NCBI RefSeq assembly: GCF_001687335.1
Contig: NZ_MAGO01000002.1
Coordinates: 62,001-126,000 of the forward strand
Direction: 5' to 3'
Source: Dissulfuribacter thermophilus
GTDB lineage: Bacteria; Desulfobacterota; Dissulfuribacteria; Dissulfuribacterales; Dissulfuribacteraceae
Length of the DNA: 64,000 bases
Part shown: in pieces, positions 1 to 64,000 of the stretch
Numbering within the stretch: the stretch's first letter is position 1
Layout: the number at the start of each line of letters is the position of its first letter
Program-made: the position numbers and the translations under genes
Notes under the pieces: model-generated
The model's input: only the letters and a program-made list of their open reading frames with translations
Told to the model about the DNA's origin: nothing
Databases searched by the model: none

Positions 1-1
1 C

Positions 2-712
2 CTAAAAAGGCGACACGGAGAGGAGGCAATAGACTACCTCCACCCAATTCTCGCCCCGATTCTTAAAGAAACATATGGCGTTATCGTGTTTCAGGAACAG
101 GTTCTAGAGATCGTCCATAGGTTTGCAGGCTTTTCATACGACGACGCAGACGCATTTAGACGGGCTATGACAAAAAACCGTTCAAAGCGTGAGATGGAGC
201 GCCTCAAACAGGCCTTTATGGATGGAGCAAAACGCATGGGGCATTCAAAAGAACTTGCGGAAAAGGTCTTCAAGAGGGTATCAGCCTTTGCTGCTTATGG
301 CTTTTGCAAGGCTCATGCAGTGGCTTTTTCTGAAATCACTCTAAAGAGCGCTTACATAAAGGCCCACTACCCAAAAGAGTTTTATATAGGGCTTCTAAAT
401 GCAGGCCATGTCGGCTCCTATCCTCCAGGTGTAATCCTGAATGAGGCAAGAAGAAAGGGGATCCCAATCTATCCGCCAAACGTAAATAAGAGCGCTCTAA
501 AATATGCTCCAGAAGGTCCGGGCATACGACTTCCCCTAACAGTCATATACGGTATTGGCCCCAGGATTGCTCAGAGGATAATTGAGGAAAGGGATAGGAA
601 CGGGCCGTACTTTGGCATTTACGACTTAAAAGCAAGGACAGGGCTAAATAACGCCGTATTAGATACTCTTTACATTGCCGGTACTATAAAAGGAGCACTT
701 AAAGCCGCATGA
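2..712 (+). CDS. DnaE-type DNA polymerase III alpha subunit, C-terminal part (5' end outside window)
   Basis: The reading frame is open from base 2, so the gene begins upstream; GTG at 86 is internal. The visible 236 residues include the family's fingers/tail region: a YGVIVFQEQ block, an FRRAM...K block, and YGFCKAHAVAFS, followed by a helix-hairpin-helix stretch (YGIGPRIAQRI). The phrase NAGHVGSYPP followed by a basic helix resembles the error-prone DnaE2/ImuC branch more than replicative DnaE1. It stops right after the hairpin region, without the OB-fold that normally follows; that domain is the next gene, overlapping by ATGA. Whether this is the replicative or the error-prone enzyme is not settled because the PHP and palm domains lie outside the window. 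Confidence 0.85.
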   Translation, partial: LKRRHGEEAIDYLHPILAPILKETYGVIVFQEQVLEIVHRFAGFSYDDADAFRRAMTKNRSKREMERLKQAFMDGAKRMGHSKELAEKVFKRVSAFAAYGFCKAHAVAFSEITLKSAYIKAHYPKEFYIGLLNAGHVGSYPPGVILNEARRKGIPIYPPNVNKSALKYAPEGPGIRLPLTVIYGIGPRIAQRIIEERDRNGPYFGIYDLKARTGLNNAVLDTLYIAGTIKGALKAA

Positions 713-1104
713 ATCCCATAGAAACAAACCTTGACTTTCATATATTTGATCTCTGGGTAAATGGTCATCCGCTAGAGTATTTGCGTCCACAGTTAAATGC
801 CCTGGGCTTTTTAAGTAAAAAGGACCTTGAGACCATCCCCAATAATTCAATGGTAAAGGTGGCAGGCGCCCTTGTAATGGTGCATACTCCACCAACACGA
901 TCTGGCAAAAGGGTGATGTTTATAACCATAGAAGACGAAACAGGTCTCATTGACCTTGTGGCCTTTGAAGATATTCAAAAGAAGTGGGCAAGAGAAATCT
1001 TCACATCTGAAATTTTAGCTGTTGAAGGCATATTGAAAAAAGAGGGCAAGGGGAAAAGGGCTATGTCGATTGTAGTAAAAAGGATCTTTCCCCAAATCCC
1101 TTAG
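709..1104 (+). CDS. OB-fold nucleic-acid-binding protein, detached C-terminal domain of the DnaE-type polymerase
   Basis: This 131-residue protein starts at an ATG that overlaps the TGA of the polymerase gene (ATGA), so translation is probably coupled. Residues about 47-125 match the OB-fold (tRNA_anti type) of DnaE2-like polymerases: VKVAGALVMV, then the FITIEDETGLIDLVAF block and VEGILKKEG. The preceding HPLEYLRPQL segment matches the linker before the OB domain in DnaE2. I infer it binds single-stranded DNA as a separate subunit of the polymerase. No transmembrane or signal segment is visible. It is convergent with the RND gene that ends at 1141. Confidence 0.8.
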   Translation: MNPIETNLDFHIFDLWVNGHPLEYLRPQLNALGFLSKKDLETIPNNSMVKVAGALVMVHTPPTRSGKRVMFITIEDETGLIDLVAFEDIQKKWAREIFTSEILAVEGILKKEGKGKRAMSIVVKRIFPQIP

Positions 1105-1140
1105 TAGCCAAATACCAAAACGATAACAACTTGATTTTGG

Positions 1141-4100
1141 CTAAATCCTCATATGTTTCTTTCTCACCTTCTCAAAAAGGTCATAGAATATAGGGATATA
1201 TATAAGGGTCAAAAATGTGGCCACTATGAGTCCTCCTATGGCGACAACCGCAAGCGGAGACAGCCTTTCAAGGCCAAGGGCGCGCTCAGCCGCTATTGGA
1301 AGCATTCCCACAATGGTACAGGTGGCAGTCATAAGAATGGGCCTGGTCCTCATCCGAACTGCCTCTTCAATCGCATTCCTGATATTGGCTCCTTTTGCCC
1401 TGGCCTGTTCTATGAAATCTATGAGGAGAATGGAATTGTTTACAACAATTCCAGCAAGGAGGATCATGCCCATATTGGCTGGCATACAGGCATGCCTGCC
1501 TGCCAGCACAAGCCCCCAAGCAGCCCCTATAAGTGAAAGCGGGATTGCCAGCATTATGGTGACTGGGTTTATCCATGAGCGAAAGGTGGGGACAAGGGTG
1601 AAGAAAAGGAGTATGATCGCAAGGCCAAGGGCCTTTCCAAGGCGCTTCCCTGCCTCTTTCATGTTCTTTACCTCACCTTCGTGACTTATTGTGTATCCGG
1701 CGGGAAGCGTGAGTCCGCTTAGGGCCTTATCTATCCTTTCCTGAAGATGTGATATGGAAGAAGTTGCCCTATAGCCATAAACACTTATTGTGGGCTGAAG
1801 GTCCTGGCGTGTAAACTTTGTCCTCGTATAACTCTTTTTTATAGAGGCCAATTCCCTTAATGGCACTGGCCCATACTTTGATGGAATGTATATCTCACCA
1901 ATATCCTGGACAGAATCCCTCTTATCCAACGGATACTGTACTCTTATGAGGTAGCCGTCCTCTCCTGGAACCCTTAGCACTGAAGCGGCTTCACCTTTGA
2001 TGGCGCTTGTAAGCTCTTTTGCGATTTCAGCAGGGCCAAGACCGTAGCGTTTTGCCTTACTTTCGTCAATATCAATTAAGAGCTGAACCTTGTCCATAGT
2101 CCATGAACGCGAAACCGTTGTAAGGCCTCGCACTTTCATTAGACGTGCCTTTACTTCGTCTGCAATCCTATCGAGTACCACTGGATCAGGACCTGAAATC
2201 ATGATATCCACAGGTGCTGCAATGGAAGAAAGTGGTGTGGCGCCAAAGTCATAGACATCAATGCTCTTTAATCCGGGAATATTACTGGTCCTCTCCCTAA
2301 TGGCATCCTCAATGTCCCATATAGTCTCTTTCCTGTGAAATCTGTCTATAAAATGGACAGTGATTAGTCCCTGTTCTGGGATCCTTCCAGTGCCAAAACT
2401 CACTACCCCTGGTTCAGATCCGACGGTAGTGGAGATACTTTCTATACCAGGCATATCCTTTATAACTTCCTCAATGGACTTGGCCACTTCCTCAGTCCTC
2501 GTTATAGAGGAGCCAGGAAATGTCTCAAAGGCTATCTTAACAATTCCCGTGTCCATAGGAGGCATGAGATCGCGTCCTGCAAGGGGCATTACAAAACGCA
2601 TGCTCAGAATAAAAAGGACAATCCCTGGAATTATAAACAGGAGCTTATGACCCAGGGCAAAATTCACAAGGGCCACGAAAAAATCCCTTATGGGATCCAC
2701 CACATACCTTCCAAAGATCCCCAAGACCATGTCAATCCTGCTCTTTCTGGAGTTGGCCCTAAGAATGTACCTAGTAAAAAGCGGGATGACCGTGACCGAT
2801 ATTATAAAACTTGCAATAAGGGCCAAGGATAAGACAACTGTGAATTGCCTGAGGATCTTCTGAACATAGCCACCAATGAACATGATGGGTACAAGGACTA
2901 TGATGGTGGTAAATGTCCCAGACCAATCTGCAAGAAAAATTTCACTCACACCGTCAATTATTGATTGGCACAAGGACTTTTTAAGACTGTGATAGTGTCG
3001 CTCAATATTTTCAATTACAACTATTGTATCATCGACCAAAAGCCCGACAGCCACAATTACTGCTGTTAGAGTCACTATGTTGAGCTCATAGCCCAGCACA
3101 TACATACAGGCAAAGGTAAAAAAGTACGTAAAGGGGATAGATATTGCAGCAAGGATAGACATACGGGAATTTGCAAGCATGAGGAAAATAACGCTTACTG
3201 TGAGAATGATGGAGTCTCTAAGGGCATCAACCATATTGGAGATGCTAGTCTCGATAAGGCCTTTTTGTGTGTCTACAACTTCAAACCTGATCTCAGGGTA
3301 CTTTTTCTCAATTTTGGGGAGCGCCGCCTCCACTGCTGCAATGGTTGTTGTGACGTGGCCCTTTTCTGAACGAAGAATATTTAAACCAATGGCAGCCTTG
3401 CCATTTCCTCGGAAAAATGACCTACGCTCTGAATAGGAGGTCTTTATATTGGCAATATCACCCAGGTATATCTCTCCTCCGCCCTTGTCTTCACCTACCA
3501 CGATCTGTTTGAGCTTGGCCTTAGAAAGACGCTCTCCCTGGGTCTTCAAAAGGAGTTCATCGTCTTTTCTGATGATAAGCCCGTTGGGGATGTTCACGTT
3601 TTGTGACCTTATGGAAAGGATTACCTCTTCCAGGGAAAGGCCATGGGCATGGAGTCTTGTTGGATCAATTTCCACTGTAATCTCAGGGAAATATCCACCA
3701 AACACCTCAACATTTGAGACCTCTGGGATCCTTAGAAACTCCTCTCTTATCTCATTGTCCGCAAGTTGCCTCACCTTCTCAAGGTCAAGTTGGCTATTTT
3801 GCCTGGGAACAAGGGCCAGGGTAAAAACTGGGGCAGTTGCATCGCTTACCCTAAAGATCTCTGGAGGACGTATGTCTAGTGGGAGCCTAGATTCAATGCG
3901 TTTCAGGGCATTGGCAACGTCTGTAGAGGCGGCATCAAGCCCCTTCTTATACTCAAACTCCACGGAAACCGCTGCCATTTCGTCCTGACTTACAGAACGC
4001 ACCTTTCTCGCAAGGTCCACTGTAGACAGTTCTTTTTCTACTATACGGGTGACCTTGTCCTCAACGTCTTCGGCTGAGGCTCCAGGCCATGGGATGAGGA

Positions 4101-4263
4101 CAGTTATCACAGGGTAATTCGCATCTGGAAAGAGATTTAAGGGCATGGACCTAAAGGCAATGATGCCCATTGACACTGTGAGCAAGACAATAGAGATGAT
4201 GAGGTGCGGTTGATCCAGAAATCTCTCGACAATGTTTTTTAGCGCTTGTTTTTTAGTATCCAT
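1141..4263 (-). CDS. RND-family efflux transporter permease (AcrB/MexB-like)
   Basis: Inner-membrane proton-driven pump of a tripartite efflux system. The length, 1040 residues, is normal for the family. Residues about 18-38 form the first membrane helix; the large periplasmic porter domain follows; the TM4 signature with the paired proton-relay aspartates (GLLVDDTIVVIEN) lies near residue 405, and the second half repeats the plan with a C-terminal helix bundle ending in basic residues. It is the last gene of a set TolC - adaptor - pump, 10 bp after the adaptor. The substrate cannot be read from sequence; it lacks the methionine-rich context that would support a CusA copper role, so multidrug/HAE-like export is the safer call. 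Confidence 0.93.
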   Translation of the reverse strand: MDTKKQALKNIVERFLDQPHLIISIVLLTVSMGIIAFRSMPLNLFPDANYPVITVLIPWPGASAEDVEDKVTRIVEKELSTVDLARKVRSVSQDEMAAVSVEFEYKKGLDAASTDVANALKRIESRLPLDIRPPEIFRVSDATAPVFTLALVPRQNSQLDLEKVRQLADNEIREEFLRIPEVSNVEVFGGYFPEITVEIDPTRLHAHGLSLEEVILSIRSQNVNIPNGLIIRKDDELLLKTQGERLSKAKLKQIVVGEDKGGGEIYLGDIANIKTSYSERRSFFRGNGKAAIGLNILRSEKGHVTTTIAAVEAALPKIEKKYPEIRFEVVDTQKGLIETSISNMVDALRDSIILTVSVIFLMLANSRMSILAAISIPFTYFFTFACMYVLGYELNIVTLTAVIVAVGLLVDDTIVVIENIERHYHSLKKSLCQSIIDGVSEIFLADWSGTFTTIIVLVPIMFIGGYVQKILRQFTVVLSLALIASFIISVTVIPLFTRYILRANSRKSRIDMVLGIFGRYVVDPIRDFFVALVNFALGHKLLFIIPGIVLFILSMRFVMPLAGRDLMPPMDTGIVKIAFETFPGSSITRTEEVAKSIEEVIKDMPGIESISTTVGSEPGVVSFGTGRIPEQGLITVHFIDRFHRKETIWDIEDAIRERTSNIPGLKSIDVYDFGATPLSSIAAPVDIMISGPDPVVLDRIADEVKARLMKVRGLTTVSRSWTMDKVQLLIDIDESKAKRYGLGPAEIAKELTSAIKGEAASVLRVPGEDGYLIRVQYPLDKRDSVQDIGEIYIPSKYGPVPLRELASIKKSYTRTKFTRQDLQPTISVYGYRATSSISHLQERIDKALSGLTLPAGYTISHEGEVKNMKEAGKRLGKALGLAIILLFFTLVPTFRSWINPVTIMLAIPLSLIGAAWGLVLAGRHACMPANMGMILLAGIVVNNSILLIDFIEQARAKGANIRNAIEEAVRMRTRPILMTATCTIVGMLPIAAERALGLERLSPLAVVAIGGLIVATFLTLIYIPIFYDLFEKVRKKHMRI

Positions 4264-4273
4264 AATACTTTTT

Positions 4274-5386
4274 CTAGTGAGAAACCTTTATTTTATCCCC
4301 TTCATGTAATCTCAAGAGTGCACTCTCCTGTGCAACCACTACTCGATCACCATCCTTTAACCCTGGTCCTGAAACCACGGCATAATCCTCTCCCTCAAAA
4401 AGGACTCGTACTTTTTTGATGTGAACCCTGAGATCATTCCCAATGAGATACAGATAAGACGAATTGGTATTTTCCAAAATGGACCTCAAGGGTACCTTGA
4501 ACCCATAGACCTCTCCCATCTCAATCCTACAATCTATTACTGCACCCGTGGGAAGGCCAAACGGCTTAGTGGCAACGTCTACTTCGACTATTCCAAGGGT
4601 ACCCTCGCCTGTTGAAGGATGAATGCGGCTTACATACTGAACAATCTCATTTTTACTATGGCCATTACGTAAGAAAACCCGTGTTCCTTTGAAAACCAAA
4701 GGGACCTCATCCTGTGGAATTTTTATCTCAACATAGTAGCCATGGTCTGTGGCCTCCATTTCAAGGACCGTTTTCCCTGGAATTGCGAGATCACCTGGAT
4801 TCTGGACTCTTTTTGTAATGACCCCGTCGAAAGGGGCAACGAGCCTCGTATAAGATAGAGCCGTACGTGCTGTTTCAAGGGAGGCCTTGAGGGCATTCAA
4901 CTCTCCTCTAGCAGCATCTAAGGCTTTTTTTGAAATATCAAGGGCTTCCTGACTAATTGCCTTTTCTTTAAAAAGTTTTTCATCTCGTTTGAAGATCTTT
5001 TCTTGAGTAACCAGGGCAGTTTTTGCAGCCATGACCCTAGCGGAAAGTTCCTTGATTCTGTCCCTTTCTTCTCTGTCATCAATAAGTACAAGGATATCTC
5101 CCTTTTTGACTTCATCGCCCTCCCTACCCCTAACCTCGAGGATGTGTCCAGAGACCCTTGGGGCGATTTCCACTGTGACCTTGGCCCTTATTGTTCCAAG
5201 GTAGTATTTTTCAATGGAAAAATTCCCTTCTCTTATGGTAGCGTAATCAACTACGTGGATGGGTTCCTTTGGTGGGGGAATCTGGGATAGTTCCTGTTTT
5301 TTCTTTTGGATGAACTTTATACCTCCGACAACAAGCACAACCAGTATCACTAAGAAGATTCCCTTTTTTATGTTGGCCTTGGACAT
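4274..5386 (-). CDS. Periplasmic adaptor (membrane fusion) protein of an RND pump, HlyD/AcrA family
   Basis: This 370-residue protein links the pump to TolC. Residues about 6-25 form a membrane anchor or uncleaved signal (GIFLVILVVLVVGGIKF); then come the biotinyl-lipoyl half (GHILEVRGREGDEVKKGDIL), a helical hairpin with heptad-like charge pattern, the second lipoyl half (APFDGVITKR), and beta-barrel and membrane-proximal domains. I chose the ATG at 5386 because AAGGAG stands seven bases before it; an in-frame start seven codons upstream lacks such a site. It lies between tolC-like and pump genes and must work with them. Confidence 0.92.
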   Translation of the reverse strand: MSKANIKKGIFLVILVVLVVGGIKFIQKKKQELSQIPPPKEPIHVVDYATIREGNFSIEKYYLGTIRAKVTVEIAPRVSGHILEVRGREGDEVKKGDILVLIDDREERDRIKELSARVMAAKTALVTQEKIFKRDEKLFKEKAISQEALDISKKALDAARGELNALKASLETARTALSYTRLVAPFDGVITKRVQNPGDLAIPGKTVLEMEATDHGYYVEIKIPQDEVPLVFKGTRVFLRNGHSKNEIVQYVSRIHPSTGEGTLGIVEVDVATKPFGLPTGAVIDCRIEMGEVYGFKVPLRSILENTNSSYLYLIGNDLRVHIKKVRVLFEGEDYAVVSGPGLKDGDRVVVAQESALLRLHEGDKIKVSH

Positions 5387-5488
5387 ACCTACTCCTTCAT
5401 CAAGCAAATGGTTTGTCTCACCCAGTACCTGCTAGACAACCACAGACTAATAGAAATTTTTATTCACTCTATTGACTGATTTCATGGT

Positions 5489-6796
5489 CTATATGGTCCC
5501 AGTTGAAAGTGCAAGGTCTGCCCTCGCCCTTTTTAAATCAAAAAGGGCGCGGAGCACATTTGCCCTGGCCTGAAGCCATGCAGATTGGGCAAGCAAAGTG
5601 TCTGTAACGGTTCCAGCTCCAGCCTGGTACTTTAGTTCTTCAATGCGGTAGGACTCCTTTGCACTCTTGAGGGCTGCCTTTGCTGCCTCAACCCTCTTTT
5701 TTGCCTCGGTAATAGAGGCTATTGCAGATTTTATCTCTCTTTTAGCCAAAAGCCTCGTATGACGTAGTCTTTCTCTTGCAGCGATAACGCGTTCTTTTGC
5801 CTCTCTTATCCTTGCAGATATCACTCCGCCGCTAAATATATTGAGCCCAAGGTTAATCCCTGCTGACCAGACCTCCTCAGAGCCTTCAAAACCGCCTCCA
5901 GCCCTCCTTCCATAGTCTCCAACTATATCAATAGTCGGCAAATTTAGTCCTTTCTCAAGTCGAACCTTCTTTTCCGCAAGCCTGACCTCTCTCAGGGCTA
6001 TTTGTACATCTGGTCTATTTTCAACCAAGCTGTCCCAATCACCTTGAATCTCAGGCTCATATAGATCATCTTCGAGGGCTCCTACAACGTCCTCTATCTC
6101 TCCAGGATCTCTTCCAATAAGTTGCGAAAGCGTATAAAGCCCCTTTAATATCCCTTGTCTGGTGGAAATCAGTGCCTCTTCCTGGGCCATAACCTGAGTC
6201 TCAACTCTCATTACATCTACTGGGGCAAGCCTGCCTACCTTGAGTTTTGAGCGCGAATCATCGAGGAGTCTTTTTAAGGCCATGAGGGTCTCATTTTGTG
6301 CCTCTCCAAGACCCTTTAAAAACAGAATCTCATTATAGACGTTTGTTATGTTATATATGAGTTGTTCACGGGTAAGATTGAGTTGTTCCCTTGAGATAAG
6401 GGCTGAGATCTCTGATAGGTCAACCTGAGTTCTAAGCCTACCACCAACAAAGATTGGTATCTTGATGCCAATCCCAACCCTATACTGATCTCTTGAAAAT
6501 TCTGGAATTGCCCCATGAAAACTCTTGATAGGAACCACTACCTGAGGATCACTAAACCTAAAATATGATGTATAAGCATCAATTCTTGGAAGAAGTGCCC
6601 CCTTGGCAGCACCTAACATGGCCTTTGTTGCACGGACTTCGCTCGACCTTGATTTTAAAAGCGGGCTTTCTTTAAGTGCAATCTCTATAGCCTGTTTGAG
6701 GCTAATGCCCTCTTTTGCTCCTGCCTCTGATGAAAATGAAAGATTAAAAACTATAGTCAGTACATAGAATATGCACCAGCACATAAAAGATTTCAT
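5489..6796 (-). CDS. TolC-family outer-membrane efflux protein
   Basis: 435 residues with an N-terminal signal peptide (about 1-27, ending SSEAGA). The rest shows two structurally repeated OEP halves: long helical segments rich in Ala, Glu, Lys and Arg with 'A..E..KA.K' patterns, and short beta segments such as NLGLNIFSGG. This is the outer-membrane channel of the tripartite system whose adaptor and pump follow at 5386 and 4263. The gap to the adaptor is about 100 bp, so a separate start of transcription there cannot be excluded. Confidence 0.92.
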   Translation of the reverse strand: MKSFMCWCIFYVLTIVFNLSFSSEAGAKEGISLKQAIEIALKESPLLKSRSSEVRATKAMLGAAKGALLPRIDAYTSYFRFSDPQVVVPIKSFHGAIPEFSRDQYRVGIGIKIPIFVGGRLRTQVDLSEISALISREQLNLTREQLIYNITNVYNEILFLKGLGEAQNETLMALKRLLDDSRSKLKVGRLAPVDVMRVETQVMAQEEALISTRQGILKGLYTLSQLIGRDPGEIEDVVGALEDDLYEPEIQGDWDSLVENRPDVQIALREVRLAEKKVRLEKGLNLPTIDIVGDYGRRAGGGFEGSEEVWSAGINLGLNIFSGGVISARIREAKERVIAARERLRHTRLLAKREIKSAIASITEAKKRVEAAKAALKSAKESYRIEELKYQAGAGTVTDTLLAQSAWLQARANVLRALFDLKRARADLALSTGTI

Positions 6797-6811
6797 AATG
6801 ACAGATTCTCC

Positions 6812-7042
6812 CTAAGAGAGCATTCTCTTTATCTCCTCTACACTAAAGAGCTTTCCATAGCCCACCACCTTACCATCCACAACTAAACCCGGTGTACTAA
6901 TTATGCCATAACCCATAATACGGCTCATGTCTGTAACTTTCTCAATCTTGGCATCAAGACCGAGCTCTTTGAGCGCTTGCCTTACATTTTCCTCAAGATT
7001 TTGGCACCTAAGACAACCTGGACCCAATACTTCAATTTTCAT
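6812..7042 (-). CDS. Small thioredoxin-like redox-active disulfide protein
   Basis: 76 residues with the thioredoxin/glutaredoxin fold pattern: beta strand MKIEVLG, active-site C10-L-R-C13, a helix, a second strand, and the cis-proline segment STPGLVVDG near residues 49-57. This is the 'redox-active disulfide protein 2' family, often encoded beside YraQ/ArsP-type permeases, exactly as here (permease at 7196-8482, same strand). It has no signal peptide, so it should act in the cytoplasm, presumably reducing or handing over a substrate or metal to the permease. A purine-rich RBS (AAAAGGAGGTTT in mRNA sense) precedes the ATG. Confidence 0.9.
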   Translation of the reverse strand: MKIEVLGPGCLRCQNLEENVRQALKELGLDAKIEKVTDMSRIMGYGIISTPGLVVDGKVVGYGKLFSVEEIKRMLS

Positions 7043-7067
7043 TTTTTTAAACCTCCTTTTTTAAAAC

Positions 7068-7100
7068 TTAAATCCTACAATTAGCGAATTTGCCCAAGAT
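7068..7100. repeat. Single end of the intergenic palindromic repeat family
   Basis: The stretch carries AAATCCTACAATTAGCGA then ATTTGCCCAAGAT, which matches the left end of the full copy at 38114 (TTATGCAATTGGCGAG then TTTGCCCAAGAT) apart from a few changes. No matching right end follows; the sequence runs into simple heptamer repeats at 7139. It is therefore a truncated copy, located between the thioredoxin-like gene and the permease stop. Confidence 0.6.
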
Positions 7101-7138
7101 CATTTCAGGACTCCGTCAAAGTAGATAAATCTGACTAC

Positions 7139-7213
7139 GTTCTATGTTCTATGTTCCTTCAACTCAACACTCAAAACTCAAAACTTCTGAAATGCTCAAA
7201 ACTCAAAACTTCC
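7139..7213. repeat. Degenerate heptamer repeats (CTCAAAA type)
   Basis: Tandem or near-tandem units: TTCTATG twice, then CTCAACA, CTCAAAA, CTCAAAA and, after a short interruption, CTCAAAA twice more. The leading TTCCTTCAACTCAACACTC recurs at 38482. The repeats run into the coding end of the permease: its last residues (GSFEF) and its TGA are written in the repeat. Confidence 0.75.
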
Positions 7214-8482
7214 AAATATCTCACCTGTAATGGTGGCAAACACTATTACGAGGGTCACATAGGCAATAGTCTTTTTAGTACCCATAACGCTTCTAATTAC
7301 CATCATATTTGGAAGTGACACAGCAGGCCCAGCCAGAAGGAGTGCAAGGGCAGGACCCACGGCCATACCAGAATGTAAGAGCCCTTGAATTATCGGAACT
7401 TCAGTAAGCGTTGCAAAATACATTAGGGCACCCATTACAGAGGCAAACAGATTTGAAAAAAGTGAGTTTGTCCCCACAAGAGAGGCCACGTATTCTTTAC
7501 TTATGATCCCAGCATCATCTCCAGGACGCCCTAGGAAAATACCAGCAAAGAATACTCCAAGGAATAGAAGTGGGAGGATCTTTCGAGCAAGTATGTACGA
7601 GGATTCAAACCACTGCCTTGGAAGGCCGCCAGCAAAATAAAGTACAATGGAAAGCCCAATAGTACCTATACCAAAAGAAAGTTCAGGAGAATGGGTAAAA
7701 AACGCTACAAAAGCCACAACTATACCAAGCATTATTACAAAGAGAGATCTTATGCCGTGGAATAAAGACAGTTCTATGCCGAGTAATATCCCAAGTCCCC
7801 CTGTTATGTACCATTTCATTTTAAAAATATCGTTCCAAATCCCTGCTCCACTACCCCATGTGGCAAAGATAAGTATGAGCACAAGGGTTGCTATGACTGA
7901 AATGGTCTCATAAATGGGACGACTATTTAAATTATCAGGGCAAGCCATTTGGCCTAGCCTTTTTGCATCGCTCTCTTTAAAAAGGGCTGCCATCGAGAGT
8001 CCCACAAATAAACTTGCAACAATGGCCCCAATTGCCCTCCCCAATCCTATGTCAAACCCTAGAACCCTTGCAGACAGTATGATGGCAAGGATATTTATGG
8101 CGGGTCCTGAGTACAAAAAGGTTGTGGCTGGCCCTATTCCAGCCCCCATATTGTAGATTCCAGCAAAAAGCGGGAGTATTGTACAGGAACAGACTGCAAG
8201 TATTGTCCCAGACACCGCTGCCACCCCATAGGAGGCGAACTTTGGGGCCTTGGGTCCTAGGAACTTGAGTATAGACTCATCTGAGACAAATACTTCTATT
8301 GCACCTGCTATAAAAAAGGCTGGAATCAGACAAAAGATCACGTGTTCTTTTGCATAATCGTGGACAAGCAGCACACCTTGATTTACAGCCCTGAGAAAAC
8401 CATCACCTCCTGGGAGCCAGTAAAATACTAAAAACGTGCCTATACCTAAAAAGATGATGGGAAATTCTCTACGCCAGTTCAT
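7196..8482 (-). CDS. YraQ/ArsP-type permease (DUF318 family)
   Basis: 428 residues and about ten hydrophobic segments. The family's two half-signatures are clear: CSCTILPLFAGIYNMGAGIG followed by a Y-SGPAINI block near residue 110, and LTEVPIIQGLLHSG with LLLAGPAVSLPNM near the C-terminus. Relatives include the organoarsenical exporter ArsP and uncharacterised YraQ proteins; the substrate here is unknown. Together with the CxxC protein it forms a recurrent pair. The last codons lie in a heptamer repeat, which may have replaced the original C-terminus. An AT-rich inverted repeat upstream (8513-8536) may be an operator. Confidence 0.88.
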   Translation of the reverse strand: MNWRREFPIIFLGIGTFLVFYWLPGGDGFLRAVNQGVLLVHDYAKEHVIFCLIPAFFIAGAIEVFVSDESILKFLGPKAPKFASYGVAAVSGTILAVCSCTILPLFAGIYNMGAGIGPATTFLYSGPAINILAIILSARVLGFDIGLGRAIGAIVASLFVGLSMAALFKESDAKRLGQMACPDNLNSRPIYETISVIATLVLILIFATWGSGAGIWNDIFKMKWYITGGLGILLGIELSLFHGIRSLFVIMLGIVVAFVAFFTHSPELSFGIGTIGLSIVLYFAGGLPRQWFESSYILARKILPLLFLGVFFAGIFLGRPGDDAGIISKEYVASLVGTNSLFSNLFASVMGALMYFATLTEVPIIQGLLHSGMAVGPALALLLAGPAVSLPNMMVIRSVMGTKKTIAYVTLVIVFATITGEIFGSFEF

Positions 8483-8512
8483 ATTAAGACATCCTCTTAT
8501 ATTTTATTTTTT

Positions 8513-8536
8513 ATATATAGCCATATATCTATATAT
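8513..8536 (-). promoter_or_regulatory. AT-rich inverted repeat upstream of the permease, possible operator
   Basis: ATATATAG and CTATATAT are separated by eight bases, 31 bp before the permease start. Pairs of permease and redox-disulfide genes are often controlled by ArsR-type repressors, which bind AT-rich dyads, but no arsR gene is in the window, so the assignment is only a suggestion. Confidence 0.3.
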
Positions 8537-8576
8537 TGCAAGGAATTTTTTCTTGAGGATGTATGAATTAGAAGGG

Positions 8577-9098
8577 CTATATTTTTTTCATTATCTCCCT
8601 TAAAAACTTGGGAAGATCTGATGGTTGTCTTGAGGTAATGAGATTTTCATCGACTACCACCTCTTTATCTTGATAAAACGCACCAGCCTCCTCTAATTCT
8701 GCGGAAATGGATTTATAACAGGTAGCACGTCTGCCCTTTAAAACACCAGCAGTCACGAGCAGTAGGGGGCCATGGCAAATGGCTGCAACTGGCTTTCTTT
8801 GTAGGAAGAAGGACTTTACAATCTCAATAGCTACTCCTTCCCGCCTCAGTTTTTCTGGGGCCTTTCCACCTGGAATTATTAAAATCTCATAGTCTTTTGG
8901 GTCAATGTCATCTAACTCTCTGTTCACCTCCACCTCATATCCATGCTTACCCTTTATCTTTCCTGTTCTCATAGATGCGACATCCACCTCCACCTCTGCC
9001 TCTTTTAATCTATAGTATGGAACGAGCAGTTCTGAATCTTCAAAGTTGTCTGCACTTATAATAAGTGCCCTTGGCCGTTTATTTTTGTTTTCAGGCAT
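8577..9098 (-). CDS. DJ-1/PfpI superfamily protein
   Basis: 173 residues from the ATG at 9098, preceded by AAAGGTG; an in-frame TTG start at 9140 is possible but the extra 14 residues are not conserved-looking. The nucleophile elbow AICHGP has Cys108-His109, with the conserved acidic residue near DNFEDSEL (about 20-23), and the IIPGG loop precedes it. The family includes deglycase, chaperone and intracellular peptidase members; which activity applies cannot be told. The Cys-His pair is intact. It stands alone, downstream-facing towards the permease on the same strand with 94 bp between. Confidence 0.9.
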   Translation of the reverse strand: MPENKNKRPRALIISADNFEDSELLVPYYRLKEAEVEVDVASMRTGKIKGKHGYEVEVNRELDDIDPKDYEILIIPGGKAPEKLRREGVAIEIVKSFFLQRKPVAAICHGPLLLVTAGVLKGRRATCYKSISAELEEAGAFYQDKEVVVDENLITSRQPSDLPKFLREIMKKI

Positions 9099-9408
9099 GT
9101 TTTCACCTTTCATTGAATTTCCAATATCCTTTATAACCAATCATCCTTAATTCTATATTCATATCGCATGTAGTGTAAATCAAAATTCACCCTCAAACTG
9201 AGGCCATATGCCAACAAAATTGTTCGGCGTTTGAAATACAAAATTTGGGGAAAAACTTACATTGTCAAATAGAATGTGATAATCTTTTTAAAAAGAAGAG
9301 GTATTCTTTTTCCACTGGCTACTCCCATAGACTTTTGAAGCCCAAAGAGGCAGTTCCTCATTCTCACTAACTAGTTAAAGTAAAATCCTTGATCAAGGCC
9401 TAATTCAA
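9099..9408. other. Intergenic region between divergent genes, two small hairpins
   Basis: About 310 bp between the PfpI gene (minus) and the VTT gene (plus). CCTCA-AAC-TGAGG (9191-9203) and an imperfect GCCAACAA/TTGTTcGGC (9210-9228) stand side by side. I see no convincing gene; a pair of divergent promoters must lie here but no clear consensus boxes were found. Confidence 0.4.
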
Positions 9409-10113
9409 GTGACTAAAACGAAAAAAAGAAACATAAAAATTAAGATAGCAGTCGTCGCAATTATAGGTACGCTGATAATCCTATTTTGGTACTTTGATCT
9501 CAGGGCCTATCTTACTCTCGATTACATAAAGGCATCCAAAGAAAAATTACTCACTCTATACGAACAAAGACCATTATTTGTAATTTCCACCTATATGGCG
9601 ATCTATATCGTGACTACTGCCCTTTCCCTTCCAGGGGCGACAATTATTACTCTTGCAGGGGCAGCGATATTTGGGCTCCTAAAGGGCACGTTAATCGTAT
9701 CTTTTGCAAGTACCATTGGAGCAACACTTGCATGTGCTGTATCGCGTTTTGTGTTGAGGGACTGGGTCCAGGCAAAAATTGGCCCTCGGCTAAAAAAGAT
9801 CAACGATGGCATTGAAAAAGAAGGGATTTTTTATCTCTTTACCCTTAGACTCGTTCCACTCTTCCCATTCTGGGTGATCAACCTTGCAATGGGGCTTACC
9901 AATATACCTTTAAGGACCTTCTACTGGGTCTCGCAGTTAGGCATGTTACCAGGGACCATAGTATACGTGAATGCAGGTACTGAGCTTGCAAAAATAGAAT
10001 CCCTCGGGGACATCATGTCCCCAAGGCTGATCATATCCTTTGCCCTCCTAGGACTCTTTCCCCTTATTGCAAAAAAGGTTTTAACTTACATCAAAAACAA
10101 AAGAAGAACTTAA
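9409..10113 (+). CDS. TVP38/TMEM64-family (VTT domain) membrane protein
   Basis: 234 residues beginning at GTG. After a basic N-terminus there is a membrane helix (about 10-30), then the VTT/SNARE-associated core: YIVTTALSLPGATIITLAGAA..., the conserved G.L.G..... and the FTLRLVPLFPFWVIN motif near 150, a short re-entrant-looking segment and a last helix. Members of the DedA/VTT superfamily act in membrane lipid homeostasis and flipping; the substrate here is not known. It converges on the protease gene at 10133, with only 19 bp between. Confidence 0.9.
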   Translation: MTKTKKRNIKIKIAVVAIIGTLIILFWYFDLRAYLTLDYIKASKEKLLTLYEQRPLFVISTYMAIYIVTTALSLPGATIITLAGAAIFGLLKGTLIVSFASTIGATLACAVSRFVLRDWVQAKIGPRLKKINDGIEKEGIFYLFTLRLVPLFPFWVINLAMGLTNIPLRTFYWVSQLGMLPGTIVYVNAGTELAKIESLGDIMSPRLIISFALLGLFPLIAKKVLTYIKNKRRT

Positions 10114-10132
10114 AGAAGCTGATATTTTTATA

Positions 10133-10957
10133 TTATCCTTTTGTCCCACTCTTTCTTGGAATGGGCAGAAACTCTACAGCCGGTTCTCTGCGCACAGGCT
10201 GTGGATAAAGGCTCATGAGCTGATAGACTTCGTCTGGCATGTCTTCTCGGACATTCAGACCTAGCTCTTTTGCCTCTTCAAAGGTAATAGGATGATCATG
10301 GGTCCATTTGCCCTGGGTCATTATCATTGACAGTTCCTCGGCCTTCTTATCGTCATAACGGCCCTTCAAAAGTTCTAAAACCGATGCTTTCATTTGCTTA
10401 AGGGCCTTTTCAGCCATATCTGCCATTATGATACTCTGGTCATCTACCTCATTAATTGGCTTTTTCTTAACGACTTCCACGATCGATGCAGCAGGAAGAT
10501 TATTCAATTGAGGATCTACTGGCCCTAGTACTGCGTGTCTGTCCATAACGATCTCGTCTGCTGCCAGGGCAATTAGGGTCCCGCCACTCATGGCATAATG
10601 GGGTACAAAGGCTGTGACCTTGGCCTTATGGTTCTTTACAGCGCGGGCAATCTGCAGTGATGCCAGCACGAGTCCACCTGGCGTGTGGAGGATTAAATCA
10701 ATGGGCACATCTGAATCGGTCATGTGTATGGCACGAATGACCTGCTCTGAGTCATTGATATCTATAAATTTCATCACTGGAAACCCAAGCAGGCTCATGG
10801 TCTCCTGTCGGTGAACAAGGAGTATTACACGAGAATTTCGCATCTTTTCAATACGTTGAATGGCTCGCTGACGAGCTGCTTCAAGCATCTTTTGCCTAAA
10901 CACTGGCTGAAGGGCTGCTGCCATAAAAAAGAACCAGAAAATGTCAAGTCCGTTCAT
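10133..10957 (-). CDS. Membrane-anchored Clp-fold serine protease, SDH (PF01972) family
   Basis: 274 residues. An N-terminal hydrophobic helix (about 5-20) anchors it; residues 45-150 form the ClpP/SppA-type core with ILHTPGG (oxyanion-forming glycines, near 90-95), the nucleophile Ser124 in HYAMSGGT, and ADEIVMDRHAVLGPVDPQ where His141 is a candidate catalytic residue. The family resembles signal peptide peptidase A and archaeal/bacterial membrane stomatin-specific proteases. The C-terminal tail is Pro- and Arg-rich. It may act in membrane protein quality control together with the neighbouring rhomboid, which is inference from position only. Confidence 0.85.
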   Translation of the reverse strand: MNGLDIFWFFFMAAALQPVFRQKMLEAARQRAIQRIEKMRNSRVILLVHRQETMSLLGFPVMKFIDINDSEQVIRAIHMTDSDVPIDLILHTPGGLVLASLQIARAVKNHKAKVTAFVPHYAMSGGTLIALAADEIVMDRHAVLGPVDPQLNNLPAASIVEVVKKKPINEVDDQSIIMADMAEKALKQMKASVLELLKGRYDDKKAEELSMIMTQGKWTHDHPITFEEAKELGLNVREDMPDEVYQLMSLYPQPVRREPAVEFLPIPRKSGTKG

Positions 10958-10971
10958 AATACCTCCAAATT

Positions 10972-11035
10972 ATCCCAAATTATGCAATTGGCGAGTTTGC
11001 CCATTTGCTCCCTTTTGCCGTCCATAATTTTGGAT
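10972..11035. repeat. Short full copy (64 bp) of the palindromic repeat family
   Basis: Terminal inverted repeats ATCCCAAATTATG (10972-10984) and CATAATTTTGGAT (11023-11035) match at 12 of 13 positions. Inside, GCAATTGGCGAGTTTGCCC is the left-end block and CTCCCTTTTGCCGT the right-end block of the long copies, joined directly. It is thus an internal-deletion derivative. It ends six bases from the rhomboid stop codon. Confidence 0.75.
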
Positions 11036-11041
11036 TATTGG

Positions 11042-11788
11042 TTACCATCTATCGTATGGATCCAAAAGGCCAAAGGTCCTGTATTCGTCCTTAAAACGCT
11101 TGCAACTCCGCTGGCGCGACAAAATAAACAATCTATTGGTCAGCATTCCAAACAAAAAACCTCCCACATGGGCCCACCATGCTATGCCTCCTGAAGAAAC
11201 CGGGGAGGCCAGGGAAAGAGCTCCGCTAAATACCTGCTCGAGGAACCAAAATGCCAGATAAAACAGTGCTGGGACTTCAAAAAATAAAGGGATAAAGAAA
11301 ACAGGGAAAAATATGACTATTCGAGCTTTTGGGAATAAGGTGTAGTAGGCGCCCATTACTCCCGCAATAGCTCCAGATGCCCCAATGATAGGCACAGTAG
11401 AATTTGGATTCACAAATATGTGGACAAGGCTTGCTGCAATGCCGCTGACTATATAAAAGAACAAAAATCTCCATGGCCCCATGACATCTTCCACATTGTC
11501 ACCAAAAATCCAAAGAGTCCACATGTTACCGAAGATATGGATCCAGCCTCCGTGTAGGAACATACATGTCAAAAAAGGCCATAATCCCAATACATCCAGC
11601 CCAAGACTCCTAGCCCAATCAGGATGAGTCACCTTGGCTGGAATAAGACCAAACATAAAGAAGAATTTTTCGAGCACGGGGCTTGGGAGAGTTGTCTCGA
11701 AAATAAAAATGAGGGAATTAAAGATTATTAGCCCCCAGGTAACGATAGGAGGACAGCGTCTTGGGGTACTGTCTTGTAATGGAAACAT
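11042..11788 (-). CDS. Rhomboid-family intramembrane serine protease
   Basis: 248 residues with six or so membrane helices. All catalytic hallmarks are present: HGGWIHIFGNMW (oxyanion Asn88 and the conserved HxxxN), GASGAIAG with nucleophile Ser138, and AWWAHVGGF with His207. It cleaves membrane proteins within or near their transmembrane helix; substrate unknown. A repeat copy lies just after its stop codon, and the SDH-type protease gene follows on the same strand, so the two may be transcribed together. Confidence 0.94.
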   Translation of the reverse strand: MFPLQDSTPRRCPPIVTWGLIIFNSLIFIFETTLPSPVLEKFFFMFGLIPAKVTHPDWARSLGLDVLGLWPFLTCMFLHGGWIHIFGNMWTLWIFGDNVEDVMGPWRFLFFYIVSGIAASLVHIFVNPNSTVPIIGASGAIAGVMGAYYTLFPKARIVIFFPVFFIPLFFEVPALFYLAFWFLEQVFSGALSLASPVSSGGIAWWAHVGGFLFGMLTNRLFILSRQRSCKRFKDEYRTFGLLDPYDRW

Positions 11789-11809
11789 TGTCAGTAATTA
11801 TAGGGTGAA

Positions 11810-12871
11810 CTATATTCTAATGTCAAGAAAGTACTTCTTCCCTATAAGCTTCTTTAGCCATACAGCTAGTAACCCTGAAAAGGCCACTGTCTCCCCAATT
11901 GCAGCCACTGCTGCTTTATCACCGACCTTTACTGTTAATCCCATGTATTGAAAGTCAGGGGTCTTCAGCTTTTCTCCCTTCACAAGCCTTGGGAGATTGC
12001 TACCTAGGAACTTGCCCTGTTGCACAGCAATTTGACCGAGCATAGGCTGATCAGTTCCTGCGCAATCACCTGCAAAAAATACATTTGGAAAGTCTTCACT
12101 TCGGAGATACGGATCCACTATAGCCCGTCCGAAGCGGTCTGTGGAAAAACCGCTCTCTCGAACAAGACGGGAGGCCCTGACTCCCATAGCCCAGATTACA
12201 AGATCTCCTGATATGCTTTCTCCGTCCTGAAATGTTACTGTTCCATCTACTACATCTTTAACGGGTCTGCCTGTAATGACATTTACTTCGAGTTTCTCAA
12301 GGGCCTCTCTGGCCTCGTTCCTTGCATCGACAGGAAGTGTCGGAAGAATCTCCTCTGAGGCCTCGATGATCGTGATATCAAGGCCTAGACGTTTAGAGAT
12401 CCGTCCTATCTGACCTGCTGTCTCGACTCCTACAAAACCTCCTCCACAGATTATGATTTTTTTTGCGTCGTCAAAAATCCTCTTTCTGATCTCAAGGGCT
12501 GATGGTAGATCCCGAATTACAAATGCGCCCTTTTGGGGAAGGAAAAAATTAGGCTCCCATCCAAGGCATATTATTGCGTAATCGTATTCACAGATAATTT
12601 TTTCGCCCTCGAAAGATCTGAGAACCACATGGGAATCCTTTGGAGAAATAGACTCGACAGTTGCAGGCAAAAAATTGTTAAACATGTTTGATAACCAGAG
12701 AATTCCGTCTTCATCTCTGATATTTCCCGTAACTAGGTCTGGAAGAAGAGCGGTCAGGGTCTGATATGGTCGGTTGTTGACTATGATAAAATCCTCACCC
12801 TGCCTCATCAATCTGTAAGCTATAGGGACTCCAGCATATCCTCCACCTAGAATCACAAACTTATGTTTCAT
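11810..12871 (-). CDS. NAD(P)/FAD-dependent oxidoreductase, type II NADH dehydrogenase-like
   Basis: 353 residues. The FAD-binding Rossmann motif ILGGGYAGVPIAYRL is at 8-22, the second (NAD) Rossmann motif IIICGGGFVGVE lies near 140-150, and VFFAGDCAG near 270 closes the FAD site. This pattern fits NDH-2 and related flavoproteins that pass electrons from NADH to quinone at the membrane. It is shorter than classical NDH-2 (about 430 residues) and lacks a clear C-terminal membrane anchor, so a sulfide:quinone- or ferredoxin-type substrate cannot be excluded; the conserved sulfide:quinone reductase cysteines are not visible. Confidence 0.82.
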   Translation of the reverse strand: MKHKFVILGGGYAGVPIAYRLMRQGEDFIIVNNRPYQTLTALLPDLVTGNIRDEDGILWLSNMFNNFLPATVESISPKDSHVVLRSFEGEKIICEYDYAIICLGWEPNFFLPQKGAFVIRDLPSALEIRKRIFDDAKKIIICGGGFVGVETAGQIGRISKRLGLDITIIEASEEILPTLPVDARNEAREALEKLEVNVITGRPVKDVVDGTVTFQDGESISGDLVIWAMGVRASRLVRESGFSTDRFGRAIVDPYLRSEDFPNVFFAGDCAGTDQPMLGQIAVQQGKFLGSNLPRLVKGEKLKTPDFQYMGLTVKVGDKAAVAAIGETVAFSGLLAVWLKKLIGKKYFLDIRI

Positions 12872-12921
12872 TTCGCTTCCTTCCTTCTCTTAATTTTAAA
12901 TTTATAACAACTCCAAACAAA

Positions 12922-12962
12922 TAGTTTTTTTCTGGCATTCACAATGCGGGATTCAGGTTCCA
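12922..12962. repeat. Right end only of the palindromic repeat family, overlapping the feoB stop
   Basis: TTTTTTTCTGGCATTCACAA then TGCGGGATTCAGGTTC closely matches the right end of the full copy at 57761-58010 (TTTTTTCTCGCATTCACC then ATGCAGGATTAAGGTTC). The feoB TGA (12953-12955) is written in this end. No left end is seen before it. Confidence 0.65.
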
Positions 12963-15109
12963 ATTGAAAAGAATCTTCCAATAGATACTATCATAAACGA
13001 AACTATCCATGCAAGGACCATGAGATAGCTTACAGAAAACGCGGTCCAGGCATAGGAGCCAGTCTCACGCCAAATGGTTGTAACTGTCACCATACATGGG
13101 ACATAGATAAGGACAAAGACCATAAATGCATAGGCCGTCAATGGAGTGAGCCCACTTTCCCTCAAGGCCTTCCTTAATGAACCTGAATTTTCATCCTCGC
13201 CTCCGGCCTGATAAAGGACGCCCAGAGTACTAACAACTACCTCCTTTGCAACAAATCCTGTGATAAGGCTGATGCCAAGCCGCCAATCAAATCCAAGGGG
13301 CTTCAATACCGGCTCAATAAAATGGCCCATCCGCCCTATATAGCTATGGGTAAGCTTTTCTTGATGCATTTGGACCTCGAGCTCTTGGAGCCTCTTTAAT
13401 AGGCTGTCCTTGGCCTCTACATCAAGAGAATTCTGAGCGAGTTTTGCCTCAATCCCCCTGATTTCTTTCTCATAATCCATTGAATAAGGGACATCTTTAG
13501 GAAATGAGCCAAGAAACCAAATTATAATGGAAAAAACAAGGACAACGCCGCTCATTTTGCGGAGGAAGATCTTTGCCCTATCCCACATGTGAATCAAAAG
13601 ACTCTTAAAAGTGGGCAATCTATACGGAGGCAACTCCATTACAAATGGGGCGGCATCTCCTTTAAACAAGGTCTTTGAAAATAGCCTACCAACCAATACA
13701 GCAAGAATAATTCCTATTAAATAGACACTGAAGATAACGTTTGCCTCTCGGCCCTGAAAGAATGCCCCTGCAATGAGGACATAAACAGGGAGGCGAGCAG
13801 AACAGCTCATTAACGGATTGATGAGAATAGTGAGGATACGGTCCCTCCTACTCTCCAGAGTTCTCGCTGCCATAATTGCCGGCACATTACAACCAAAGCC
13901 CATGAGTAGTGGTATGAAGCTCTTTCCATGAAGGCCAAGGGTATGCATGACCTTATCCATGATAAAGGCAGCCCTTGCCATATATCCACTATCTTCAAGG
14001 ATACTAATGCCCAAAAACAAGAGAAGTATGTAGGGTAAAAAGACTAAAACCCCACCGACGCCGCCGATAATTCCGTCAACAATAAGGCCTTGAAGGTCTC
14101 CTGGTGGAATGTAAAGCGTGGCCCAGTAACTCAAGGCCTCTAGGCCCTTCTCAATCCAGGAGACTGGATACTGGCCTAGGGTAAATGTCATCTGGAACAA
14201 GAGGTACATAAAAAGCAAAAAAACTGGATATCCCAGGAGCCTATTGGTCACGACCTGATCGATGGTATCGCTAATGGTCTTCTTCGCCACTGAGGAGAGC
14301 TTCATAGTCTCCTTCAAAGCCCCTGAGATGAAGCCGTATCTTGCCTCTGCAATTATGGTTTCTGGCTCGTCATCAAATATCGATGAAATATGTTGGGCGC
14401 TTTTCCTCACCTGCTCCAGGATCTCAGCTGCAGCTGGACTCCCCTCTATCCATTTGATAACCTGGGGATCTCCTTCAAGGAGTTTTACCGCAGTCCACCT
14501 GGGATAACAGTGGGAGGTTATCTGAGGATCCTTTTTTAATACCTCTCGAATCAACCGGATCTCTTCTTCTACTTCACTCCCGTAATTTACATGTATATGT
14601 CGCGCTACTGGATCTACATCCTGTGCTACCTCAAGTACCTTGTCTAACAGGGCGTGAATCCCCTCACCTTTCGTTCCCACTGTCTCAATTATTGGAACTC
14701 CAAGGAGTCGAGAAAGATGAGAGTAATCAACCACAATCCCGCGACTCCTGGCTACATCTACCATGTTCATGGCAAAAACGAGCCTTATATTCAATTCTAT
14801 AAGCTGGGTGGCAAGATAAAGGTTTCTCTCAAGGTTTGAGGCATCGATGACGTCCACAACGACGTCTGGCTTTTGATCAAGAATGTAGTCTCTTGCTACG
14901 AGTTCTTCTACTGAATAGGCCGTAAGTGAATATATGCCAGGGAGATCTACTACCTTAATCGTATTTCCCTTATAGGTAACCACACCCTCTTTCTTTTCTA
15001 CAGTAACCCCTGGCCAATTCCCTACCTTTTGCCGCGCACCTGTAAGCTGATTGAAGATAGTAGTTTTCCCGGCATTGGGATTGCCGCAGAGGGCAATTGT
15101 AAGCTCCAT
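12953..15109 (-). CDS. feoB: Ferrous iron transporter B
   Basis: 718 residues from the ATG at 15109. An upstream in-frame start would overlap the thioesterase gene; the chosen one lies 6 bp after that gene's stop and begins with the conserved MELTIALCGNPNAGKTT. The G-protein domain has G1 (residues 9-16), G3 DLPGIYSL and G4 NMVD; a helical domain follows and then the two Gate regions, e.g. GFGCNVPAIMAAR and the C-terminal FVAKEVVVSTLGVLY. It imports Fe2+ across the inner membrane. No feoA or feoC lies beside it. Its last codons overlap a repeat end. Confidence 0.95.
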   Translation of the reverse strand: MELTIALCGNPNAGKTTIFNQLTGARQKVGNWPGVTVEKKEGVVTYKGNTIKVVDLPGIYSLTAYSVEELVARDYILDQKPDVVVDVIDASNLERNLYLATQLIELNIRLVFAMNMVDVARSRGIVVDYSHLSRLLGVPIIETVGTKGEGIHALLDKVLEVAQDVDPVARHIHVNYGSEVEEEIRLIREVLKKDPQITSHCYPRWTAVKLLEGDPQVIKWIEGSPAAAEILEQVRKSAQHISSIFDDEPETIIAEARYGFISGALKETMKLSSVAKKTISDTIDQVVTNRLLGYPVFLLFMYLLFQMTFTLGQYPVSWIEKGLEALSYWATLYIPPGDLQGLIVDGIIGGVGGVLVFLPYILLLFLGISILEDSGYMARAAFIMDKVMHTLGLHGKSFIPLLMGFGCNVPAIMAARTLESRRDRILTILINPLMSCSARLPVYVLIAGAFFQGREANVIFSVYLIGIILAVLVGRLFSKTLFKGDAAPFVMELPPYRLPTFKSLLIHMWDRAKIFLRKMSGVVLVFSIIIWFLGSFPKDVPYSMDYEKEIRGIEAKLAQNSLDVEAKDSLLKRLQELEVQMHQEKLTHSYIGRMGHFIEPVLKPLGFDWRLGISLITGFVAKEVVVSTLGVLYQAGGEDENSGSLRKALRESGLTPLTAYAFMVFVLIYVPCMVTVTTIWRETGSYAWTAFSVSYLMVLAWIVSFMIVSIGRFFSIGT

Positions 15110-15114
15110 TAATC

Positions 15115-15537
15115 CTAGAGGCTCCTTTCGAATCTGTATGCTGTAGCCTTTAAAAATGCCACCTTTTTGCCTTCCTGATTGAAAACCCTGATGCAATACA
15201 CACCAGTTGTGTTTCCGAGGTTTTCCTCTTCAGCAACTGCCCTGAGCTCTTCACCTAATTTAGCTGGTCTTAAATAATTTATTCCTACCTCAAGAGCAAG
15301 GGCTTGTCTACCATGACTGTTACACGCAAGAGCAAAGGCAACGTCGGCTAACGCGTAAATGGTGGCACCGTGGCATAGACGTGCGGCATTCAGGTGTTCT
15401 TCCTTTACTTTCATGGATACTACAGCAGAACCTGGCTCTACCTTCTCGATTTTCATACCAAACAAAGATATGAGCCTATCGTTCTCATTGATAAGATTTT
15501 TAACTCTTTCGATGACTTCTTGAGTTGCACCATTCAT
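15115..15537 (-). CDS. PaaI-like hotdog-fold thioesterase
   Basis: 140 residues of the single hotdog domain. The pattern SAVVSMKVKEEHLNAARLCHGATIYALADVAFA is typical: the 'HGG/HGA' element followed by a helix carrying the catalytic acid (here Asp of ALADVAFA). Members hydrolyse acyl-CoA or aryl-CoA thioesters. The gene overlaps cvpA-like by four bases upstream and runs straight into feoB, so all are probably one transcript; no functional link is evident. Confidence 0.88.
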   Translation of the reverse strand: MNGATQEVIERVKNLINENDRLISLFGMKIEKVEPGSAVVSMKVKEEHLNAARLCHGATIYALADVAFALACNSHGRQALALEVGINYLRPAKLGEELRAVAEEENLGNTTGVYCIRVFNQEGKKVAFLKATAYRFERSL

Positions 15538-16112
15538 ATTCCATACCTCTCCTTTTTATCGAATTGCCCAAGGTTTCTCCTCCATTTCCACATAAAATTG
15601 GCCTTGATATCCGATGGGACCATCAGTGTGACACTTCTCAAAATGGTAGTGAGCCTTGGATATAAAAATGACGTCTTTAGAAGCGTACTTTTGTTTGGAA
15701 GTAGCACTGTCAGTAAAAAACAGACAATCCCAACTAGGATCATTCCTTTTACAAGACCTAGAAAGACCCCCAGGGCACTGTCTATCCAGCTAAGCCTCAA
15801 TGCCTTGATCATGAACCTTAATAGATGACCTGTTATGATAAAAAAGACATATACGCAAAGGTATATTAGGATAAAGGCAATAAGGAAACAGGCAATAGGA
15901 TTGTCTATAAAAAAACCGAGTCGATGGGCAATCAAGGGGTGAAAATTTATTGCTGCCCAAAATCCTACTAGGATACCAATTATGCCAGTAAAAGACCTTA
16001 TGAACCCCAAAAATATACCCCTTAAAAGGCAATAGAGGATTATGGAGCCAAGAATAAGGTCCAAAAGATTTAGATGGACTCCAAAGATGTCAAAAACAAT
16101 GTCAAAGGTCAC
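15534..16112 (-). CDS. CvpA-family membrane protein
   Basis: 192 residues with four hydrophobic segments and the family's N-terminal pattern (LDLILGSIILYCLLRGIFLG, then GIIGILVGFWAA). CvpA proteins are needed for colicin V production in E. coli and for envelope stress tolerance elsewhere; their molecular role is unclear. It overlaps the winged-helix gene by 11 bp and the thioesterase by 4 bp, so translational coupling is likely. Confidence 0.87.
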   Translation of the reverse strand: MTFDIVFDIFGVHLNLLDLILGSIILYCLLRGIFLGFIRSFTGIIGILVGFWAAINFHPLIAHRLGFFIDNPIACFLIAFILIYLCVYVFFIITGHLLRFMIKALRLSWIDSALGVFLGLVKGMILVGIVCFLLTVLLPNKSTLLKTSFLYPRLTTILRSVTLMVPSDIKANFMWKWRRNLGQFDKKERYGI

Positions 16113-16392
16113 GATTTTTCCTCCTAAGTTCCCTCAATAGAAGTTTTGCCTCTCGAGAGAGTTCAAAATACGTATGATTCATATGCTTTGGCCGTCTAAG
16201 CCCCTTTTTCATCAAAAAAGTCCCCTTAACTCTCTTTAACCACCCCAATCTTTCAAGCTCCCCCAACTCCTCCATTACTTCTGCCAAGGGCAAATTTAAC
16301 CTTCTGGAAATAAATTTTGCGCAGTCCGGTCCGGCTTGTTCAATGTCAAGGACAATATCACGCTGTACCTCTGTAATATTTCCAAGAGACAT
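16102..16392 (-). CDS. Small winged-helix protein, DUF2250-like
   Basis: 96 residues, very basic C-terminus. Residues about 8-65 show a helix-turn-helix/wing pattern: FISRRLNLPLAEVMEELGEL as helices 2 and 3 and GWLKRVKGTF as the wing start. The 'AGPDCAKFISRRL' phrase resembles the DUF2250 group of small predicted DNA-binding proteins. No ligand-binding domain. It heads the set with cvpA-like, thioesterase and feoB, so it could regulate that set; this is inference from position. Confidence 0.6.
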   Translation of the reverse strand: MSLGNITEVQRDIVLDIEQAGPDCAKFISRRLNLPLAEVMEELGELERLGWLKRVKGTFLMKKGLRRPKHMNHTYFELSREAKLLLRELRRKNRDL

Positions 16393-16459
16393 GAATCGAA
16401 CTCCTCATTTCAAAAGACTTGGTCTAAGCGCATAAAATACGCCTATCTACCTCTAAATC

Positions 16460-17095
16460 CTAACCCTTCGATTCCATCAAGTTTCTCTTTGCCAGTATGG
16501 CAGATGCATTCAAACCATCTTCAAGGATCTTCCTGTATTTTTCAAGATGATTACCCTTTACCTCTTTTGGCACAAGAATTGGGTCCCCCAAGGTCACAGA
16601 CACCCTTGAAAAAGGATATGGAATAACGAGTCTATCCCAGGTGTTAAGCCGTTTCGCTTTTGATATTGCAACCCCCAGTGGAAGTATGGGAGCATTGGTT
16701 AATCGGGACAGGACTAGGGCCCCAATCTGGGCCTTTTTTGGAGGACCTTGAGAACCGTCAGCCACAATACCTGCACCAACGCCCCTTTCTTTTATGTATT
16801 TAGCCATTTCCATTATGGCCCTTTTGCCACCTTTGTATCTTGAACCCCGTATTGGGTGTTGTCCCCAACACCTTAGGGCCCTGGCAACCCATTCACCATC
16901 TTTACTCCCGCTTACCATTATCACCCCTGGTTTCTTTCTAAAGTGATATAGTCCGTAGATGAGATCTCTATGCCATAAGGCAATTATATATGGTTGACCA
17001 GAGGCGATTAAACTTTGAGCTCTGTCACTATATATGATTTTGGGCCTTAAGGTATAAAGCCACAGCTCTATAAACTTGATTGCGATTCTGTACAA
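16460..17095 (-). CDS. Lysophospholipid/KDO-lipid acyltransferase-like protein, DUF374
   Basis: 211 residues. The opening ALWHRDLIYGLYHF carries a His-x4-like acceptor motif of the acyltransferase superfamily, and IVADGSQGPPKKAQIGAL matches the DUF374 signature block. Such proteins sit in lipopolysaccharide gene sets in many Gram-negatives. The start is an ATG at 17095; the upstream gap holds repeats. It is separated from the winged-helix gene by 67 bp on the same strand. Confidence 0.85.
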   Translation of the reverse strand: MYRIAIKFIELWLYTLRPKIIYSDRAQSLIASGQPYIIALWHRDLIYGLYHFRKKPGVIMVSGSKDGEWVARALRCWGQHPIRGSRYKGGKRAIMEMAKYIKERGVGAGIVADGSQGPPKKAQIGALVLSRLTNAPILPLGVAISKAKRLNTWDRLVIPYPFSRVSVTLGDPILVPKEVKGNHLEKYRKILEDGLNASAILAKRNLMESKG

Positions 17096-17153
17096 TTCGT
17101 ACTCCTCTAATTTAATTTCAAACTAAATCCCTCATGCCAAATGCCCGAAAATC

Positions 17154-17256
17154 ATCCCAGATTATGCACTTCAAATGTCTGAAAAAAGGATTTTCTATGA
17201 ATAATTCAATAGTTATCTGCATCTTCGGCAAACTTGCGAGCTGCATAATCTGGGAT
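17154..17256. repeat. Full copy (103 bp) of the palindromic repeat family with perfect 15-bp ends
   Basis: ATCCCAGATTATGCA (17154-17168) and TGCATAATCTGGGAT (17242-17256) are perfect inverted repeats. The first 60 bases closely match the start of the copy at 36276, and the right part read in reverse (AAGTTTGCCGAAGATGC) matches the left-end block of other copies. It has no coding capacity and no obvious target duplication. Confidence 0.85.
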
Positions 17257-17469
17257 CATAACCCTTAAAAGGCTTGAGCGCAGCACCAAAATTTTTTGCC
17301 CTTCAAAACTGTGGGCTTATAAATATTGATGAAGGTACCCTGCCTCTCTGGTAGAGTCGGCAGCTATAGAAATCAAGATTAAAGAAATAAAATCTGTTTT
17401 GCCATTAAGGACAATAGGTCTATTGCATCTTTGTAGTCAATAGAGTATTAGAATCAAAAATATTTATAC

Positions 17470-17720
17470 CTAAATCCTGCACGGCAAAAGTGGGCAAAAA
17501 TGACTTATTTACGATTTTATAGAATACTAGCTAACATCTGGCTATTCACTAAATTCACTTTTTGGGTGAATCCATATTTTGTGTTTTTTGCCCCCTTTTG
17601 CCACCCTTAGGGATTGCCGATTTTGCCAAGTCTGCTGTCCTATGGGCAATAGAAGTGCTCAAGGACATCCGCAGGCCCTCCACTTCAATCTTTGGCAAAC
17701 TCGGCAATTGCAGGATTTAG
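17470..17720. repeat. Full long copy (251 bp) of the palindromic repeat family with perfect 12-bp ends
   Basis: CTAAATCCTGCA (17470-17481) and TGCAGGATTTAG (17709-17720) are perfect inverted ends. Read in reverse it aligns along its length with the copy at 38114-38369: the AATTGCCGAGTTTGCC block, ATCGGCAATCCC, then GGGTGGCAAAAGGGGGCAAA. An inner stem ATTGCCGA (17613-17620)/TCGGCAAT (17701-17708) is perfect. Together with the copy at 17154 it fills the 650-bp gap before xseB, in which I see no gene. Confidence 0.85.
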
Positions 17721-17745
17721 CTTATCCCCAAAAGGATCGACACAT

Positions 17746-17991
17746 ATGGGAGAAAAAAGTAAATTTCTGTTCAAGGATGCCTTAAAAAAGCTAGAGAGCA
17801 TTGTTAACGAGCTCGAAGACGACACCATTGACCTTGAAGACGCCCTAAAAAAATACGAAGAGGGTGTAAAACTCGTAAGACAGTGTAATGAATACCTTGA
17901 AAAGGCAGAGTTAAAGCTCAAGGAACTGGAAAAAGATCAACAAGGACGACCTGTAATTAAGGAAATGGAAGGATATGAATCCGCCTTTTAA
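17746..17991 (+). CDS. xseB: Exodeoxyribonuclease VII small subunit
   Basis: 81 residues. The start at 17746 follows AAAGGA; an in-frame upstream ATG lies inside a repeat and is unlikely. The sequence has the family's pattern: F-DALKKLESIVNELEDDTIDLEDALKKYEEGV...CNEYLEKAE, a two-helix hairpin. It partners XseA to degrade single-stranded DNA; xseA is not in the window. The end overlaps ispA by 17 bp (ispA starts at 17975). Confidence 0.93.
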   Translation: MGEKSKFLFKDALKKLESIVNELEDDTIDLEDALKKYEEGVKLVRQCNEYLEKAELKLKELEKDQQGRPVIKEMEGYESAF

Positions 17992-18892
17992 CCTAGATTC
18001 CTTTGATTTGAAGGGATATTTAAACGAACGAGCTAAGCTTGTTGAAGAATGGCTAGAGGCCAATCTTCCTACTCCCGTTGGTCCGCATGCACCACTTATT
18101 GAAGCCATGAGATACAGCGCCCTTTCTGGTGGGAAGAGAATCAGGCCCATTCTCCTCATGGCAGCTGTGGATGCAGTTGGTGGAAATGGTCCACAATACA
18201 TCGCAGCAGCATCTGCTATAGAATGCATCCATACATATAGCCTCATTCATGACGACCTACCTGCTATGGATGATGACGACTTGAGAAGAGGAAAACCTAC
18301 CTGTCATAAGGTATTTGGAGAGGCTATGGCAGTTCTCGCTGGAGATGGCCTTTTAAACTTTGCCTTTGAAATTCTCTCTAGAACTCATCTATACCCAGGT
18401 GTATCCGACCGCATCGTACTGGAAGTCATAAGAGTCATTGGAGAGGCCTCTGGAATAAATGGTATGGTAGGAGGGCAGGCTGCAGACGTACTCATGGAAG
18501 GTAAAGAGGTTGATGAGAAGACCCTAAACTTTATTCATACACACAAGACAGGGGCATTGATAAGGGCATCGTTGAGATCCGGTGCCCTCTTAGGTGGGGG
18601 AATGGGCGAAAAAGTGGAGGCTTTAACCCAATTTGGCTATTTCCTAGGCCTGCTTTTTCAGATAAAAGATGATCTATTAGACATAGAAGGTGACGAGAAG
18701 GTTGTGGGGAAACGCCTTGGAAAAGATGCCAAAATGAAAAAGGCAACCTACCCCAGCATCTATGGGATCGAGGCAACCAAAGAAAAAGCCAAAAGCCTTT
18801 TAGAACAAAGCCTTAATTTATTGAGTGACTTTGGGAAAGAGGCAGATCCACTACGCGCCATTGCCCAATATGTAGTGAACAGAACGAGGTAA
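17975..18892 (+). CDS. ispA: Farnesyl/geranyl diphosphate synthase (polyprenyl synthetase)
   Basis: 305 residues. The first aspartate-rich motif starts at Asp93 (DDLPAMDDDD, followed by LRRG) and the second is DDLLDIEGD near 225; GGKRIRP and the GQ.AD element are present. It condenses isopentenyl diphosphate with allylic diphosphates to make C15 (or C20) chains. It overlaps xseB and precedes dxs by 6 bp, the usual xseB-ispA-dxs operon. The exact chain length cannot be set with certainty. Confidence 0.94.
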   Translation: MNPPFNLDSFDLKGYLNERAKLVEEWLEANLPTPVGPHAPLIEAMRYSALSGGKRIRPILLMAAVDAVGGNGPQYIAAASAIECIHTYSLIHDDLPAMDDDDLRRGKPTCHKVFGEAMAVLAGDGLLNFAFEILSRTHLYPGVSDRIVLEVIRVIGEASGINGMVGGQAADVLMEGKEVDEKTLNFIHTHKTGALIRASLRSGALLGGGMGEKVEALTQFGYFLGLLFQIKDDLLDIEGDEKVVGKRLGKDAKMKKATYPSIYGIEATKEKAKSLLEQSLNLLSDFGKEADPLRAIAQYVVNRTR

Positions 18893-18898
18893 CAAAAA

Positions 18899-20767
18899 AT
18901 GCTTGAGCAGATTCAATCCCCACGGGACATTAAAAAATTAAATTTAAAGGATCTCAACACATTATCCAAAGAGATTAGAAAAAAAATAGTTGAGACCGTA
19001 TCTGTTACCGGGGGACATCTTGCCCCAAGCCTTGGAGTCGTAGAACTGACCCTTGCCATACACTACGTTTTCGATGCCCCGCTCGACAGAATTATTTGGG
19101 ACGTTGGACACCAGGCCTACGCACACAAGCTCATAACCGGCAGATATGAAAGCTTTCATACATTGAGACAATATGGAGGTATAAGCGGGTTTCCTAAAAG
19201 GAGTGAAAGCCCATATGACTGTCTGGATACCGGACACAGTTCCACCTCCATCTCAGCCGGTCTTGGAATGAGTACTGGCATTAGCCTTCAGAAAAAAAAT
19301 TCTAAAGTGGTAGTAGTCATAGGCGATGGCTCTATGACCGCAGGACTTGCCTTTGAGGGACTCAATAATGCTGGCCATCTAAAAAAGGACCTCATTGTAA
19401 TCTTAAACGACAATGAGATGTCTATTTCCCCCAATGTTGGGGCCCTATCATCATTTTTGAGTAGAAAGCTCACTGGCAGACTTGTTAGGAGGTTTAAGCA
19501 AGAACTTGAATCGTTTCTAAAGCGTTCAGAGGTAGGAGAGAATATCTGGGCAGTATTGAAGAGGAGTGAAGAGTCCTTAAAGGGCCTTTTTACCCCTGGA
19601 ATGCTCTTTGAAGCACTTCAATTTGACTACATCGGCCCCATTCCCGGACACAATATTGAAGTGCTCATTGAAACATTGAAAAATATAAAGGATCTGGATG
19701 GACCAATACTCCTACATGTCATAACGAAAAAGGGAAAAGGATATCCTCCAGCAGAACGACACCCTGAAAGATTTCATGGCACAGGCCCCTTTGATCCAAT
19801 AACCGGAGAACCCAAAAAACCCGCAAAAAAACTCCCACCAACCTATACAGAGGTCTTTTCAAATACGTTGGTAGAACTTGCAAAAGAAGACAAACGTATC
19901 TGTGCCATCACTGCTGCCATGCCCTCAGGCACAGGGCTCAAGAAATTTCAGGAAGAGATCCCTGAACGATTTTTCGATGTAGGCATTGCTGAACAGCATG
20001 CAGTCACCTTTGCAGCAGGTCTGGCCCTAGAAGGCTTAAAACCTGTATGTGCAATATATTCAACCTTTCTACAAAGGGCGTATGACCAGATAATTCACGA
20101 TGTATGCCTTACATCACTCCCAGTGGTGTTCGCTATAGACAGAGGGGGGCTTGTTGGAGATGATGGCCCAACCCATCATGGTGCCTTTGATCTGTCATTT
20201 TTGAGAGCCGTTCCCAACCTCGTAATTATGGCCCCAAAGGATGAAAATGAATTGAGACACATGCTTTACACAGGCTTCAAGTTGGATTGCCCTGTGGCCA
20301 TAAGGTATCCCAGAGGAAGAGGACTGGGGGTCGACCTTGAAAAAGACTTCAAGACCCTTGAGTGTGGTAAAGCGGAAGTCATCGAGGATGGCAATGACGT
20401 AACAATAATAGCAGTAGGACACCACGTTCAAACTGCGCTCACTGCCAGAAAGATCCTATTAAAGGATGGATTTAGGCCAACAGTCATTAATGCGCGATTT
20501 GTAAAGCCAATTGACGAAGATCTAATCATCCATTACGCCAAGATGACCGGCCATGTAATCACCATTGAAGAAAATGCCCTCATAGGAGGCTTTGGTTCCG
20601 CTGTTTCCGAACTTCTCATGGACAAAGACGTTTCTGAGGTTAAAATGAGGCGCCTTGGTCTTCCAGACAGATTCATAGAACACGGAGACCAATCTATCCT
20701 AAGGGAGACGCTGGGTCTGGATGCCAGATCCTTGGCGTCTGCAGCTAGGGAACTCCTGAGGAAGTAG
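18899..20767 (+). CDS. dxs: 1-deoxy-D-xylulose-5-phosphate synthase
   Basis: 622 residues, normal length. It catalyses the first step of the MEP pathway from pyruvate and glyceraldehyde 3-phosphate with thiamine diphosphate. Visible: the N-terminal SVTGGHLAPSLGVVELT, DTGHSSTSISAGLG, the ThDP motif GDGSMTAG....NN, the central pyrimidine domain with DVGIAEQHAV, and the C-terminal transketolase domain. dxr of the same pathway is at 25396-26562 on the other strand. Confidence 0.97.
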   Translation: MLEQIQSPRDIKKLNLKDLNTLSKEIRKKIVETVSVTGGHLAPSLGVVELTLAIHYVFDAPLDRIIWDVGHQAYAHKLITGRYESFHTLRQYGGISGFPKRSESPYDCLDTGHSSTSISAGLGMSTGISLQKKNSKVVVVIGDGSMTAGLAFEGLNNAGHLKKDLIVILNDNEMSISPNVGALSSFLSRKLTGRLVRRFKQELESFLKRSEVGENIWAVLKRSEESLKGLFTPGMLFEALQFDYIGPIPGHNIEVLIETLKNIKDLDGPILLHVITKKGKGYPPAERHPERFHGTGPFDPITGEPKKPAKKLPPTYTEVFSNTLVELAKEDKRICAITAAMPSGTGLKKFQEEIPERFFDVGIAEQHAVTFAAGLALEGLKPVCAIYSTFLQRAYDQIIHDVCLTSLPVVFAIDRGGLVGDDGPTHHGAFDLSFLRAVPNLVIMAPKDENELRHMLYTGFKLDCPVAIRYPRGRGLGVDLEKDFKTLECGKAEVIEDGNDVTIIAVGHHVQTALTARKILLKDGFRPTVINARFVKPIDEDLIIHYAKMTGHVITIEENALIGGFGSAVSELLMDKDVSEVKMRRLGLPDRFIEHGDQSILRETLGLDARSLASAARELLRK

Positions 20768-20783
20768 AGAGCTTTTTCTTAGA

Positions 20784-21641
20784 ATGGACAGGAAAAATCT
20801 GCGTAAAAATGACAGCTGGATCTTGGCCCTTGACCTCTTGAGACAACCGATCTGGCCCCTAATTAGGCTTGCTCATATGCTATTTTTAGCAGGAGGTTAT
20901 GACGCCCCAAAGGATTTAATCAATGATTTACCATCCCCTTTGGATACCGGCTCCCTAGTCTACGAAAACCCTAAAGAAAGGCTTTACAACTACTTGGATA
21001 TATTGGAACCACTCGTTTTAGGTAAGATTCCCACCCAAAAAATTTTGGGAAATGATTCAGAAGAGTTGGATCCCATTGAAACATCCCTAATTTTTTACCA
21101 TCAAAAGGTACTGGAAAGAGAACTTGAGACCATCAACAGTCTTTTGTGCGGCCCATGTAACTGTCACCTTTGTTGTATTGGCCCAGGTGCTCACGATAAA
21201 AATCTCTTTTTTGAGATCCCTTTAAGAAAAGACGAATTGAGCCTCTTTAATGTAGATGTCATATCCACTCAGGCCTCAAAATCCATGAGTCCATATGATG
21301 ACAATTCCTTACTCATCAATGGGGTCCCCTTTTTCGAACTGGGGCCAATAATTATCGAATGGAAAAGAGGCCATAGCCTTATCCTTTCAAGGGAATCCAT
21401 TTGTCCAAATCTCGATGCTTCCCTTGGATGCAAAGTCTACTCAAAAAGACCGATAACCTGTAGAAGACCCCAGATATTTGCATATGTAATCGAGGAGAAT
21501 TCAAAATCAGGGACCTTTCAATTCCAAGGGAAACTCCTGGCAATACTTGATTGTCCATATGTCCCAGAGCTCAGACAAGAAATACATCAATACGCCTCAC
21601 TCAACGAACTAGATGTCATCCTCACAAAAAATCGTTGTTAA
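20784..21641 (+). CDS. YkgJ-like zinc/iron-chelating cysteine protein
   Basis: 285 residues. A cysteine cluster at 122, 125, 127, 130 and 131 (CGPCNCHLCC) and a second group C207, C216 and C226 in a Y-KRP-TCR context match the YkgJ/CxxCxxCC family thought to bind Fe-S clusters or zinc. The N-terminal third has hydrophobic helical stretches but no clear signal peptide. It follows dxs by 16 bp and is probably cotranscribed. Its function is not known; link to the iron-sulfur enzymes of the MEP pathway is possible but only inference. Confidence 0.65.
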   Translation: MDRKNLRKNDSWILALDLLRQPIWPLIRLAHMLFLAGGYDAPKDLINDLPSPLDTGSLVYENPKERLYNYLDILEPLVLGKIPTQKILGNDSEELDPIETSLIFYHQKVLERELETINSLLCGPCNCHLCCIGPGAHDKNLFFEIPLRKDELSLFNVDVISTQASKSMSPYDDNSLLINGVPFFELGPIIIEWKRGHSLILSRESICPNLDASLGCKVYSKRPITCRRPQIFAYVIEENSKSGTFQFQGKLLAILDCPYVPELRQEIHQYASLNELDVILTKNRC

Positions 21642-21647
21642 TTGGGG

Positions 21648-21675
21648 TTGACATTTTAGTATTGATTCTTATTTT
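21648..21675 (+). promoter_or_regulatory. Possible sigma-70 promoter ahead of the small cysteine ORF
   Basis: TTGACA at 21648-21653 and TATTTT at 21670-21675, spaced by 16 bases, lie about 70 bp before the ATG at 21744. Confidence 0.4.
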
Positions 21676-21743
21676 CATGTAAGCTACTTTTTTTCACAAA
21701 AAAAATAAACAAGAATAAAAAACTGAGTAGGAAGGTAGGAAAA

Positions 21744-21893
21744 ATGCAGTGTCTTAAAAATCCAAATCGCCCAACTCAGCCAGCAATTTGTGCTAATTGT
21801 AGGAGAAAGTGTGAAAAGGCCGGGAAAAATAGACGCTATCAGACATTTCTAAAGGCAGCCTTAACCAAAAACGAAAAGGCAAGTGGGCAATAA
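21744..21893 (+). CDS. Small cysteine-containing protein of 49 residues, unrecognised
   Basis: ATG at 21744 is preceded by GGAAGGTAGGAAAA, a strong ribosome site. The product has Cys3 and a C16-x2-C19-x3-C23 group inside a basic context (ANCRRKCEKAGK), and a lysine-rich tail. This could bind a metal or a nucleic acid. I do not recognise a family. It has its own candidate promoter and converges on the DUF3334 gene, whose stop is 7 bp away. Confidence 0.55.
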   Translation: MQCLKNPNRPTQPAICANCRRKCEKAGKNRRYQTFLKAALTKNEKASGQ

Positions 21894-21899
21894 TCGACA

Positions 21900-22538
21900 T
21901 TATGAATACTGTTCTATTAGGGCGTCTATATCAAGGTCTGATCCACCCTGATTGGAGGAGTTTCGCTCCTTCAAATGGTTGTTTTGTGCTTCAAAGTCCT
22001 CTAGTCTTATAAATTCTGTCTGTTCCATATTCATTTCAACGTAAAATGCACTATTGTTTTCGGTCTTAAATGAGAGCCTCCTACATACTGGCCTATCCAA
22101 CATCGTAGCAATACTCATGGTGATTGCAGAACTAATTGTTATGGCCTTAGGCTGGTTGTTGGAGGCGCTCAGACCATACTCTTCTTCAACCATCCTCCTG
22201 GCAGTACCTATGATTTGATTTACCATTTCACCAATGAAGTTTACCACCTCATCTGCATCATAATCTTGTGCCATCTCCTCTTGGGGAAGTCCCATAAAGG
22301 ACATGGCCTTTTGGTATAGCTCCAATGCTGCTTCAGCAGAAAAGTTCATTATAAATAGGCCTGAATAGTCACCTGAAAATTGCACAAAGCATCCGAGATC
22401 GGGCTTGAGACTGATATTTGGAACGTTCTGAATCGTTGGCGAATATCTAATCTTTGAGCCTGTATTCTGCTCGAGGACATGTTTGACTGCATTACAGCAA
22501 ATTTGGGCAACCCTATTTATGGTCTTGACCTTAGGCAT
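21900..22538 (-). CDS. DUF3334 / CheX-like protein
   Basis: 212 residues from ATG 22538 (an upstream in-frame start would overlap the zinc-ribbon gene). The order of strands and the E..N-G-MVNQI-G-A motif (VNFIGEMVNQIIGTAR, near 105-120) fit the CheC/CheX/FliY-like fold; the family as a whole is DUF3334. CheX proteins dephosphorylate CheY, but the catalytic E-x2-N pair should be checked before a phosphatase role is claimed. No chemotaxis genes are in the window. It closes the long rpsB operon. Confidence 0.65.
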   Translation of the reverse strand: MPKVKTINRVAQICCNAVKHVLEQNTGSKIRYSPTIQNVPNISLKPDLGCFVQFSGDYSGLFIMNFSAEAALELYQKAMSFMGLPQEEMAQDYDADEVVNFIGEMVNQIIGTARRMVEEEYGLSASNNQPKAITISSAITMSIATMLDRPVCRRLSFKTENNSAFYVEMNMEQTEFIRLEDFEAQNNHLKERNSSNQGGSDLDIDALIEQYS

Positions 22539-22545
22539 ACTACAA

Positions 22546-22791
22546 TTAGTTTCCTTTCCAATCTTCAAAGTCGTCTTGCCAGTGTCTCCGTTCCTTGACA
22601 AAGGCCCATACCAGGGTAACAACGCCACCCAATACTACCCCTATGGAGCCAGCCAAAACCCAAGAAGGAACCTGACACTGGGCCTTAGTGGATGAGCCGG
22701 CGTCATTTAGCTCACGATGACAGTATCGGCACACAATGGCCTCTCGTTTAATCTTTTCTTTACAGTAGGGGCAAAGTTTTGTACTCTTCAT
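22546..22791 (-). CDS. Small zinc-ribbon membrane protein
   Basis: 81 residues. A zinc ribbon (C7-x2-C10 and C21-x2-C24) at the N-terminus is followed by one membrane helix (about 42-64) and a charged tail. The ATG overlaps the sfsA stop (ATGA). Function is unknown. Confidence 0.75.
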   Translation of the reverse strand: MKSTKLCPYCKEKIKREAIVCRYCHRELNDAGSSTKAQCQVPSWVLAGSIGVVLGGVVTLVWAFVKERRHWQDDFEDWKGN

Positions 22792-23546
22792 AAAATACCT
22801 CCCAGGAGCCTTATTTCTTCAGTATATACAAACCAGCCCCTTTGAAAACATATCTTTTTTATAAATATCCATACACCACCTTTTACACATTCCAATAAGG
22901 CCCTAGAGAAATCCGGATCTGTTTTAAAATTAGGAGAAAAGGCCCTGGCATCCGGCCTAAAGACGAGAAAAAGTATGGCTGCCTTTCCGCCGCTACTGAC
23001 AATCTCATTGAGTTCCTCTACATGCCGTCTTCCTCTAGAGGTAGGAGCATCTGGAAATAATGCAACACCATCTCCATTGGCAAGGGTACATCCCTTGACT
23101 TCGAGCATACAGCTAGAGCCGTCCTTGAGTTGAACCATATAGTCAAATCTCGTACCGTGGCCATACTTCACCTCAGGGACAAGGCTTACCAATGATTCAA
23201 AAGGGGACAATTTAGGGTCCAAAAGTATTGTCTGAGATATTGGTCTATGAAGCGAAGAGTTTACAAGTATCCAATGTTTTTTATGTTGGGCAAACATCAA
23301 ATCAAATCTGGTCTTTCGCCCCTTTGTCTCTTTTGCAGGTGTAATGAGGACCTTGTTTCCAGGATATAAGAGCTCTTTAAGCCTTCCTGGATCATGAATA
23401 TGACACTTCACCAGATTCCCGTTATAGTCTACGATTCCGAGGAATCTATTGGGTCTTTCTTTGAAGATTGCCTGATCTAGTGGCCTATCAAAGGGAAGTA
23501 ATCGATGCCCCTTACCCTGATTCAAAGATCTCTTCTCCAATGCCAA
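22788..23546 (-). CDS. sfsA: SfsA-family protein (sugar fermentation stimulation protein homolog)
   Basis: 252 residues in the longest form, with TTG at 23546 overlapping tsaB; a TTG at 23525 after GGAG is an equally good start. The core has the family's RFLGIVDYNG, CHIHDPGRLKELL, DLM...HW-LVN, and EVKGCTL (a PD-(D/E)xK-like nuclease residue set) with DAPT-RGRRHVEEL. SfsA is proposed to bind DNA and act in sugar metabolism regulation; a nuclease fold suggests an enzymatic role. It lies downstream of tsaB. Confidence 0.92.
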   Translation of the reverse strand: MALEKRSLNQGKGHRLLPFDRPLDQAIFKERPNRFLGIVDYNGNLVKCHIHDPGRLKELLYPGNKVLITPAKETKGRKTRFDLMFAQHKKHWILVNSSLHRPISQTILLDPKLSPFESLVSLVPEVKYGHGTRFDYMVQLKDGSSCMLEVKGCTLANGDGVALFPDAPTSRGRRHVEELNEIVSSGGKAAILFLVFRPDARAFSPNFKTDPDFSRALLECVKGGVWIFIKKICFQRGWFVYTEEIRLLGGIL

Positions 23547-24246
23547 ATCTTTTTATTTCCGCATCTGAAGGCCTCAGATAAAGAGGATCCAATTCATGAG
23601 GCAATTGACCCTTGGGATCTTGCAATAGCTTCCTCATGCCCAAGATTCCAATTAGGCCAGGCCTTACGGGCTTGACAGTATTTTTGAAAAGCGTGACAGT
23701 ATCAAAACCTAAAGATTTTATTAAACTTTCGAACAAATCGCCATACTGCCTTAGGCCATCTCCCAACAAGATGCACTTTTCACCCCTTGGCAGCCTTTCA
23801 ACCAATAGCTCTGGTCTGATTGCAAGATAAGGACTAATTCGCCTGGGCCCATGTTCTGTCATTTTATAAATGGCAGTAAATACCTGTCGCTTTTTAGCAT
23901 CTATAATGGGGCAAATGAGCGTATTAAGCTCACATATCACGTCTTCTACAATCGCATCTAATGAGGGCACGCCAACTATTGGTATCCCCATGGAAAATGC
24001 TATTGCCTTGGAGGAAGCAACCCCGATCCTTAGACCTGTAAAGCTTCCAGGTCCTATACCAACGGCCACTGCATCCACAGATGAAAAAGTGAGTTCAGTG
24101 AGATCCAGGGCATTGTGTATCGCGGGGACAAGGCTCTTTGAATAGGTGGCCATTATGTTGAAGGAAAGCTCCAAACGTATCTCTTGATCTTCAACAATGG
24201 CCACCCCGCCCACTCTTTGAGAAGTATCAATGGCTAAGACAAGCAT
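23512..24246 (-). CDS. tsaB: tRNA threonylcarbamoyladenosine biosynthesis protein TsaB
   Basis: 244 residues, an ASKHA-fold (HSP70-actin) pseudo-kinase. The start LVLAIDTSQRVGGVAIV and the GIGPGSFTGLRIG block are diagnostic. TsaB scaffolds TsaD and TsaE in making t6A37 of ANN-decoding tRNAs. It is 27 bp downstream of rseP and overlaps sfsA; a repeat end lies in the gap. Confidence 0.95.
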   Translation of the reverse strand: MLVLAIDTSQRVGGVAIVEDQEIRLELSFNIMATYSKSLVPAIHNALDLTELTFSSVDAVAVGIGPGSFTGLRIGVASSKAIAFSMGIPIVGVPSLDAIVEDVICELNTLICPIIDAKKRQVFTAIYKMTEHGPRRISPYLAIRPELLVERLPRGEKCILLGDGLRQYGDLFESLIKSLGFDTVTLFKNTVKPVRPGLIGILGMRKLLQDPKGQLPHELDPLYLRPSDAEIKRFGIGEEIFESG

Positions 24247-24250
24247 CTGA

Positions 24251-24272
24251 TTTTGCCGTGCAGGATTTTAGG
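24251..24272. repeat. Single end of the palindromic repeat family between tsaB and rseP
   Basis: TTTTGCCGTGCAGGATTTTA then GG is, in reverse, nearly identical to the ends at 17469 and 62571 (ACCTAAATCCTGCACGGC then AAAA), with one extra A. It fills the gap between tsaB and the rseP stop codon. Confidence 0.6.
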
Positions 24273-24273
24273 T

Positions 24274-25368
24274 CTAAGGCTTCAATGGATTTGGAGCCAA
24301 GCCCAATAACCTCAAAATATCATTATAAAAGACAATGAACATAAGGGTGCCGAGGATAAAAAAACCAATCCTTTGGGCAAACTCCATCTGTCTCATTGTC
24401 AGGGGCCTTCCGATGACTGCCTCTATTAGATAGAAAAAGAGGTGTCCTCCATCAAGCACTGGGATAGGCAATAGATTCAAAAAACCAAGATTGATACTCA
24501 AAAGGGCCATGAAATAAAATAGATTTAAAAGTCCAAGCTCTGCCTGTTGACCAGCCATCTGGGCAATAAGAATTGGCCCACCAAGACTCGAAAGGGGAAC
24601 AGTCCGCTCGAATATCTTCAAGAATCCTTTCACAGTCAAGGCTATGAGGTCCCATGTCCTCTCAAAAGCAAGGAGAGTCCCTTTTATTGGATTGACGTTT
24701 TCAACTCTCAGGTTACCAGCAGCCGTAACACCTATGAGGGGTACCTTAACCTCTTCTCCAAATACATTTTTTACAGTATTGATCTTTGGAGTTACAGTGA
24801 TTGAAAATTGTTGGCCACCCCTTTCAACAACTAGCTTAAGCGGCCTTTCTCCCATAGATTTGATCTTCTCTGAGACCTCTTCCCATGTATCAATGGGAAT
24901 ATCATTTATCATCAAAATCTTGTCTCCTGGCTTCAGACCAGCAGCCATGGCTGGGGAATCCGGGGTAACTTCTCCAATTACTGGGAGGAGAACCGGATTT
25001 CCATATAATACCAATATGAAGAAAAATACCACCCAAGCAAACAAAAAGTTGCTAAGGGGACCTGCTGCAACTATAAGAGCCCTCTGCCACACAGGACGAT
25101 GGGAAAAAGAACCTGGCAAATCCTTTGGAGACACCTCTTCATCAGGCTGTTCCCCAAGCATCTTCACAAATCCACCTAAAGGGAAAAGTGATATGCAATA
25201 ATCTGTTCCATTTTTTATTATGCCAAAAATCCTTGGACCAAACCCAATGGAAAACTTGAGCACCCTTACACCAAAGCCCCTTGCTACTAGGAAATGCCCA
25301 AGTTCGTGGACCAGTATGAGACCGCTAAGGACTAGTATAAAAGCCCAAATGGTAGTTATCATAGACAA
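24274..25368 (-). CDS. rseP: Site-2 metalloprotease RseP
   Basis: 364 residues. The zinc site HELGH is at 21-25 in the first membrane helix, a PDZ domain occupies about 120-200 (VTPDSPAMAAGLKPGD), and the second metal motif LPIPVLDGGHLF is near 310. It performs intramembrane cleavage of anti-sigma factors and clears signal peptides. The gene follows dxr by 27 bp, the usual order after cdsA-dxr. One PDZ domain is visible; E. coli RseP has two. Confidence 0.96.
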   Translation of the reverse strand: MSMITTIWAFILVLSGLILVHELGHFLVARGFGVRVLKFSIGFGPRIFGIIKNGTDYCISLFPLGGFVKMLGEQPDEEVSPKDLPGSFSHRPVWQRALIVAAGPLSNFLFAWVVFFFILVLYGNPVLLPVIGEVTPDSPAMAAGLKPGDKILMINDIPIDTWEEVSEKIKSMGERPLKLVVERGGQQFSITVTPKINTVKNVFGEEVKVPLIGVTAAGNLRVENVNPIKGTLLAFERTWDLIALTVKGFLKIFERTVPLSSLGGPILIAQMAGQQAELGLLNLFYFMALLSINLGFLNLLPIPVLDGGHLFFYLIEAVIGRPLTMRQMEFAQRIGFFILGTLMFIVFYNDILRLLGLAPNPLKP

Positions 25369-25395
25369 TATCCTCCAAATTATACGGTGTACAGT

Positions 25396-26562
25396 TTAGC
25401 TCTCAGTTCTTCCAATCATATCTTCAGCATAAAGTCTTGCGAGGCTATCCCAATAAAGAATTTCATCCAGACTCTTACAGTCTCGCTGTTCTATTTTCTC
25501 AAGCACACCGCTTACTACCTTTTGAATTGCTCCAAACCTTATACGTCGCGCAAGATATGCCTCTACTGCCAATTCATTTGCAGCATTCAAGGCTACAGAG
25601 TAGCTACCTCCCCTTTTTGCCGCTTCATAGCCCAATCTTAGGAGGGGAAACCTCTCAAAATCTGGCTGCTCAAAGGTAAGTCTTGCTATATCTGTAAATG
25701 ATACCCTTTTTACCTCTAATGCAAGTCGTTCAGGCCAGGATAGGGCATATGCAATGGGGATCCTCATATCAGGACTTCCTAACTGGGCCATTATTGCCCC
25801 ATCCTTAAATTCTACCATGGAATGGACAATACTCTGCCTATGGATCAGCACCTTTATCTTTTCTACATCCACATCAAAAAGCCACCTTGCCTCTATGACC
25901 TCTAGCCCTTTATTCATCATTGTAGCAGAATCTACTGTAATTTTCGCCCCCATAGACCAATTTGGGTGATTTAGAGCATCTTCTACTCTGGCATTCTCCA
26001 TTTCCTCTAGAGAACGATCCCAAAATGGCCCACCTGATGCGGTGAGGATAATATTGTGGATTTTTGCCTTATCCTCTCCGTTCAGACACTGAAAGACCGC
26101 TGAATGTTCGCTATCTACTGGAAATATTTGAGCACCTGTCCTCTTTGCAATGCTCATTACCAATTCGCCGCCAATAACCAAGGACTCCTTATTGGCGAGA
26201 GCTACTGTCTTTCCTGCTTCAACTGCAGATATTGTAGGGATGAGACCAGCTGCCCCAACCATTGATGAGACCACTATGTCGGCCTCGTTCATCGAGGCAA
26301 GGGTCTTATAGCCCTCTTTTCCCCAAAGGAGCTCGCAACCTGTCTCCTTGAATTGGGCCTCATATCCCCTGAAACTCTCTTCAAACATTAGACAACAATA
26401 TTTCGGTCTGAATTTGCGGGCCTGTTCAAGGAGGAGTTCTGTATTTTTCGCTGCAGCCAACCCTAAGACATTAAACCTTTCAGGAAATGCTTCAATGACC
26501 TGTAGGGTATTTTGGCCAATTGAACCAGTAGAGCCCAAAATTACTATATTTTTTCTACTCAT
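25396..26562 (-). CDS. dxr: 1-deoxy-D-xylulose 5-phosphate reductoisomerase
   Basis: 388 residues of normal length. The NADPH-binding opening ILGSTGSIGQNTL, ANKESLVIGGEL, PVDSEHSAVFQCL, TASGGPFW and NHPNWSMG (metal and substrate residues) are all intact. It forms 2-C-methyl-D-erythritol 4-phosphate, the committed step of the MEP pathway. Start ATG abuts the cdsA stop. Confidence 0.97.
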   Translation of the reverse strand: MSRKNIVILGSTGSIGQNTLQVIEAFPERFNVLGLAAAKNTELLLEQARKFRPKYCCLMFEESFRGYEAQFKETGCELLWGKEGYKTLASMNEADIVVSSMVGAAGLIPTISAVEAGKTVALANKESLVIGGELVMSIAKRTGAQIFPVDSEHSAVFQCLNGEDKAKIHNIILTASGGPFWDRSLEEMENARVEDALNHPNWSMGAKITVDSATMMNKGLEVIEARWLFDVDVEKIKVLIHRQSIVHSMVEFKDGAIMAQLGSPDMRIPIAYALSWPERLALEVKRVSFTDIARLTFEQPDFERFPLLRLGYEAAKRGGSYSVALNAANELAVEAYLARRIRFGAIQKVVSGVLEKIEQRDCKSLDEILYWDSLARLYAEDMIGRTES

Positions 26563-27366
26563 CTAAAATATCCTGAGAACAGAATACAAAAGGGGTGCAG
26601 AAAATATCACACCATCAAACCTATCCAAAAATCCTCCGTGGCCTGGAAGCAGTCTTCCAGAATCCTTGATTCCAAAAGAACGCTTTAAAATGCTTTCAAA
26701 AAGATCTCCCATCTGGGCTATCACCCCAATGAGACCTGCTAAGAAGACCGTAAATAAGGTAAAGTCTTCTGGATTAAAGTAATACATAAATAGAGTTCCT
26801 GCAAAAATGGAACCTAAAAGACCACCTATTGCACCTTCCCACGTCTTTTTAGGACTGACCCTTGGGGCAAGTTTATGAGTTCCCAGAGATTTTCCAACAA
26901 AATATGCCAAAATATCACCAGCAAAAACCGTGATCAAAAGAAATACTATGTATTCCCTGCCCTTTTCCATACTTCTAATGGAAATAAATGAAAACAAAAA
27001 GAGTCCAACATAGTTCAAACCCAAAAAGTATGAAGAAGCCTTGTTAAAAGCCGCCCTTAGGTCAGTGGTCATTATTGCCAATATAAAAGCACAAAGGGCG
27101 TACCAATAGGCCCAATTGAGATAGTCTTGAAAAATGCCTGAAGTTACCCAAATGACCAGTGGTAAGAATCCAAGGAGAACATAGAGGATTTTACCAAAAA
27201 ATTTCAATTCCAAACTATCAGGATCTATAACGCCCAAAAATTCAGCCCAAAAGGCCGTACCTAAAAGGATAGAGAGCAAAAAAAATAATACACTCCCTCC
27301 AAACCAAATTGTCCCAAAAAAAATTGGGCCAAGAGTAAGGGCAGTTATTATCCTCTTCAATAACAT
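26563..27366 (-). CDS. cdsA: Phosphatidate cytidylyltransferase
   Basis: 267 residues from the ATG at 27366, which begins LLKRIITALTLGP; a longer form starting at 27420 adds 18 residues of no family likeness. About eight membrane helices. The signature SPKKTWEGAIGG and later GDLFESILKRSFGIKDSG...PGHGG-LDR-D are intact. It makes CDP-diacylglycerol for phospholipid synthesis. Neighbours are uppS upstream and dxr downstream. Confidence 0.95.
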   Translation of the reverse strand: MLLKRIITALTLGPIFFGTIWFGGSVLFFLLSILLGTAFWAEFLGVIDPDSLELKFFGKILYVLLGFLPLVIWVTSGIFQDYLNWAYWYALCAFILAIMTTDLRAAFNKASSYFLGLNYVGLFLFSFISIRSMEKGREYIVFLLITVFAGDILAYFVGKSLGTHKLAPRVSPKKTWEGAIGGLLGSIFAGTLFMYYFNPEDFTLFTVFLAGLIGVIAQMGDLFESILKRSFGIKDSGRLLPGHGGFLDRFDGVIFSAPLLYSVLRIF

Positions 27367-27440
27367 CTTTTTAAAAAACTCCTCACAAGGTAGGTATAGG
27401 GCATGATATTGAAAAAACAAGTGAGTTGTAGGTTACCCAA

Positions 27441-28178
27441 TCACCTACTGAGAACCTGTTCACTTGTCTTCCCAAAACGTCGCTCACGACTTGCATAGTC
27501 TCTTAAGGCCTTAAAGAGCTCCTCTTTATCGAAGTCAGGCCAAAGGGTTTTTGTAAAATAAAGCTCAGAATAGGCGCCCTGATAAAGCAGAAAATTGCTT
27601 AGCCTGACCTCACCGCTGGTCCTAATGATAAGGTCAGGATCAGGCATATTCGACGTATAAAGATAGCTTGAAAACAGTTCTTCATTTAAGGCATCAGGGC
27701 TAATGCGTCCGTCAATGCAATCTTCAGCTATCTTTTTGGCGGCCCTTATGATCTCATTACGTCCCCCATAGCTCAGGGCAAGGCACAAGACCATAGATTG
27801 GTTATTCTCTGTTCTTTTCATTACTTCAAAGAGTTTTGACTTGACCCGTTTGGGCAGGAGATCAATCTCTCCTATAGTCTCAAGCCTTATATCATTTTCT
27901 AGCATTTCATAGAGTTCTTTCTCTAGATAGCTATAGAGGAGATCCATTAGGGTTGAGACCTCTTCTTTAGGCCTTTGCCAGTTTTCCTTTGAAAATGCGT
28001 AAAGAGTAAGGTATTTGATACCAATTTCACGAACTAGAGTAACAATACGCTTGACTGTCTTAACCCCTTGTCTATGGCCCATTATTCTTGGGAGCCCCCT
28101 CTTTTGAGCCCATCGGCCATTGCCATCCATGATTATAGCTAGATGAAGAGGGAGCTTGTGAGGCGGGATATCAATCAC
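27441..28178 (-). CDS. uppS: Undecaprenyl diphosphate synthase
   Basis: 245 residues, GTG start immediately beside the frr stop. The catalytic Asp18 sits in IIMDGNGRWAQKRGLPR with the following GH..G, and the RTSGEVRLSNFLLYQGAY motif near 190 is intact. It elongates farnesyl diphosphate (from ispA) to C55 lipid carrier for peptidoglycan and O-antigen. Confidence 0.96.
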   Translation of the reverse strand: MIDIPPHKLPLHLAIIMDGNGRWAQKRGLPRIMGHRQGVKTVKRIVTLVREIGIKYLTLYAFSKENWQRPKEEVSTLMDLLYSYLEKELYEMLENDIRLETIGEIDLLPKRVKSKLFEVMKRTENNQSMVLCLALSYGGRNEIIRAAKKIAEDCIDGRISPDALNEELFSSYLYTSNMPDPDLIIRTSGEVRLSNFLLYQGAYSELYFTKTLWPDFDKEELFKALRDYASRERRFGKTSEQVLSR

Positions 28179-28736
28179 TTAAAACTCCATTATCTCCTTT
28201 TCCTTTTCACCCCTGATATTGTCGATCTTTTCAATATGGGAGTCTGTAACCTTCTGGAGTTCGTCTTGGAGCTTGAACATCTCATCTTCTGAGATTTCTT
28301 TGTCCTTTTTCATCTTTTTAAACTTTTCCATATAATCTCTTCTGACATTCCTAATGGCAACCCTGCTCTCTTCCGCCATCTTGTTTACCAGCTTGACAAG
28401 CTCCTTTCTCCTCTCCTCAGTCAATGGAGGAATAGAGACTCTAATCACCTTGCCGTCATTATTGGGAGTAAGCCCAAGTTCTGATTTCAATATGGCCTTT
28501 TCCAATTCAGGCAGTACGTTTACATCCCAGGGTTGAATGACTAATTGCCTGCTCTCTGGTACAGAAATTGAGGCAACCTGATTAATGGGCATCTGAGTGC
28601 CATAGTAATCGACTGTTATTCCATCAAGGAGAGCTGGAGTAGCCCTACCTGTACGTACTCTGGTGAGTTCCTTTTCAAAGGCCGCTATGGCCTTATCCAT
28701 CTTCTTTGAAGCTTCATCTAGAACAGGGTGTTTCAT
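28179..28736 (-). CDS. frr: Ribosome recycling factor
   Basis: 185 residues, canonical length. The RTGRATPALLDGITVDYYG and PINQVASISVPE blocks and the helical C-terminus (RRDYMEKFKKMKKDKEISEDE) are characteristic. With EF-G it splits post-termination ribosomes. GGAGG precedes the ATG. It follows pyrH by 16 bp. Confidence 0.97.
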   Translation of the reverse strand: MKHPVLDEASKKMDKAIAAFEKELTRVRTGRATPALLDGITVDYYGTQMPINQVASISVPESRQLVIQPWDVNVLPELEKAILKSELGLTPNNDGKVIRVSIPPLTEERRKELVKLVNKMAEESRVAIRNVRRDYMEKFKKMKKDKEISEDEMFKLQDELQKVTDSHIEKIDNIRGEKEKEIMEF

Positions 28737-28752
28737 GGCCTCATTCCTCCAT

Positions 28753-29520
28753 TTATTCCATTGTAACTAAAGTTGCATCAGCTTTTCCAGAAAGAGCCCT
28801 GCATATGTTTCCATGTTCTTTTATGCTGAATACCAAGACCGGAAGCTTCGCATCCATTGCCAAAGAGATAGCAGCGTGGTCCATCACACGAAGATCCCTT
28901 TCAATAACCTCATGATATGTAAGCCGATCAAATTTTTTTGCATTGGGATATTTTTCTGGATCTCTATCATAGACACCATCGACTTTTGTGCCCTTAAAAA
29001 GACAATGTGCATTTATTTCCAATGCCCTAAGTGCTGCCGCAGTATCAGTGGTAAAAAAGGGATTGCCCGTACCTGCTGCAAAGATCACTACCCTTCCCTT
29101 TTCAAGGTGCTTTAAGGCCCTTTTTCTCACAAAAGGTTCACATACATTTCCAATATCGATAGCCGAAAGCACCCGTGCCTCAACACCAAGGCTCAGTAGC
29201 GCATCTTGCAAGGCAAGGGCATTCATGACAGTTGCGAGCATACCAATATGGTCTGCTCGCACTCTGTCCATACCCAATTTTGAACCAGCCACTCCCCTAA
29301 AGATATTGCCACCGCCGACAACTATCCCAATCTCGGCCCCCAGACGAACTGCATCTCGAAGCTCCTTTGAGATACGGGCAATTACTTCAGGGGATATACC
29401 GAAGGAGTGTTCTCCCATGAGGGCCTCGCCACTCAATTTTAGCAAGACCCTCTTGAATTTCAGCTGATTTTTCTCTAGGGCATGACCATGCCCGATATCA
29501 CCTTCAACGCCGCCTTCCAT
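28753..29520 (-). CDS. pyrH: UMP kinase
   Basis: 255 residues; the family core begins at about residue 21 (FKRVLLKLSGEALMG), so there is an N-terminal extension of about 20 residues. GGGNIFRG, the ATVMNALALQDAL block and AGTGNPFFTTDTAA are intact. It phosphorylates UMP to UDP. AGAGGA precedes the start, within the 3' end of tsf, which supports this longer form. Confidence 0.95.
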   Translation of the reverse strand: MEGGVEGDIGHGHALEKNQLKFKRVLLKLSGEALMGEHSFGISPEVIARISKELRDAVRLGAEIGIVVGGGNIFRGVAGSKLGMDRVRADHIGMLATVMNALALQDALLSLGVEARVLSAIDIGNVCEPFVRKRALKHLEKGRVVIFAAGTGNPFFTTDTAAALRALEINAHCLFKGTKVDGVYDRDPEKYPNAKKFDRLTYHEVIERDLRVMDHAAISLAMDAKLPVLVFSIKEHGNICRALSGKADATLVTME

Positions 29521-29522
29521 AA

Positions 29523-30125
29523 TTAGTCCTCTTGTCCAACCTGAAACCTGGCAAAACGGCGGATGGAGATGTTTTCTCCAATGGATGCTATGAGTTCGTT
29601 AAGAAGATCCTGGATACTCTTGTCTGGATCCTTGACAAAGGGCTGTTCCAAAAGGCAGACCTCTTTGTAAAACTTCTCAAGCCTACCAGTGACAATCTTT
29701 TCAATTATATGATCTGGCTTTCCCTGCTCCTTTGCCTGTTTTTCATAAAGTTCGCGCTCTTTGTTTAGCACATCCTCTGGCACTTCTTCTCTCTTGATAC
29801 AAATGGGATTTGCAGCTGCTATATGCATTGCCACGTCTTTTGCGAACTGGACAAACTGGTCTGTCTTTGCAACAAAGTCTGTCTCACAATTGACCTCAAC
29901 GAGTACGCCAAGTTTATTGCCAGCATGAATATAACTCTGGATAACGCCCTCAGAAGTGGCCCTTCCTGCGCGCTTGGCAGCCACGGCAAGACCCTTTTGC
30001 CTAAGCCACTGGACTGCCTTGTCCATATCTCCACCACACTCCTGGAGGGCCTTTTTGCAGTCCATCATACCTGCATTGGTACGTGTCCTTAATTCCTTTA
30101 CCATATCTGCAGTTATTGTTGCCAT
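29523..30125 (-). CDS. tsf: Elongation factor Ts
   Basis: 200 residues, the short form common outside gamma-proteobacteria (E. coli 283). The N-terminal UBA-like [19 protein letters not shown] and the core [11 protein letters not shown] are conserved. It exchanges GDP for GTP on EF-Tu. It follows rpsB by 30 bp and is translated with the ribosomal operon. Confidence 0.97.
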
Positions 30126-30155
30126 TTTAACGCCTCCTTTAGTATTATTCTTCCT

Positions 30156-30995
30156 TTAAGCCTGTTCTTCTTTTGCTGCCTCATCCTGAACTTCAGCGGC
30201 TGCCACCTCATCGGCGACTTCGCTAGAGGTTTCCTGCCCTTCTAGAGAAGCCTCCTCTTGTACACCTTCACCACCGGCCTCTTTATCAGTCTCAGCCTGT
30301 AAGGCCTCTTCATACTTGTTTCTGCCCTCAATTACAGCATCTGCAATCCTTGATGTTATTAATCGAATGGCCCTTATGGCATCATCATTACCAGGAATGA
30401 CATAATCAATGCCATCGGGGTCACAGTTAGTATCGACAATTGCTACAACGGGAATACCAAGCTTGTTGGCCTCTTTAACGGCAATCTGCTCCTGCTTGGC
30501 GTCAACAACGAAAAGAGCCTGAGGGATATCGTCCATGTCCTTGATTCCACCAAGGTTTCTTTGAAGCTTTTCTCTCAATTTATCGAGCTTTAAGACCTCT
30601 TTTTTGGGGAAGCGTTCAATCGTGCCATCTTCGAACATCTGCTCCAACTTTTTTAGCTTCTCTACACTCTTTTTGATAGTATTAAAGTTGGTAAGCATTC
30701 CTCCAAGCCAACGGTGTTGCACATAGGGCATACCACATCTTGTTGCTTCTTCTACTATTGAATCTTGGGCCTGCTTTTTTGTCCCTACAAACAAGACGTT
30801 CCCACCGTTAGCAGCACAGTCCACTACAAATTCATAGGCCTTTTTAAAGAGACGCACTGTCTTTTGAAGGTCAATGATGTAAATACCATTGCGTGCCCCA
30901 AAGATGTAGGGTCTCATCTTGGGATTCCACCGCCTAGTCTGATGGCCAAAATGGACCCCTGCCTCAAGAAGCTGCTTCATTGTGATGTAAGCCAT
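30156..30995 (-). CDS. rpsB: Small ribosomal subunit protein uS2
   Basis: 279 residues. The start [31 protein letters not shown] and the [20 protein letters not shown] block are diagnostic. After about residue 225 there is a long acidic, Ala/Glu-rich tail, longer than in E. coli S2 (241 residues). A strong RBS (AAGGAGGAATT) precedes the ATG and a promoter is at 31142-31170. Confidence 0.97.
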
Positions 30996-31141
30996 AATTC
31001 CTCCTTTTTGTGGTTATTCCTCCGCCCAAAACACACCTCGTTGGTCGACCAAAAGATTGATCTAGAGAACCCACAGGTGCACTCCCTTATTAGCCAAACT
31101 TTGGCACCACAAGGGACAAGGGCGTGTGTATTCGGGGCCAT

Positions 31142-31170
31142 TTCATAACACTCTAGCCTTTATTTGACAA
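31142..31170 (-). promoter_or_regulatory. Sigma-70-like promoter of the rpsB operon
   Basis: On the minus strand TTGTCA (31165-31170) and TATGAA (31142-31147) are 17 bases apart. Transcription would give a leader of about 140 nt before rpsB; it holds a perfect 12-base palindrome TTGGTCGACCAA (31041-31052). The divergent NSS promoter lies just to the right. Confidence 0.55.
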
Positions 31171-31234
31171 GTATATTTTTTATCTTTTGCGGCCAAATTA
31201 GGGAAATTGAATCACGATTGGGGGGCTTTGTGAT

Positions 31235-31264
31235 TTGACACCAGTCAAGATTTATTATTATAAT
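31235..31264 (+). promoter_or_regulatory. Consensus sigma-70 promoter upstream of the NSS transporter
   Basis: TTGACA (31235-31240) and TATAAT (31259-31264), spacing 18. Both boxes match the consensus in full. Start of transcription would be near 31271, immediately before the hairpin at 31280-31324. Confidence 0.65.
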
Positions 31265-31279
31265 ACGCAGAATTACGTG

Positions 31280-31336
31280 CACCTAAATCCAGCATATCGA
31301 ATACGAAGGAAAAGGATTTAGGTGTCATTTTTTATG
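31280..31336 (+). terminator. Promoter-proximal hairpin with T-tract (attenuator, small RNA end, or repeat remnant)
   Basis: CACCTAAATCC (31280-31290) and GGATTTAGGTG (31314-31324) are perfect 11-base arms with a 23-base loop, followed by TCATTTTTTATG. It lies about 10 nt after the predicted transcription start. The arm ACCTAAATCC also equals the end sequence of the repeat family, so it could be a remnant of such an element now used as a terminator. Confidence 0.5.
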
Positions 31337-31564
31337 TGCATCATACATATCAAGATGGCTTAATTTTATCTATTCCCAACATCTACTGGGGGAAGCTACA
31401 AATTAGAAAAAATAATGAAATATTATGTTAAAACATATTACATACTCGACTTATAAGCTTTGGTCCGCTTCCCATCATTTAGTCAGTCCCAGGTCTTTCG
31501 TCTCAGTCAGTTCAAGATTCAAAAGAACTAAGTCCTCTAAACCTACATGTGAAAGGAGTAAAAA

Positions 31565-33082
31565 GTGAGAGAGCATTGGGCATCTAGAATTGGACTCATC
31601 CTAGCAATGGCAGGAAATGCAGTTGGACTTGGAAATTTCCTTCGCTTCCCCACCCAGGCGGCTCAAAATGGTGGTGGAGTCTTTATGATTCCATACATGC
31701 TTTCCCTAGCGCTCATAGCAATACCACTCATGTGGGTTGAATGGGCCATTGGCCGTTACGGTGGTGTTCGAGGCCATGGTACTACCCCTGCTATATTTAA
31801 ACTGCTTTGGAAACACCCAACGGCAAAATATTTGGGGGTACTCGGTCTATTCGTTCCATTCGTTGTGGTTTGTTATTATATCTATATCGAGTCTTGGACC
31901 CTTGGCTACGCCATAATGGCAATTTTAGGAGGTCTTCCCACAGCCGCAGACCTCGGTCAGCTCGGCACCCCAGACTACCTAGCTCCATTTGAGAACCTAC
32001 TTAAAAGTTACACGGGTATGAATGGAACAGGCATCTATAACCCATCACTAATGGCTTATTCGATGTTTATTATAACTGTAGTTCTCAACATATTCATTCT
32101 TATAAAGGGTATATCAGGAGGAATAGAAAAACTAGCAAAGGTCGCAATGCCTTTATTATTTGTTTTTGCCATAATCTTGATGATAAGGGTATTGACCCTC
32201 AAAACCCCCCAGGGTTCGGCATTAGACGGACTCAATTTCCTATGGACTCCAAAGTGGGATCAACTATCCAACCCCAAGATATGGCTTGCAGCAGCTGGTC
32301 AGGTCTTCTTCACCCTCAGTCTTGGTTTTGGTGCCATAATTACCTATGCGTCATACTTAGGAAAGAACGACGACCTGGTACTATCAGGACTAAGCGCTTC
32401 TTCGCTAAATGAATTTGCCGAGGTAGTTCTTGGGGCATCCATCGCTATACCTGCAGCAGCAGCATTTTTCGGTGTAGTGGCTGCCCAAGATATCGCCTCA
32501 TCAGGTGCTTTCAATCTGGCATTCGTTAGCCTTCCAGCTATTTTTGCCAATATCCCCTTTGGAAACATATTTGGATTTTTGTGGTTCACTCTCCTGTTTT
32601 TTGCCGGACTGACCTCTTCCGTGGCTATTACCCAACCAGTTATTGCCTTCTTAGAAGACGAATTCCAACTTTCGAGAAAAAAATCGGTCTTATTCACCAT
32701 GGGTGTCTTGTTTTGTATTGCCCATATCCCAGTCTTTCTGGCTTCAGCATTAGATGAAATGGATTTTTGGGCCGGGACTTTTTGTGTAATCGTTTTTGCC
32801 CTAATTGAGGTAATGATCTTTTTCTGGGCATTTGATCCACAAAAGGCATGGGAGGAAATCAATAGAGGAGGCATCATTCAGGCACCTAAAATATTCTATC
32901 CAATAATGCGTTTCATTACCCCTGTTTTTTTATTTGTCATAACTTTTTGGTGGGTCATTGACATTCTTCCTCAGTACCTCACCAAGGCATCCTGGACAGC
33001 TTGGGTGGCAAGGGGGACCCTTATGGGCATAGCATTTGCCCTATGTCTTTTAGTATATATTTCAGATAGAAAGAGGAGGTAG
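31565..33082 (+). CDS. Sodium-dependent transporter of the neurotransmitter:sodium symporter (NSS) family
   Basis: 505 residues, GTG start after AAAGGAG. The first helix has the sodium-site signature AGNAVGLGNFLRFP, and about 12 membrane helices follow with G-ETS-like TM regions (VPFVVVCYYIYIESW). It imports an amino acid with Na+. A 37-residue partner follows within 6 bp, as in the MetP/MetS methionine-alanine symporter arrangement, so an amino acid substrate of that class is suggested, not shown. Confidence 0.93.
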   Translation: MREHWASRIGLILAMAGNAVGLGNFLRFPTQAAQNGGGVFMIPYMLSLALIAIPLMWVEWAIGRYGGVRGHGTTPAIFKLLWKHPTAKYLGVLGLFVPFVVVCYYIYIESWTLGYAIMAILGGLPTAADLGQLGTPDYLAPFENLLKSYTGMNGTGIYNPSLMAYSMFIITVVLNIFILIKGISGGIEKLAKVAMPLLFVFAIILMIRVLTLKTPQGSALDGLNFLWTPKWDQLSNPKIWLAAAGQVFFTLSLGFGAIITYASYLGKNDDLVLSGLSASSLNEFAEVVLGASIAIPAAAAFFGVVAAQDIASSGAFNLAFVSLPAIFANIPFGNIFGFLWFTLLFFAGLTSSVAITQPVIAFLEDEFQLSRKKSVLFTMGVLFCIAHIPVFLASALDEMDFWAGTFCVIVFALIEVMIFFWAFDPQKAWEEINRGGIIQAPKIFYPIMRFITPVFLFVITFWWVIDILPQYLTKASWTAWVARGTLMGIAFALCLLVYISDRKRR

Positions 33083-33087
33083 AGAAA

Positions 33088-33201
33088 TTGAATAGCCAAG
33101 CCCTGCTATTTATGTTATTTTCATGGGGTCTTGTATTGAGTTTGTGCACATTTTGCTTTAGGAAACTGTTTGCAGCTCACTCCAAAAAGACCAAACACTA
33201 A
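33088..33201 (+). CDS. Small subunit of the NSS transporter (MetS-like), 37 residues
   Basis: TTG at 33088 follows AGAGGAGGT by seven bases; the RBS overlaps the transporter's end. The product is one hydrophobic helix (about 6-24: LLFMLFSWGLVLSLCTFCF) with a basic C-terminal tail, the usual shape of MetS-type small subunits that sit beside NSS transporters. The immediate coupling supports a real gene although it is short. Confidence 0.75.
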   Translation: MNSQALLFMLFSWGLVLSLCTFCFRKLFAAHSKKTKH

Positions 33202-33269
33202 ATCCATACGTCCAAGACGACAAAAACGGTAAATCCGTCAATTGCGGAAAATGACCAAGAAATAAAAAA

Positions 33270-34613
33270 ATGATTGCTCCCCTTGCCCAAAGAATGAGGC
33301 CAAGAAGCCTTGAAGACGTAGTTGGCCAGGAACACCTACTTGGCGATGGGAAGATACTTAAAACTATCCTGGAAAAGGGGACAACCATACCCTCTCTCAT
33401 CCTTTGGGGCCCACCTGGAACCGGTAAAACTACTGTTGCTAAACTAATTTCTAGGGTCGCTGGTACCAGATTCATACAGCTATCTGCTGTCTTAAGCGGG
33501 GTCAAGGACATCCGAGATGCAATTAATATGGCCAAAAAGGCTAAAGACGAAGGCCTCCATACAGTCTTATTTATAGATGAAATCCATAGATTCAATAAAT
33601 CTCAACAGGATGCATTTTTACCACACGTTGAGGAGGGTCTAATCACGCTCATTGGGGCTACCACAGAAAATCCTTCCTTTGAAATCATAGCCCCTCTCCT
33701 TTCAAGATGTAAGGTACTGGTATTTAAGCCTCTTTCGCACCAGGCACTTGAAATCATACTCCAAAGGGCATTGACCGATAGAGAGAGAGGGCTTGGAGAC
33801 CTTGGAATTAGCATTGAACCTCAGGCAAAAGAATTCCTTATTGAACATGCCCAGGGAGATGCCAGGTCTTTGCTCAATGCCTTAGAAGTGGCCTGTGAGA
33901 TCCTGCTTGAGGTGAGGCCAGGTGATACCGGAGGGATAATAACCCAGGCCATAGTAGAAGAGGCTGTTCAAGAAAAGGCCCTTCGATATGATAAATCAGG
34001 AGAAGAACACTTTAACATCATCTCTGCTTTCCATAAAAGTCTGCGTGGCAGTGATCCTGATGCAGCACTCTATTGGCTCTCCAGGATGCTGGAGGCAGGA
34101 GAGGATCCTCATTATATTCTCCGGCGCATGGTGCGATTTGCATCTGAAGATATTGGAAATGCGGATCCAATGGCATTGATGATCGCGATTTCGGCCCTTC
34201 AAGCCTTTGATTTTTTAGGCAGCCCTGAGGGCGACCTTGCAATTGCCCAGGCAGCAGTTTACCTGGCAACTGCTCCTAAAAGTAACGCAGTCCATAAGGC
34301 CTTTGGTAATGCGATAAAGGACGCCCAAAAATTCGGTAGCCTACCAGTCCCACTTCACTTGAGAAATGCTCCATCTAAGCTCATGAAGAGGCTTGGATAT
34401 GGAAAAGGCTATAAATATCCACATGACTACAAGGAAGCCTCTGTTTACCAGGAATATCTTCCATCAGAACTGAGGAATCGGCTCTATTACTTTCCTACTA
34501 CCAGGGGACATGAAAGGACTATTAAAGAGAGATTAGACAAGTGGCGGAGACTAAAACAAAATAAAAGGCCCAATCTTTGGGAAATACACAAAGGACATCT
34601 TGACAAGGATTAA
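33270..34613 (+). CDS. rarA: Replication-associated recombination ATPase RarA (MgsA)
   Basis: 447 residues. AAA+ domain with Walker A GPPGTGKTT (about 50-58), Walker B FIDEIHRF, sensor 1 GATTENPSF, then the clamp-loader-like C-terminal collar with ASEDIGNADP and VYLATAPKSNA. It works at stalled replication forks together with SSB. The gene follows the NSS unit and precedes a tRNA gene; the neighbours are unrelated. Confidence 0.95.
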   Translation: MIAPLAQRMRPRSLEDVVGQEHLLGDGKILKTILEKGTTIPSLILWGPPGTGKTTVAKLISRVAGTRFIQLSAVLSGVKDIRDAINMAKKAKDEGLHTVLFIDEIHRFNKSQQDAFLPHVEEGLITLIGATTENPSFEIIAPLLSRCKVLVFKPLSHQALEIILQRALTDRERGLGDLGISIEPQAKEFLIEHAQGDARSLLNALEVACEILLEVRPGDTGGIITQAIVEEAVQEKALRYDKSGEEHFNIISAFHKSLRGSDPDAALYWLSRMLEAGEDPHYILRRMVRFASEDIGNADPMALMIAISALQAFDFLGSPEGDLAIAQAAVYLATAPKSNAVHKAFGNAIKDAQKFGSLPVPLHLRNAPSKLMKRLGYGKGYKYPHDYKEASVYQEYLPSELRNRLYYFPTTRGHERTIKERLDKWRRLKQNKRPNLWEIHKGHLDKD

Positions 34614-34639
34614 ACAGCGAATATAGTAGTCGCCAATCA

Positions 34640-34712
34640 GGGCCCATAGCTCAGTTGGTAGAGCCACCGGCTCATAACCGGTTGGTCCCAGGTTCGAGTC
34701 CTGGTGGGCCCA
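34640..34712 (+). tRNA. tRNA with CAU anticodon (elongator Met or lysidine-type Ile2)
   Basis: A 73-nt cloverleaf: acceptor GGGCCCA/TGGGCCC with discriminator A, D-arm GCTCAGTTGGTAGAGC, anticodon arm ACCGG-CTCATAA-CCGGT, T-arm CCAGGTTCGAGTCCTGG. CCA is not encoded. The anticodon is CAU; the sequence alone does not decide between elongator methionine and lysidine-modified isoleucine tRNA, and it lacks the initiator's C-A mismatch at the first acceptor position. Confidence 0.95.
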
Positions 34713-34725
34713 ATAATCAATTACC

Positions 34726-35535
34726 ATGGAAGAAATAAATCCATCGGTTTCAGATATATTTGGCGTACTTTCAGAATTGGCGCCTATAGAACTCGCCGAG
34801 GGCTGGGATAATCCAGGCCTAACAATTGGAAATCCAAGAGGAATAGTAAAAAGGGTCGTTTGCGCCTTGGACGCATCATCGAACTCAATAAAATATGCGC
34901 TTGAAAAAAGAGCAGATCTTCTCGTAACACACCACCCTCTTCCACTCAAGCCGCTCTCTCACCTTCTTAAACAGGACCCTGTTGGTTCAAGGATTTATGA
35001 ATTGGTTAAATCCGAAATTTCTTTCATCTCCATGCATACAAATCTCGATATTGCTCAAGGCGGAGTAAATGATTGCCTTTGTGGAATTTTGGGATTAAAA
35101 GACGTGGCGCCAATTGATCCAGATGGGAAGGGTTTTGGCCTTTTGAGAATAGGAGAACTTACTACACCCCTCTTCCTGACTGATTTCATGGTTGAGATCA
35201 GGGAAAAATTAGGGGCTAAAATGCTCACATATACAGGTTCTCCAAACAAATTAGTGAAACGGATTGCAGTATGCGGGGGATCTGGAAGTTCATTCTGGGA
35301 ACTTGCCCAACAAAATGGTGCAGACTGCCTACTTACAGGAGAACTCAAACACCACGATGCCCTTGACGCTAAAGATGCGGGATTTTCTATTGTGGCAGCA
35401 GGCCATTTTGAGACAGAACGGCCTGTCGTCGACAAGGTTACCGAATTTTTAAGGGCAAAGGCTAAAGAAAGGGATTGGGAGGTCATTATCTATCCATATG
35501 TGGATGAGCAGACCCCCATAAATATATTTTCATAA
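34726..35535 (+). CDS. Nif3-like dinuclear metal-centre protein (GTP cyclohydrolase I type 2 homolog)
   Basis: 269 residues. Metal-binding residues are visible: DLLVTHHPLPL (H-H near 67), SFISMHTNLDIA and GHFETERP (H, E near 225). Such proteins form toroidal hexamers with two metals per subunit; their reaction is not established. It begins 13 bp after the tRNA gene and is followed by the zinc-ribbon protein, a pair often found together. Confidence 0.93.
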   Translation: MEEINPSVSDIFGVLSELAPIELAEGWDNPGLTIGNPRGIVKRVVCALDASSNSIKYALEKRADLLVTHHPLPLKPLSHLLKQDPVGSRIYELVKSEISFISMHTNLDIAQGGVNDCLCGILGLKDVAPIDPDGKGFGLLRIGELTTPLFLTDFMVEIREKLGAKMLTYTGSPNKLVKRIAVCGGSGSSFWELAQQNGADCLLTGELKHHDALDAKDAGFSIVAAGHFETERPVVDKVTEFLRAKAKERDWEVIIYPYVDEQTPINIFS

Positions 35536-35547
35536 AAGGAGCGAACA

Positions 35548-36258
35548 TTGAGACCAGAACTGGAAACCCTATTACAGCTACAGCAAGTAGACCTTAAAAT
35601 CCTGGCCTTAAAAAAAGCACTTGATGAAAGCCCCTCACACTTTAGGGCCCTTAAGAGTGCACAGGAGGAAAAAGAACAAGAACTTACTCAATTAAAAGAA
35701 CGTCTTTCATCCCTCCAGGAGCGAAAGTTTGAAGTAGAAGACGAGCTCCAAATGGAGACAGAAAGGCTAAAAAAATCACAAAAGAAATTAACAACAATAA
35801 AGACGGAACGAGAATATCATGCCCTCTTAAAAGAAATAGATGAGATCAAAAAGGCCAACAAGGAAAGAGAAGACGAGATCATTGAGGTGGAAGAGGAGAT
35901 TGAAAAAGTAAGTGCTGAAATTGAGGCCAAGAAAAAAGAATTAGACGAGTTAAATGCCCAGGTAAACCACGAAGAAAAAGAGCTTGAAAAGAAGACAAAG
36001 GCCCTGACCACTGAGATTGAATCCCTTGAAAAGGAACGGGAAAATATTGAAAAAGATGTACAACCAAACCTCCTCTCTAAATATACCTTTTTAAGAGATA
36101 AACGGTCAGGTTACGTAGTAGTGTCTGTTGTTCAAGGTGTATGCGGTGGTTGCAATATGAATATCCCACCACAACTCTTTAACGAACTATTGAGAGACGA
36201 CAAAATTTATACGTGTCCTACTTGTCAACGTTTTATCTATGCAAAAGTGCCAGATTAG
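35548..36258 (+). CDS. Coiled-coil protein with C-terminal zinc ribbon
   Basis: 236 residues, TTG start after AAAGGAG. Residues about 10-170 form a long, highly charged coiled coil (Glu/Lys heptads) and the end carries CGGCNMNIP...CPTCQRF, a C4 zinc ribbon. This is the C4-type zinc-ribbon family often found next to Nif3-like genes and, in this lineage, ahead of rnpB, as here. Its role is unknown; nucleic-acid binding is plausible. Confidence 0.88.
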   Translation: MRPELETLLQLQQVDLKILALKKALDESPSHFRALKSAQEEKEQELTQLKERLSSLQERKFEVEDELQMETERLKKSQKKLTTIKTEREYHALLKEIDEIKKANKEREDEIIEVEEEIEKVSAEIEAKKKELDELNAQVNHEEKELEKKTKALTTEIESLEKERENIEKDVQPNLLSKYTFLRDKRSGYVVVSVVQGVCGGCNMNIPPQLFNELLRDDKIYTCPTCQRFIYAKVPD

Positions 36259-36275
36259 GTAAATCGTAAACCTTC

Positions 36276-36514
36276 ATCCCAGATTATGCACTTCAAATGC
36301 CTGAGGAAAGTAATTTTTATGAATTATTGCATAGTTAGCATGCATCTTTTCCCGTTGTGCCTTCACCCAAAAGGTGAAGTTCAATCCGTGATAAATCCCT
36401 CAGGCATTTGAAGCCGCAAGGGGCTCGCAATTTTACCGAGGTCTCTTTGTTGTCGGGCACTTGAAGTATCAAAGTACGTCTTCGGCAAGGCTTTTGAGCT
36501 GCATAATCCGGGTT
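36276..36514. repeat. Full copy (239 bp) of the palindromic repeat family, with inner 16-bp perfect inverted repeat
   Basis: Ends ATCCCAGATTATGCA (36276-36290) and TGCATAATCCGGGTT (36500-36514) match at 12 of 15. Inside, CTTCAAATGCCTGAGG (36291-36306) and CCTCAGGCATTTGAAG (36398-36413) are perfect arms, and CTTCACC-CAAAA-GGTGAAG (36361-36379) is a perfect hairpin. In reverse, 36439-36477 matches 38171-38209 at 35 of 39 bases. Confidence 0.85.
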
Positions 36515-36559
36515 CATGGCATACAATAACGTCTTATTTATATAATAGGCCGATCACTA

Positions 36560-36690
36560 CAGCGTTCGCATGGTCTCCATGGACGAAGAAAAGAGTTTGA
36601 TAAGCCATGTGCTGCCTGTACCACAGGCGAGCTCTCGAAAGAGCAGATGGTGTGCCATGTGAGCGCTTACGGCAAATCTATAAAATGAGC
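36560..36690. other. Region of clustered hairpins upstream of rnpB
   Basis: Within the gap, GCCTGT-ACC-ACAGGC (36614-36628) and GCTCT-CGAA-AGAGC (36631-36644) are adjacent, and ATGG-TCT-CCAT lies near 36568-36578. Two copies of GCCATGTG flank them. It could be a structured leader, a small RNA, or another repeat; I cannot match it to a known RNA family. Confidence 0.3.
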
Positions 36691-36699
36691 AGTTATTGC

Positions 36700-36730
36700 T
36701 TGTAACATTAGCTTAACAGTATTATATAAT
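36700..36730 (+). promoter_or_regulatory. Probable promoter of rnpB
   Basis: TATAAT at 36725-36730 with TTGTAA at 36700-36705 upstream (19-base spacing; a shifted TGTAAC gives 18). The mature RNA starts about 60 nt later. Confidence 0.5.
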
Positions 36731-36792
36731 ATCAAAAACCTGTACACTGACTGTGAAAAAATAGGCAAATTTGCCTTTTGCAGGAAGTAAAC

Positions 36793-37173
36793 GGAGATGG
36801 CCCGCGGTCGCTGGATGAGGGTCTAAAAGATCTTCATTCCAGAGGAAAGTCCGGGCTCCACAGGGCAAGGTGGTCCGTAACACGGACCGGGGGTGACCCC
36901 AGGGAAAGTGCCACAGAAAACAGACCGCCTGCGGTTGATACCTAGTGGTATCAACACAGGTAAGGGTGAAAAGGTGAGGTAAGAGCTCACCAGATCTCCT
37001 GGTGACAGGAGATGCTTGGTAAACCCCACCTGGAGCAAGGCCAAATAGGGAGGCGCTCGAGGGTGGCCCGCCCAAAGCCTCCGGGTAGGCTGCTAGAGGT
37101 GCTGGGCAACCAGCATCCCAGATGAATGACCGCACCCCATTCGGGGAACAGAACCCGGCTTATGGCCATCTCC
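36793..37173 (+). ncRNA. rnpB: RNase P RNA, bacterial class A
   Basis: About 381 nt. The end stem pairs GGAGATGG (36793-36800) with CCATCTCC (37166-37173). The universally conserved blocks are present: GAGGAAAGTCCGGGCTCC (P4 5' part), ACAGGG, the GAAAGTGCCACAGAAA region, and near the end AGATGAATGACCGC and ACAGAACCCGGCTTA. It is the catalytic RNA that matures tRNA 5' ends. The 3' end runs close to panB, and a long frame of panB reads back into it, which is why panB is started later. Confidence 0.97.
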
Positions 37174-37211
37174 ATTTTTATTTTAAAATTCCACGATCAA
37201 TTGATAGAAAA

Positions 37212-38042
37212 ATGAATATTGCCGCTATACGAAAAAGAAAAAACTCTTCAGAAAAGATCATAATGCTAACCTGTTATGACTATTCCACCGCTCTACTCTT
37301 AGACTCTCTAGGGGTAGATTTACTACTTGTGGGAGATTCCCTTGGAATGGTCATGCTTGGTTATGACTCAACAGTGCCTGTTACCATGGAAGAGATGCTT
37401 CACCATTGCAAGGCAGTCTCAAGAGGTGCCAAAAATTCCCTTGTGGTAGGGGATATGCCGTTTTTATCGTATCAAATATCCAATGAAGAGGCCATTAAAA
37501 ACGCCGGTAGGTTCTTAAAAGAAGCAGGCTGTGACGCAGTTAAGCTAGAAGGAGGGATTGAAGTAGCCGACAAGATTTCTGCCATGGTAAAGGCAGGTAT
37601 TCCCGTAATGGGTCATGTTGGACTCACGCCTCAAACTGCATCATCTCTTGGCGGTTACAAGGTACAGGGAAAAGACCTTGATTCTGCAAAAAAACTCCTA
37701 TTGGATGCCAAGGCAGTGGAAGAAGCAGGTGCCTTTTCAGTGGTTTTGGAGTGTGTGCCCGCTCCCCTTGCAGCACTTATTACTGAAAAGATAAGTATTC
37801 CCACAATTGGAATAGGAGCTGGTCCTGAATGTGATGGACAGGTGCTCGTTACCCACGATCTTTTAGGGATGTTTGAAAAGTTTACCCCATCTTTCGTAAA
37901 AAAGTATGCAAACCTTGCTCCAATAATTAAGGATGCTATCAACAACTTTATTGAGGACGTAAAAAATGACAACTTTCCAGATGACGATCATAGCTTTAGT
38001 GGCAACTCTGAAGTCATTGAAAAATTGAAATGGGGTAAATAA
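37212..38042 (+). CDS. panB: 3-methyl-2-oxobutanoate hydroxymethyltransferase
   Basis: 276 residues from ATG 37212; the longer frame overlaps rnpB. The (beta/alpha)8 core carries the Mg2+ and substrate residues in MLTCYDYSTALLL, GDSLGMVMLGY and KLEGG, with the catalytic Glu in the ECVPAPL block. It makes ketopantoate for pantothenate and CoA. No panC lies beside it. The ribosome site is weak. The 3' end is followed by a full repeat. Confidence 0.96.
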   Translation: MNIAAIRKRKNSSEKIIMLTCYDYSTALLLDSLGVDLLLVGDSLGMVMLGYDSTVPVTMEEMLHHCKAVSRGAKNSLVVGDMPFLSYQISNEEAIKNAGRFLKEAGCDAVKLEGGIEVADKISAMVKAGIPVMGHVGLTPQTASSLGGYKVQGKDLDSAKKLLLDAKAVEEAGAFSVVLECVPAPLAALITEKISIPTIGIGAGPECDGQVLVTHDLLGMFEKFTPSFVKKYANLAPIIKDAINNFIEDVKNDNFPDDDHSFSGNSEVIEKLKWGK

Positions 38043-38113
38043 CCTGCCCTGATATCCCGATTATTCTTTTGAGATAGTCTGTCCCCCTCCTCTTTCCTCC
38101 CCCCAATCATAAA

Positions 38114-38369
38114 CCCAAATTATGCAATTGGCGAGTTTGCCCAAGATGCCAGGCAGAGGGCACGCAAAGAGTACTTAGGTACTTCAAGTACCCGACAACA
38201 AAGAGCCCTGAGCGAAATCGCCAATCCCGAAGGGCGGCGCAAGGGGGCAAAAAACACTTGATTTTGTTTCACCTAAAAGGTGCTTTTTGAGCAACTTTTT
38301 ATGAGAAGGCAACAACTTGATATAATTGAAAAAATATTTTTTGCCCCCTTGCGTCGTGCATAATTACCG
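38114..38369. repeat. Full long copy (about 256 bp) of the palindromic repeat family
   Basis: Ends CCCAAATTATGCA (38114-38126) and TGCATAATTACCG (38357-38369) share the core AATTATGCA. Inside, ATTGGCGA (38127-38134) pairs with TCGCCAAT (38218-38225), and CGCAAGGGGGCAAAAAA (38238-38254) pairs perfectly with TTTTTTGCCCCCTTGCG (38337-38353). It aligns in reverse with the copy at 17470 and shares 35 of 39 bases with part of the copy at 36276. Confidence 0.85.
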
Positions 38370-38385
38370 TGAAAATACCCGTAAC

Positions 38386-38704
38386 AGGTAGAAGGTAGAA
38401 GTGAGAAGCAAGCCCTGTATGTACAAAAGCCAGAGGCTGGAGGCCGAAGACGTTATAAAAAGTTTAAGGTGCAAAGTTCTCTTCCTTCAACTCAACACTC
38501 AAAATTCAACACTCAAAACTCCAAAAATTAGGGCTTGGTTATTGTGTCATGTGTGGGTAAAGGTCAGCTTTATAACGTGACTCAACTTATGTAGGTTGAT
38601 ATTGTCTTATAAAAGAATATTACTCGTTTTTGTAAAAAAAATCACTTTTCTCACTTGCGCTGAACAACTTTTAACGCAAATAGTATGTAAAAAAGGAGTA
38701 GTCC
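38386..38704. other. Intergenic region with degenerate heptamer repeats before the CAP gene
   Basis: AGGTAGA-AGGTAGA-AGTGAGA-AG and, at 38482-38520, TTCCTTCAACTCAACACTC followed by CTCAAAATTCAACACTCAAA units resemble the repeats at 7139-7213. Nearer the CAP gene, TTGCG (about 38656) and CGCAA form a small dyad. No gene is seen. Confidence 0.5.
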
Positions 38705-39937
38705 ATGTTCAAAAAGAATTTTTTCTCTGGATTGATCTTTTTCATTCTTTTCTTATTCTCATCTCATGTCCATGCATTTGACTATGGTGACCCTACTCCT
38801 TTAGAACAACTCCAACTAGAGGTAATCAATAGGGCCAGATTGAATCCTGTAGCCGAGGCCCTAAGGTTTGGAATCGATCTCATGGAGGGAGTGGATCCAG
38901 GGGCAATAAGCACAGAACCAGTTCAGCCACTTACTATGAATGCCAAGCTACTTATGGCGGCAAGACTACACAGCTTGGATATGTTAGAACAGAATTATTT
39001 TAGCCACTATGATCCTTTTGGCGTTGATCCTTTTCAACGGATAAAGGACGCCGGATATACTTACGTGGCTGCAGGGGAAAACATTGCCCTTCGAGCCAGT
39101 ACAGGAATTCTTGATCCAGACCAGACGGCTCTATTGATACATCAAGATCTATTTGTAGACAAAGACTATCCCCAAAGGGGACACAGGGTAAATATACTTA
39201 ATCCTACCTTTAAAGAGATAGGTGTAGGGATAGAACAAGGCCTTTTTAGCCAAAAAGACGTAAGCTACCCATACTCAATGATGGTTACATGTGATTTTGC
39301 TACTTCATCTGACACCCGCCCATTCATCTTAGGCGTTGTATACGAAGATACTGATAATGACGGATTTTATGACCCGTGGGAGGGCATACAGGGGGTCGAG
39401 ATTACAGTCCTTGAGACCGGCGAGACCCATACGACAAAAAGCGCTGGTGGCTATGGATTCCCAGTGTTTCCCGGTAGCTATACCCTAAAATTTGCAATTG
39501 ACGGATTGGGCTCAATAGAAAAGACAGTTTCAGTAGGGACACAAAATGTAAAGCTAGACATAATCACCAACGATATAACTCCAAAAGAGGCATGTAATTT
39601 ATCCCTCACCGTAAGCACCAATCATATTAGACCTGGAACCTGGTTCTCAACATTTTTTAAGGCCTGTGAGTCAAAAGACAACTATGTAGCAATCATCTTG
39701 CCTGACAGATCATTTTACTCCTTAACAGAAAAAAATACCTTAAGCCAACCCAATAAATTAGAAAAGTTTACCGATCATTCAAAAGAATTGCTAAATATTT
39801 TTTGGCCAGGAGACGATAATCTAGAAGCAAGTGAAGAATTAATATTAGGCGCTATAGCTGTTGAGCCTGGAAAGGACCCCTTTAATCCTGACAATTGGCT
39901 AGATTTTGAGTTGGTCAACTTAATAGTAACTTATTAG
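38705..39937 (+). CDS. Secreted CAP/SCP-domain protein with a C-terminal beta domain
   Basis: 410 residues. A signal peptide (about 1-24, cleaved near VHA-FDYG) is followed by the CAP domain with LLMAARLHSLDMLEQNYFSH..., AAGENIA and GHRVNIL-P-F-EIGVGI motifs. After residue 215 come an EF-hand-like calcium loop DTDNDGFYDPWEG and a carboxypeptidase-regulatory/SdrD-B-like beta domain. The last 100 residues are unrecognised. It is extracellular or periplasmic. RBS GGAG is 7 bp before the ATG. Two genes for a binding protein and a hybrid kinase follow closely. Confidence 0.88.
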   Translation: MFKKNFFSGLIFFILFLFSSHVHAFDYGDPTPLEQLQLEVINRARLNPVAEALRFGIDLMEGVDPGAISTEPVQPLTMNAKLLMAARLHSLDMLEQNYFSHYDPFGVDPFQRIKDAGYTYVAAGENIALRASTGILDPDQTALLIHQDLFVDKDYPQRGHRVNILNPTFKEIGVGIEQGLFSQKDVSYPYSMMVTCDFATSSDTRPFILGVVYEDTDNDGFYDPWEGIQGVEITVLETGETHTTKSAGGYGFPVFPGSYTLKFAIDGLGSIEKTVSVGTQNVKLDIITNDITPKEACNLSLTVSTNHIRPGTWFSTFFKACESKDNYVAIILPDRSFYSLTEKNTLSQPNKLEKFTDHSKELLNIFWPGDDNLEASEELILGAIAVEPGKDPFNPDNWLDFELVNLIVTY

Positions 39938-39947
39938 CAATACACCC

Positions 39948-40970
39948 ATGGTAAAAAGGGCCGTTTATCCAGCTTTTTTCGTATCCCTTGTCATTTTAGC
40001 AGTCCTTTTTCCACAAATGAGCAGTTCCCAAATAGACGTTCACTCCTCTAAGACGGTTGTCATCATTCGCTATAAGATTGAGCCAAATAACTTTGCCAGT
40101 GTCGTTGAGGGATTGAAGCAGAGTTTAAAAAAAAGAGGCTATGTCGAAGGTAAAAACATCACCTATATAGACGTGCTGACATCAACCGCTGACCAAAGTT
40201 CCATTCCTCAGGTCATGGAAGCTGTAAAAAAATATTCCTCAAAGACGGATCTCTTTGTTACCTGTGGTTGGGTATCCATGTTTGCTAGGATCCTTTTAAA
40301 AGATACTGGAATTCCACAATTTTATTGTCCCACTCTAAAATCAGTGGCTTTAAAAATGATGCCAAGTGTCAATAGCCCTCCTGGGACAAACCTGAGTGGA
40401 GTCTACCTCATGTATCCTCCAGAGAAAATTTTGAGGATCTCTAGGCTCATACTTCCAAATGCAAAGCACTATGCATATGTATTTGATTCGAGAATACCTG
40501 CTGACATGATCTTTAAAAAGGCGTATGAGAGATTGAGACCCGAAGAAAGACATGACTTTGAGATCTTATTCTTTGACCTAGCCAATGGAATCGACTCTGT
40601 AATCAGAAAATTACAAACCAACCACATAGAAGCCTTCGGAGGAATCGTCGGGGCTTTTAAAAATAGAAAGGCATTAAGTAGTCTTAGGATCCCAATTATT
40701 ACCGCATTAACTCTGGATATAGAACAAACGGAAATCGCAGACTATCTGAAGGGAGACAATATCATAGCAGGTCTATTTAATCCCTTTAGTTATTGCGGAA
40801 AACAGGCAGGAGAAATGGCTGCAGACATCTTCGATGGTAAAACCAGCATTGAAAATACCATACCCAGACCTGCCCTCCAGATAGCATTCGTAAACTTAAG
40901 GGCGGCAAGGAGGCTTGGGATTTACATTCCATATAGGGCGCTTGAAGCAGTGGATATGGTGGTAAAATAG
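39948..40970 (+). CDS. ABC-type periplasmic substrate-binding protein (PF04392-like)
   Basis: 340 residues; a hydrophobic N-terminus (about 5-24) acts as signal or anchor. The two-lobed pattern GLKQSLKKRGYVEGKNI and the GVYLMYPPEKIL region fit the ABC_sub_bind family, whose ligands are often hydrophobic amino acids or unknown. No ABC permease or ATPase is adjacent; the next gene, 11 bp on, is a hybrid histidine kinase. This suggests it serves a sensor rather than a transporter. Confidence 0.85.
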   Translation: MVKRAVYPAFFVSLVILAVLFPQMSSSQIDVHSSKTVVIIRYKIEPNNFASVVEGLKQSLKKRGYVEGKNITYIDVLTSTADQSSIPQVMEAVKKYSSKTDLFVTCGWVSMFARILLKDTGIPQFYCPTLKSVALKMMPSVNSPPGTNLSGVYLMYPPEKILRISRLILPNAKHYAYVFDSRIPADMIFKKAYERLRPEERHDFEILFFDLANGIDSVIRKLQTNHIEAFGGIVGAFKNRKALSSLRIPIITALTLDIEQTEIADYLKGDNIIAGLFNPFSYCGKQAGEMAADIFDGKTSIENTIPRPALQIAFVNLRAARRLGIYIPYRALEAVDMVVK

Positions 40971-40981
40971 GATAATATCAC

Positions 40982-43336
40982 ATGAAATTCAAAGATCTTA
41001 AAGGCATCAAACTAAAGTCACTCCAACTTTTTTTTGGGATCGCCATTTGTCTTTTAATCACTACAATTTCCGTTCCCCTCTTCTTCTCCGGGACTTTATT
41101 GATGGAGAGTATCATCCTTGATTTCGGAGAAAAGCTGCTCAATGCCAACCTACACCAACTGCTAGAACATGTTGACAGACGCTATAAGACTCTCGAAAGA
41201 ATTGGCTTGGAAGACAGTCTTGCACACCAAAGGGAGATCAAAGAAATATCTCTCAAGGAGTTTTCCAAATTTAATTTTGGAGAGTCAGGAGGTGTTTTTG
41301 TAATAGAAGATAACGGCTCAATTACCCTTCCAGGCCCATTAAAATCAATTGGTCCCAACGAATTTCAGATCCTGTTTAAACAGCTCCAACACAATAAAAA
41401 AGGATTTATAGAATACCATGCTGGGAGAACGAATTTTTGTTCTGTATTTACCTACTATCCCAAATGGAAGAGCTATATCGGTATATCAATCAAAAGAGCT
41501 GAACTTTTCAAGTCAAAATATAAGTACATTTTCATAAATACCTTAACTCTAATGATGGCCCTTTGTATCGCCTTTTTGTTCATACTCAAGATTGAGGAGA
41601 CAATATTGAGACCAATCCTTTCAATGGCAAAATATGCTGACGAAGTATCTAAGGGCAATTATTCTTACAAACTATCAGGCACCTTCAAATATGAACTTCA
41701 AAGACTGAAAGATAATTTCATACGAATGGTCTGCAAGTTAAAGGACAAGATCGAGGAATCCCAAACTCAGTTAAAAATTATACAAGACAGGGAAATTCAA
41801 CTAAAGAGTGCTTTAAATGCATTAGAAAGAGAAAAAGAACGACTTGCCATCACCCTCAAAAGCATTGGAGATGGAGTTATTACTACAGATATCATTGGCA
41901 GAATAGATATTATGAATGACGTGGCTGAGAGACTCACGGGATGGCAGTGGAAAGATGCATACGGAATGCCTCTCAAGGATGTTTTTAACATTGTCAATGA
42001 AAAGACAGGTGAACCAGTAGTAGATCCGGTCAGTAAAGTTATAGATAGAGGCAAGGTCGTTAGCTTGACAAATCACACTGTCCTTATTTCGAAGGATGGG
42101 ACCAAACGCCTAATTTCTGCAAGTGCTGCCCCAATAAAGGATCATGAGGGCAGCATCATAGGGGTAGCCTTAGTGTTCAGAGACATAACAGAAAAAAGAC
42201 GCATAGAAGAAGAATTTCTAAAAATAGAAAAACTCAAATCAGTAGGCGTACTTGCCGGTGGTATTGCCCACGACTTCAACAACATCCTCACGGCCATTTT
42301 AGGCAATATCAGCCTACTGGGCCTATCAGAGGATTTGGACGAAAGAAAACGAAAGATAATTGAGCAGGCTGAAAAGGCATGTTTGAGGGCCAGAGACCTT
42401 ACACAGCAGCTTCTTACCTTTGCTAAAGGCGGTAGCCCAGTAAAAAAGACACTTAGGCTCCATGAAGTTGTAAAAGAATCAGCAGAATTCTCACTTAGGG
42501 GTAGTGGAGTGGCCCTTGATTTTGAGGCGAATGAAGATCTCTGGCTGACTGATGTAGATCCAGGTCAATTTAGTCAAGTCATTCAAAATATTGTCATTAA
42601 TGCCAAAGAAGCTATGAATAACAGTGGGAGAATAAGAATCATACTGGAAAATATTGCCTCCTATGCCCCTACTGGTTCTGTTAAGCCAAAAGATTGGGTG
42701 TCTATCAGCATTGAAGATACAGGTCCTGGGATACCGGAAGACATTAAAAATCAAATATTTGAACCCTATTTTACTACAAAAGACCAGGGGAGCGGGCTCG
42801 GACTCGCTATTTGCCATTCTATAGTCAGTAAGCACGATGGTTTTATTGAAGTTGAAAGTAGGGATGGAAAAGGTACAATCTTTAGAATTCTCCTTCCAAA
42901 GTCTTTTGAAGAGACAGCCTCCCCTGGCACCAGAGAAGAAAAGGAGCTTGCCAGAATTAAGAGGGGAAAGATTCTCTTGGTTGACGATGATGAGATGATT
43001 CGATACGTAGCAAAGGATATGATTGAATACCTTGGACATCATGTGGAAGTTGCTGAAACTTGTGAGGAGGCCATTAATAAATACAAAATAAGCTTGGAAC
43101 AAGACAGCCTATTTGATTGTGTTATCATAGACCTTACCTTGCCAGGAGAGATCGGAGGGCTGAAAATAAAGGATGAAATTCTCAAGCTGAATAGTAACGC
43201 AAAATTGATAGTCTCCAGTGGCTATGCAAGTAACCCCATTATGTCTCAACATAAGAAGTATGGATTTTTTGCAGTGTTGACCAAACCCTATAGACTAACT
43301 GATCTAGACAATGTAATAAGGGCTGCAATTAGCTAA
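40982..43336 (+). CDS. Hybrid sensor histidine kinase with extracytoplasmic domain, HAMP, PAS and receiver
   Basis: 784 residues. TM1 is about 15-38, a periplasmic domain of about 150 residues follows, TM2 is about 180-205, then HAMP (ILRPILSMAKYADEVSKG), coiled coil, PAS (DGVITTDIIGRID...), HisKA with the phospho-acceptor GIAHDFNN, HATPase with N box NIVINAKEAM, D box DTGPGI and G box GSGLGL, and a C-terminal receiver with VIIDLTLPG. It can pass phosphate to its own receiver; no separate output regulator is next to it. Probably forms a unit with the binding protein and CAP protein upstream. Confidence 0.94.
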   Translation: MKFKDLKGIKLKSLQLFFGIAICLLITTISVPLFFSGTLLMESIILDFGEKLLNANLHQLLEHVDRRYKTLERIGLEDSLAHQREIKEISLKEFSKFNFGESGGVFVIEDNGSITLPGPLKSIGPNEFQILFKQLQHNKKGFIEYHAGRTNFCSVFTYYPKWKSYIGISIKRAELFKSKYKYIFINTLTLMMALCIAFLFILKIEETILRPILSMAKYADEVSKGNYSYKLSGTFKYELQRLKDNFIRMVCKLKDKIEESQTQLKIIQDREIQLKSALNALEREKERLAITLKSIGDGVITTDIIGRIDIMNDVAERLTGWQWKDAYGMPLKDVFNIVNEKTGEPVVDPVSKVIDRGKVVSLTNHTVLISKDGTKRLISASAAPIKDHEGSIIGVALVFRDITEKRRIEEEFLKIEKLKSVGVLAGGIAHDFNNILTAILGNISLLGLSEDLDERKRKIIEQAEKACLRARDLTQQLLTFAKGGSPVKKTLRLHEVVKESAEFSLRGSGVALDFEANEDLWLTDVDPGQFSQVIQNIVINAKEAMNNSGRIRIILENIASYAPTGSVKPKDWVSISIEDTGPGIPEDIKNQIFEPYFTTKDQGSGLGLAICHSIVSKHDGFIEVESRDGKGTIFRILLPKSFEETASPGTREEKELARIKRGKILLVDDDEMIRYVAKDMIEYLGHHVEVAETCEEAINKYKISLEQDSLFDCVIIDLTLPGEIGGLKIKDEILKLNSNAKLIVSSGYASNPIMSQHKKYGFFAVLTKPYRLTDLDNVIRAAIS

Positions 43337-43368
43337 TACCTTTTAAATAAGGAGGATTAATAAGAACA

Positions 43369-44829
43369 ATGGCCAATCCTATATTCGAAATCATAGATGC
43401 CTATCAGCCTGTAAATGGCGATCTATTGATATTTCCATTTTTAAATAAAGATACCCCTCTTTTTGATGAGGGAACTGTAGGTACCATTCCGGTTCCCATT
43501 GATCCCCCAACAGAGCCAGGTGGCAGTAAAACCATCTATGTAGGGCCACTAAAGGGGGAAAAGTGTGTGGTAAGGACTGTTCGAATCGACAAAAAATTTA
43601 TTCCTCTCTCAGAGGCACTTAAACAAAAAGTGGCAGACCATCTCAAAATTGCACAAGATGAAGGGCTTAATCGCATAATAATAGTATTGAAATCAAGTGA
43701 AAGTATCGATCTTGTAAAGTCTTGTATGGAAGGAACAATCCTTGGGGGCTACAAATTCGACAGGTATCTGTCAGAAAAAAAGGATCCTGTCACAGTAAAT
43801 TGTCTTTATGATGGAAAATTAAACAAGACCGAAAGGGAAGAAATCGCTCTCTATCAAAAACTTTATACATGGGTAAATACCGCTAGAGACATGCTAAATG
43901 AACCACCTTCGGTAATAAACCCAGTGTCTCTAGCACAGCGATTTCAAGAACTTGGCAAGCAGGCAGGGCTTAAAGTTACAGTATGGGACGAAAAGAAGAT
44001 AAAAAAGGAAAAGATGGGGGCCTTACTTGCTGTAGGCCAGGGTAGTAGTTCCCCGCCTAGGCTCGTAATAGGAGAGCACAAGGTGCGTTCTGCAAAAGGA
44101 CACCTAATACTTGTGGGCAAGGGAGTCACCTTTGATACAGGTGGCTATTGCCTCAAGCCAGCAGATGCCCAGATCGGTATGAAGTACGACATGGCAGGAG
44201 CAGCTGCATGTTTCTGTGCTGCCTGCGCAATATCTCAGGCAAAACTCCCTATAAATGTCACGGTAATTACACCACTTTGCGAAAATGCCATATCGTCTAC
44301 TGCATATAAGACAACTGACATAATAGTGACAAGGAGTGGGAAATCCGTACAGGTGGACAATACTGATGCCGAAGGCAGGCTCATCTTAGCCGATGCTCTA
44401 GACCTCGCTTCTGAAAAAAGGCCTGATTGGCTCGTAGACGTTGCCACCCTTACAGGAGCGTGCGTTGTAGCCCTAGGCGAAGATATTGCTGGCATTATGG
44501 GACAGAGCCGAGAACTCTTGGACCTCATTAGAGAAATAGGTAATTCAGAAGGGGAACTCTTTTGGGAGCTTCCACTCCATCTCCCCTATTCAGAACAACT
44601 TAAAACAGAATCTGCAGATATAAAAAACATTGGTAGCCGTTGGGGAGGCTCGATTACAGGAGCCCTCTTTTTGAAGGAGTTCGTACCAGATGATATACCC
44701 TGGGTACACGCGGATATTGCTGGACCAGCGGTGAAAGAGGAACCTTTGGGACACCTTGGGAAAGGTGCAAAGGGCTTTGGAGTAAAGACTTTGTTTTCAC
44801 TTGCAAGGAGGCTTTCTGGGAAAAAATAA
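43369..44829 (+). CDS. pepA: Leucyl aminopeptidase (M17, PepA)
   Basis: 486 residues. The two-metal site is intact: GKGVTFDTGG and LKPADAQIGMKYDMAG with catalytic Lys, and NTDAEGRLILADALD near 335-349. It removes N-terminal residues from peptides in the cytoplasm. AAGGAGG precedes the ATG. Its stop overlaps the ftsE start by one base. Confidence 0.95.
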   Translation: MANPIFEIIDAYQPVNGDLLIFPFLNKDTPLFDEGTVGTIPVPIDPPTEPGGSKTIYVGPLKGEKCVVRTVRIDKKFIPLSEALKQKVADHLKIAQDEGLNRIIIVLKSSESIDLVKSCMEGTILGGYKFDRYLSEKKDPVTVNCLYDGKLNKTEREEIALYQKLYTWVNTARDMLNEPPSVINPVSLAQRFQELGKQAGLKVTVWDEKKIKKEKMGALLAVGQGSSSPPRLVIGEHKVRSAKGHLILVGKGVTFDTGGYCLKPADAQIGMKYDMAGAAACFCAACAISQAKLPINVTVITPLCENAISSTAYKTTDIIVTRSGKSVQVDNTDAEGRLILADALDLASEKRPDWLVDVATLTGACVVALGEDIAGIMGQSRELLDLIREIGNSEGELFWELPLHLPYSEQLKTESADIKNIGSRWGGSITGALFLKEFVPDDIPWVHADIAGPAVKEEPLGHLGKGAKGFGVKTLFSLARRLSGKK

Positions 44830-45518
44830 TGAATGGCCAAGGCGATGACCTCCCTATTATTGCTATAAAAGGCGTGAGCAAACGCTATCCCAATGATGTA
44901 GTTGCGTTGGAGAACATATCTTTTTCTCTTGAAAAAGGGGAATTCTGTTTTTTAACGGGTCCCAGTGGTTCGGGCAAAAGCACCCTATTGAGACTCCTTT
45001 ATTGTGCGGAACGACCAACAAGCGGCGACATCTTTATAGACGGAGTCAATGTCAAGACAATTAAGCAGACTTATATCCCAATACTCAGAAGAAGGATAGG
45101 GGTAGTTTTTCAAGATTTCAAATTGCTACAGGATAGAACTGTTTTCGAAAACGTTGCACTGGCACTAGAGGTAATTGGTTTCAATAGGGATCAAATAGCC
45201 TTACGGGTCAACAAAGTCCTTGAAAACCTCGGCCTTGGAGGCAAAGGGAAACGTTATCCTCAGGAGCTGTCAGGTGGGGAACAGCAACGAGTAGCCATTG
45301 CCAGAGCAATAGTAAACAGACCTCCAATCATTTTAGCAGATGAGCCAACTGGGAATCTCGACCCCCAAAGAACTATGGAAGTACTCGATATCATGGATGA
45401 ATTAAATGCCAGGGGAACCACTATATTGTTTGCAACTCATGATGAAAGGCTCTTTGAAGGAACCATGCGAAGAGTTGTAAGATTGCAGGACGGTAGATTG
45501 GAGGTGGAATATTCGTGA
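44829..45518 (+). CDS. ftsE: Cell division ATP-binding protein FtsE
   Basis: 229 residues. ABC ATPase with Walker A GPSGSGKST, signature LSGGEQQRVAIARA, Walker B ILADEPTGNLD and switch His in ATHDE. With FtsX it regulates septal cell-wall hydrolysis through EnvC. Start codon overlaps pepA; end overlaps ftsX (GTGA). Confidence 0.96.
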   Translation: MNGQGDDLPIIAIKGVSKRYPNDVVALENISFSLEKGEFCFLTGPSGSGKSTLLRLLYCAERPTSGDIFIDGVNVKTIKQTYIPILRRRIGVVFQDFKLLQDRTVFENVALALEVIGFNRDQIALRVNKVLENLGLGGKGKRYPQELSGGEQQRVAIARAIVNRPPIILADEPTGNLDPQRTMEVLDIMDELNARGTTILFATHDERLFEGTMRRVVRLQDGRLEVEYS

Positions 45519-46399
45519 ATCTTCACACACTTTTTAGGAGAGCATTCTCCGATATACGTCAACATTTGACTATCTATTGCCTGACTACCATTGTAGTTAC
45601 CCTGACTATACTCATATGCATCTTCTTTTCTTTGATCTATTTTAATCTACACTCATTTGTCTCAAGATTTGGTTCAGAATTGGGAATCGTTGTCTATCTT
45701 AAAAAGGACATTAAAGAAGGTCGAATTCCAGAGATATACAGGGAACTTCTCTCAATAAAGGGTGTAGAAGAGGTAGTATATATATCTTCAGAAGAGGCAT
45801 TTAAACGCCTAGAATCCTATCTGGGTGATGAAAGGCAGGTACTTGAGGGCGTAGAAGCCAATTTCCTGCCTCCTTCATTTGAAGTCAAGGTCAAAAAAGC
45901 GATCTTTCGTCCTGGCAGCCTTTCGGCCATTTCAAATAAAATCAAGCAGATTCCCGAGGTATCAAAGGTACAATATGGTAAAGAATGGGTGCAACGACTA
46001 GAGGCATTTACCAATGTAGCTAGAAATGTGGTGATAGGGACTGGCCTATTACTACTTTTTTCTGCCGCCTTTGTAGTATCTATTACCATAAAGCTAAATG
46101 TATATTCCAGGCAGGAAGAGCTTGAAATTATGAGGCTTGTAGGGGCGACCAATGGATTTATTGAAGGCCCTTTTTTAATAGAGGCCATGCTCCAGGGGCT
46201 GCTTGGCTCAAGTATTGCCATAGGGGTAGTCTATGTAACCACTAAGAATCTCAGTGCAAGACTCGTGGGTAGCCCTTTGTTAAATAGCATTGAGTTAGTC
46301 TTTCTGCCAAAGGAGATGATCGTGGCCGTAATAGGCCTCAGTATTTTATTGTGTTGCCTTGGAACGCACTTTTCAATGAGAAAAATCCTGAAGACATGA
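45515..46399 (+). CDS. ftsX: Cell division membrane protein FtsX
   Basis: 294 residues. TM1 (about 22-45), a periplasmic loop of about 120 residues that would contact the hydrolase activator, and three further helices with the RLVGATNGFI segment between TM2 and TM3 typical of FtsX. GTG start overlaps ftsE; the stop overlaps the envC start (ATGA). Confidence 0.95.
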   Translation: MNLHTLFRRAFSDIRQHLTIYCLTTIVVTLTILICIFFSLIYFNLHSFVSRFGSELGIVVYLKKDIKEGRIPEIYRELLSIKGVEEVVYISSEEAFKRLESYLGDERQVLEGVEANFLPPSFEVKVKKAIFRPGSLSAISNKIKQIPEVSKVQYGKEWVQRLEAFTNVARNVVIGTGLLLLFSAAFVVSITIKLNVYSRQEELEIMRLVGATNGFIEGPFLIEAMLQGLLGSSIAIGVVYVTTKNLSARLVGSPLLNSIELVFLPKEMIVAVIGLSILLCCLGTHFSMRKILKT

Positions 46400-47555
46400 A
46401 AAAGGAAATTTTCATCATAATAAATATTCTATTAACCTTTCTAACGTCCATTTCATTTGCTGAAGAGGCTATAAAGCCGAAAATAATCCCTTCCAAGGCA
46501 ACGCTAAAAAATATCACCAAAGAAATTCAAGAAAAAAAAAGAAACTTGAAACAATCAAAGAAGACAAAAAAAAGATTCTCCATTCAATTGAATTATTGAA
46601 CAAAGAGATTCGAGTACACTGGAATGCACTCCAGGAAAAGAAAAAACAAATATCAGAGATCGAACAAAAGATTAAAAGGACCCATTCAGAAATAGAAAAA
46701 ATGAATGAGGCCTTAAATAGACAAAAGGCCTTTATACAGAGAAGACTTAAATCATTATGGGAGTTTGGTCCCCTCGGTACCCTCAATGTGATCTTCTCAT
46801 CGCATTCTTTAGGAGAGCTATATTCTAACCAACAATATTTAGTATATGTCATTGAAAATGATCAACAAATTAGAAAAAAATATATAATGGAACTCAAGGC
46901 ACTCCGGAAAAAAAAGCTTGGCCTTGAAAAGGAAAAAGACAATCTCATTAAATTGACCCAAGAGATCCAGAACGAAGTCATAGAACTTGAAGAAGCTAGG
47001 GAGACTAAAAGAACATTTCTAGAAGATCTAGAATCCCAGGAAAAAGGTTATAGAAATTTAATTGCCTCGTTACAGGAAACGGAAAAGGGCATCACCACCC
47101 TAGTACAAAAACTCAAAAGCAATAAAAAAGTTGTTAAAGAGCCTCAGTCACGCTTTGAGGAAAATATAGGAAAGCTTACCCCTCCAATTTTTGAGGCATT
47201 GAGAGTGCTTACACCAAAGCTTCATCCCATGGTACCTAGAAATGGAGTTGTGTTTGAAGCCCCACTTGGCACTCCAGTCCGTACAATCTTCGATGGCGTA
47301 GTCAAATTCGTTGGAAGGGTAAAGGGATACGAAACAGTAATAATCATTGACCATGGTGGTGGATATATGAGCCTCACCGGTTATCTCAACCAGGCCTTTG
47401 TTCATGTCCGTCAAAGACTCTTAGAGGGAGACACCATAGGCATTGCAGGTACCGGTGGCTTTATAGAGTCAGGGGCCTATTTGGAAATCAGGAAAAATGG
47501 AGAACCAATCGATCCATTAAGGTATATAGATTTGAAAGGCATTCCTATAGAATGA
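46396..47555 (+). pseudogene. envC: EnvC-type murein hydrolase activator interrupted by a frameshift at an A9 run
   Basis: The first frame starts at 46396 (ATGA with ftsX), has a signal peptide (about 1-22) and stops at 46599. The second frame continues the same coiled coil: read back from TTG 46596 it gives KLETIKEDKKKILHSIELL, joining the first frame at a run of nine A (46532-46540). One added A would restore a single protein of about 386 residues. The C-terminal part is a LytM/M23 domain; its HxH and HxxxD zinc ligands are replaced (TGY, NGVVFEA), as in EnvC activators that do not cut peptidoglycan themselves. It may be truly broken, a sequencing slip, or rescued by polymerase slippage on A9. 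Confidence 0.85.
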
Positions 47556-47877
47556 GTAAAAGCCTTTAAAGGGGCTCATGCTTTGAGCATCTAGCCCTAG
47601 AGTGAGCGATACCTATACATAGCAAACTATCAACATGGCCTCTCATTGACTCTGCTAACACCTAGCCAATAGCATTTAATTTTTTTAAGTTACATAGTTG
47701 GGAACAGTTCTCAACTAGAAGCTCGTAAGCTGCTGTTTTTAGGTTTTTTGGTTGGAAAAGTTGAGCTATGGATTATAGTTAGAAAAAATGAATTTTATCA
47801 CCTCATGTCCTCGACAAACCCGGCAATTGCCGTATATATTTTAAAGTCTGAAAAAGATTGGAGGCTTAGTATCAAAC
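47556..47877. other. Intergenic region before ctpA, with a possible repeat fragment
   Basis: About 320 bp with no gene. CTCGACAAACCCGGCAATTG (47810-47829) is similar to the inner right end of the repeat at 17470 (GGCAAACTCGGCAATTGC), so a degraded copy is possible. TTGGGAAC-A-GTTCTCAA near 47700 is an imperfect palindrome. Confidence 0.35.
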
Positions 47878-49275
47878 ATGAAAGTATTTCCCCAAGGAAG
47901 TATTAAGGTGATCCTGACAACCCTTTTCTTTTTATGCCTTTTTATTGGCTTTGGCCTCTATCAAGTGAATGATATTTCTTCTGCTAAAGAAGATGACGAT
48001 CTTTATAAAGAACTCAAGATGTTTGCCAGTGTTCTGGACATAGTACAGAGAAATTATGTAGAAGAAGTGCCGACACAAAAGCTAATCTATGGGGCCATTG
48101 ACGGAATGCTCCAATCTCTCGATCCCCATTCCTCATTCATGAAACCAGAAGAGTTCAAAGAACTTCAAATAGAGACCAAAGGAAGTTTCTCTGGTATTGG
48201 AATCGAAATAACCATCAGAGATGGAGTCCTCACTGTGGTCTCTCCAATTGAAGGGACTCCTGCTTACAAGGCTGGGCTAAAGGCCAATGACAAAATTGTT
48301 AAAATCAATGGAAAGACCACCAAAAATATGAGCCTCATGGAGGCAGTAAAACTTTTGAGAGGTAAAAAAGGTACCAAGGTTACCATTTCTATCTTCAGAG
48401 AAGGCTGGCATAACCTTAAAGACTTTACGATAATAAGAGATGTTATCCCAATAAAAAGTGTAAGATATCAGATAATTGATAAAGGATATGGATATGTAAG
48501 GATAAGAAACTTCCAGAAAAAGACCGTGGGAGAATTAAGAGAGGCCCTCCATAAAATGGAAAAGGAAAAAGGTGGGCTCAAAGGACTCATCATCGATCTT
48601 AGAAACAATCCAGGAGGACTCCTTGAACAGGCAGTCAAGGTATCCGACGAATTCATTGACAAGGGACTTATAGTTTATACCAAAGGTAGACTCAAAAGCC
48701 AGGAAATGAAATTTGAGGCCCATCCTGACCATGGAGCACATGCCTATCCCATCGTAGTATTGGTCAATCAAGGCAGTGCCAGCGCCTCTGAAATCGTTGC
48801 CGGTGCCCTTCAAGACCATAAGCGCGCGATAATAGTTGGCGAGCCTACCTTTGGAAAAGGCTCTGTTCAGACTGTCATACCATTAGACGATGGAGCAGCA
48901 CTCAGGCTCACGACAGCACTCTATTATACTCCCAGTGGCCGTTCTATACAGGCCAAAGGCATTATTCCCGATATCGAGGTACCATTTATACCAGATGAAA
49001 ATCTGGAAAAGAAAAAGATTCCACAGGATCATTTTATCAAGGAAAAAGACCTTGAAGGCCATCTGCCAAATAATACCGATCTAGAGGCTTCAGAGAAAAA
49101 TGATGCTGAGAATAAACAGGCTGACTCCGTGAAAAATGACGAGCAACCAAGTAACAAAAAGCCGAAGAACGGCTTCAAGATGGACAACCAAATACGTGAA
49201 GGACTTCGAATACTTAAGGCCTGGAATATATTTGCCAAAAGTTGCGTACCCGGTCTCCAAACTTGGAAAAAGTGA
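47878..49275 (+). CDS. ctpA: C-terminal processing protease (S41 family)
   Basis: 465 residues. TM or signal helix at about 9-28, PDZ domain at about 100-180 (SGIGIEI..., SPIEGTPAYKAGLKANDKI), then the protease core with GSASASE at 299-305 and the general-base Lys327 in TFGKGSVQT. It degrades or trims periplasmic proteins, including cell-wall hydrolases in other species, which fits the envC/yibQ setting. The C-terminal 60 residues are charged and low-complexity. Confidence 0.95.
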   Translation: MKVFPQGSIKVILTTLFFLCLFIGFGLYQVNDISSAKEDDDLYKELKMFASVLDIVQRNYVEEVPTQKLIYGAIDGMLQSLDPHSSFMKPEEFKELQIETKGSFSGIGIEITIRDGVLTVVSPIEGTPAYKAGLKANDKIVKINGKTTKNMSLMEAVKLLRGKKGTKVTISIFREGWHNLKDFTIIRDVIPIKSVRYQIIDKGYGYVRIRNFQKKTVGELREALHKMEKEKGGLKGLIIDLRNNPGGLLEQAVKVSDEFIDKGLIVYTKGRLKSQEMKFEAHPDHGAHAYPIVVLVNQGSASASEIVAGALQDHKRAIIVGEPTFGKGSVQTVIPLDDGAALRLTTALYYTPSGRSIQAKGIIPDIEVPFIPDENLEKKKIPQDHFIKEKDLEGHLPNNTDLEASEKNDAENKQADSVKNDEQPSNKKPKNGFKMDNQIREGLRILKAWNIFAKSCVPGLQTWKK

Positions 49276-49300
49276 TCAACAACCAACCACTAAGTATGTA

Positions 49301-49319
49301 CCAAGATGCGAGGCAGAGG
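49301..49319. repeat. Possible internal fragment of the repeat family
   Basis: CCAAGATGCGAGGCAGAGG differs from 38141-38159 of the long copy at one base of 19. It lies in the ctpA-yibQ gap. No ends are visible, so the match could be by chance or by a related element. Confidence 0.35.
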
Positions 49320-49379
49320 AATTGATGTATCTACTATCTGTAGATCCAAGATTCGACTACATAGGAGAACGGGTGCCCT

Positions 49380-50300
49380 GTGAGCGCTCACAAAAGGAAG
49401 GGATCTCGTAAGAAAGCAAGGCCTTACAAGGTCCCTATTCTGTTGTTAATAGCGTTTTTTCTGCTTAGTGGGGCCATTGCATCCATCCTGGTGATAGTCC
49501 CTCAAGGTGCAGGCAAGTTTACTTTAGGAAAGATGAATTTCGAGGCCTTTAAAGATAGATCTGTACCTCCGCCCAGGGCACCAATAATAAAACAATCTAA
49601 GACACCCCATTCATCATATAGCCTTCCACTGGTGGCAATTATAATTGATGATATGGGCTACCACGGAAAAATAGACAACCTTTTTTTGCACTTGAGTGCC
49701 CCTCTGTCTTTCTCCTTTCTACCGTATGGTCCTTTTACCAGAAAATATGCCGAGGTTGCTCATAAGCTTGGCCGTGATGTCCTCATTCACATTCCCATGG
49801 AACCTATTGAAAAGGACGTAAATCCAGGCCCAGGGGCACTTCGTACAGATATGGATCCTGCTGAAATCATACGGATTATAGGAGAAGAGATATCTTTGGT
49901 CCCCTATGCAAAAGGCGCAAACAATCACATGGGATCCCAATTTACTACCTCAAAAAAAATGATGGATATAGTGCTCCTGGAATTGAAAAAACGCGCTCTA
50001 TTTTTCATTGATAGCAGGACTACCAAAGATTCCATTGCATGTTCAGAGGCAATTCGTTTAGGGGTCCCGGCCCTTGAACGGCAGGTATTTCTAGACTACC
50101 AGCCCAAAGAGCACATTGTAAGACAAGAGCTTAGAAGGCTCATTAACTTGGCAAAACAACACGGATTCTCCATTGCAATTGGCCATCCTTTCAAAGAAAC
50201 TTACAATGTCTTAAAAAAGGACTTGCCCTTAGTTCAAAAAGAGGTGAAGATTGTCCCTGTAAGTTATCTTATTGCACTATTCAAGGGGGATCAGAGATGA
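49380..50300 (+). CDS. Divergent polysaccharide deacetylase, YibQ family
   Basis: 306 residues, GTG start. A basic N-terminus and one membrane helix (about 18-38) precede the NodB-like barrel with [10 protein letters not shown] and [17 protein letters not shown], and FIDSRTT. The family lies next to envC and ctp genes in many Gram-negatives and is thought to act on envelope polysaccharide. Substrate unknown; the metal residues look partly conserved. Confidence 0.88.
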
Positions 50301-50656
50301 AATATGGTGAAAAAGAAATCCAAGAGGCCAAACTCGAACCGTGGCCTAACCCCAGTCCCCAAAGGGACTACGAGATATCCATATCATTTCCTGAGTTTAC
50401 ATGCCTGTGTCCTCGGTCAGGATACCCGGATTTTGCAACTATCAAGATTACCTATACTCCAAATGAATGGATTGTAGAACTCAAAAGCCTAAAATTATTT
50501 CTCAACCAATATAGAGATCGCTATATTTCTCATGAACAAGCCACCTGTGAGATCTTTGAGGCATTGGATCAAATCCTCAAGCCTAAAAAATTAAAGGTAA
50601 TAGGGGACTTTAATCCCAGAGGAAACGTCCATACTGTCATCACAGTGGAAAAATAA
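50297..50656 (+). CDS. queF: NADPH-dependent 7-cyano-7-deazaguanine reductase, short type
   Basis: 119 residues, the unimodular QueF. The thioimide-forming Cys38 sits in [12 protein letters not shown] with Asp45, the [13 protein letters not shown] motif follows, and the C-terminal VIGDFNPRG block is typical. It reduces preQ0 to preQ1 in queuosine synthesis. ATG overlaps the yibQ stop. No other que genes are near. Confidence 0.95.
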
Positions 50657-50666
50657 GGAGGTTTTT

Positions 50667-51227
50667 ATGGATGCCTACTTGACCATTGAACGCAAAAGAT
50701 GTGCCCTGATGATTATAGATCCTCAGGAAAAATTGATGAAGGCAATACATAAGGCAGATGAAGTGATTAAAAACACTGCCTTAATGATCAGGGCTGCCAA
50801 AGAGTTTTCCATTCCCATAATAGCTACAACACAATACAAAAAGGGAATTGGACCAATAGTGCCCGAACTACAGGAACTACTAGAAGATGTTAACGAAATA
50901 GATAAAGTAGAATTTGATGCCTTTTTAAACCATGGTTTCTATTCTGCCTTAAAGGCCCTTCCCTCTTCTGTTGACACCTTAATACTCACCGGAGTTGAGG
51001 CCCACATATGCATTCATCAGACTGCGCTTTCAGGCAAAAGGCATGGCTATCATATAGCAATTTGCCAAGACGCAGTATCTTCAAGGAACAAACGCCACAA
51101 AAAGATTGCAATCCAAAACTTCAGGGCCCTGGGTTTTAAGGTATGTCCTGCAGAGACCTTTGTCTTTGAGCTATTAGGAAGGGCTGGTACCCAAGAATTT
51201 AAAAATCTTTTGCCATATATAAAGTAG
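50667..51227 (+). CDS. Isochorismatase-family hydrolase
   Basis: 186 residues. The catalytic triad Asp18 (MIIDPQ), Lys80 (DKVEFDAF) and Cys115 (GVEAHICIHQTA) is complete. The family hydrolyses amides, nicotinamide, or isochorismate; the substrate cannot be read. AAGGAGG precedes the ATG, 10 bp after queF, so they may be cotranscribed. Confidence 0.9.
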   Translation: MDAYLTIERKRCALMIIDPQEKLMKAIHKADEVIKNTALMIRAAKEFSIPIIATTQYKKGIGPIVPELQELLEDVNEIDKVEFDAFLNHGFYSALKALPSSVDTLILTGVEAHICIHQTALSGKRHGYHIAICQDAVSSRNKRHKKIAIQNFRALGFKVCPAETFVFELLGRAGTQEFKNLLPYIK

Positions 51228-51277
51228 GTTACTTCTCAACACCAAATATAGTCGTTAGTTCAAAAGCTATTTCTATA

Positions 51278-51312
51278 GAGGTCAAAAGGCTACTTTTGAC
51301 CTCTTCTATTAT
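51278..51312 (+). terminator. Rho-independent terminator after the isochorismatase-like gene
   Basis: GAGGTCAAAAG (51278-51288), loop GCTA, CTTTTGACCTC (51293-51303), then TTCTATT. The stem is perfect for 11 bp; the T-tract is moderate. The rest of the gap to 51656 shows no gene; GCCAAAA-AAC-TTTTGGC (51607-51623) is another small hairpin. Confidence 0.65.
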
Positions 51313-51656
51313 GCCTACACCAGTTCCTTCGTGGGTTAGGAAATTTCCATTTTTCATCCATGCCCCTGGCCTTTAAGGCATTGAAATGGCAAACCTCTCT
51401 TTTCAACAACGCTGATGTTTTTCTCATCAACATATGGAGCGTCAAATTTTCAGCTAGGATCCAGTTTTAAGAAAGAGACTTATCATAAAGATCAAACTGG
51501 TAGATCTCCATTACAAAAAATATGATAATTGTCACATAGCATAGTAGAGGAATTGGCAAAGATGCTGGCCATTCACTCAAAAATAGGAGATAATTAAATC
51601 CTTAAAGCCAAAAAACTTTTGGCATTGATTTCATCATGCAGGTTTGGAGCATTGAT

Positions 51657-51890
51657 ATGCTGGATACAATAATAACATGGTCTCTTACTGTCTTGAGTAT
51701 TGTAGGGGCAGTGCTTAACATAAAAAAAAGACGTTCCGGTTTTGCAGTCTATACTGTGGCCAACATCGGATGGATAATCGTAGACCTCTATCATGAAATA
51801 TATGCACAGGCCGCTTTATTCTGCATTTTTACAGGTCTTTCCACCTGGGGCTGGATAGAATGGGGAAGGCAAAAATGGCCAATTCATTAA
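51657..51890 (+). CDS. Half-PnuC-like small membrane protein
   Basis: 77 residues from ATG 51657, which has GGAG nine bases upstream; an earlier ATG at 51636 lacks a ribosome site. Three hydrophobic segments and the phrase GFAVYTVANIGWIIVDLYH-IYAQAALFCIF...WGWIEW resemble one half of PnuC-type nicotinamide riboside transporters. A homodimer would be needed to form a transporter. Function is not proved. It overlaps the archease gene by 16 bp. Confidence 0.7.
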   Translation: MLDTIITWSLTVLSIVGAVLNIKKRRSGFAVYTVANIGWIIVDLYHEIYAQAALFCIFTGLSTWGWIEWGRQKWPIH

Positions 51891-52315
51891 TTAAAAGTGG
51901 TTTTGAAACATTTGAACATGGTGCCGATATCGGCATAAGGGGCTATGGCACGTGCCTTGAAGAGGCCTTTAGCAACGGGGCAAAGGCCATGTTCTCGATA
52001 ATGGTCGATGACTTGACTAAAATTGAAGCCAAACAAAGACGAGAAATAAGCTCTTTCTCCTTTGATCTGACAGGCCTTTTCGTGGCCTTTCTCAATACAT
52101 TAATAGCAGAGGCAGATATAAATCATATGGTCTTTTCTGAATTTAACTGCGATATCGATACCAATACCTTTTCATTAAAGGGAGAAGCCCTTGGAAACAC
52201 TATTCCATCTGGAATCGGCAATATAGGTGTTGAGATAAAGGGAGCCACATTTACTGAGGCCAAAGTGGAAAAAAGAGGAGACGTATTTTTGGCTCAATGC
52301 GTTGTAGACGTATAG
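51875..52315 (+). CDS. Archease
   Basis: 146 residues from ATG 51875 after GGGGAAGG; an in-frame ATG at 51860 is possible. The core E-F-HGADIGIRGYG, LEEAFSNGAKAMFSIM, and the C-terminal L(A)QCVVDV are typical. Archease is the activator of RtcB RNA ligase, encoded right after with 10 bp between. Together they reactivate and guanylate RtcB for repeated ligation. Confidence 0.93.
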   Translation: MANSLIKSGFETFEHGADIGIRGYGTCLEEAFSNGAKAMFSIMVDDLTKIEAKQRREISSFSFDLTGLFVAFLNTLIAEADINHMVFSEFNCDIDTNTFSLKGEALGNTIPSGIGNIGVEIKGATFTEAKVEKRGDVFLAQCVVDV

Positions 52316-52325
52316 GAGGAACAGC

Positions 52326-53756
52326 TTGGATACCAAAAGACTCAACAGGATAAATGAATACATCTGGGAAATCCTCAAAACTGAACCAATGAGGGTGCCT
52401 GCGCGTATCTTTGCAAGCACTGATCTCATCCAGGATATGGACGACAAGGTCTTTGAACAGATTTCCAATGTGGCAGCTCTTCCTGGGATCGTAAAGGCAG
52501 CCCTGGCCATGCCAGATGCCCATTGGGGATACGGTTTTCCCATTGGCGGTGTGGCGGCCTTTGACCCAGATGATGGTGGAATCATCTCAGTGGGAGGCGT
52601 GGGCTACGACATATCGTGTGGAGTCAGGACCCTCCTTACTGGACTCACCATTGAAGAAATCAGGCCCCATATAGAGACCCTGATAGATAGCCTGTTTGAG
52701 CACATACCTGCTGGGGTTGGCTCCGAAGGGAAGATAAAACTGAGCCCAGAAAAACTCGATGAGGTCCTCGAAGGAGGGGCTGTATGGGCTGTAGAAAAGG
52801 GATATGGCACAAAGGAAGATTTGAATCACATAGAAGAGAGGGGAAGATTAGATGGTGCTGATCCCAGTTGTGTCTCAGATACCGCAAAAAAACGTCAGTA
52901 CAGGCAAATAGGCACTCTGGGGTCTGGGAATCACTATCTGGAAATCCAAGAGGTTGAAACAATCTTCGACCGAAAAGCCGCTGAGGTCTTTGGTATTTCA
53001 GAAGGCGATGTAGTAATATCAATACACTGCGGTTCAAGGGCACTGGGCCATCAAATTGGAACCGATTACATTCAAATCCTTGGGGCCGCGTCCAAAAAAT
53101 ACAACATACCTATAAAAGAACGTGAGCTCGTATGTGCTCCCATAAAATCACCAGAGGGCGAAAGATATTATAAGGCCATGGCATGCGGTGTAAATTGTGC
53201 CCTAGCAAATCGCCAGGTCCTAACACACCTGGTGAGAGAGGTTTTTGAAAACATCTTACCAAATGCTGAGATAAAAATTCTCTATGACGTAAGCCACAAC
53301 ACATGCAAAATAGAAGAACACGAGGTGGGGGGTGAACTCAAGAGATTATATGTGCATAGGAAAGGGGCAACAAGGGCCTTTGGTCCTGGGAGAAAAGAGC
53401 TAGCAGAGCCCTTCAGAAAAATTGGTCAACCAGTAATCATTGGAGGCACAATGGGTACCTACTCCTACATTCTCGTGGGGACAGAACAGGGAGAGGCCCT
53501 TGCATGGGGCTCTGCATGTCATGGTGCAGGCAGGTCAATGAGTAGGCGTCAGGCCCTAAAGAGATGGAAAGGTAAAAAAATTATATCAACTTTAGCGCAT
53601 AGAGGTATATTGGTCAGGGCAGCTAGCTACAGAGGGGCTGCAGAAGAGGCCCCTGAAGCCTATAAGGATGTTACAAGGGTAGTAGATGCTACCCACTATG
53701 CTGGACTGGCCAGGAAGGTTGCAAGGGTGAAACCTCTTGCCGTTGTCAAGGGTTAA
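52326..53756 (+). CDS. rtcB: RNA-splicing ligase RtcB
   Basis: 476 residues, TTG start after GGAGGAA. Motifs: GG-AAF, GGVGYDISCGVRT, IGTLGSGNHYLEIQ, IHCGSRALGHQ, DVSHNTCKIE, RKGATRAFGPGR, GTMGTYSYILVG and HGAGRSMSRR with the guanylated His. It joins RNA 2',3'-cyclic phosphate (or 3'-phosphate) ends to 5'-OH ends using GTP and Mn2+, repairing tRNA or rRNA. No RtcR or RtcA is near. Confidence 0.96.
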   Translation: MDTKRLNRINEYIWEILKTEPMRVPARIFASTDLIQDMDDKVFEQISNVAALPGIVKAALAMPDAHWGYGFPIGGVAAFDPDDGGIISVGGVGYDISCGVRTLLTGLTIEEIRPHIETLIDSLFEHIPAGVGSEGKIKLSPEKLDEVLEGGAVWAVEKGYGTKEDLNHIEERGRLDGADPSCVSDTAKKRQYRQIGTLGSGNHYLEIQEVETIFDRKAAEVFGISEGDVVISIHCGSRALGHQIGTDYIQILGAASKKYNIPIKERELVCAPIKSPEGERYYKAMACGVNCALANRQVLTHLVREVFENILPNAEIKILYDVSHNTCKIEEHEVGGELKRLYVHRKGATRAFGPGRKELAEPFRKIGQPVIIGGTMGTYSYILVGTEQGEALAWGSACHGAGRSMSRRQALKRWKGKKIISTLAHRGILVRAASYRGAAEEAPEAYKDVTRVVDATHYAGLARKVARVKPLAVVKG

Positions 53757-53792
53757 AAACAAGCAAAACGATTGCAGGCCTTACAAAAGATT

Positions 53793-54989
53793 TCAGCAGT
53801 GCATCCATTTCCGTGTCAATGGCAAACCTGGGACATCGCCCTTTGAAAAGAGAAATTGGCTCACATACATCCCCCCTGCCCTAAAACTCATCTGAGATCC
53901 TATGAGATATAGACGCCACATCCTTACAAATTCTTCTCCCTTCATTGCCTCAATCTCGTCTTTTGCAGCCTCAAATCGTCTTAACCAATGCCCCAGGGTC
54001 AGGTCATAGTGTCTTCTGAGATCCTCTATATCTATGAGTTTGAATCCAGCATCATAGGCAGCCTCAAGCACTTGGCCAATTGCGGGGATGTAGCCCCCTG
54101 GAAATATGTAGGTACATATCCATGGATCAGTATCTGCAGGCTTCATCCTTGAGATAGTATGGAGTAAAAAAAGGCCTTCGTCTTTTAAAAAGTCAAAGGC
54201 TCTTTTAAAAAAGATCTTATACTTCTCCCTTCCAACGTGTTCAAACATCCCTACAGAAACTAATTTATCAAAGGTCCCGAATTCTTTCCTTGAGACTTCA
54301 CGATAGTCCTGAAGCCTCATCTCACACCTATCCTGAAGTCCTTTTTCCTCTATCAATTTCTTCCCATATTCCATCTGTTCATGGGAAAGGGTTAATCCAA
54401 CTGCCTTGGCCCCGAATCGCTCTGAAGCAATCCTAATAAGTGCCCCCCATCCGCAACCTATGTCTAGGAGTCTTTCTCCAGGTGAAAGTTGCAATTTATG
54501 CAATACGTGAAGATTCTTATTCAATTGAGCCTGTTCGAGACTATCATCTGGAGTCTTAAAATAGGCACATGAATAATTCATATCTTGGTCAAGCCAAAGC
54601 CTATAGAACTGATTTCCACGGTCGTAGTGAGTCTTGATATCTCGCTTGCACTGGTTAATCCCATGTCTGCCCCTAAATTTCAACCAACAGAGCCTGACTT
54701 TTTTGCCCAAAGACACTCTAGAAAAAAAATCTCTTGAATAGGCTAGATAAAGGAGTGTTCCAAGGTCGCCCTCAACCTCTAACTCTCCTCTCATATATGC
54801 CTCTCCAAATCCTAGAGATAGATCAGATATGATGGCATCAATGACCTTTGGATTTTTTATAGAAATGGTCGCCTTTAATTCCTCTCCCCCTAGCCTTTGA
54901 GACGAGCCATCCCAGTATTTTATGAGGATACCCGGATCATCGTTATCAAAAAGGGATTCGAAAAGCTTTTGGGCCTGTTTGGCTTCCAT
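53793..54989 (-). CDS. Cyclopropane-fatty-acyl-phospholipid synthase family methyltransferase
   Basis: 398 residues. The CFA-synthase N-terminal region (LGFGEAYMRGELEVEGDL) precedes the SAM-binding motif LLDIGCGWGALI and the GMFEHVGREKY block. It transfers a methylene from SAM to unsaturated acyl chains, or a methyl group in related members. Convergent with rtcB. A full repeat lies upstream at 55017. Confidence 0.92.
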   Translation of the reverse strand: MEAKQAQKLFESLFDNDDPGILIKYWDGSSQRLGGEELKATISIKNPKVIDAIISDLSLGFGEAYMRGELEVEGDLGTLLYLAYSRDFFSRVSLGKKVRLCWLKFRGRHGINQCKRDIKTHYDRGNQFYRLWLDQDMNYSCAYFKTPDDSLEQAQLNKNLHVLHKLQLSPGERLLDIGCGWGALIRIASERFGAKAVGLTLSHEQMEYGKKLIEEKGLQDRCEMRLQDYREVSRKEFGTFDKLVSVGMFEHVGREKYKIFFKRAFDFLKDEGLFLLHTISRMKPADTDPWICTYIFPGGYIPAIGQVLEAAYDAGFKLIDIEDLRRHYDLTLGHWLRRFEAAKDEIEAMKGEEFVRMWRLYLIGSQMSFRAGGMYVSQFLFSKGDVPGLPLTRKWMHC

Positions 54990-55016
54990 GGCATCCTCCT
55001 TTTGTCCCCAAACTTC

Positions 55017-55114
55017 GAGCCCTCAATTATGTCCCTAAAATGCAAGACAAAAAGTATGTCTATTCACCTCCATCTTGACCTTTGACATACTTCATACATG
55101 CATAATTTGGGCTC
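55017..55114. repeat. Full short copy (98 bp) of the palindromic repeat family
   Basis: GAGCCCTCAATTATG at the left and CATAATTTGGGCTC at the right pair with one indel. Inside, AAGTATGTC (55052-55060) and GACATACTT (55084-55092) are perfect. The right end contains part of the kamA-like stop codon (TGA at 55113-55115 on the minus strand). Confidence 0.7.
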
Positions 55115-56213
55115 AATTTTCTATATAAGGATACTTTATTATCTTTCCATTCTGGGTCCTAAATATGGCTTCACCTCCATCAAGAGCGATAAGATAATTG
55201 GGCATGAGGAGTGCCTTGCCACCTGCATCTGGAAGATCAACGACATAATGGGGAATACAAAGACCGCCAATTTTTCCCCAGAGATTCTCCATAATTTCAA
55301 TACCTTTTGAAAGGGGCGTCCTAAAGTGATCAGTGCCCTTTACCGGGTCACAATGAAACAGGTAATAGGGCCTGACTCCTATAGTTTGTAACTTCTTAAA
55401 AAGTGTCTCTAATATTTCAATATCATCATTTACTCCCTTTAGCAAGACTGCCTGATTGGAAACAGGAATGCCTTTGGTAATCAGGCGTTCTACAGCCAAA
55501 ATTGCCTCGTTCGTAATCTCCCTGGGGTGGTTGAAGTGGGTATTTATCCATATGGGTCTAAACCTGGACAACATTTCTGATAGAGAGTCGTCTATCCTCA
55601 TAGGAAGAGTCACTGGGGCCCTTGTTCCGATTCTAATCACTTCAACATGAGCGATCTCTCTTAGAGACCTCAAAAGCTCTTCGAGTAAATGGTCTCCCAT
55701 AAAGAGCGGGTCTCCCCCAGAAAGGATCACCTCCCTTATCTCGCTGTGTTCTGAAATATATTTGATTGCTTTTTCCCGATACTCTCTCTTGACCGCAGTG
55801 GGGACGTCAGTTTTACCCCAGTTCCTTTTTCTATTACAGTGTCTGCAGTATACTGCGCAACGACCTGTCGAAATGATTAAAGCCCTATCCTTATAGCGAT
55901 GGATGAGACAAGGAGTTGGTGAAAATGGTTCCTCTAGGAATGGATCTTCTGTAGAACCTGCCTCGTTGACCTCTATCTCTTCCAGACTGGGTATACACTG
56001 ACTCCTAATAGGGTCCATTGGGGCATCCCAGTCAATTAGGGACAGATAATAAGGCGTAGCTGCAAAATGATATCTTGAGACGAGCTTCTTAAATGCCTCT
56101 TCCTTTTCCCTAGGGATTTGAATTAACCCCTTGAGCCCATGATAGCCCTTTACTCTATTTCTAAACTGCCATCGCCAGTCAAGCCATTCATTGTTTTTAG
56201 GATAAGCGATCAT
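55113..56213 (-). CDS. KamA-family radical SAM protein (lysine 2,3-aminomutase-like)
   Basis: 366 residues. The radical SAM cluster C119-x3-C123-x2-C126 (CAVYCRHC-NRKR) and SGGDPLFMGD, GTRAPVTLP and WINTHFNHPREI-NEA blocks match the KamA/EpmB family. It could be a true lysine 2,3-aminomutase or an EF-P-type beta-lysine modifier; length fits either poorly (EpmB about 340, KamA about 420). No epmA is seen. The C-terminus ends in a repeat. Confidence 0.88.
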   Translation of the reverse strand: MIAYPKNNEWLDWRWQFRNRVKGYHGLKGLIQIPREKEEAFKKLVSRYHFAATPYYLSLIDWDAPMDPIRSQCIPSLEEIEVNEAGSTEDPFLEEPFSPTPCLIHRYKDRALIISTGRCAVYCRHCNRKRNWGKTDVPTAVKREYREKAIKYISEHSEIREVILSGGDPLFMGDHLLEELLRSLREIAHVEVIRIGTRAPVTLPMRIDDSLSEMLSRFRPIWINTHFNHPREITNEAILAVERLITKGIPVSNQAVLLKGVNDDIEILETLFKKLQTIGVRPYYLFHCDPVKGTDHFRTPLSKGIEIMENLWGKIGGLCIPHYVVDLPDAGGKALLMPNYLIALDGGEAIFRTQNGKIIKYPYIEN

Positions 56214-56246
56214 AAGCCAGTAACTCTGAAATATGGCTAATTGGGA

Positions 56247-56396
56247 GCATACGAGAAGTATGCAGAATTTAAATTAATCACTGGTTTATTTGCTCTCCAG
56301 GCAGATGCTGATGGACATGGACAATTCTTTATCCGCTGGCGCCTTTACCAGCGGATAAAGAGCAATGCGCCAGCATTTAATATATGGGGTTTCCCC
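56247..56396. other. Hairpin cluster between kamA-like and purA, with mutually exclusive stems
   Basis: GCATAC-GAGAA-GTATGC (56247-56263), CTTTATCCGCTGG (56327-56339) with CCAGCGGATAAAG (56348-56360), and GGGG-TTT-CCCC (56386-56396). GCTGGCGC (56335-56342) can also pair with GCGCCAGC (56367-56374), which excludes the long stem. purA ends at 56433 on the minus strand, so its transcript would run through this region. Confidence 0.6.
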
Positions 56397-56432
56397 AAAT
56401 TCGTCTGTAGCTATTTAAAAATTTTCTATATT

Positions 56433-57734
<1,302 letters not shown>

Positions 57735-57760
57735 TTACCTCCACTTTAGTTTTTAATCTG

Positions 57761-58010
57761 AATCCTGCAATTGACAATTTTCCCGAACTTGGATTGTGGT
57801 CGAAGGGCACATAAGGCTTGAACTTATGCCTTTACCCATAGGCGCCTTTAATATTCGGAAAAATTGCCAATCCCGAATGGTGGCAAATGTGAGAAAATTC
57901 TGCTACCCTTGAATCACTAACTAATTGTTTTTTTAATATCAAACTTACAAAAGATAACATTTTGATATAAAAAGAAAAAAGCTTTTTTCTCGCATTCACC
58001 ATGCAGGATT
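57761..58010. repeat. Full long copy (250 bp) of the palindromic repeat family
   Basis: AATCCTGCA (57761-57769) and TGCAGGATT (58002-58010) are perfect inverted ends. Inside, AATTGCCAATCCCGAA-GGTGGCAAA matches the other long copies; ATTGACAATTT and AAATTGCCAAT pair with one mismatch. It fills the purA-polA gap together with a short AT-rich end. Confidence 0.8.
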
Positions 58011-58066
58011 AAGGTTCAAACGCACTCAGGATACTTAAAGCATAAGAAGTTGTAAAGGGAAGCGAC

Positions 58067-60739
58067 ATGAAAAAGGGTCCAGAAGAACTTTTTATTATAG
58101 ATGGAAGCTCTTATCTTTATAGAGGATACTTTGCTATTCGTCAGAACCTCACCACCTCTAGTGGATTCCCCACAAAGGCCATATTCAATGTCACCAATAT
58201 GATCCTCAAGGTGCTCAGGGAAAAAGATCCTGGCTACTGTGTAGTTGTCTGGGATGCCAAGGGCCCAAACTTCAGGCACGAACTCTACCCACAATACAAG
58301 GCCAATCGCCCTCCAATGCCCGAAGACCTTGTGATCCAAGTACCTTATGTAAAAGAAATAGTGGAGGCCCTGGGAATACCTCAAATTGAGATCGAAAAAG
58401 TGGAGGCAGATGATTCAATTGCTACTATCTGTAAGGGATTAAAGGGGGTTAAAAAGGTTATTGTCTCTGGTGACAAAGATCTCGTGCAACTGGTGGACGA
58501 TGAATGCGTGATCTGGGACCCTATGAAAGATGACTGGATTGACAAAAAGGCCGTACTCGAACGATTTGGGGTGGAGCCAGAAAAACTCCTCGATGTCCAA
58601 ACCCTTTCTGGAGATACTGCAGACAACATACCAGGGGTCAAGGGTATTGGCCCCAAAAAGGCCTTAAAGCTCATACAAGATTTTGGCTCTGTAGAAGAGC
58701 TCCTCCAGAGAATAGATGAACTGCCCAAAGGGAAACTAAAGGACAATCTAAAACTCGAACAAGAAAACATTCCTGTCTACAAGGCATTAGTTGGCCTAAA
58801 AACAGATGTACCCATTGATCTCGACCTAAAAAAATTTGAAAGAAGACCTTGGGATATAGACAGATTAAAAGAGCTCTTTGAAAAATTCGAATTTCAGAAA
58901 TTCCTTAATGATTTAATTCCTAAGAAAAAGATCGAATATGATGACTACGAACTAGCTCTAGATCACTCAAAACTCGATGAAATAAAAGAGCTTATCCAAA
59001 GGGCCAAGGAAGTAGTAATAGACACTGAGACTGATAGCGAAAATCCCATAGGAGCGCGGTTGATCGGTATTTCAATAGCCATTTCTCCGCCTAAGGCATA
59101 CTATATCCCAATTGCCCACAAAGAAGAGACCAGAAACCTCTCCCTTGAGACTGTAAAATCAGTTTTAGGGCCTATTTTTAAAGATGAAAACATAAAAAAG
59201 ATCGGGCAAAACATCAAATTTGACATCATTGTCCTTCGGTCTTCTGGATTCCAGGTACACGGTGTCTATGGAGACACCATGGTGGCCTCCTACCTTCTCG
59301 ATCCCTCCAGACGTCAACACAATCTCGAAACCTTGGCCAAGGAATATTTAGGTCATCAGATGATAAGCTTTAAAGAACTAATGAGAGGGAGAAAATTCAA
59401 GGATTTTAGTGAAGTTTCAATTGAAGAGGCCATGAGGTATTCATGCGAGGACGTACATGTAACATTCCTTTTAAAAGATATCCTATTTAAACGCCTTCAG
59501 GATGCTGGCCTTATGGAGCTCTTTCACAAGGTAGAAATCCCTCTCATAAACGTGCTCGCTCACATGGAACAAGTAGGGATCCTCATAGATCAAAAAGGGG
59601 CCAAAGAATTGAGCAAAGAATTTGACTCTAAGATCAGTGAGCTTGAAAAGAAAATTCATGATCTTGCAGGTATTAAATTCAACATCAACTCTCATCAACA
59701 GCTCCAAAAGGTACTCTTTGAAAGGCTTGGACTGACCTCAAAGAAAAAAACAAAGAAAAAGACCGGATATTCCACTGACACTGAGGTGCTTCAGGAACTA
59801 AGAGAAGAACACCCCATTTGTGATCTACTCCTGGAGTATAGAAACCTCAGCAAATTGAAGAGCACATACTTAGATGGTCTTCTCAAGATGATCAACCCCA
59901 GGACCAACAGGATCCATACCTCTTATAACCAGACAGTTACAGCTACTGGAAGACTTTCATCAAGTAATCCCAATCTCCAAAATATTCCAATTAGGACTGA
60001 AGATGGTCTCAGAATTCGATCCTTATTCATTGCAGATGAAGGAAAGTTATTCCTTAGCTCTGACTATTCGCAGATTGATCTTAGGGTCCTTGCCCACTAT
60101 TCTAAAGACAAGGCCCTAATTGAGGCCTTTTTAAAGGGAGAAGACATTCACACCAAGACTGCTTCGGAGATCTTCGATGTTCATCCTGCCTTCGTAACTC
60201 CAGAGATGCGGAGAATGGCCAAGACTGTAAATTTTGGAATCATCTACGGAATGAGTCCCTATGGACTTTCAAAGGAGCTTGGTATTGATAGATCAAAGGC
60301 CAAGACATTTATCCAAAAATACTTTGAAAAATATCCCGGTGTAAAGCAATATATGGATAAAGCCATAGAGACCGCAAGAAAGCAGGGCTTTGTAACTACA
60401 ATCCTTGACAGACGTCGCTTTATTCCTGAAATAAATAGTCCTTTAAAACATGTTCGTGAGTTTGCTGAAAGAACTGCCATAAATACCCCTATACAGGGAA
60501 GCGCTGCAGATATTATCAAGCTTGCCATGATAAGGGCTCATGAATTCATAGAAAAAAGGCAGTTGAGAGCGAGGCTCATTCTGCAAGTTCATGATGAATT
60601 GGTATTTGAAGTCCCCGAAGACGAGATCGAGATATTAAAAGAAGAGGTAAAAAAGATCATGGAGGGGGCTGTAAAGCTCGATGTACCATTGATTGCAAAT
60701 ATAGGAATTGGAAAAAACTGGGCAGAGGCTAAGGCATAA
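58067..60739 (+). CDS. polA: DNA polymerase I
   Basis: 890 residues. Domains in order: 5'-3' exonuclease (about 1-290, with SGDKDLVQLVDD and DTADNIPGVKGIGPKKA), 3'-5' exonuclease-like (about 310-480, with VVIDTETD carrying the DxE metal residues and GDTMVASYLLDPS), and the family A polymerase (DYSQIDLRVLAHYS, RRMAKTVNFGIIYGMS, ILQVHDELVFE). The proofreading residues look intact. ATG follows AAAGGGAA. PilZ gene starts 4 bp after its end. Confidence 0.96.
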   Translation: MKKGPEELFIIDGSSYLYRGYFAIRQNLTTSSGFPTKAIFNVTNMILKVLREKDPGYCVVVWDAKGPNFRHELYPQYKANRPPMPEDLVIQVPYVKEIVEALGIPQIEIEKVEADDSIATICKGLKGVKKVIVSGDKDLVQLVDDECVIWDPMKDDWIDKKAVLERFGVEPEKLLDVQTLSGDTADNIPGVKGIGPKKALKLIQDFGSVEELLQRIDELPKGKLKDNLKLEQENIPVYKALVGLKTDVPIDLDLKKFERRPWDIDRLKELFEKFEFQKFLNDLIPKKKIEYDDYELALDHSKLDEIKELIQRAKEVVIDTETDSENPIGARLIGISIAISPPKAYYIPIAHKEETRNLSLETVKSVLGPIFKDENIKKIGQNIKFDIIVLRSSGFQVHGVYGDTMVASYLLDPSRRQHNLETLAKEYLGHQMISFKELMRGRKFKDFSEVSIEEAMRYSCEDVHVTFLLKDILFKRLQDAGLMELFHKVEIPLINVLAHMEQVGILIDQKGAKELSKEFDSKISELEKKIHDLAGIKFNINSHQQLQKVLFERLGLTSKKKTKKKTGYSTDTEVLQELREEHPICDLLLEYRNLSKLKSTYLDGLLKMINPRTNRIHTSYNQTVTATGRLSSSNPNLQNIPIRTEDGLRIRSLFIADEGKLFLSSDYSQIDLRVLAHYSKDKALIEAFLKGEDIHTKTASEIFDVHPAFVTPEMRRMAKTVNFGIIYGMSPYGLSKELGIDRSKAKTFIQKYFEKYPGVKQYMDKAIETARKQGFVTTILDRRRFIPEINSPLKHVREFAERTAINTPIQGSAADIIKLAMIRAHEFIEKRQLRARLILQVHDELVFEVPEDEIEILKEEVKKIMEGAVKLDVPLIANIGIGKNWAEAKA

Positions 60740-60742
60740 GAC

Positions 60743-61486
60743 ATGTTTCAGACACTAGATGGTTCAAAGGCCTCAGAAAAGGGATGGGTGTGGAAGAACG
60801 AGGTACAGTATACATCCAATCCTGGACTCATAGGCAGGGAACTAGAAAGATTGATACGAGATGCCACCTGGGTTGAATTGAGGACTCCTGGATACAGGTC
60901 TGCTCCAACAATAATAATTGACATGGACAACTCATCCATAACAGTGGACAAGCCTGTAGACTGGAAAGAGGCATCGGAGGTCATTTTAACCTATAGGAGA
61001 AAGGGTGAACCCTGGAACTTTCTTAAGGCAAAGGCCAAGGCCACTCAGGAAAAGACATTAATATTTAGCAGACCCTATCTATGGGCCATACTGGAACGTA
61101 GGGAATTTTATAGAATACAGTGTCCAAGTGGTTGTACAATCAGGTTGTATCCTCAAAAGGGTGAGCCATTGGAAGGCATAATTAAGGATATAAGTCTAAA
61201 GGGAGTTGGCATCGAATGGATGCCTCCAAAAGGTGCAAAACTTCCCTCTCTTAGAAAACATTTTTCAAGTATTTTCCTTTCCTTGAGACTTGTAAATTCA
61301 AAAGATATCTGTCACCTTGAAATAAGAGGTGGAGAGATAAGAAGGATCCAGCGGCCTGGGAGATTTGGGCCACGGATTTACCGAATTGGGCTACAACTTT
61401 ACCCTGACTCAAACCAGACAAATCAATTGTCTTCATATATAAGAAAGAGAGAGCTAGAGCTTTTGAGGCTTCTGAACCAGCCATGA
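60743..61486 (+). CDS. PilZ-domain cyclic-di-GMP-binding protein
   Basis: 247 residues. The RREFYR and DISLKG elements (about 117-122 and 150-155) match the two PilZ signature motifs RxxxR and (D/N)xSxxG. The N-terminal about 100 residues have the YcgR-like N-domain look. It probably senses c-di-GMP. It is cotranscribed with polA by spacing; no flagellar genes are near, so its target is unknown. Confidence 0.85.
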   Translation: MFQTLDGSKASEKGWVWKNEVQYTSNPGLIGRELERLIRDATWVELRTPGYRSAPTIIIDMDNSSITVDKPVDWKEASEVILTYRRKGEPWNFLKAKAKATQEKTLIFSRPYLWAILERREFYRIQCPSGCTIRLYPQKGEPLEGIIKDISLKGVGIEWMPPKGAKLPSLRKHFSSIFLSLRLVNSKDICHLEIRGGEIRRIQRPGRFGPRIYRIGLQLYPDSNQTNQLSSYIRKRELELLRLLNQP

Positions 61487-61502
61487 TTAGGAGAAAGGGA
61501 CA

Positions 61503-62564
61503 ATGAAAAAGATTGGAATTGTGAGAGACAACCGTTACATGGACCACATACCAGGACCATCTCATGTGGAGAGCCCTGAAAGATTAAAGGCGATTTACCA
61601 GGCCATAGATGAATGCTTTGTCCATGATGAACTCATAAATATCGAACCTCGACAGGCCAATTTTGAAGAGCTCAATTGGAATCACTATGCCAATTATATT
61701 AAATCAATAGAGGCTACTCAAAATAGACAGGATTTTACTACCTTGGATCCAGATACAATCGCCTGCCCGGAAAGTTTTTCTGTAGCAACCCTTGCAGTGG
61801 GAGGAGTATTTGCGGCCATTGATGCCATCATGACTGGAAAGGTAGAGGCTGGATTTTGTCTGATCAGGCCACCAGGGCACCATGCAGAGCCTGACAGGGC
61901 AATGGGATTTTGTCTTTTCAACAACATTGCCCTTGGAGCCTATTACTGTCAAAAGGTCCACTCACTCGATCGTTGCATGATAGTTGATTTTGATCTTCAT
62001 CACGGCAACGGGACTCAAAGGAGTTTCTATTCTCAAAAAAATGTACTCTATTTTTCTACCCACCAATATCCTTACTATCCAGGCACAGGTGCTCATACTG
62101 AAGTGGGTTCCGGCAGTGCAAAGGGTTTTACTGTCAACTGTCCACTTCCAGCAGGCTGTGGAGACCAAGACTATGCCGCCATCTTTAAATTACTACTAGA
62201 TCCCATTTGCTCATCATTCAAACCAGATATCATATTAGTATCCGCTGGATTCGATATATTTTGGCAGGACCCACTGGGGGGCATGAATGTAACAGAAAAG
62301 GGATTTTCCGCAATCTCTAGAGCTCTCATCACTATGGCTGAAACCACATGCAATGGAAGGCTCCTCTTTGTATTAGAAGGTGGCTACAGCATGGATGGTC
62401 TAAAAACTGGTGTAATATCAATATTGAGGCAACTTGTTTCCAGAAAAGAGGATGACAGTGTAATTAAAGATGCAACGAAATTCCTTGAAGAGGCACAACC
62501 ATTTGCAGCCAGACAATCCTTAGAAAAGGCCATTGGGGTGCAAAAAAGCTATTGGGACCTTTGA
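61503..62564 (+). CDS. Histone deacetylase-family protein (acetoin/polyamine deacetylase-like)
   Basis: 353 residues. The metal site is complete: LIRPPGHHAEPDRAMGFC, VDFDLHHGNGTQ and SAGFDIFWQDPLGG, with LEGGYS near the end. Prokaryotic members deacetylate polyamines or other small amides; acetoin-utilisation roles are less certain. The start follows AGGAG 6-11 bp upstream. No lysine acetyltransferase gene is near. Confidence 0.92.
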   Translation: MKKIGIVRDNRYMDHIPGPSHVESPERLKAIYQAIDECFVHDELINIEPRQANFEELNWNHYANYIKSIEATQNRQDFTTLDPDTIACPESFSVATLAVGGVFAAIDAIMTGKVEAGFCLIRPPGHHAEPDRAMGFCLFNNIALGAYYCQKVHSLDRCMIVDFDLHHGNGTQRSFYSQKNVLYFSTHQYPYYPGTGAHTEVGSGSAKGFTVNCPLPAGCGDQDYAAIFKLLLDPICSSFKPDIILVSAGFDIFWQDPLGGMNVTEKGFSAISRALITMAETTCNGRLLFVLEGGYSMDGLKTGVISILRQLVSRKEDDSVIKDATKFLEEAQPFAARQSLEKAIGVQKSYWDL

Positions 62565-62570
62565 TTTTAT

Positions 62571-62605
62571 ACCTAAATCCTGCACGGCAAAAGGGGGCAA
62601 AAATT
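62571..62605. repeat. Left end only of the palindromic repeat family between two convergent genes
   Basis: ACCTAAATCCTGCACGGCAA then AAGGGGGCAAAAATTAATTG closely matches the end at 17469 (same first 20 bases). No right end is present; it stops near the glgC-like gene's TAA at 62617. Confidence 0.65.
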
Positions 62606-62616
62606 AATTGTATAGG

Positions 62617-63810
62617 TTATATACGCATCCCAGGAGCAGGCCCAATTTCAGTTCCATCCGGGACTACCTGGTCTTTTGATATAGTGGCACCTGCACCGAT
62701 TGTAGTAATGAGTCCATCTTTTTTCCCGATGATGGAACCTCTTCCAACAGTCACTCCTATGTCCGTAATGGTTCTATAGACTCTGGCCTCAGGGGCTATT
62801 TGCGTATCAAAAAAGAGTATAGAATCTTCGATCACAGCACCTTTTCCCACTACGACACCTGGAAAGAGTATTGAACGCCTTACAATCCCGTCAACCCTCA
62901 CACCATTATAAATCCTAGAGTCTGTAACCTGAGCATGCCTACCAAAACTTGCAGGACCCCTGTCTCGTATGGCCTCATGATCCAAATTTGTCCTAATATT
63001 CCAGCGATCCAAGTCGATTTTTGGTTCTTGGCCAAGTAAATCCATATTGGCCTGCCAATACTCTTCAAGAGTCCTCGAATATGCCCAGTAACCACGGAAA
63101 AAATAGCCGAAAAATCTCCTTCTACCAACTAACTTGGGCATTATATCCTTTCCAAACTCATGAGATGAGTCTCTAACATTTTCCTGTAGAAGCTCCAAGA
63201 GAACTTGGGTGTTAAAGAGATATACAGTCATTGACGCCCAGTTAGAGTAGTGTGTTTTCGGTTTTTCTTCGTAGCCAAGTATCCTTCCCCCTTTTGGGTG
63301 CGAATCTTCTATTTTAGCCTCTCCAAACCTTGAGGGCCCATCAGCCTCTCTGTCCACAAAGGCACAGGTAATTTCTGCTCCCATCTCTAGGTGGAATGAT
63401 ATCATGTCACGGTAATCCATTCGATAAATGTGATCTCCGGACAAAATCAAGACCATTTCAGGTTTAATAGATTCTATAAAATCAATATTTTGATATACTG
63501 CATCCGCAGTACCTTTATACCAATCCGATGCACGGAGGGCCTGAAACGGGGGAAGGAGCGTTACCCCGCGATTTCTTCCTACCATATCCCATGAAGATCC
63601 ATTACCGATATGTTCCACCAGGGACGAGGCCCTGTATTGACAGAGGACCCCTACCCTTTCAATTCCAGAGTTCATTAGATTGCTTAGTGGAAAATCAATA
63701 ATCCTGTAAAGTCCGCCAAAGGGCATGGTGGATTTAGGCCTTAGGTGAGTAAGTACTCCTAGCTCGTCCACTCTTCCGCCTGCAAGTATCAGGGCTAAAA
63801 TATTATCCAT
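62617..63810 (-). CDS. GlgC-like glucose-1-phosphate nucleotidyltransferase (atypical)
   Basis: 397 residues: an N-terminal nucleotidyltransferase domain and a C-terminal left-handed beta-helix from about residue 300 (hexapeptide-like V.....I.GV). The opening LAGGRVDELGVLTHLRPKS replaces the canonical GGRGTRL....RAKP of ADP-glucose pyrophosphorylase; GTADAVYQN and LSGDHIYRMDY are present. The family exists elsewhere, so this is a divergent type and not a damaged gene. Nucleotide preference is unknown. No other glg genes are in the window. Confidence 0.85.
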   Translation of the reverse strand: MDNILALILAGGRVDELGVLTHLRPKSTMPFGGLYRIIDFPLSNLMNSGIERVGVLCQYRASSLVEHIGNGSSWDMVGRNRGVTLLPPFQALRASDWYKGTADAVYQNIDFIESIKPEMVLILSGDHIYRMDYRDMISFHLEMGAEITCAFVDREADGPSRFGEAKIEDSHPKGGRILGYEEKPKTHYSNWASMTVYLFNTQVLLELLQENVRDSSHEFGKDIMPKLVGRRRFFGYFFRGYWAYSRTLEEYWQANMDLLGQEPKIDLDRWNIRTNLDHEAIRDRGPASFGRHAQVTDSRIYNGVRVDGIVRRSILFPGVVVGKGAVIEDSILFFDTQIAPEARVYRTITDIGVTVGRGSIIGKKDGLITTIGAGATISKDQVVPDGTEIGPAPGMRI

Positions 63811-63846
63811 ACCAACTCCTAACCATCCTGCCCAGCATCACTCCAC

Positions 63847-64000
63847 CTAGTCTGTTTCCTCTGTTTTTTGATCTCCTGAGGCTGCCTCTTCAACTGCTTC
63901 ATCTACCATCTGATCGAAATCCTCTCCTAGATCATCTCCTGCAAGACTTCCCATCTTCTTCATCCATTTGGCCATAGTCTTTGGATCACTTTCGTCTAAC
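63847..64000 (-). CDS. 3' end of a small protein with acidic tail, FmdB/zinc-ribbon-like (5' end outside window)
   Basis: The frame is open to the edge and stops at TAG (63847-63849). The visible 50 residues read as LDESDPKTMAKWMKKMGSLA then an acidic Asp/Glu-rich tail. The phrase 'SDP-TMA-WM-KM' resembles the C-terminal segment of FmdB-type zinc-ribbon proteins, but the zinc ribbon itself is off the window. Confidence 0.5.
   Translation of the reverse strand, partial: LDESDPKTMAKWMKKMGSLAGDDLGEDFDQMVDEAVEEAASGDQKTEETD

Follow-up and report, generated by a model that had tools for sequence, protein, structure and literature searches.

Bacterial MITEs such as RUP, BOX, Correia/NEMIS, and MITEAba12 appear in the accounts cited here as short, noncoding elements with terminal inverted repeats and target duplications, and they insert near or inside transcription units (PMC3049150, PMC3733652, PMC6382973). 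In one of these accounts, the MITE described has target duplications and also carries putative promoters directed outward (PMC6382973). As described in PMC3049150, the SPRITE repeats of Streptococcus pneumoniae resemble a Rho-independent terminator, and BIMEs within operons attenuate; that is, inserted repeats can lower downstream expression.

Here we describe a terminator-like hairpin that lies between a full-consensus promoter and a transporter gene. It was found in a stretch of 64,000 nucleotides (nt), which is called the window below and to which all coordinates refer. In the reading that we consider probable, the hairpin belongs to a genome-wide MITE-like family as its smallest, decayed member; it lies behind the symporter promoter and, if it acts at all, makes a fixed partial terminator there. 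By analogy, it would be one more case of the terminator-like or attenuating inserted repeats already described. Like RUP, BOX, Correia/NEMIS, and MITEAba12 as characterized in the sources above, the family has inverted repeats and target duplications, but it has its own end, CCTAAATCCTGCA, and a 5-bp TNNNA target. According to the source on SPRITE, those repeats include the U-rich tract and favor gene ends, whereas the copy here does not include the T's and is found upstream of a gene. The BIMEs of that account are inside operons; the putative attenuating copy here is in a leader, directly behind the promoter. Riboswitch, T-box, and leader-peptide attenuators also have a terminator-like hairpin in the 5′ leader, but at this locus we found no sensing domain, competing structure, or conservation.

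If this reading is right, the locus exemplifies how mobile-element debris that lands next to a run rich in T can give rise to a terminator-like leader, and cautions against calling every promoter-hairpin-T layout a small RNA. The range of lengths in the repeat family, together with its TNNNA target, would be one route to such hairpins in this bacterial group.

Promoter, hairpin, and leader

The locus has the following parts.

30156-30995, minus strand: rpsB (ribosomal protein S2), the divergent neighbor (TIGR01011, E 2.4e-109)
31235-31264, plus strand: full-consensus sigma-70-type promoter TTGACA-18-TATAAT (-35 at 31235-31240, -10 at 31259-31264)
31280-31324, plus strand: predicted RNA hairpin with an 11-bp perfect stem, CACCTAAATCC at 31280-31290 and GGATTTAGGTG at 31314-31324, and a 23-nt loop
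31282-31322, no strand assigned: putative minimal or decayed family copy, CCTAAATCC-23-GGATTTAGG, 41 bp, from its match to the family ends
31323-31327, no strand assigned: right flank TGTCA, in agreement with the TNNNA target of the family, from comparison of flanks
31328-31333, plus strand: T6 tract in a terminator-like layout, outside the repeat, separated from the perfect stem by a 3-base spacer, TCA
31334-31564, plus strand: remainder of the leader, unusually long, single copy in the genome, and weakly structured
31565-33082, plus strand: transporter of the SNF/NSS (sodium:neurotransmitter symporter) family, 505 amino acids (aa), GTG start (PF00209, E 5.3e-60; NF037979, E 1.4e-27)

An earlier note on this DNA had described TTGACA-18-TATAAT ahead of the NSS symporter gene, and the sequence confirms it, with a scanner score of 12/12. 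In the 2.52-Mb genome, TTGACA and TATAAT with a spacing of 16 to 18 occur three times, versus once for a reversed control pattern; a first-order Markov model expects about 1.5 full-consensus promoters in the genome. From the end of the promoter to the transporter gene is 300 nt. The transcript start, about 31271, is a predicted, unmapped position derived from the usual spacing to a promoter. The same note's 11-bp stem within about 10 nt of the predicted start, followed by six T's 230 bp before the transporter, is also there as described: the stem begins about 9 nt from the predicted start, and 231 nt separate the end of the T6 tract from the GTG at 31565. Because rpsB runs away on the minus strand, no gene enters the terminator-like site from the left.

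The predicted RNA fold of 31271-31345 has an energy of −19.1 kcal/mol (z −3.87; none of 200 shuffles was as good). For the hairpin alone (31279-31325), the predicted energy is −17.8 kcal/mol at 37°C and −9.6 kcal/mol at 60°C, and it ranks 10th by hairpin energy among the 956 T-tract sites of the window, both strands counted. Our terminator scanner accepts loops of 3 to 8 nt and T's that begin 0 to 2 bases past the stem; it passes over this hairpin, which has a 23-nt loop and a 3-base gap. Both the loop and the gap are poor for a terminator. By itself an 11-bp stem is unremarkable, there being three perfect stems of ≥11 bp with a loop of ≤30 in the window versus zero to two in each of six simulated windows. 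The combination of promoter, hairpin, and T-tract is, however, far above chance: only 2 of 200,000 simulated random 100-nt segments had a stem of ≥11 bp at 5 to 25 nt plus a T-tract.

Downstream of the T-tract, the leader (31334-31564) has less predicted structure than its shuffles do (fold z +1.64), and the whole leader folded no better than its own shuffles. A search of 31334-31564 for a second promoter gave none better than chance; the best candidate, TTAAAA-18-TATAAG at 31428, scores 9/12, which is the commonest best score in shuffled sequence (176 of 300). A 13-codon reading frame, from a GTG at 31322 to a TAA at 31363 with AAGGA before the GTG (by eye), begins inside the hairpin and has no run of regulatory codons. 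At the gathering score, Rfam models matched only RNase P RNA and one tRNA in the window. With the threshold relaxed to E ≤5, the sole match in the segment 31000-31600 was a eukaryotic scaRNA model on the opposite strand (E 0.56), which we took as chance.

The repeat family here and in other genomes

The genome has 15 occurrences of the stem sequence CACCTAAATCC, two of which are the arms of the hairpin; the reversed control occurs twice. Eleven of the other 13 sites are ends of one dispersed repeat, and two (L048 and L055) are not. The longer repeat end, CCTAAATCCTGCA, has 63 exact copies in the genome and its reversed control has none. We read 40 stretches, covering 58 of these 63 ends, for two-ended elements, allowing ≤2 mismatches per end. 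The reading yielded 32 elements whose terminal inverted repeats are CCTAAATCC and GGATTTAGG: 18 of 253 to 259 bp, one of 222 bp, and 13 short members (152, 147, 135, 98, 85, 84, 84, 83, 80, 74, 70, 61, and 46 bp).

Both 5-bp flanks were available for 31 elements, and in 23 of these the flanks agree at four or five positions, compared with a mean of 4.0 and a maximum of 12 in 2,000 shuffles. The right flank is TNNNA in 22 of the 31. The family has thus been mobile. MITEs are defined in PMC3049150 by inverted repeats, target duplication, and a base-paired structure; the present family is dispersed, has inverted repeats and target duplications, and is too short for a transposase. The string CCTAAATCCTGCA gave no match in the open-license literature searched, and with the few terms tried we found no description of deltaproteobacterial miniature repeats in that literature. 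The CCTAAATCC repeat also occurs elsewhere in the window, as does a second palindromic family, whose ends are CCCAGATTATGCA and TGCATAATCTGGG; the sites include 17151-17724, 36274-36517, 38109-38365, and 62566-62614.

The earlier note had also remarked that the arms of the hairpin resemble the ends of a repeat family, and this is well supported, given the 63 CCTAAATCCTGCA ends in the genome. Both terminal 9-mers are exact in the 41-bp copy, at 31282 and 31314. Compared by eye with the 13-nt family end, the copy agrees at 12 of 13 positions on the left and 10 of 13 on the right; the inner TGCA is AGCA on the left (3 of 4) and has gone on the right, where AAAA agrees at 1 of 4. The copy is shorter than all 32 members read, the next shortest being 46 bp, and its interior is only loosely family-like and by eye unlike that of any short member read. 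Its left flank, GTGCA (31277-31281), agrees with the right flank, TGTCA, at two of five positions, so that a target duplication is not demonstrated for this copy. Runs of T5 occur ≤18 nt from 8 of 57 repeat ends, so that one such run next to a repeat end calls for no particular explanation and a terminator-like layout can come about by accident; the idea that the T-tract is part of the repeat was dropped. In the same genome, the flank GGATTTAGGTGTCGTTTTTT of the repeat end L050/L170 is similar to the flank of the hairpin, as is the flank GGATTTAGGTTTGATTTTTCATGTG of a repeat end in another genus (L191), by chance or through target preference.

The genome has no other CCTAAATCC and GGATTTAGG pair separated by 10 to 38 nt, and a search with a 201-bp stretch for further copies of the hairpin or leader gave none in its own genome at E 0.001. 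At E ≤10, a search of the genome with 31265-31345 gave nine other short matches, several of them repeat ends, and a search with the leader gave 20 other matches, the best with E 0.5.

The relatives that we searched include two genomes of the same family and none of the same genus. Seven were searched for CCTAAATCCTGCA, which has 58 copies in G001, 7 in G002, 6 in G011, and none in the other four. G002, the nearest relative, has the same divergent pair of rpsB and a transporter that is 87% identical; G001 has no match to the transporter. Upstream of the transporter in G002 there is no such hairpin. A promoter-like sequence, TTGTCA-17-TAAATT, ends 33 nt before the G002 transporter, versus 300 nt here, and a second promoter-like site (9/12) is at 105 nt. 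G002 lacks the leader segment 31334-31564 as well, so the hairpin is not the sole difference between the two loci. We made this comparison by positions, as the pairwise alignment is unreliable between the promoters. Conservation of the hairpin, a check proposed in the earlier note, was not seen: none of 39 relatives drawn from 80 named relatives, the syntenic G002 among them, has a perfect stem of ≥8 bp with a T-rich tail upstream of the transporter, although some of the stretches are probably coding, and absence there is weak evidence. As far as can be seen from these genomes, the hairpin and most of the approximately 230 nt behind it appear to be peculiar to this genome.

A DNA search of 60 genomes (its own included) with 31190-31560 gave five matches outside its own genome, each covering 24 to 41 bases of the query (E 5e-4 to 0.0095). 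The hairpin's matches in the 59 other genomes are repeat ends only, in G001, G027, and G040. Those in G027 and G040, which belong to the same order, are the left ends of full-length copies, and the identity (31 of 37 and 32 of 40 bases) takes in both end and interior. In G001, the match is a right repeat end followed by ATTTTTCATGTG, which is similar to ATTTTTTATGTG here. The other matches are to the leader: 31499-31539 shares 35 of 41 bases with G052 (E 5.2e-4), a genome from the same phylum, perhaps through another repeat, and 31420-31443 matches G031.

Probable origin and possible effect of the hairpin

The course of events that we favor would have begun when a repeat fragment inserted just downstream of the symporter promoter. 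Two inverted ends close together, with a T-rich stretch that was at the target site by accident, would then fold like an intrinsic terminator. A fraction of the transcripts would stop at about 31333, giving an RNA of about 63 nt as a by-product, and the remainder would read into the transporter gene; expression of the transporter would be lowered by a fixed amount, and we propose no regulating signal. Partial termination that leaves an RNA of about 63 nt is possible. Thermosulfurimonas and Thermodesulfatator are, going by their genus names, thermophilic; if the host is like these relatives, the hairpin would be weaker (at 60°C, the predicted −9.6 kcal/mol) and might cause little termination. 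It is also conceivable, if quite improbable, that a transposon end pair reduced to its inverted repeats has been domesticated as a brake. Pairing in the stem would then be kept while the interior decays, the strong promoter would offset the fixed loss, and the RNA of about 63 nt might be stable enough for a role of its own.

Coincidence is a very unlikely source of the resemblance between the arms and the repeat end. Chance alone should produce about one 11-bp stem in 64 kb, and the right inner end and the flanks fit the family poorly; but a given 11-bp stem would contain CCTAAATCC with a probability of about 2e-5 (a hand estimate from base composition), the left end shares 12 of its 13 bases with the family end, and the match to the G027 and G040 copies extends into the interior. 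That the insertion is inert, with the polymerase reading through or the transporter driven by a weak promoter such as the one at 31428, seems rather unlikely to us. The poor terminator geometry (loop of 23, gap of 3) would suit such an insertion, as would the weaker fold at 60°C if the host is thermophilic. The energy of the hairpin, among the best of the T-tract sites in the window, argues against it, and the 31428 candidate scores no better than shuffled sequence commonly does.

The earlier note had offered either a small RNA of about 60 nt or an attenuator that controls the transporter, and neither is supported. A dedicated gene for an RNA of about 63 nt that acts in trans, the transporter having another promoter, would account for the promoter-hairpin-T layout, the strong fold, and the unusually long distance to the transporter. 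It is nevertheless improbable: there is no relevant Rfam match, no second copy of the 201-bp stretch at E 0.001, no comparable upstream hairpin in any of the 39 relatives, and no match to the hairpin in the 59 other genomes except repeat ends. Moreover, the hairpin would make up nearly the whole RNA, and 31334-31564 holds no second promoter above chance. Regulated attenuation by a riboswitch, a leader peptide, or an RNA-binding protein would be in keeping with a terminator-like hairpin within the transporter's 5′ leader and with the 13-codon frame and its upstream AAGGA, yet we think it very doubtful. The roughly 9 nt from the predicted start to the stem leave no room for an upstream antiterminator and so rule out attenuators and riboswitches of the classical layout; the downstream leader is less structured than its shuffles; no relevant Rfam family matches; the hairpin is not conserved in the relatives checked; and the short frame starts within the hairpin and lacks a regulatory codon run. 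Partial termination by a decayed repeat copy is the reading that we prefer to all of these.

Other features near the locus

The leader of rpsB (30996-31150, minus strand) includes an outer stem, CACGCC..GGCGG, the sequence GTGGTGCC, and AACCAC immediately upstream of the Shine-Dalgarno sequence; a pseudoknot is possible. An alignment of 24 rpsB leaders has 12 predicted pairs, 8 of which have changes on both sides. Rfam gave no match to this leader, either in the window at the gathering score or in 31000-31600 at E ≤5. In appearance it resembles the pseudoknot-containing rpsB motif already described in PMC2704228.

Directly 3′ of the transporter gene is a membrane-like open reading frame (ORF) of 37 aa (33088-33201, plus strand). 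At least 20 of the 80 named relatives also encode a small protein of this kind (..ALLFMLFSWGLVLSLCTFCFxKLF..) after the transporter gene (E <1e-6); the 37-aa ORF has no Pfam match. In Corynebacterium, a small protein, MetS, acts as the partner of MetP. Farther along the plus strand, at 36793-37177, lies the RNase P RNA (bacterial class A; Rfam E 4.2e-108), which overlaps the start of the ORF that runs from 37122.
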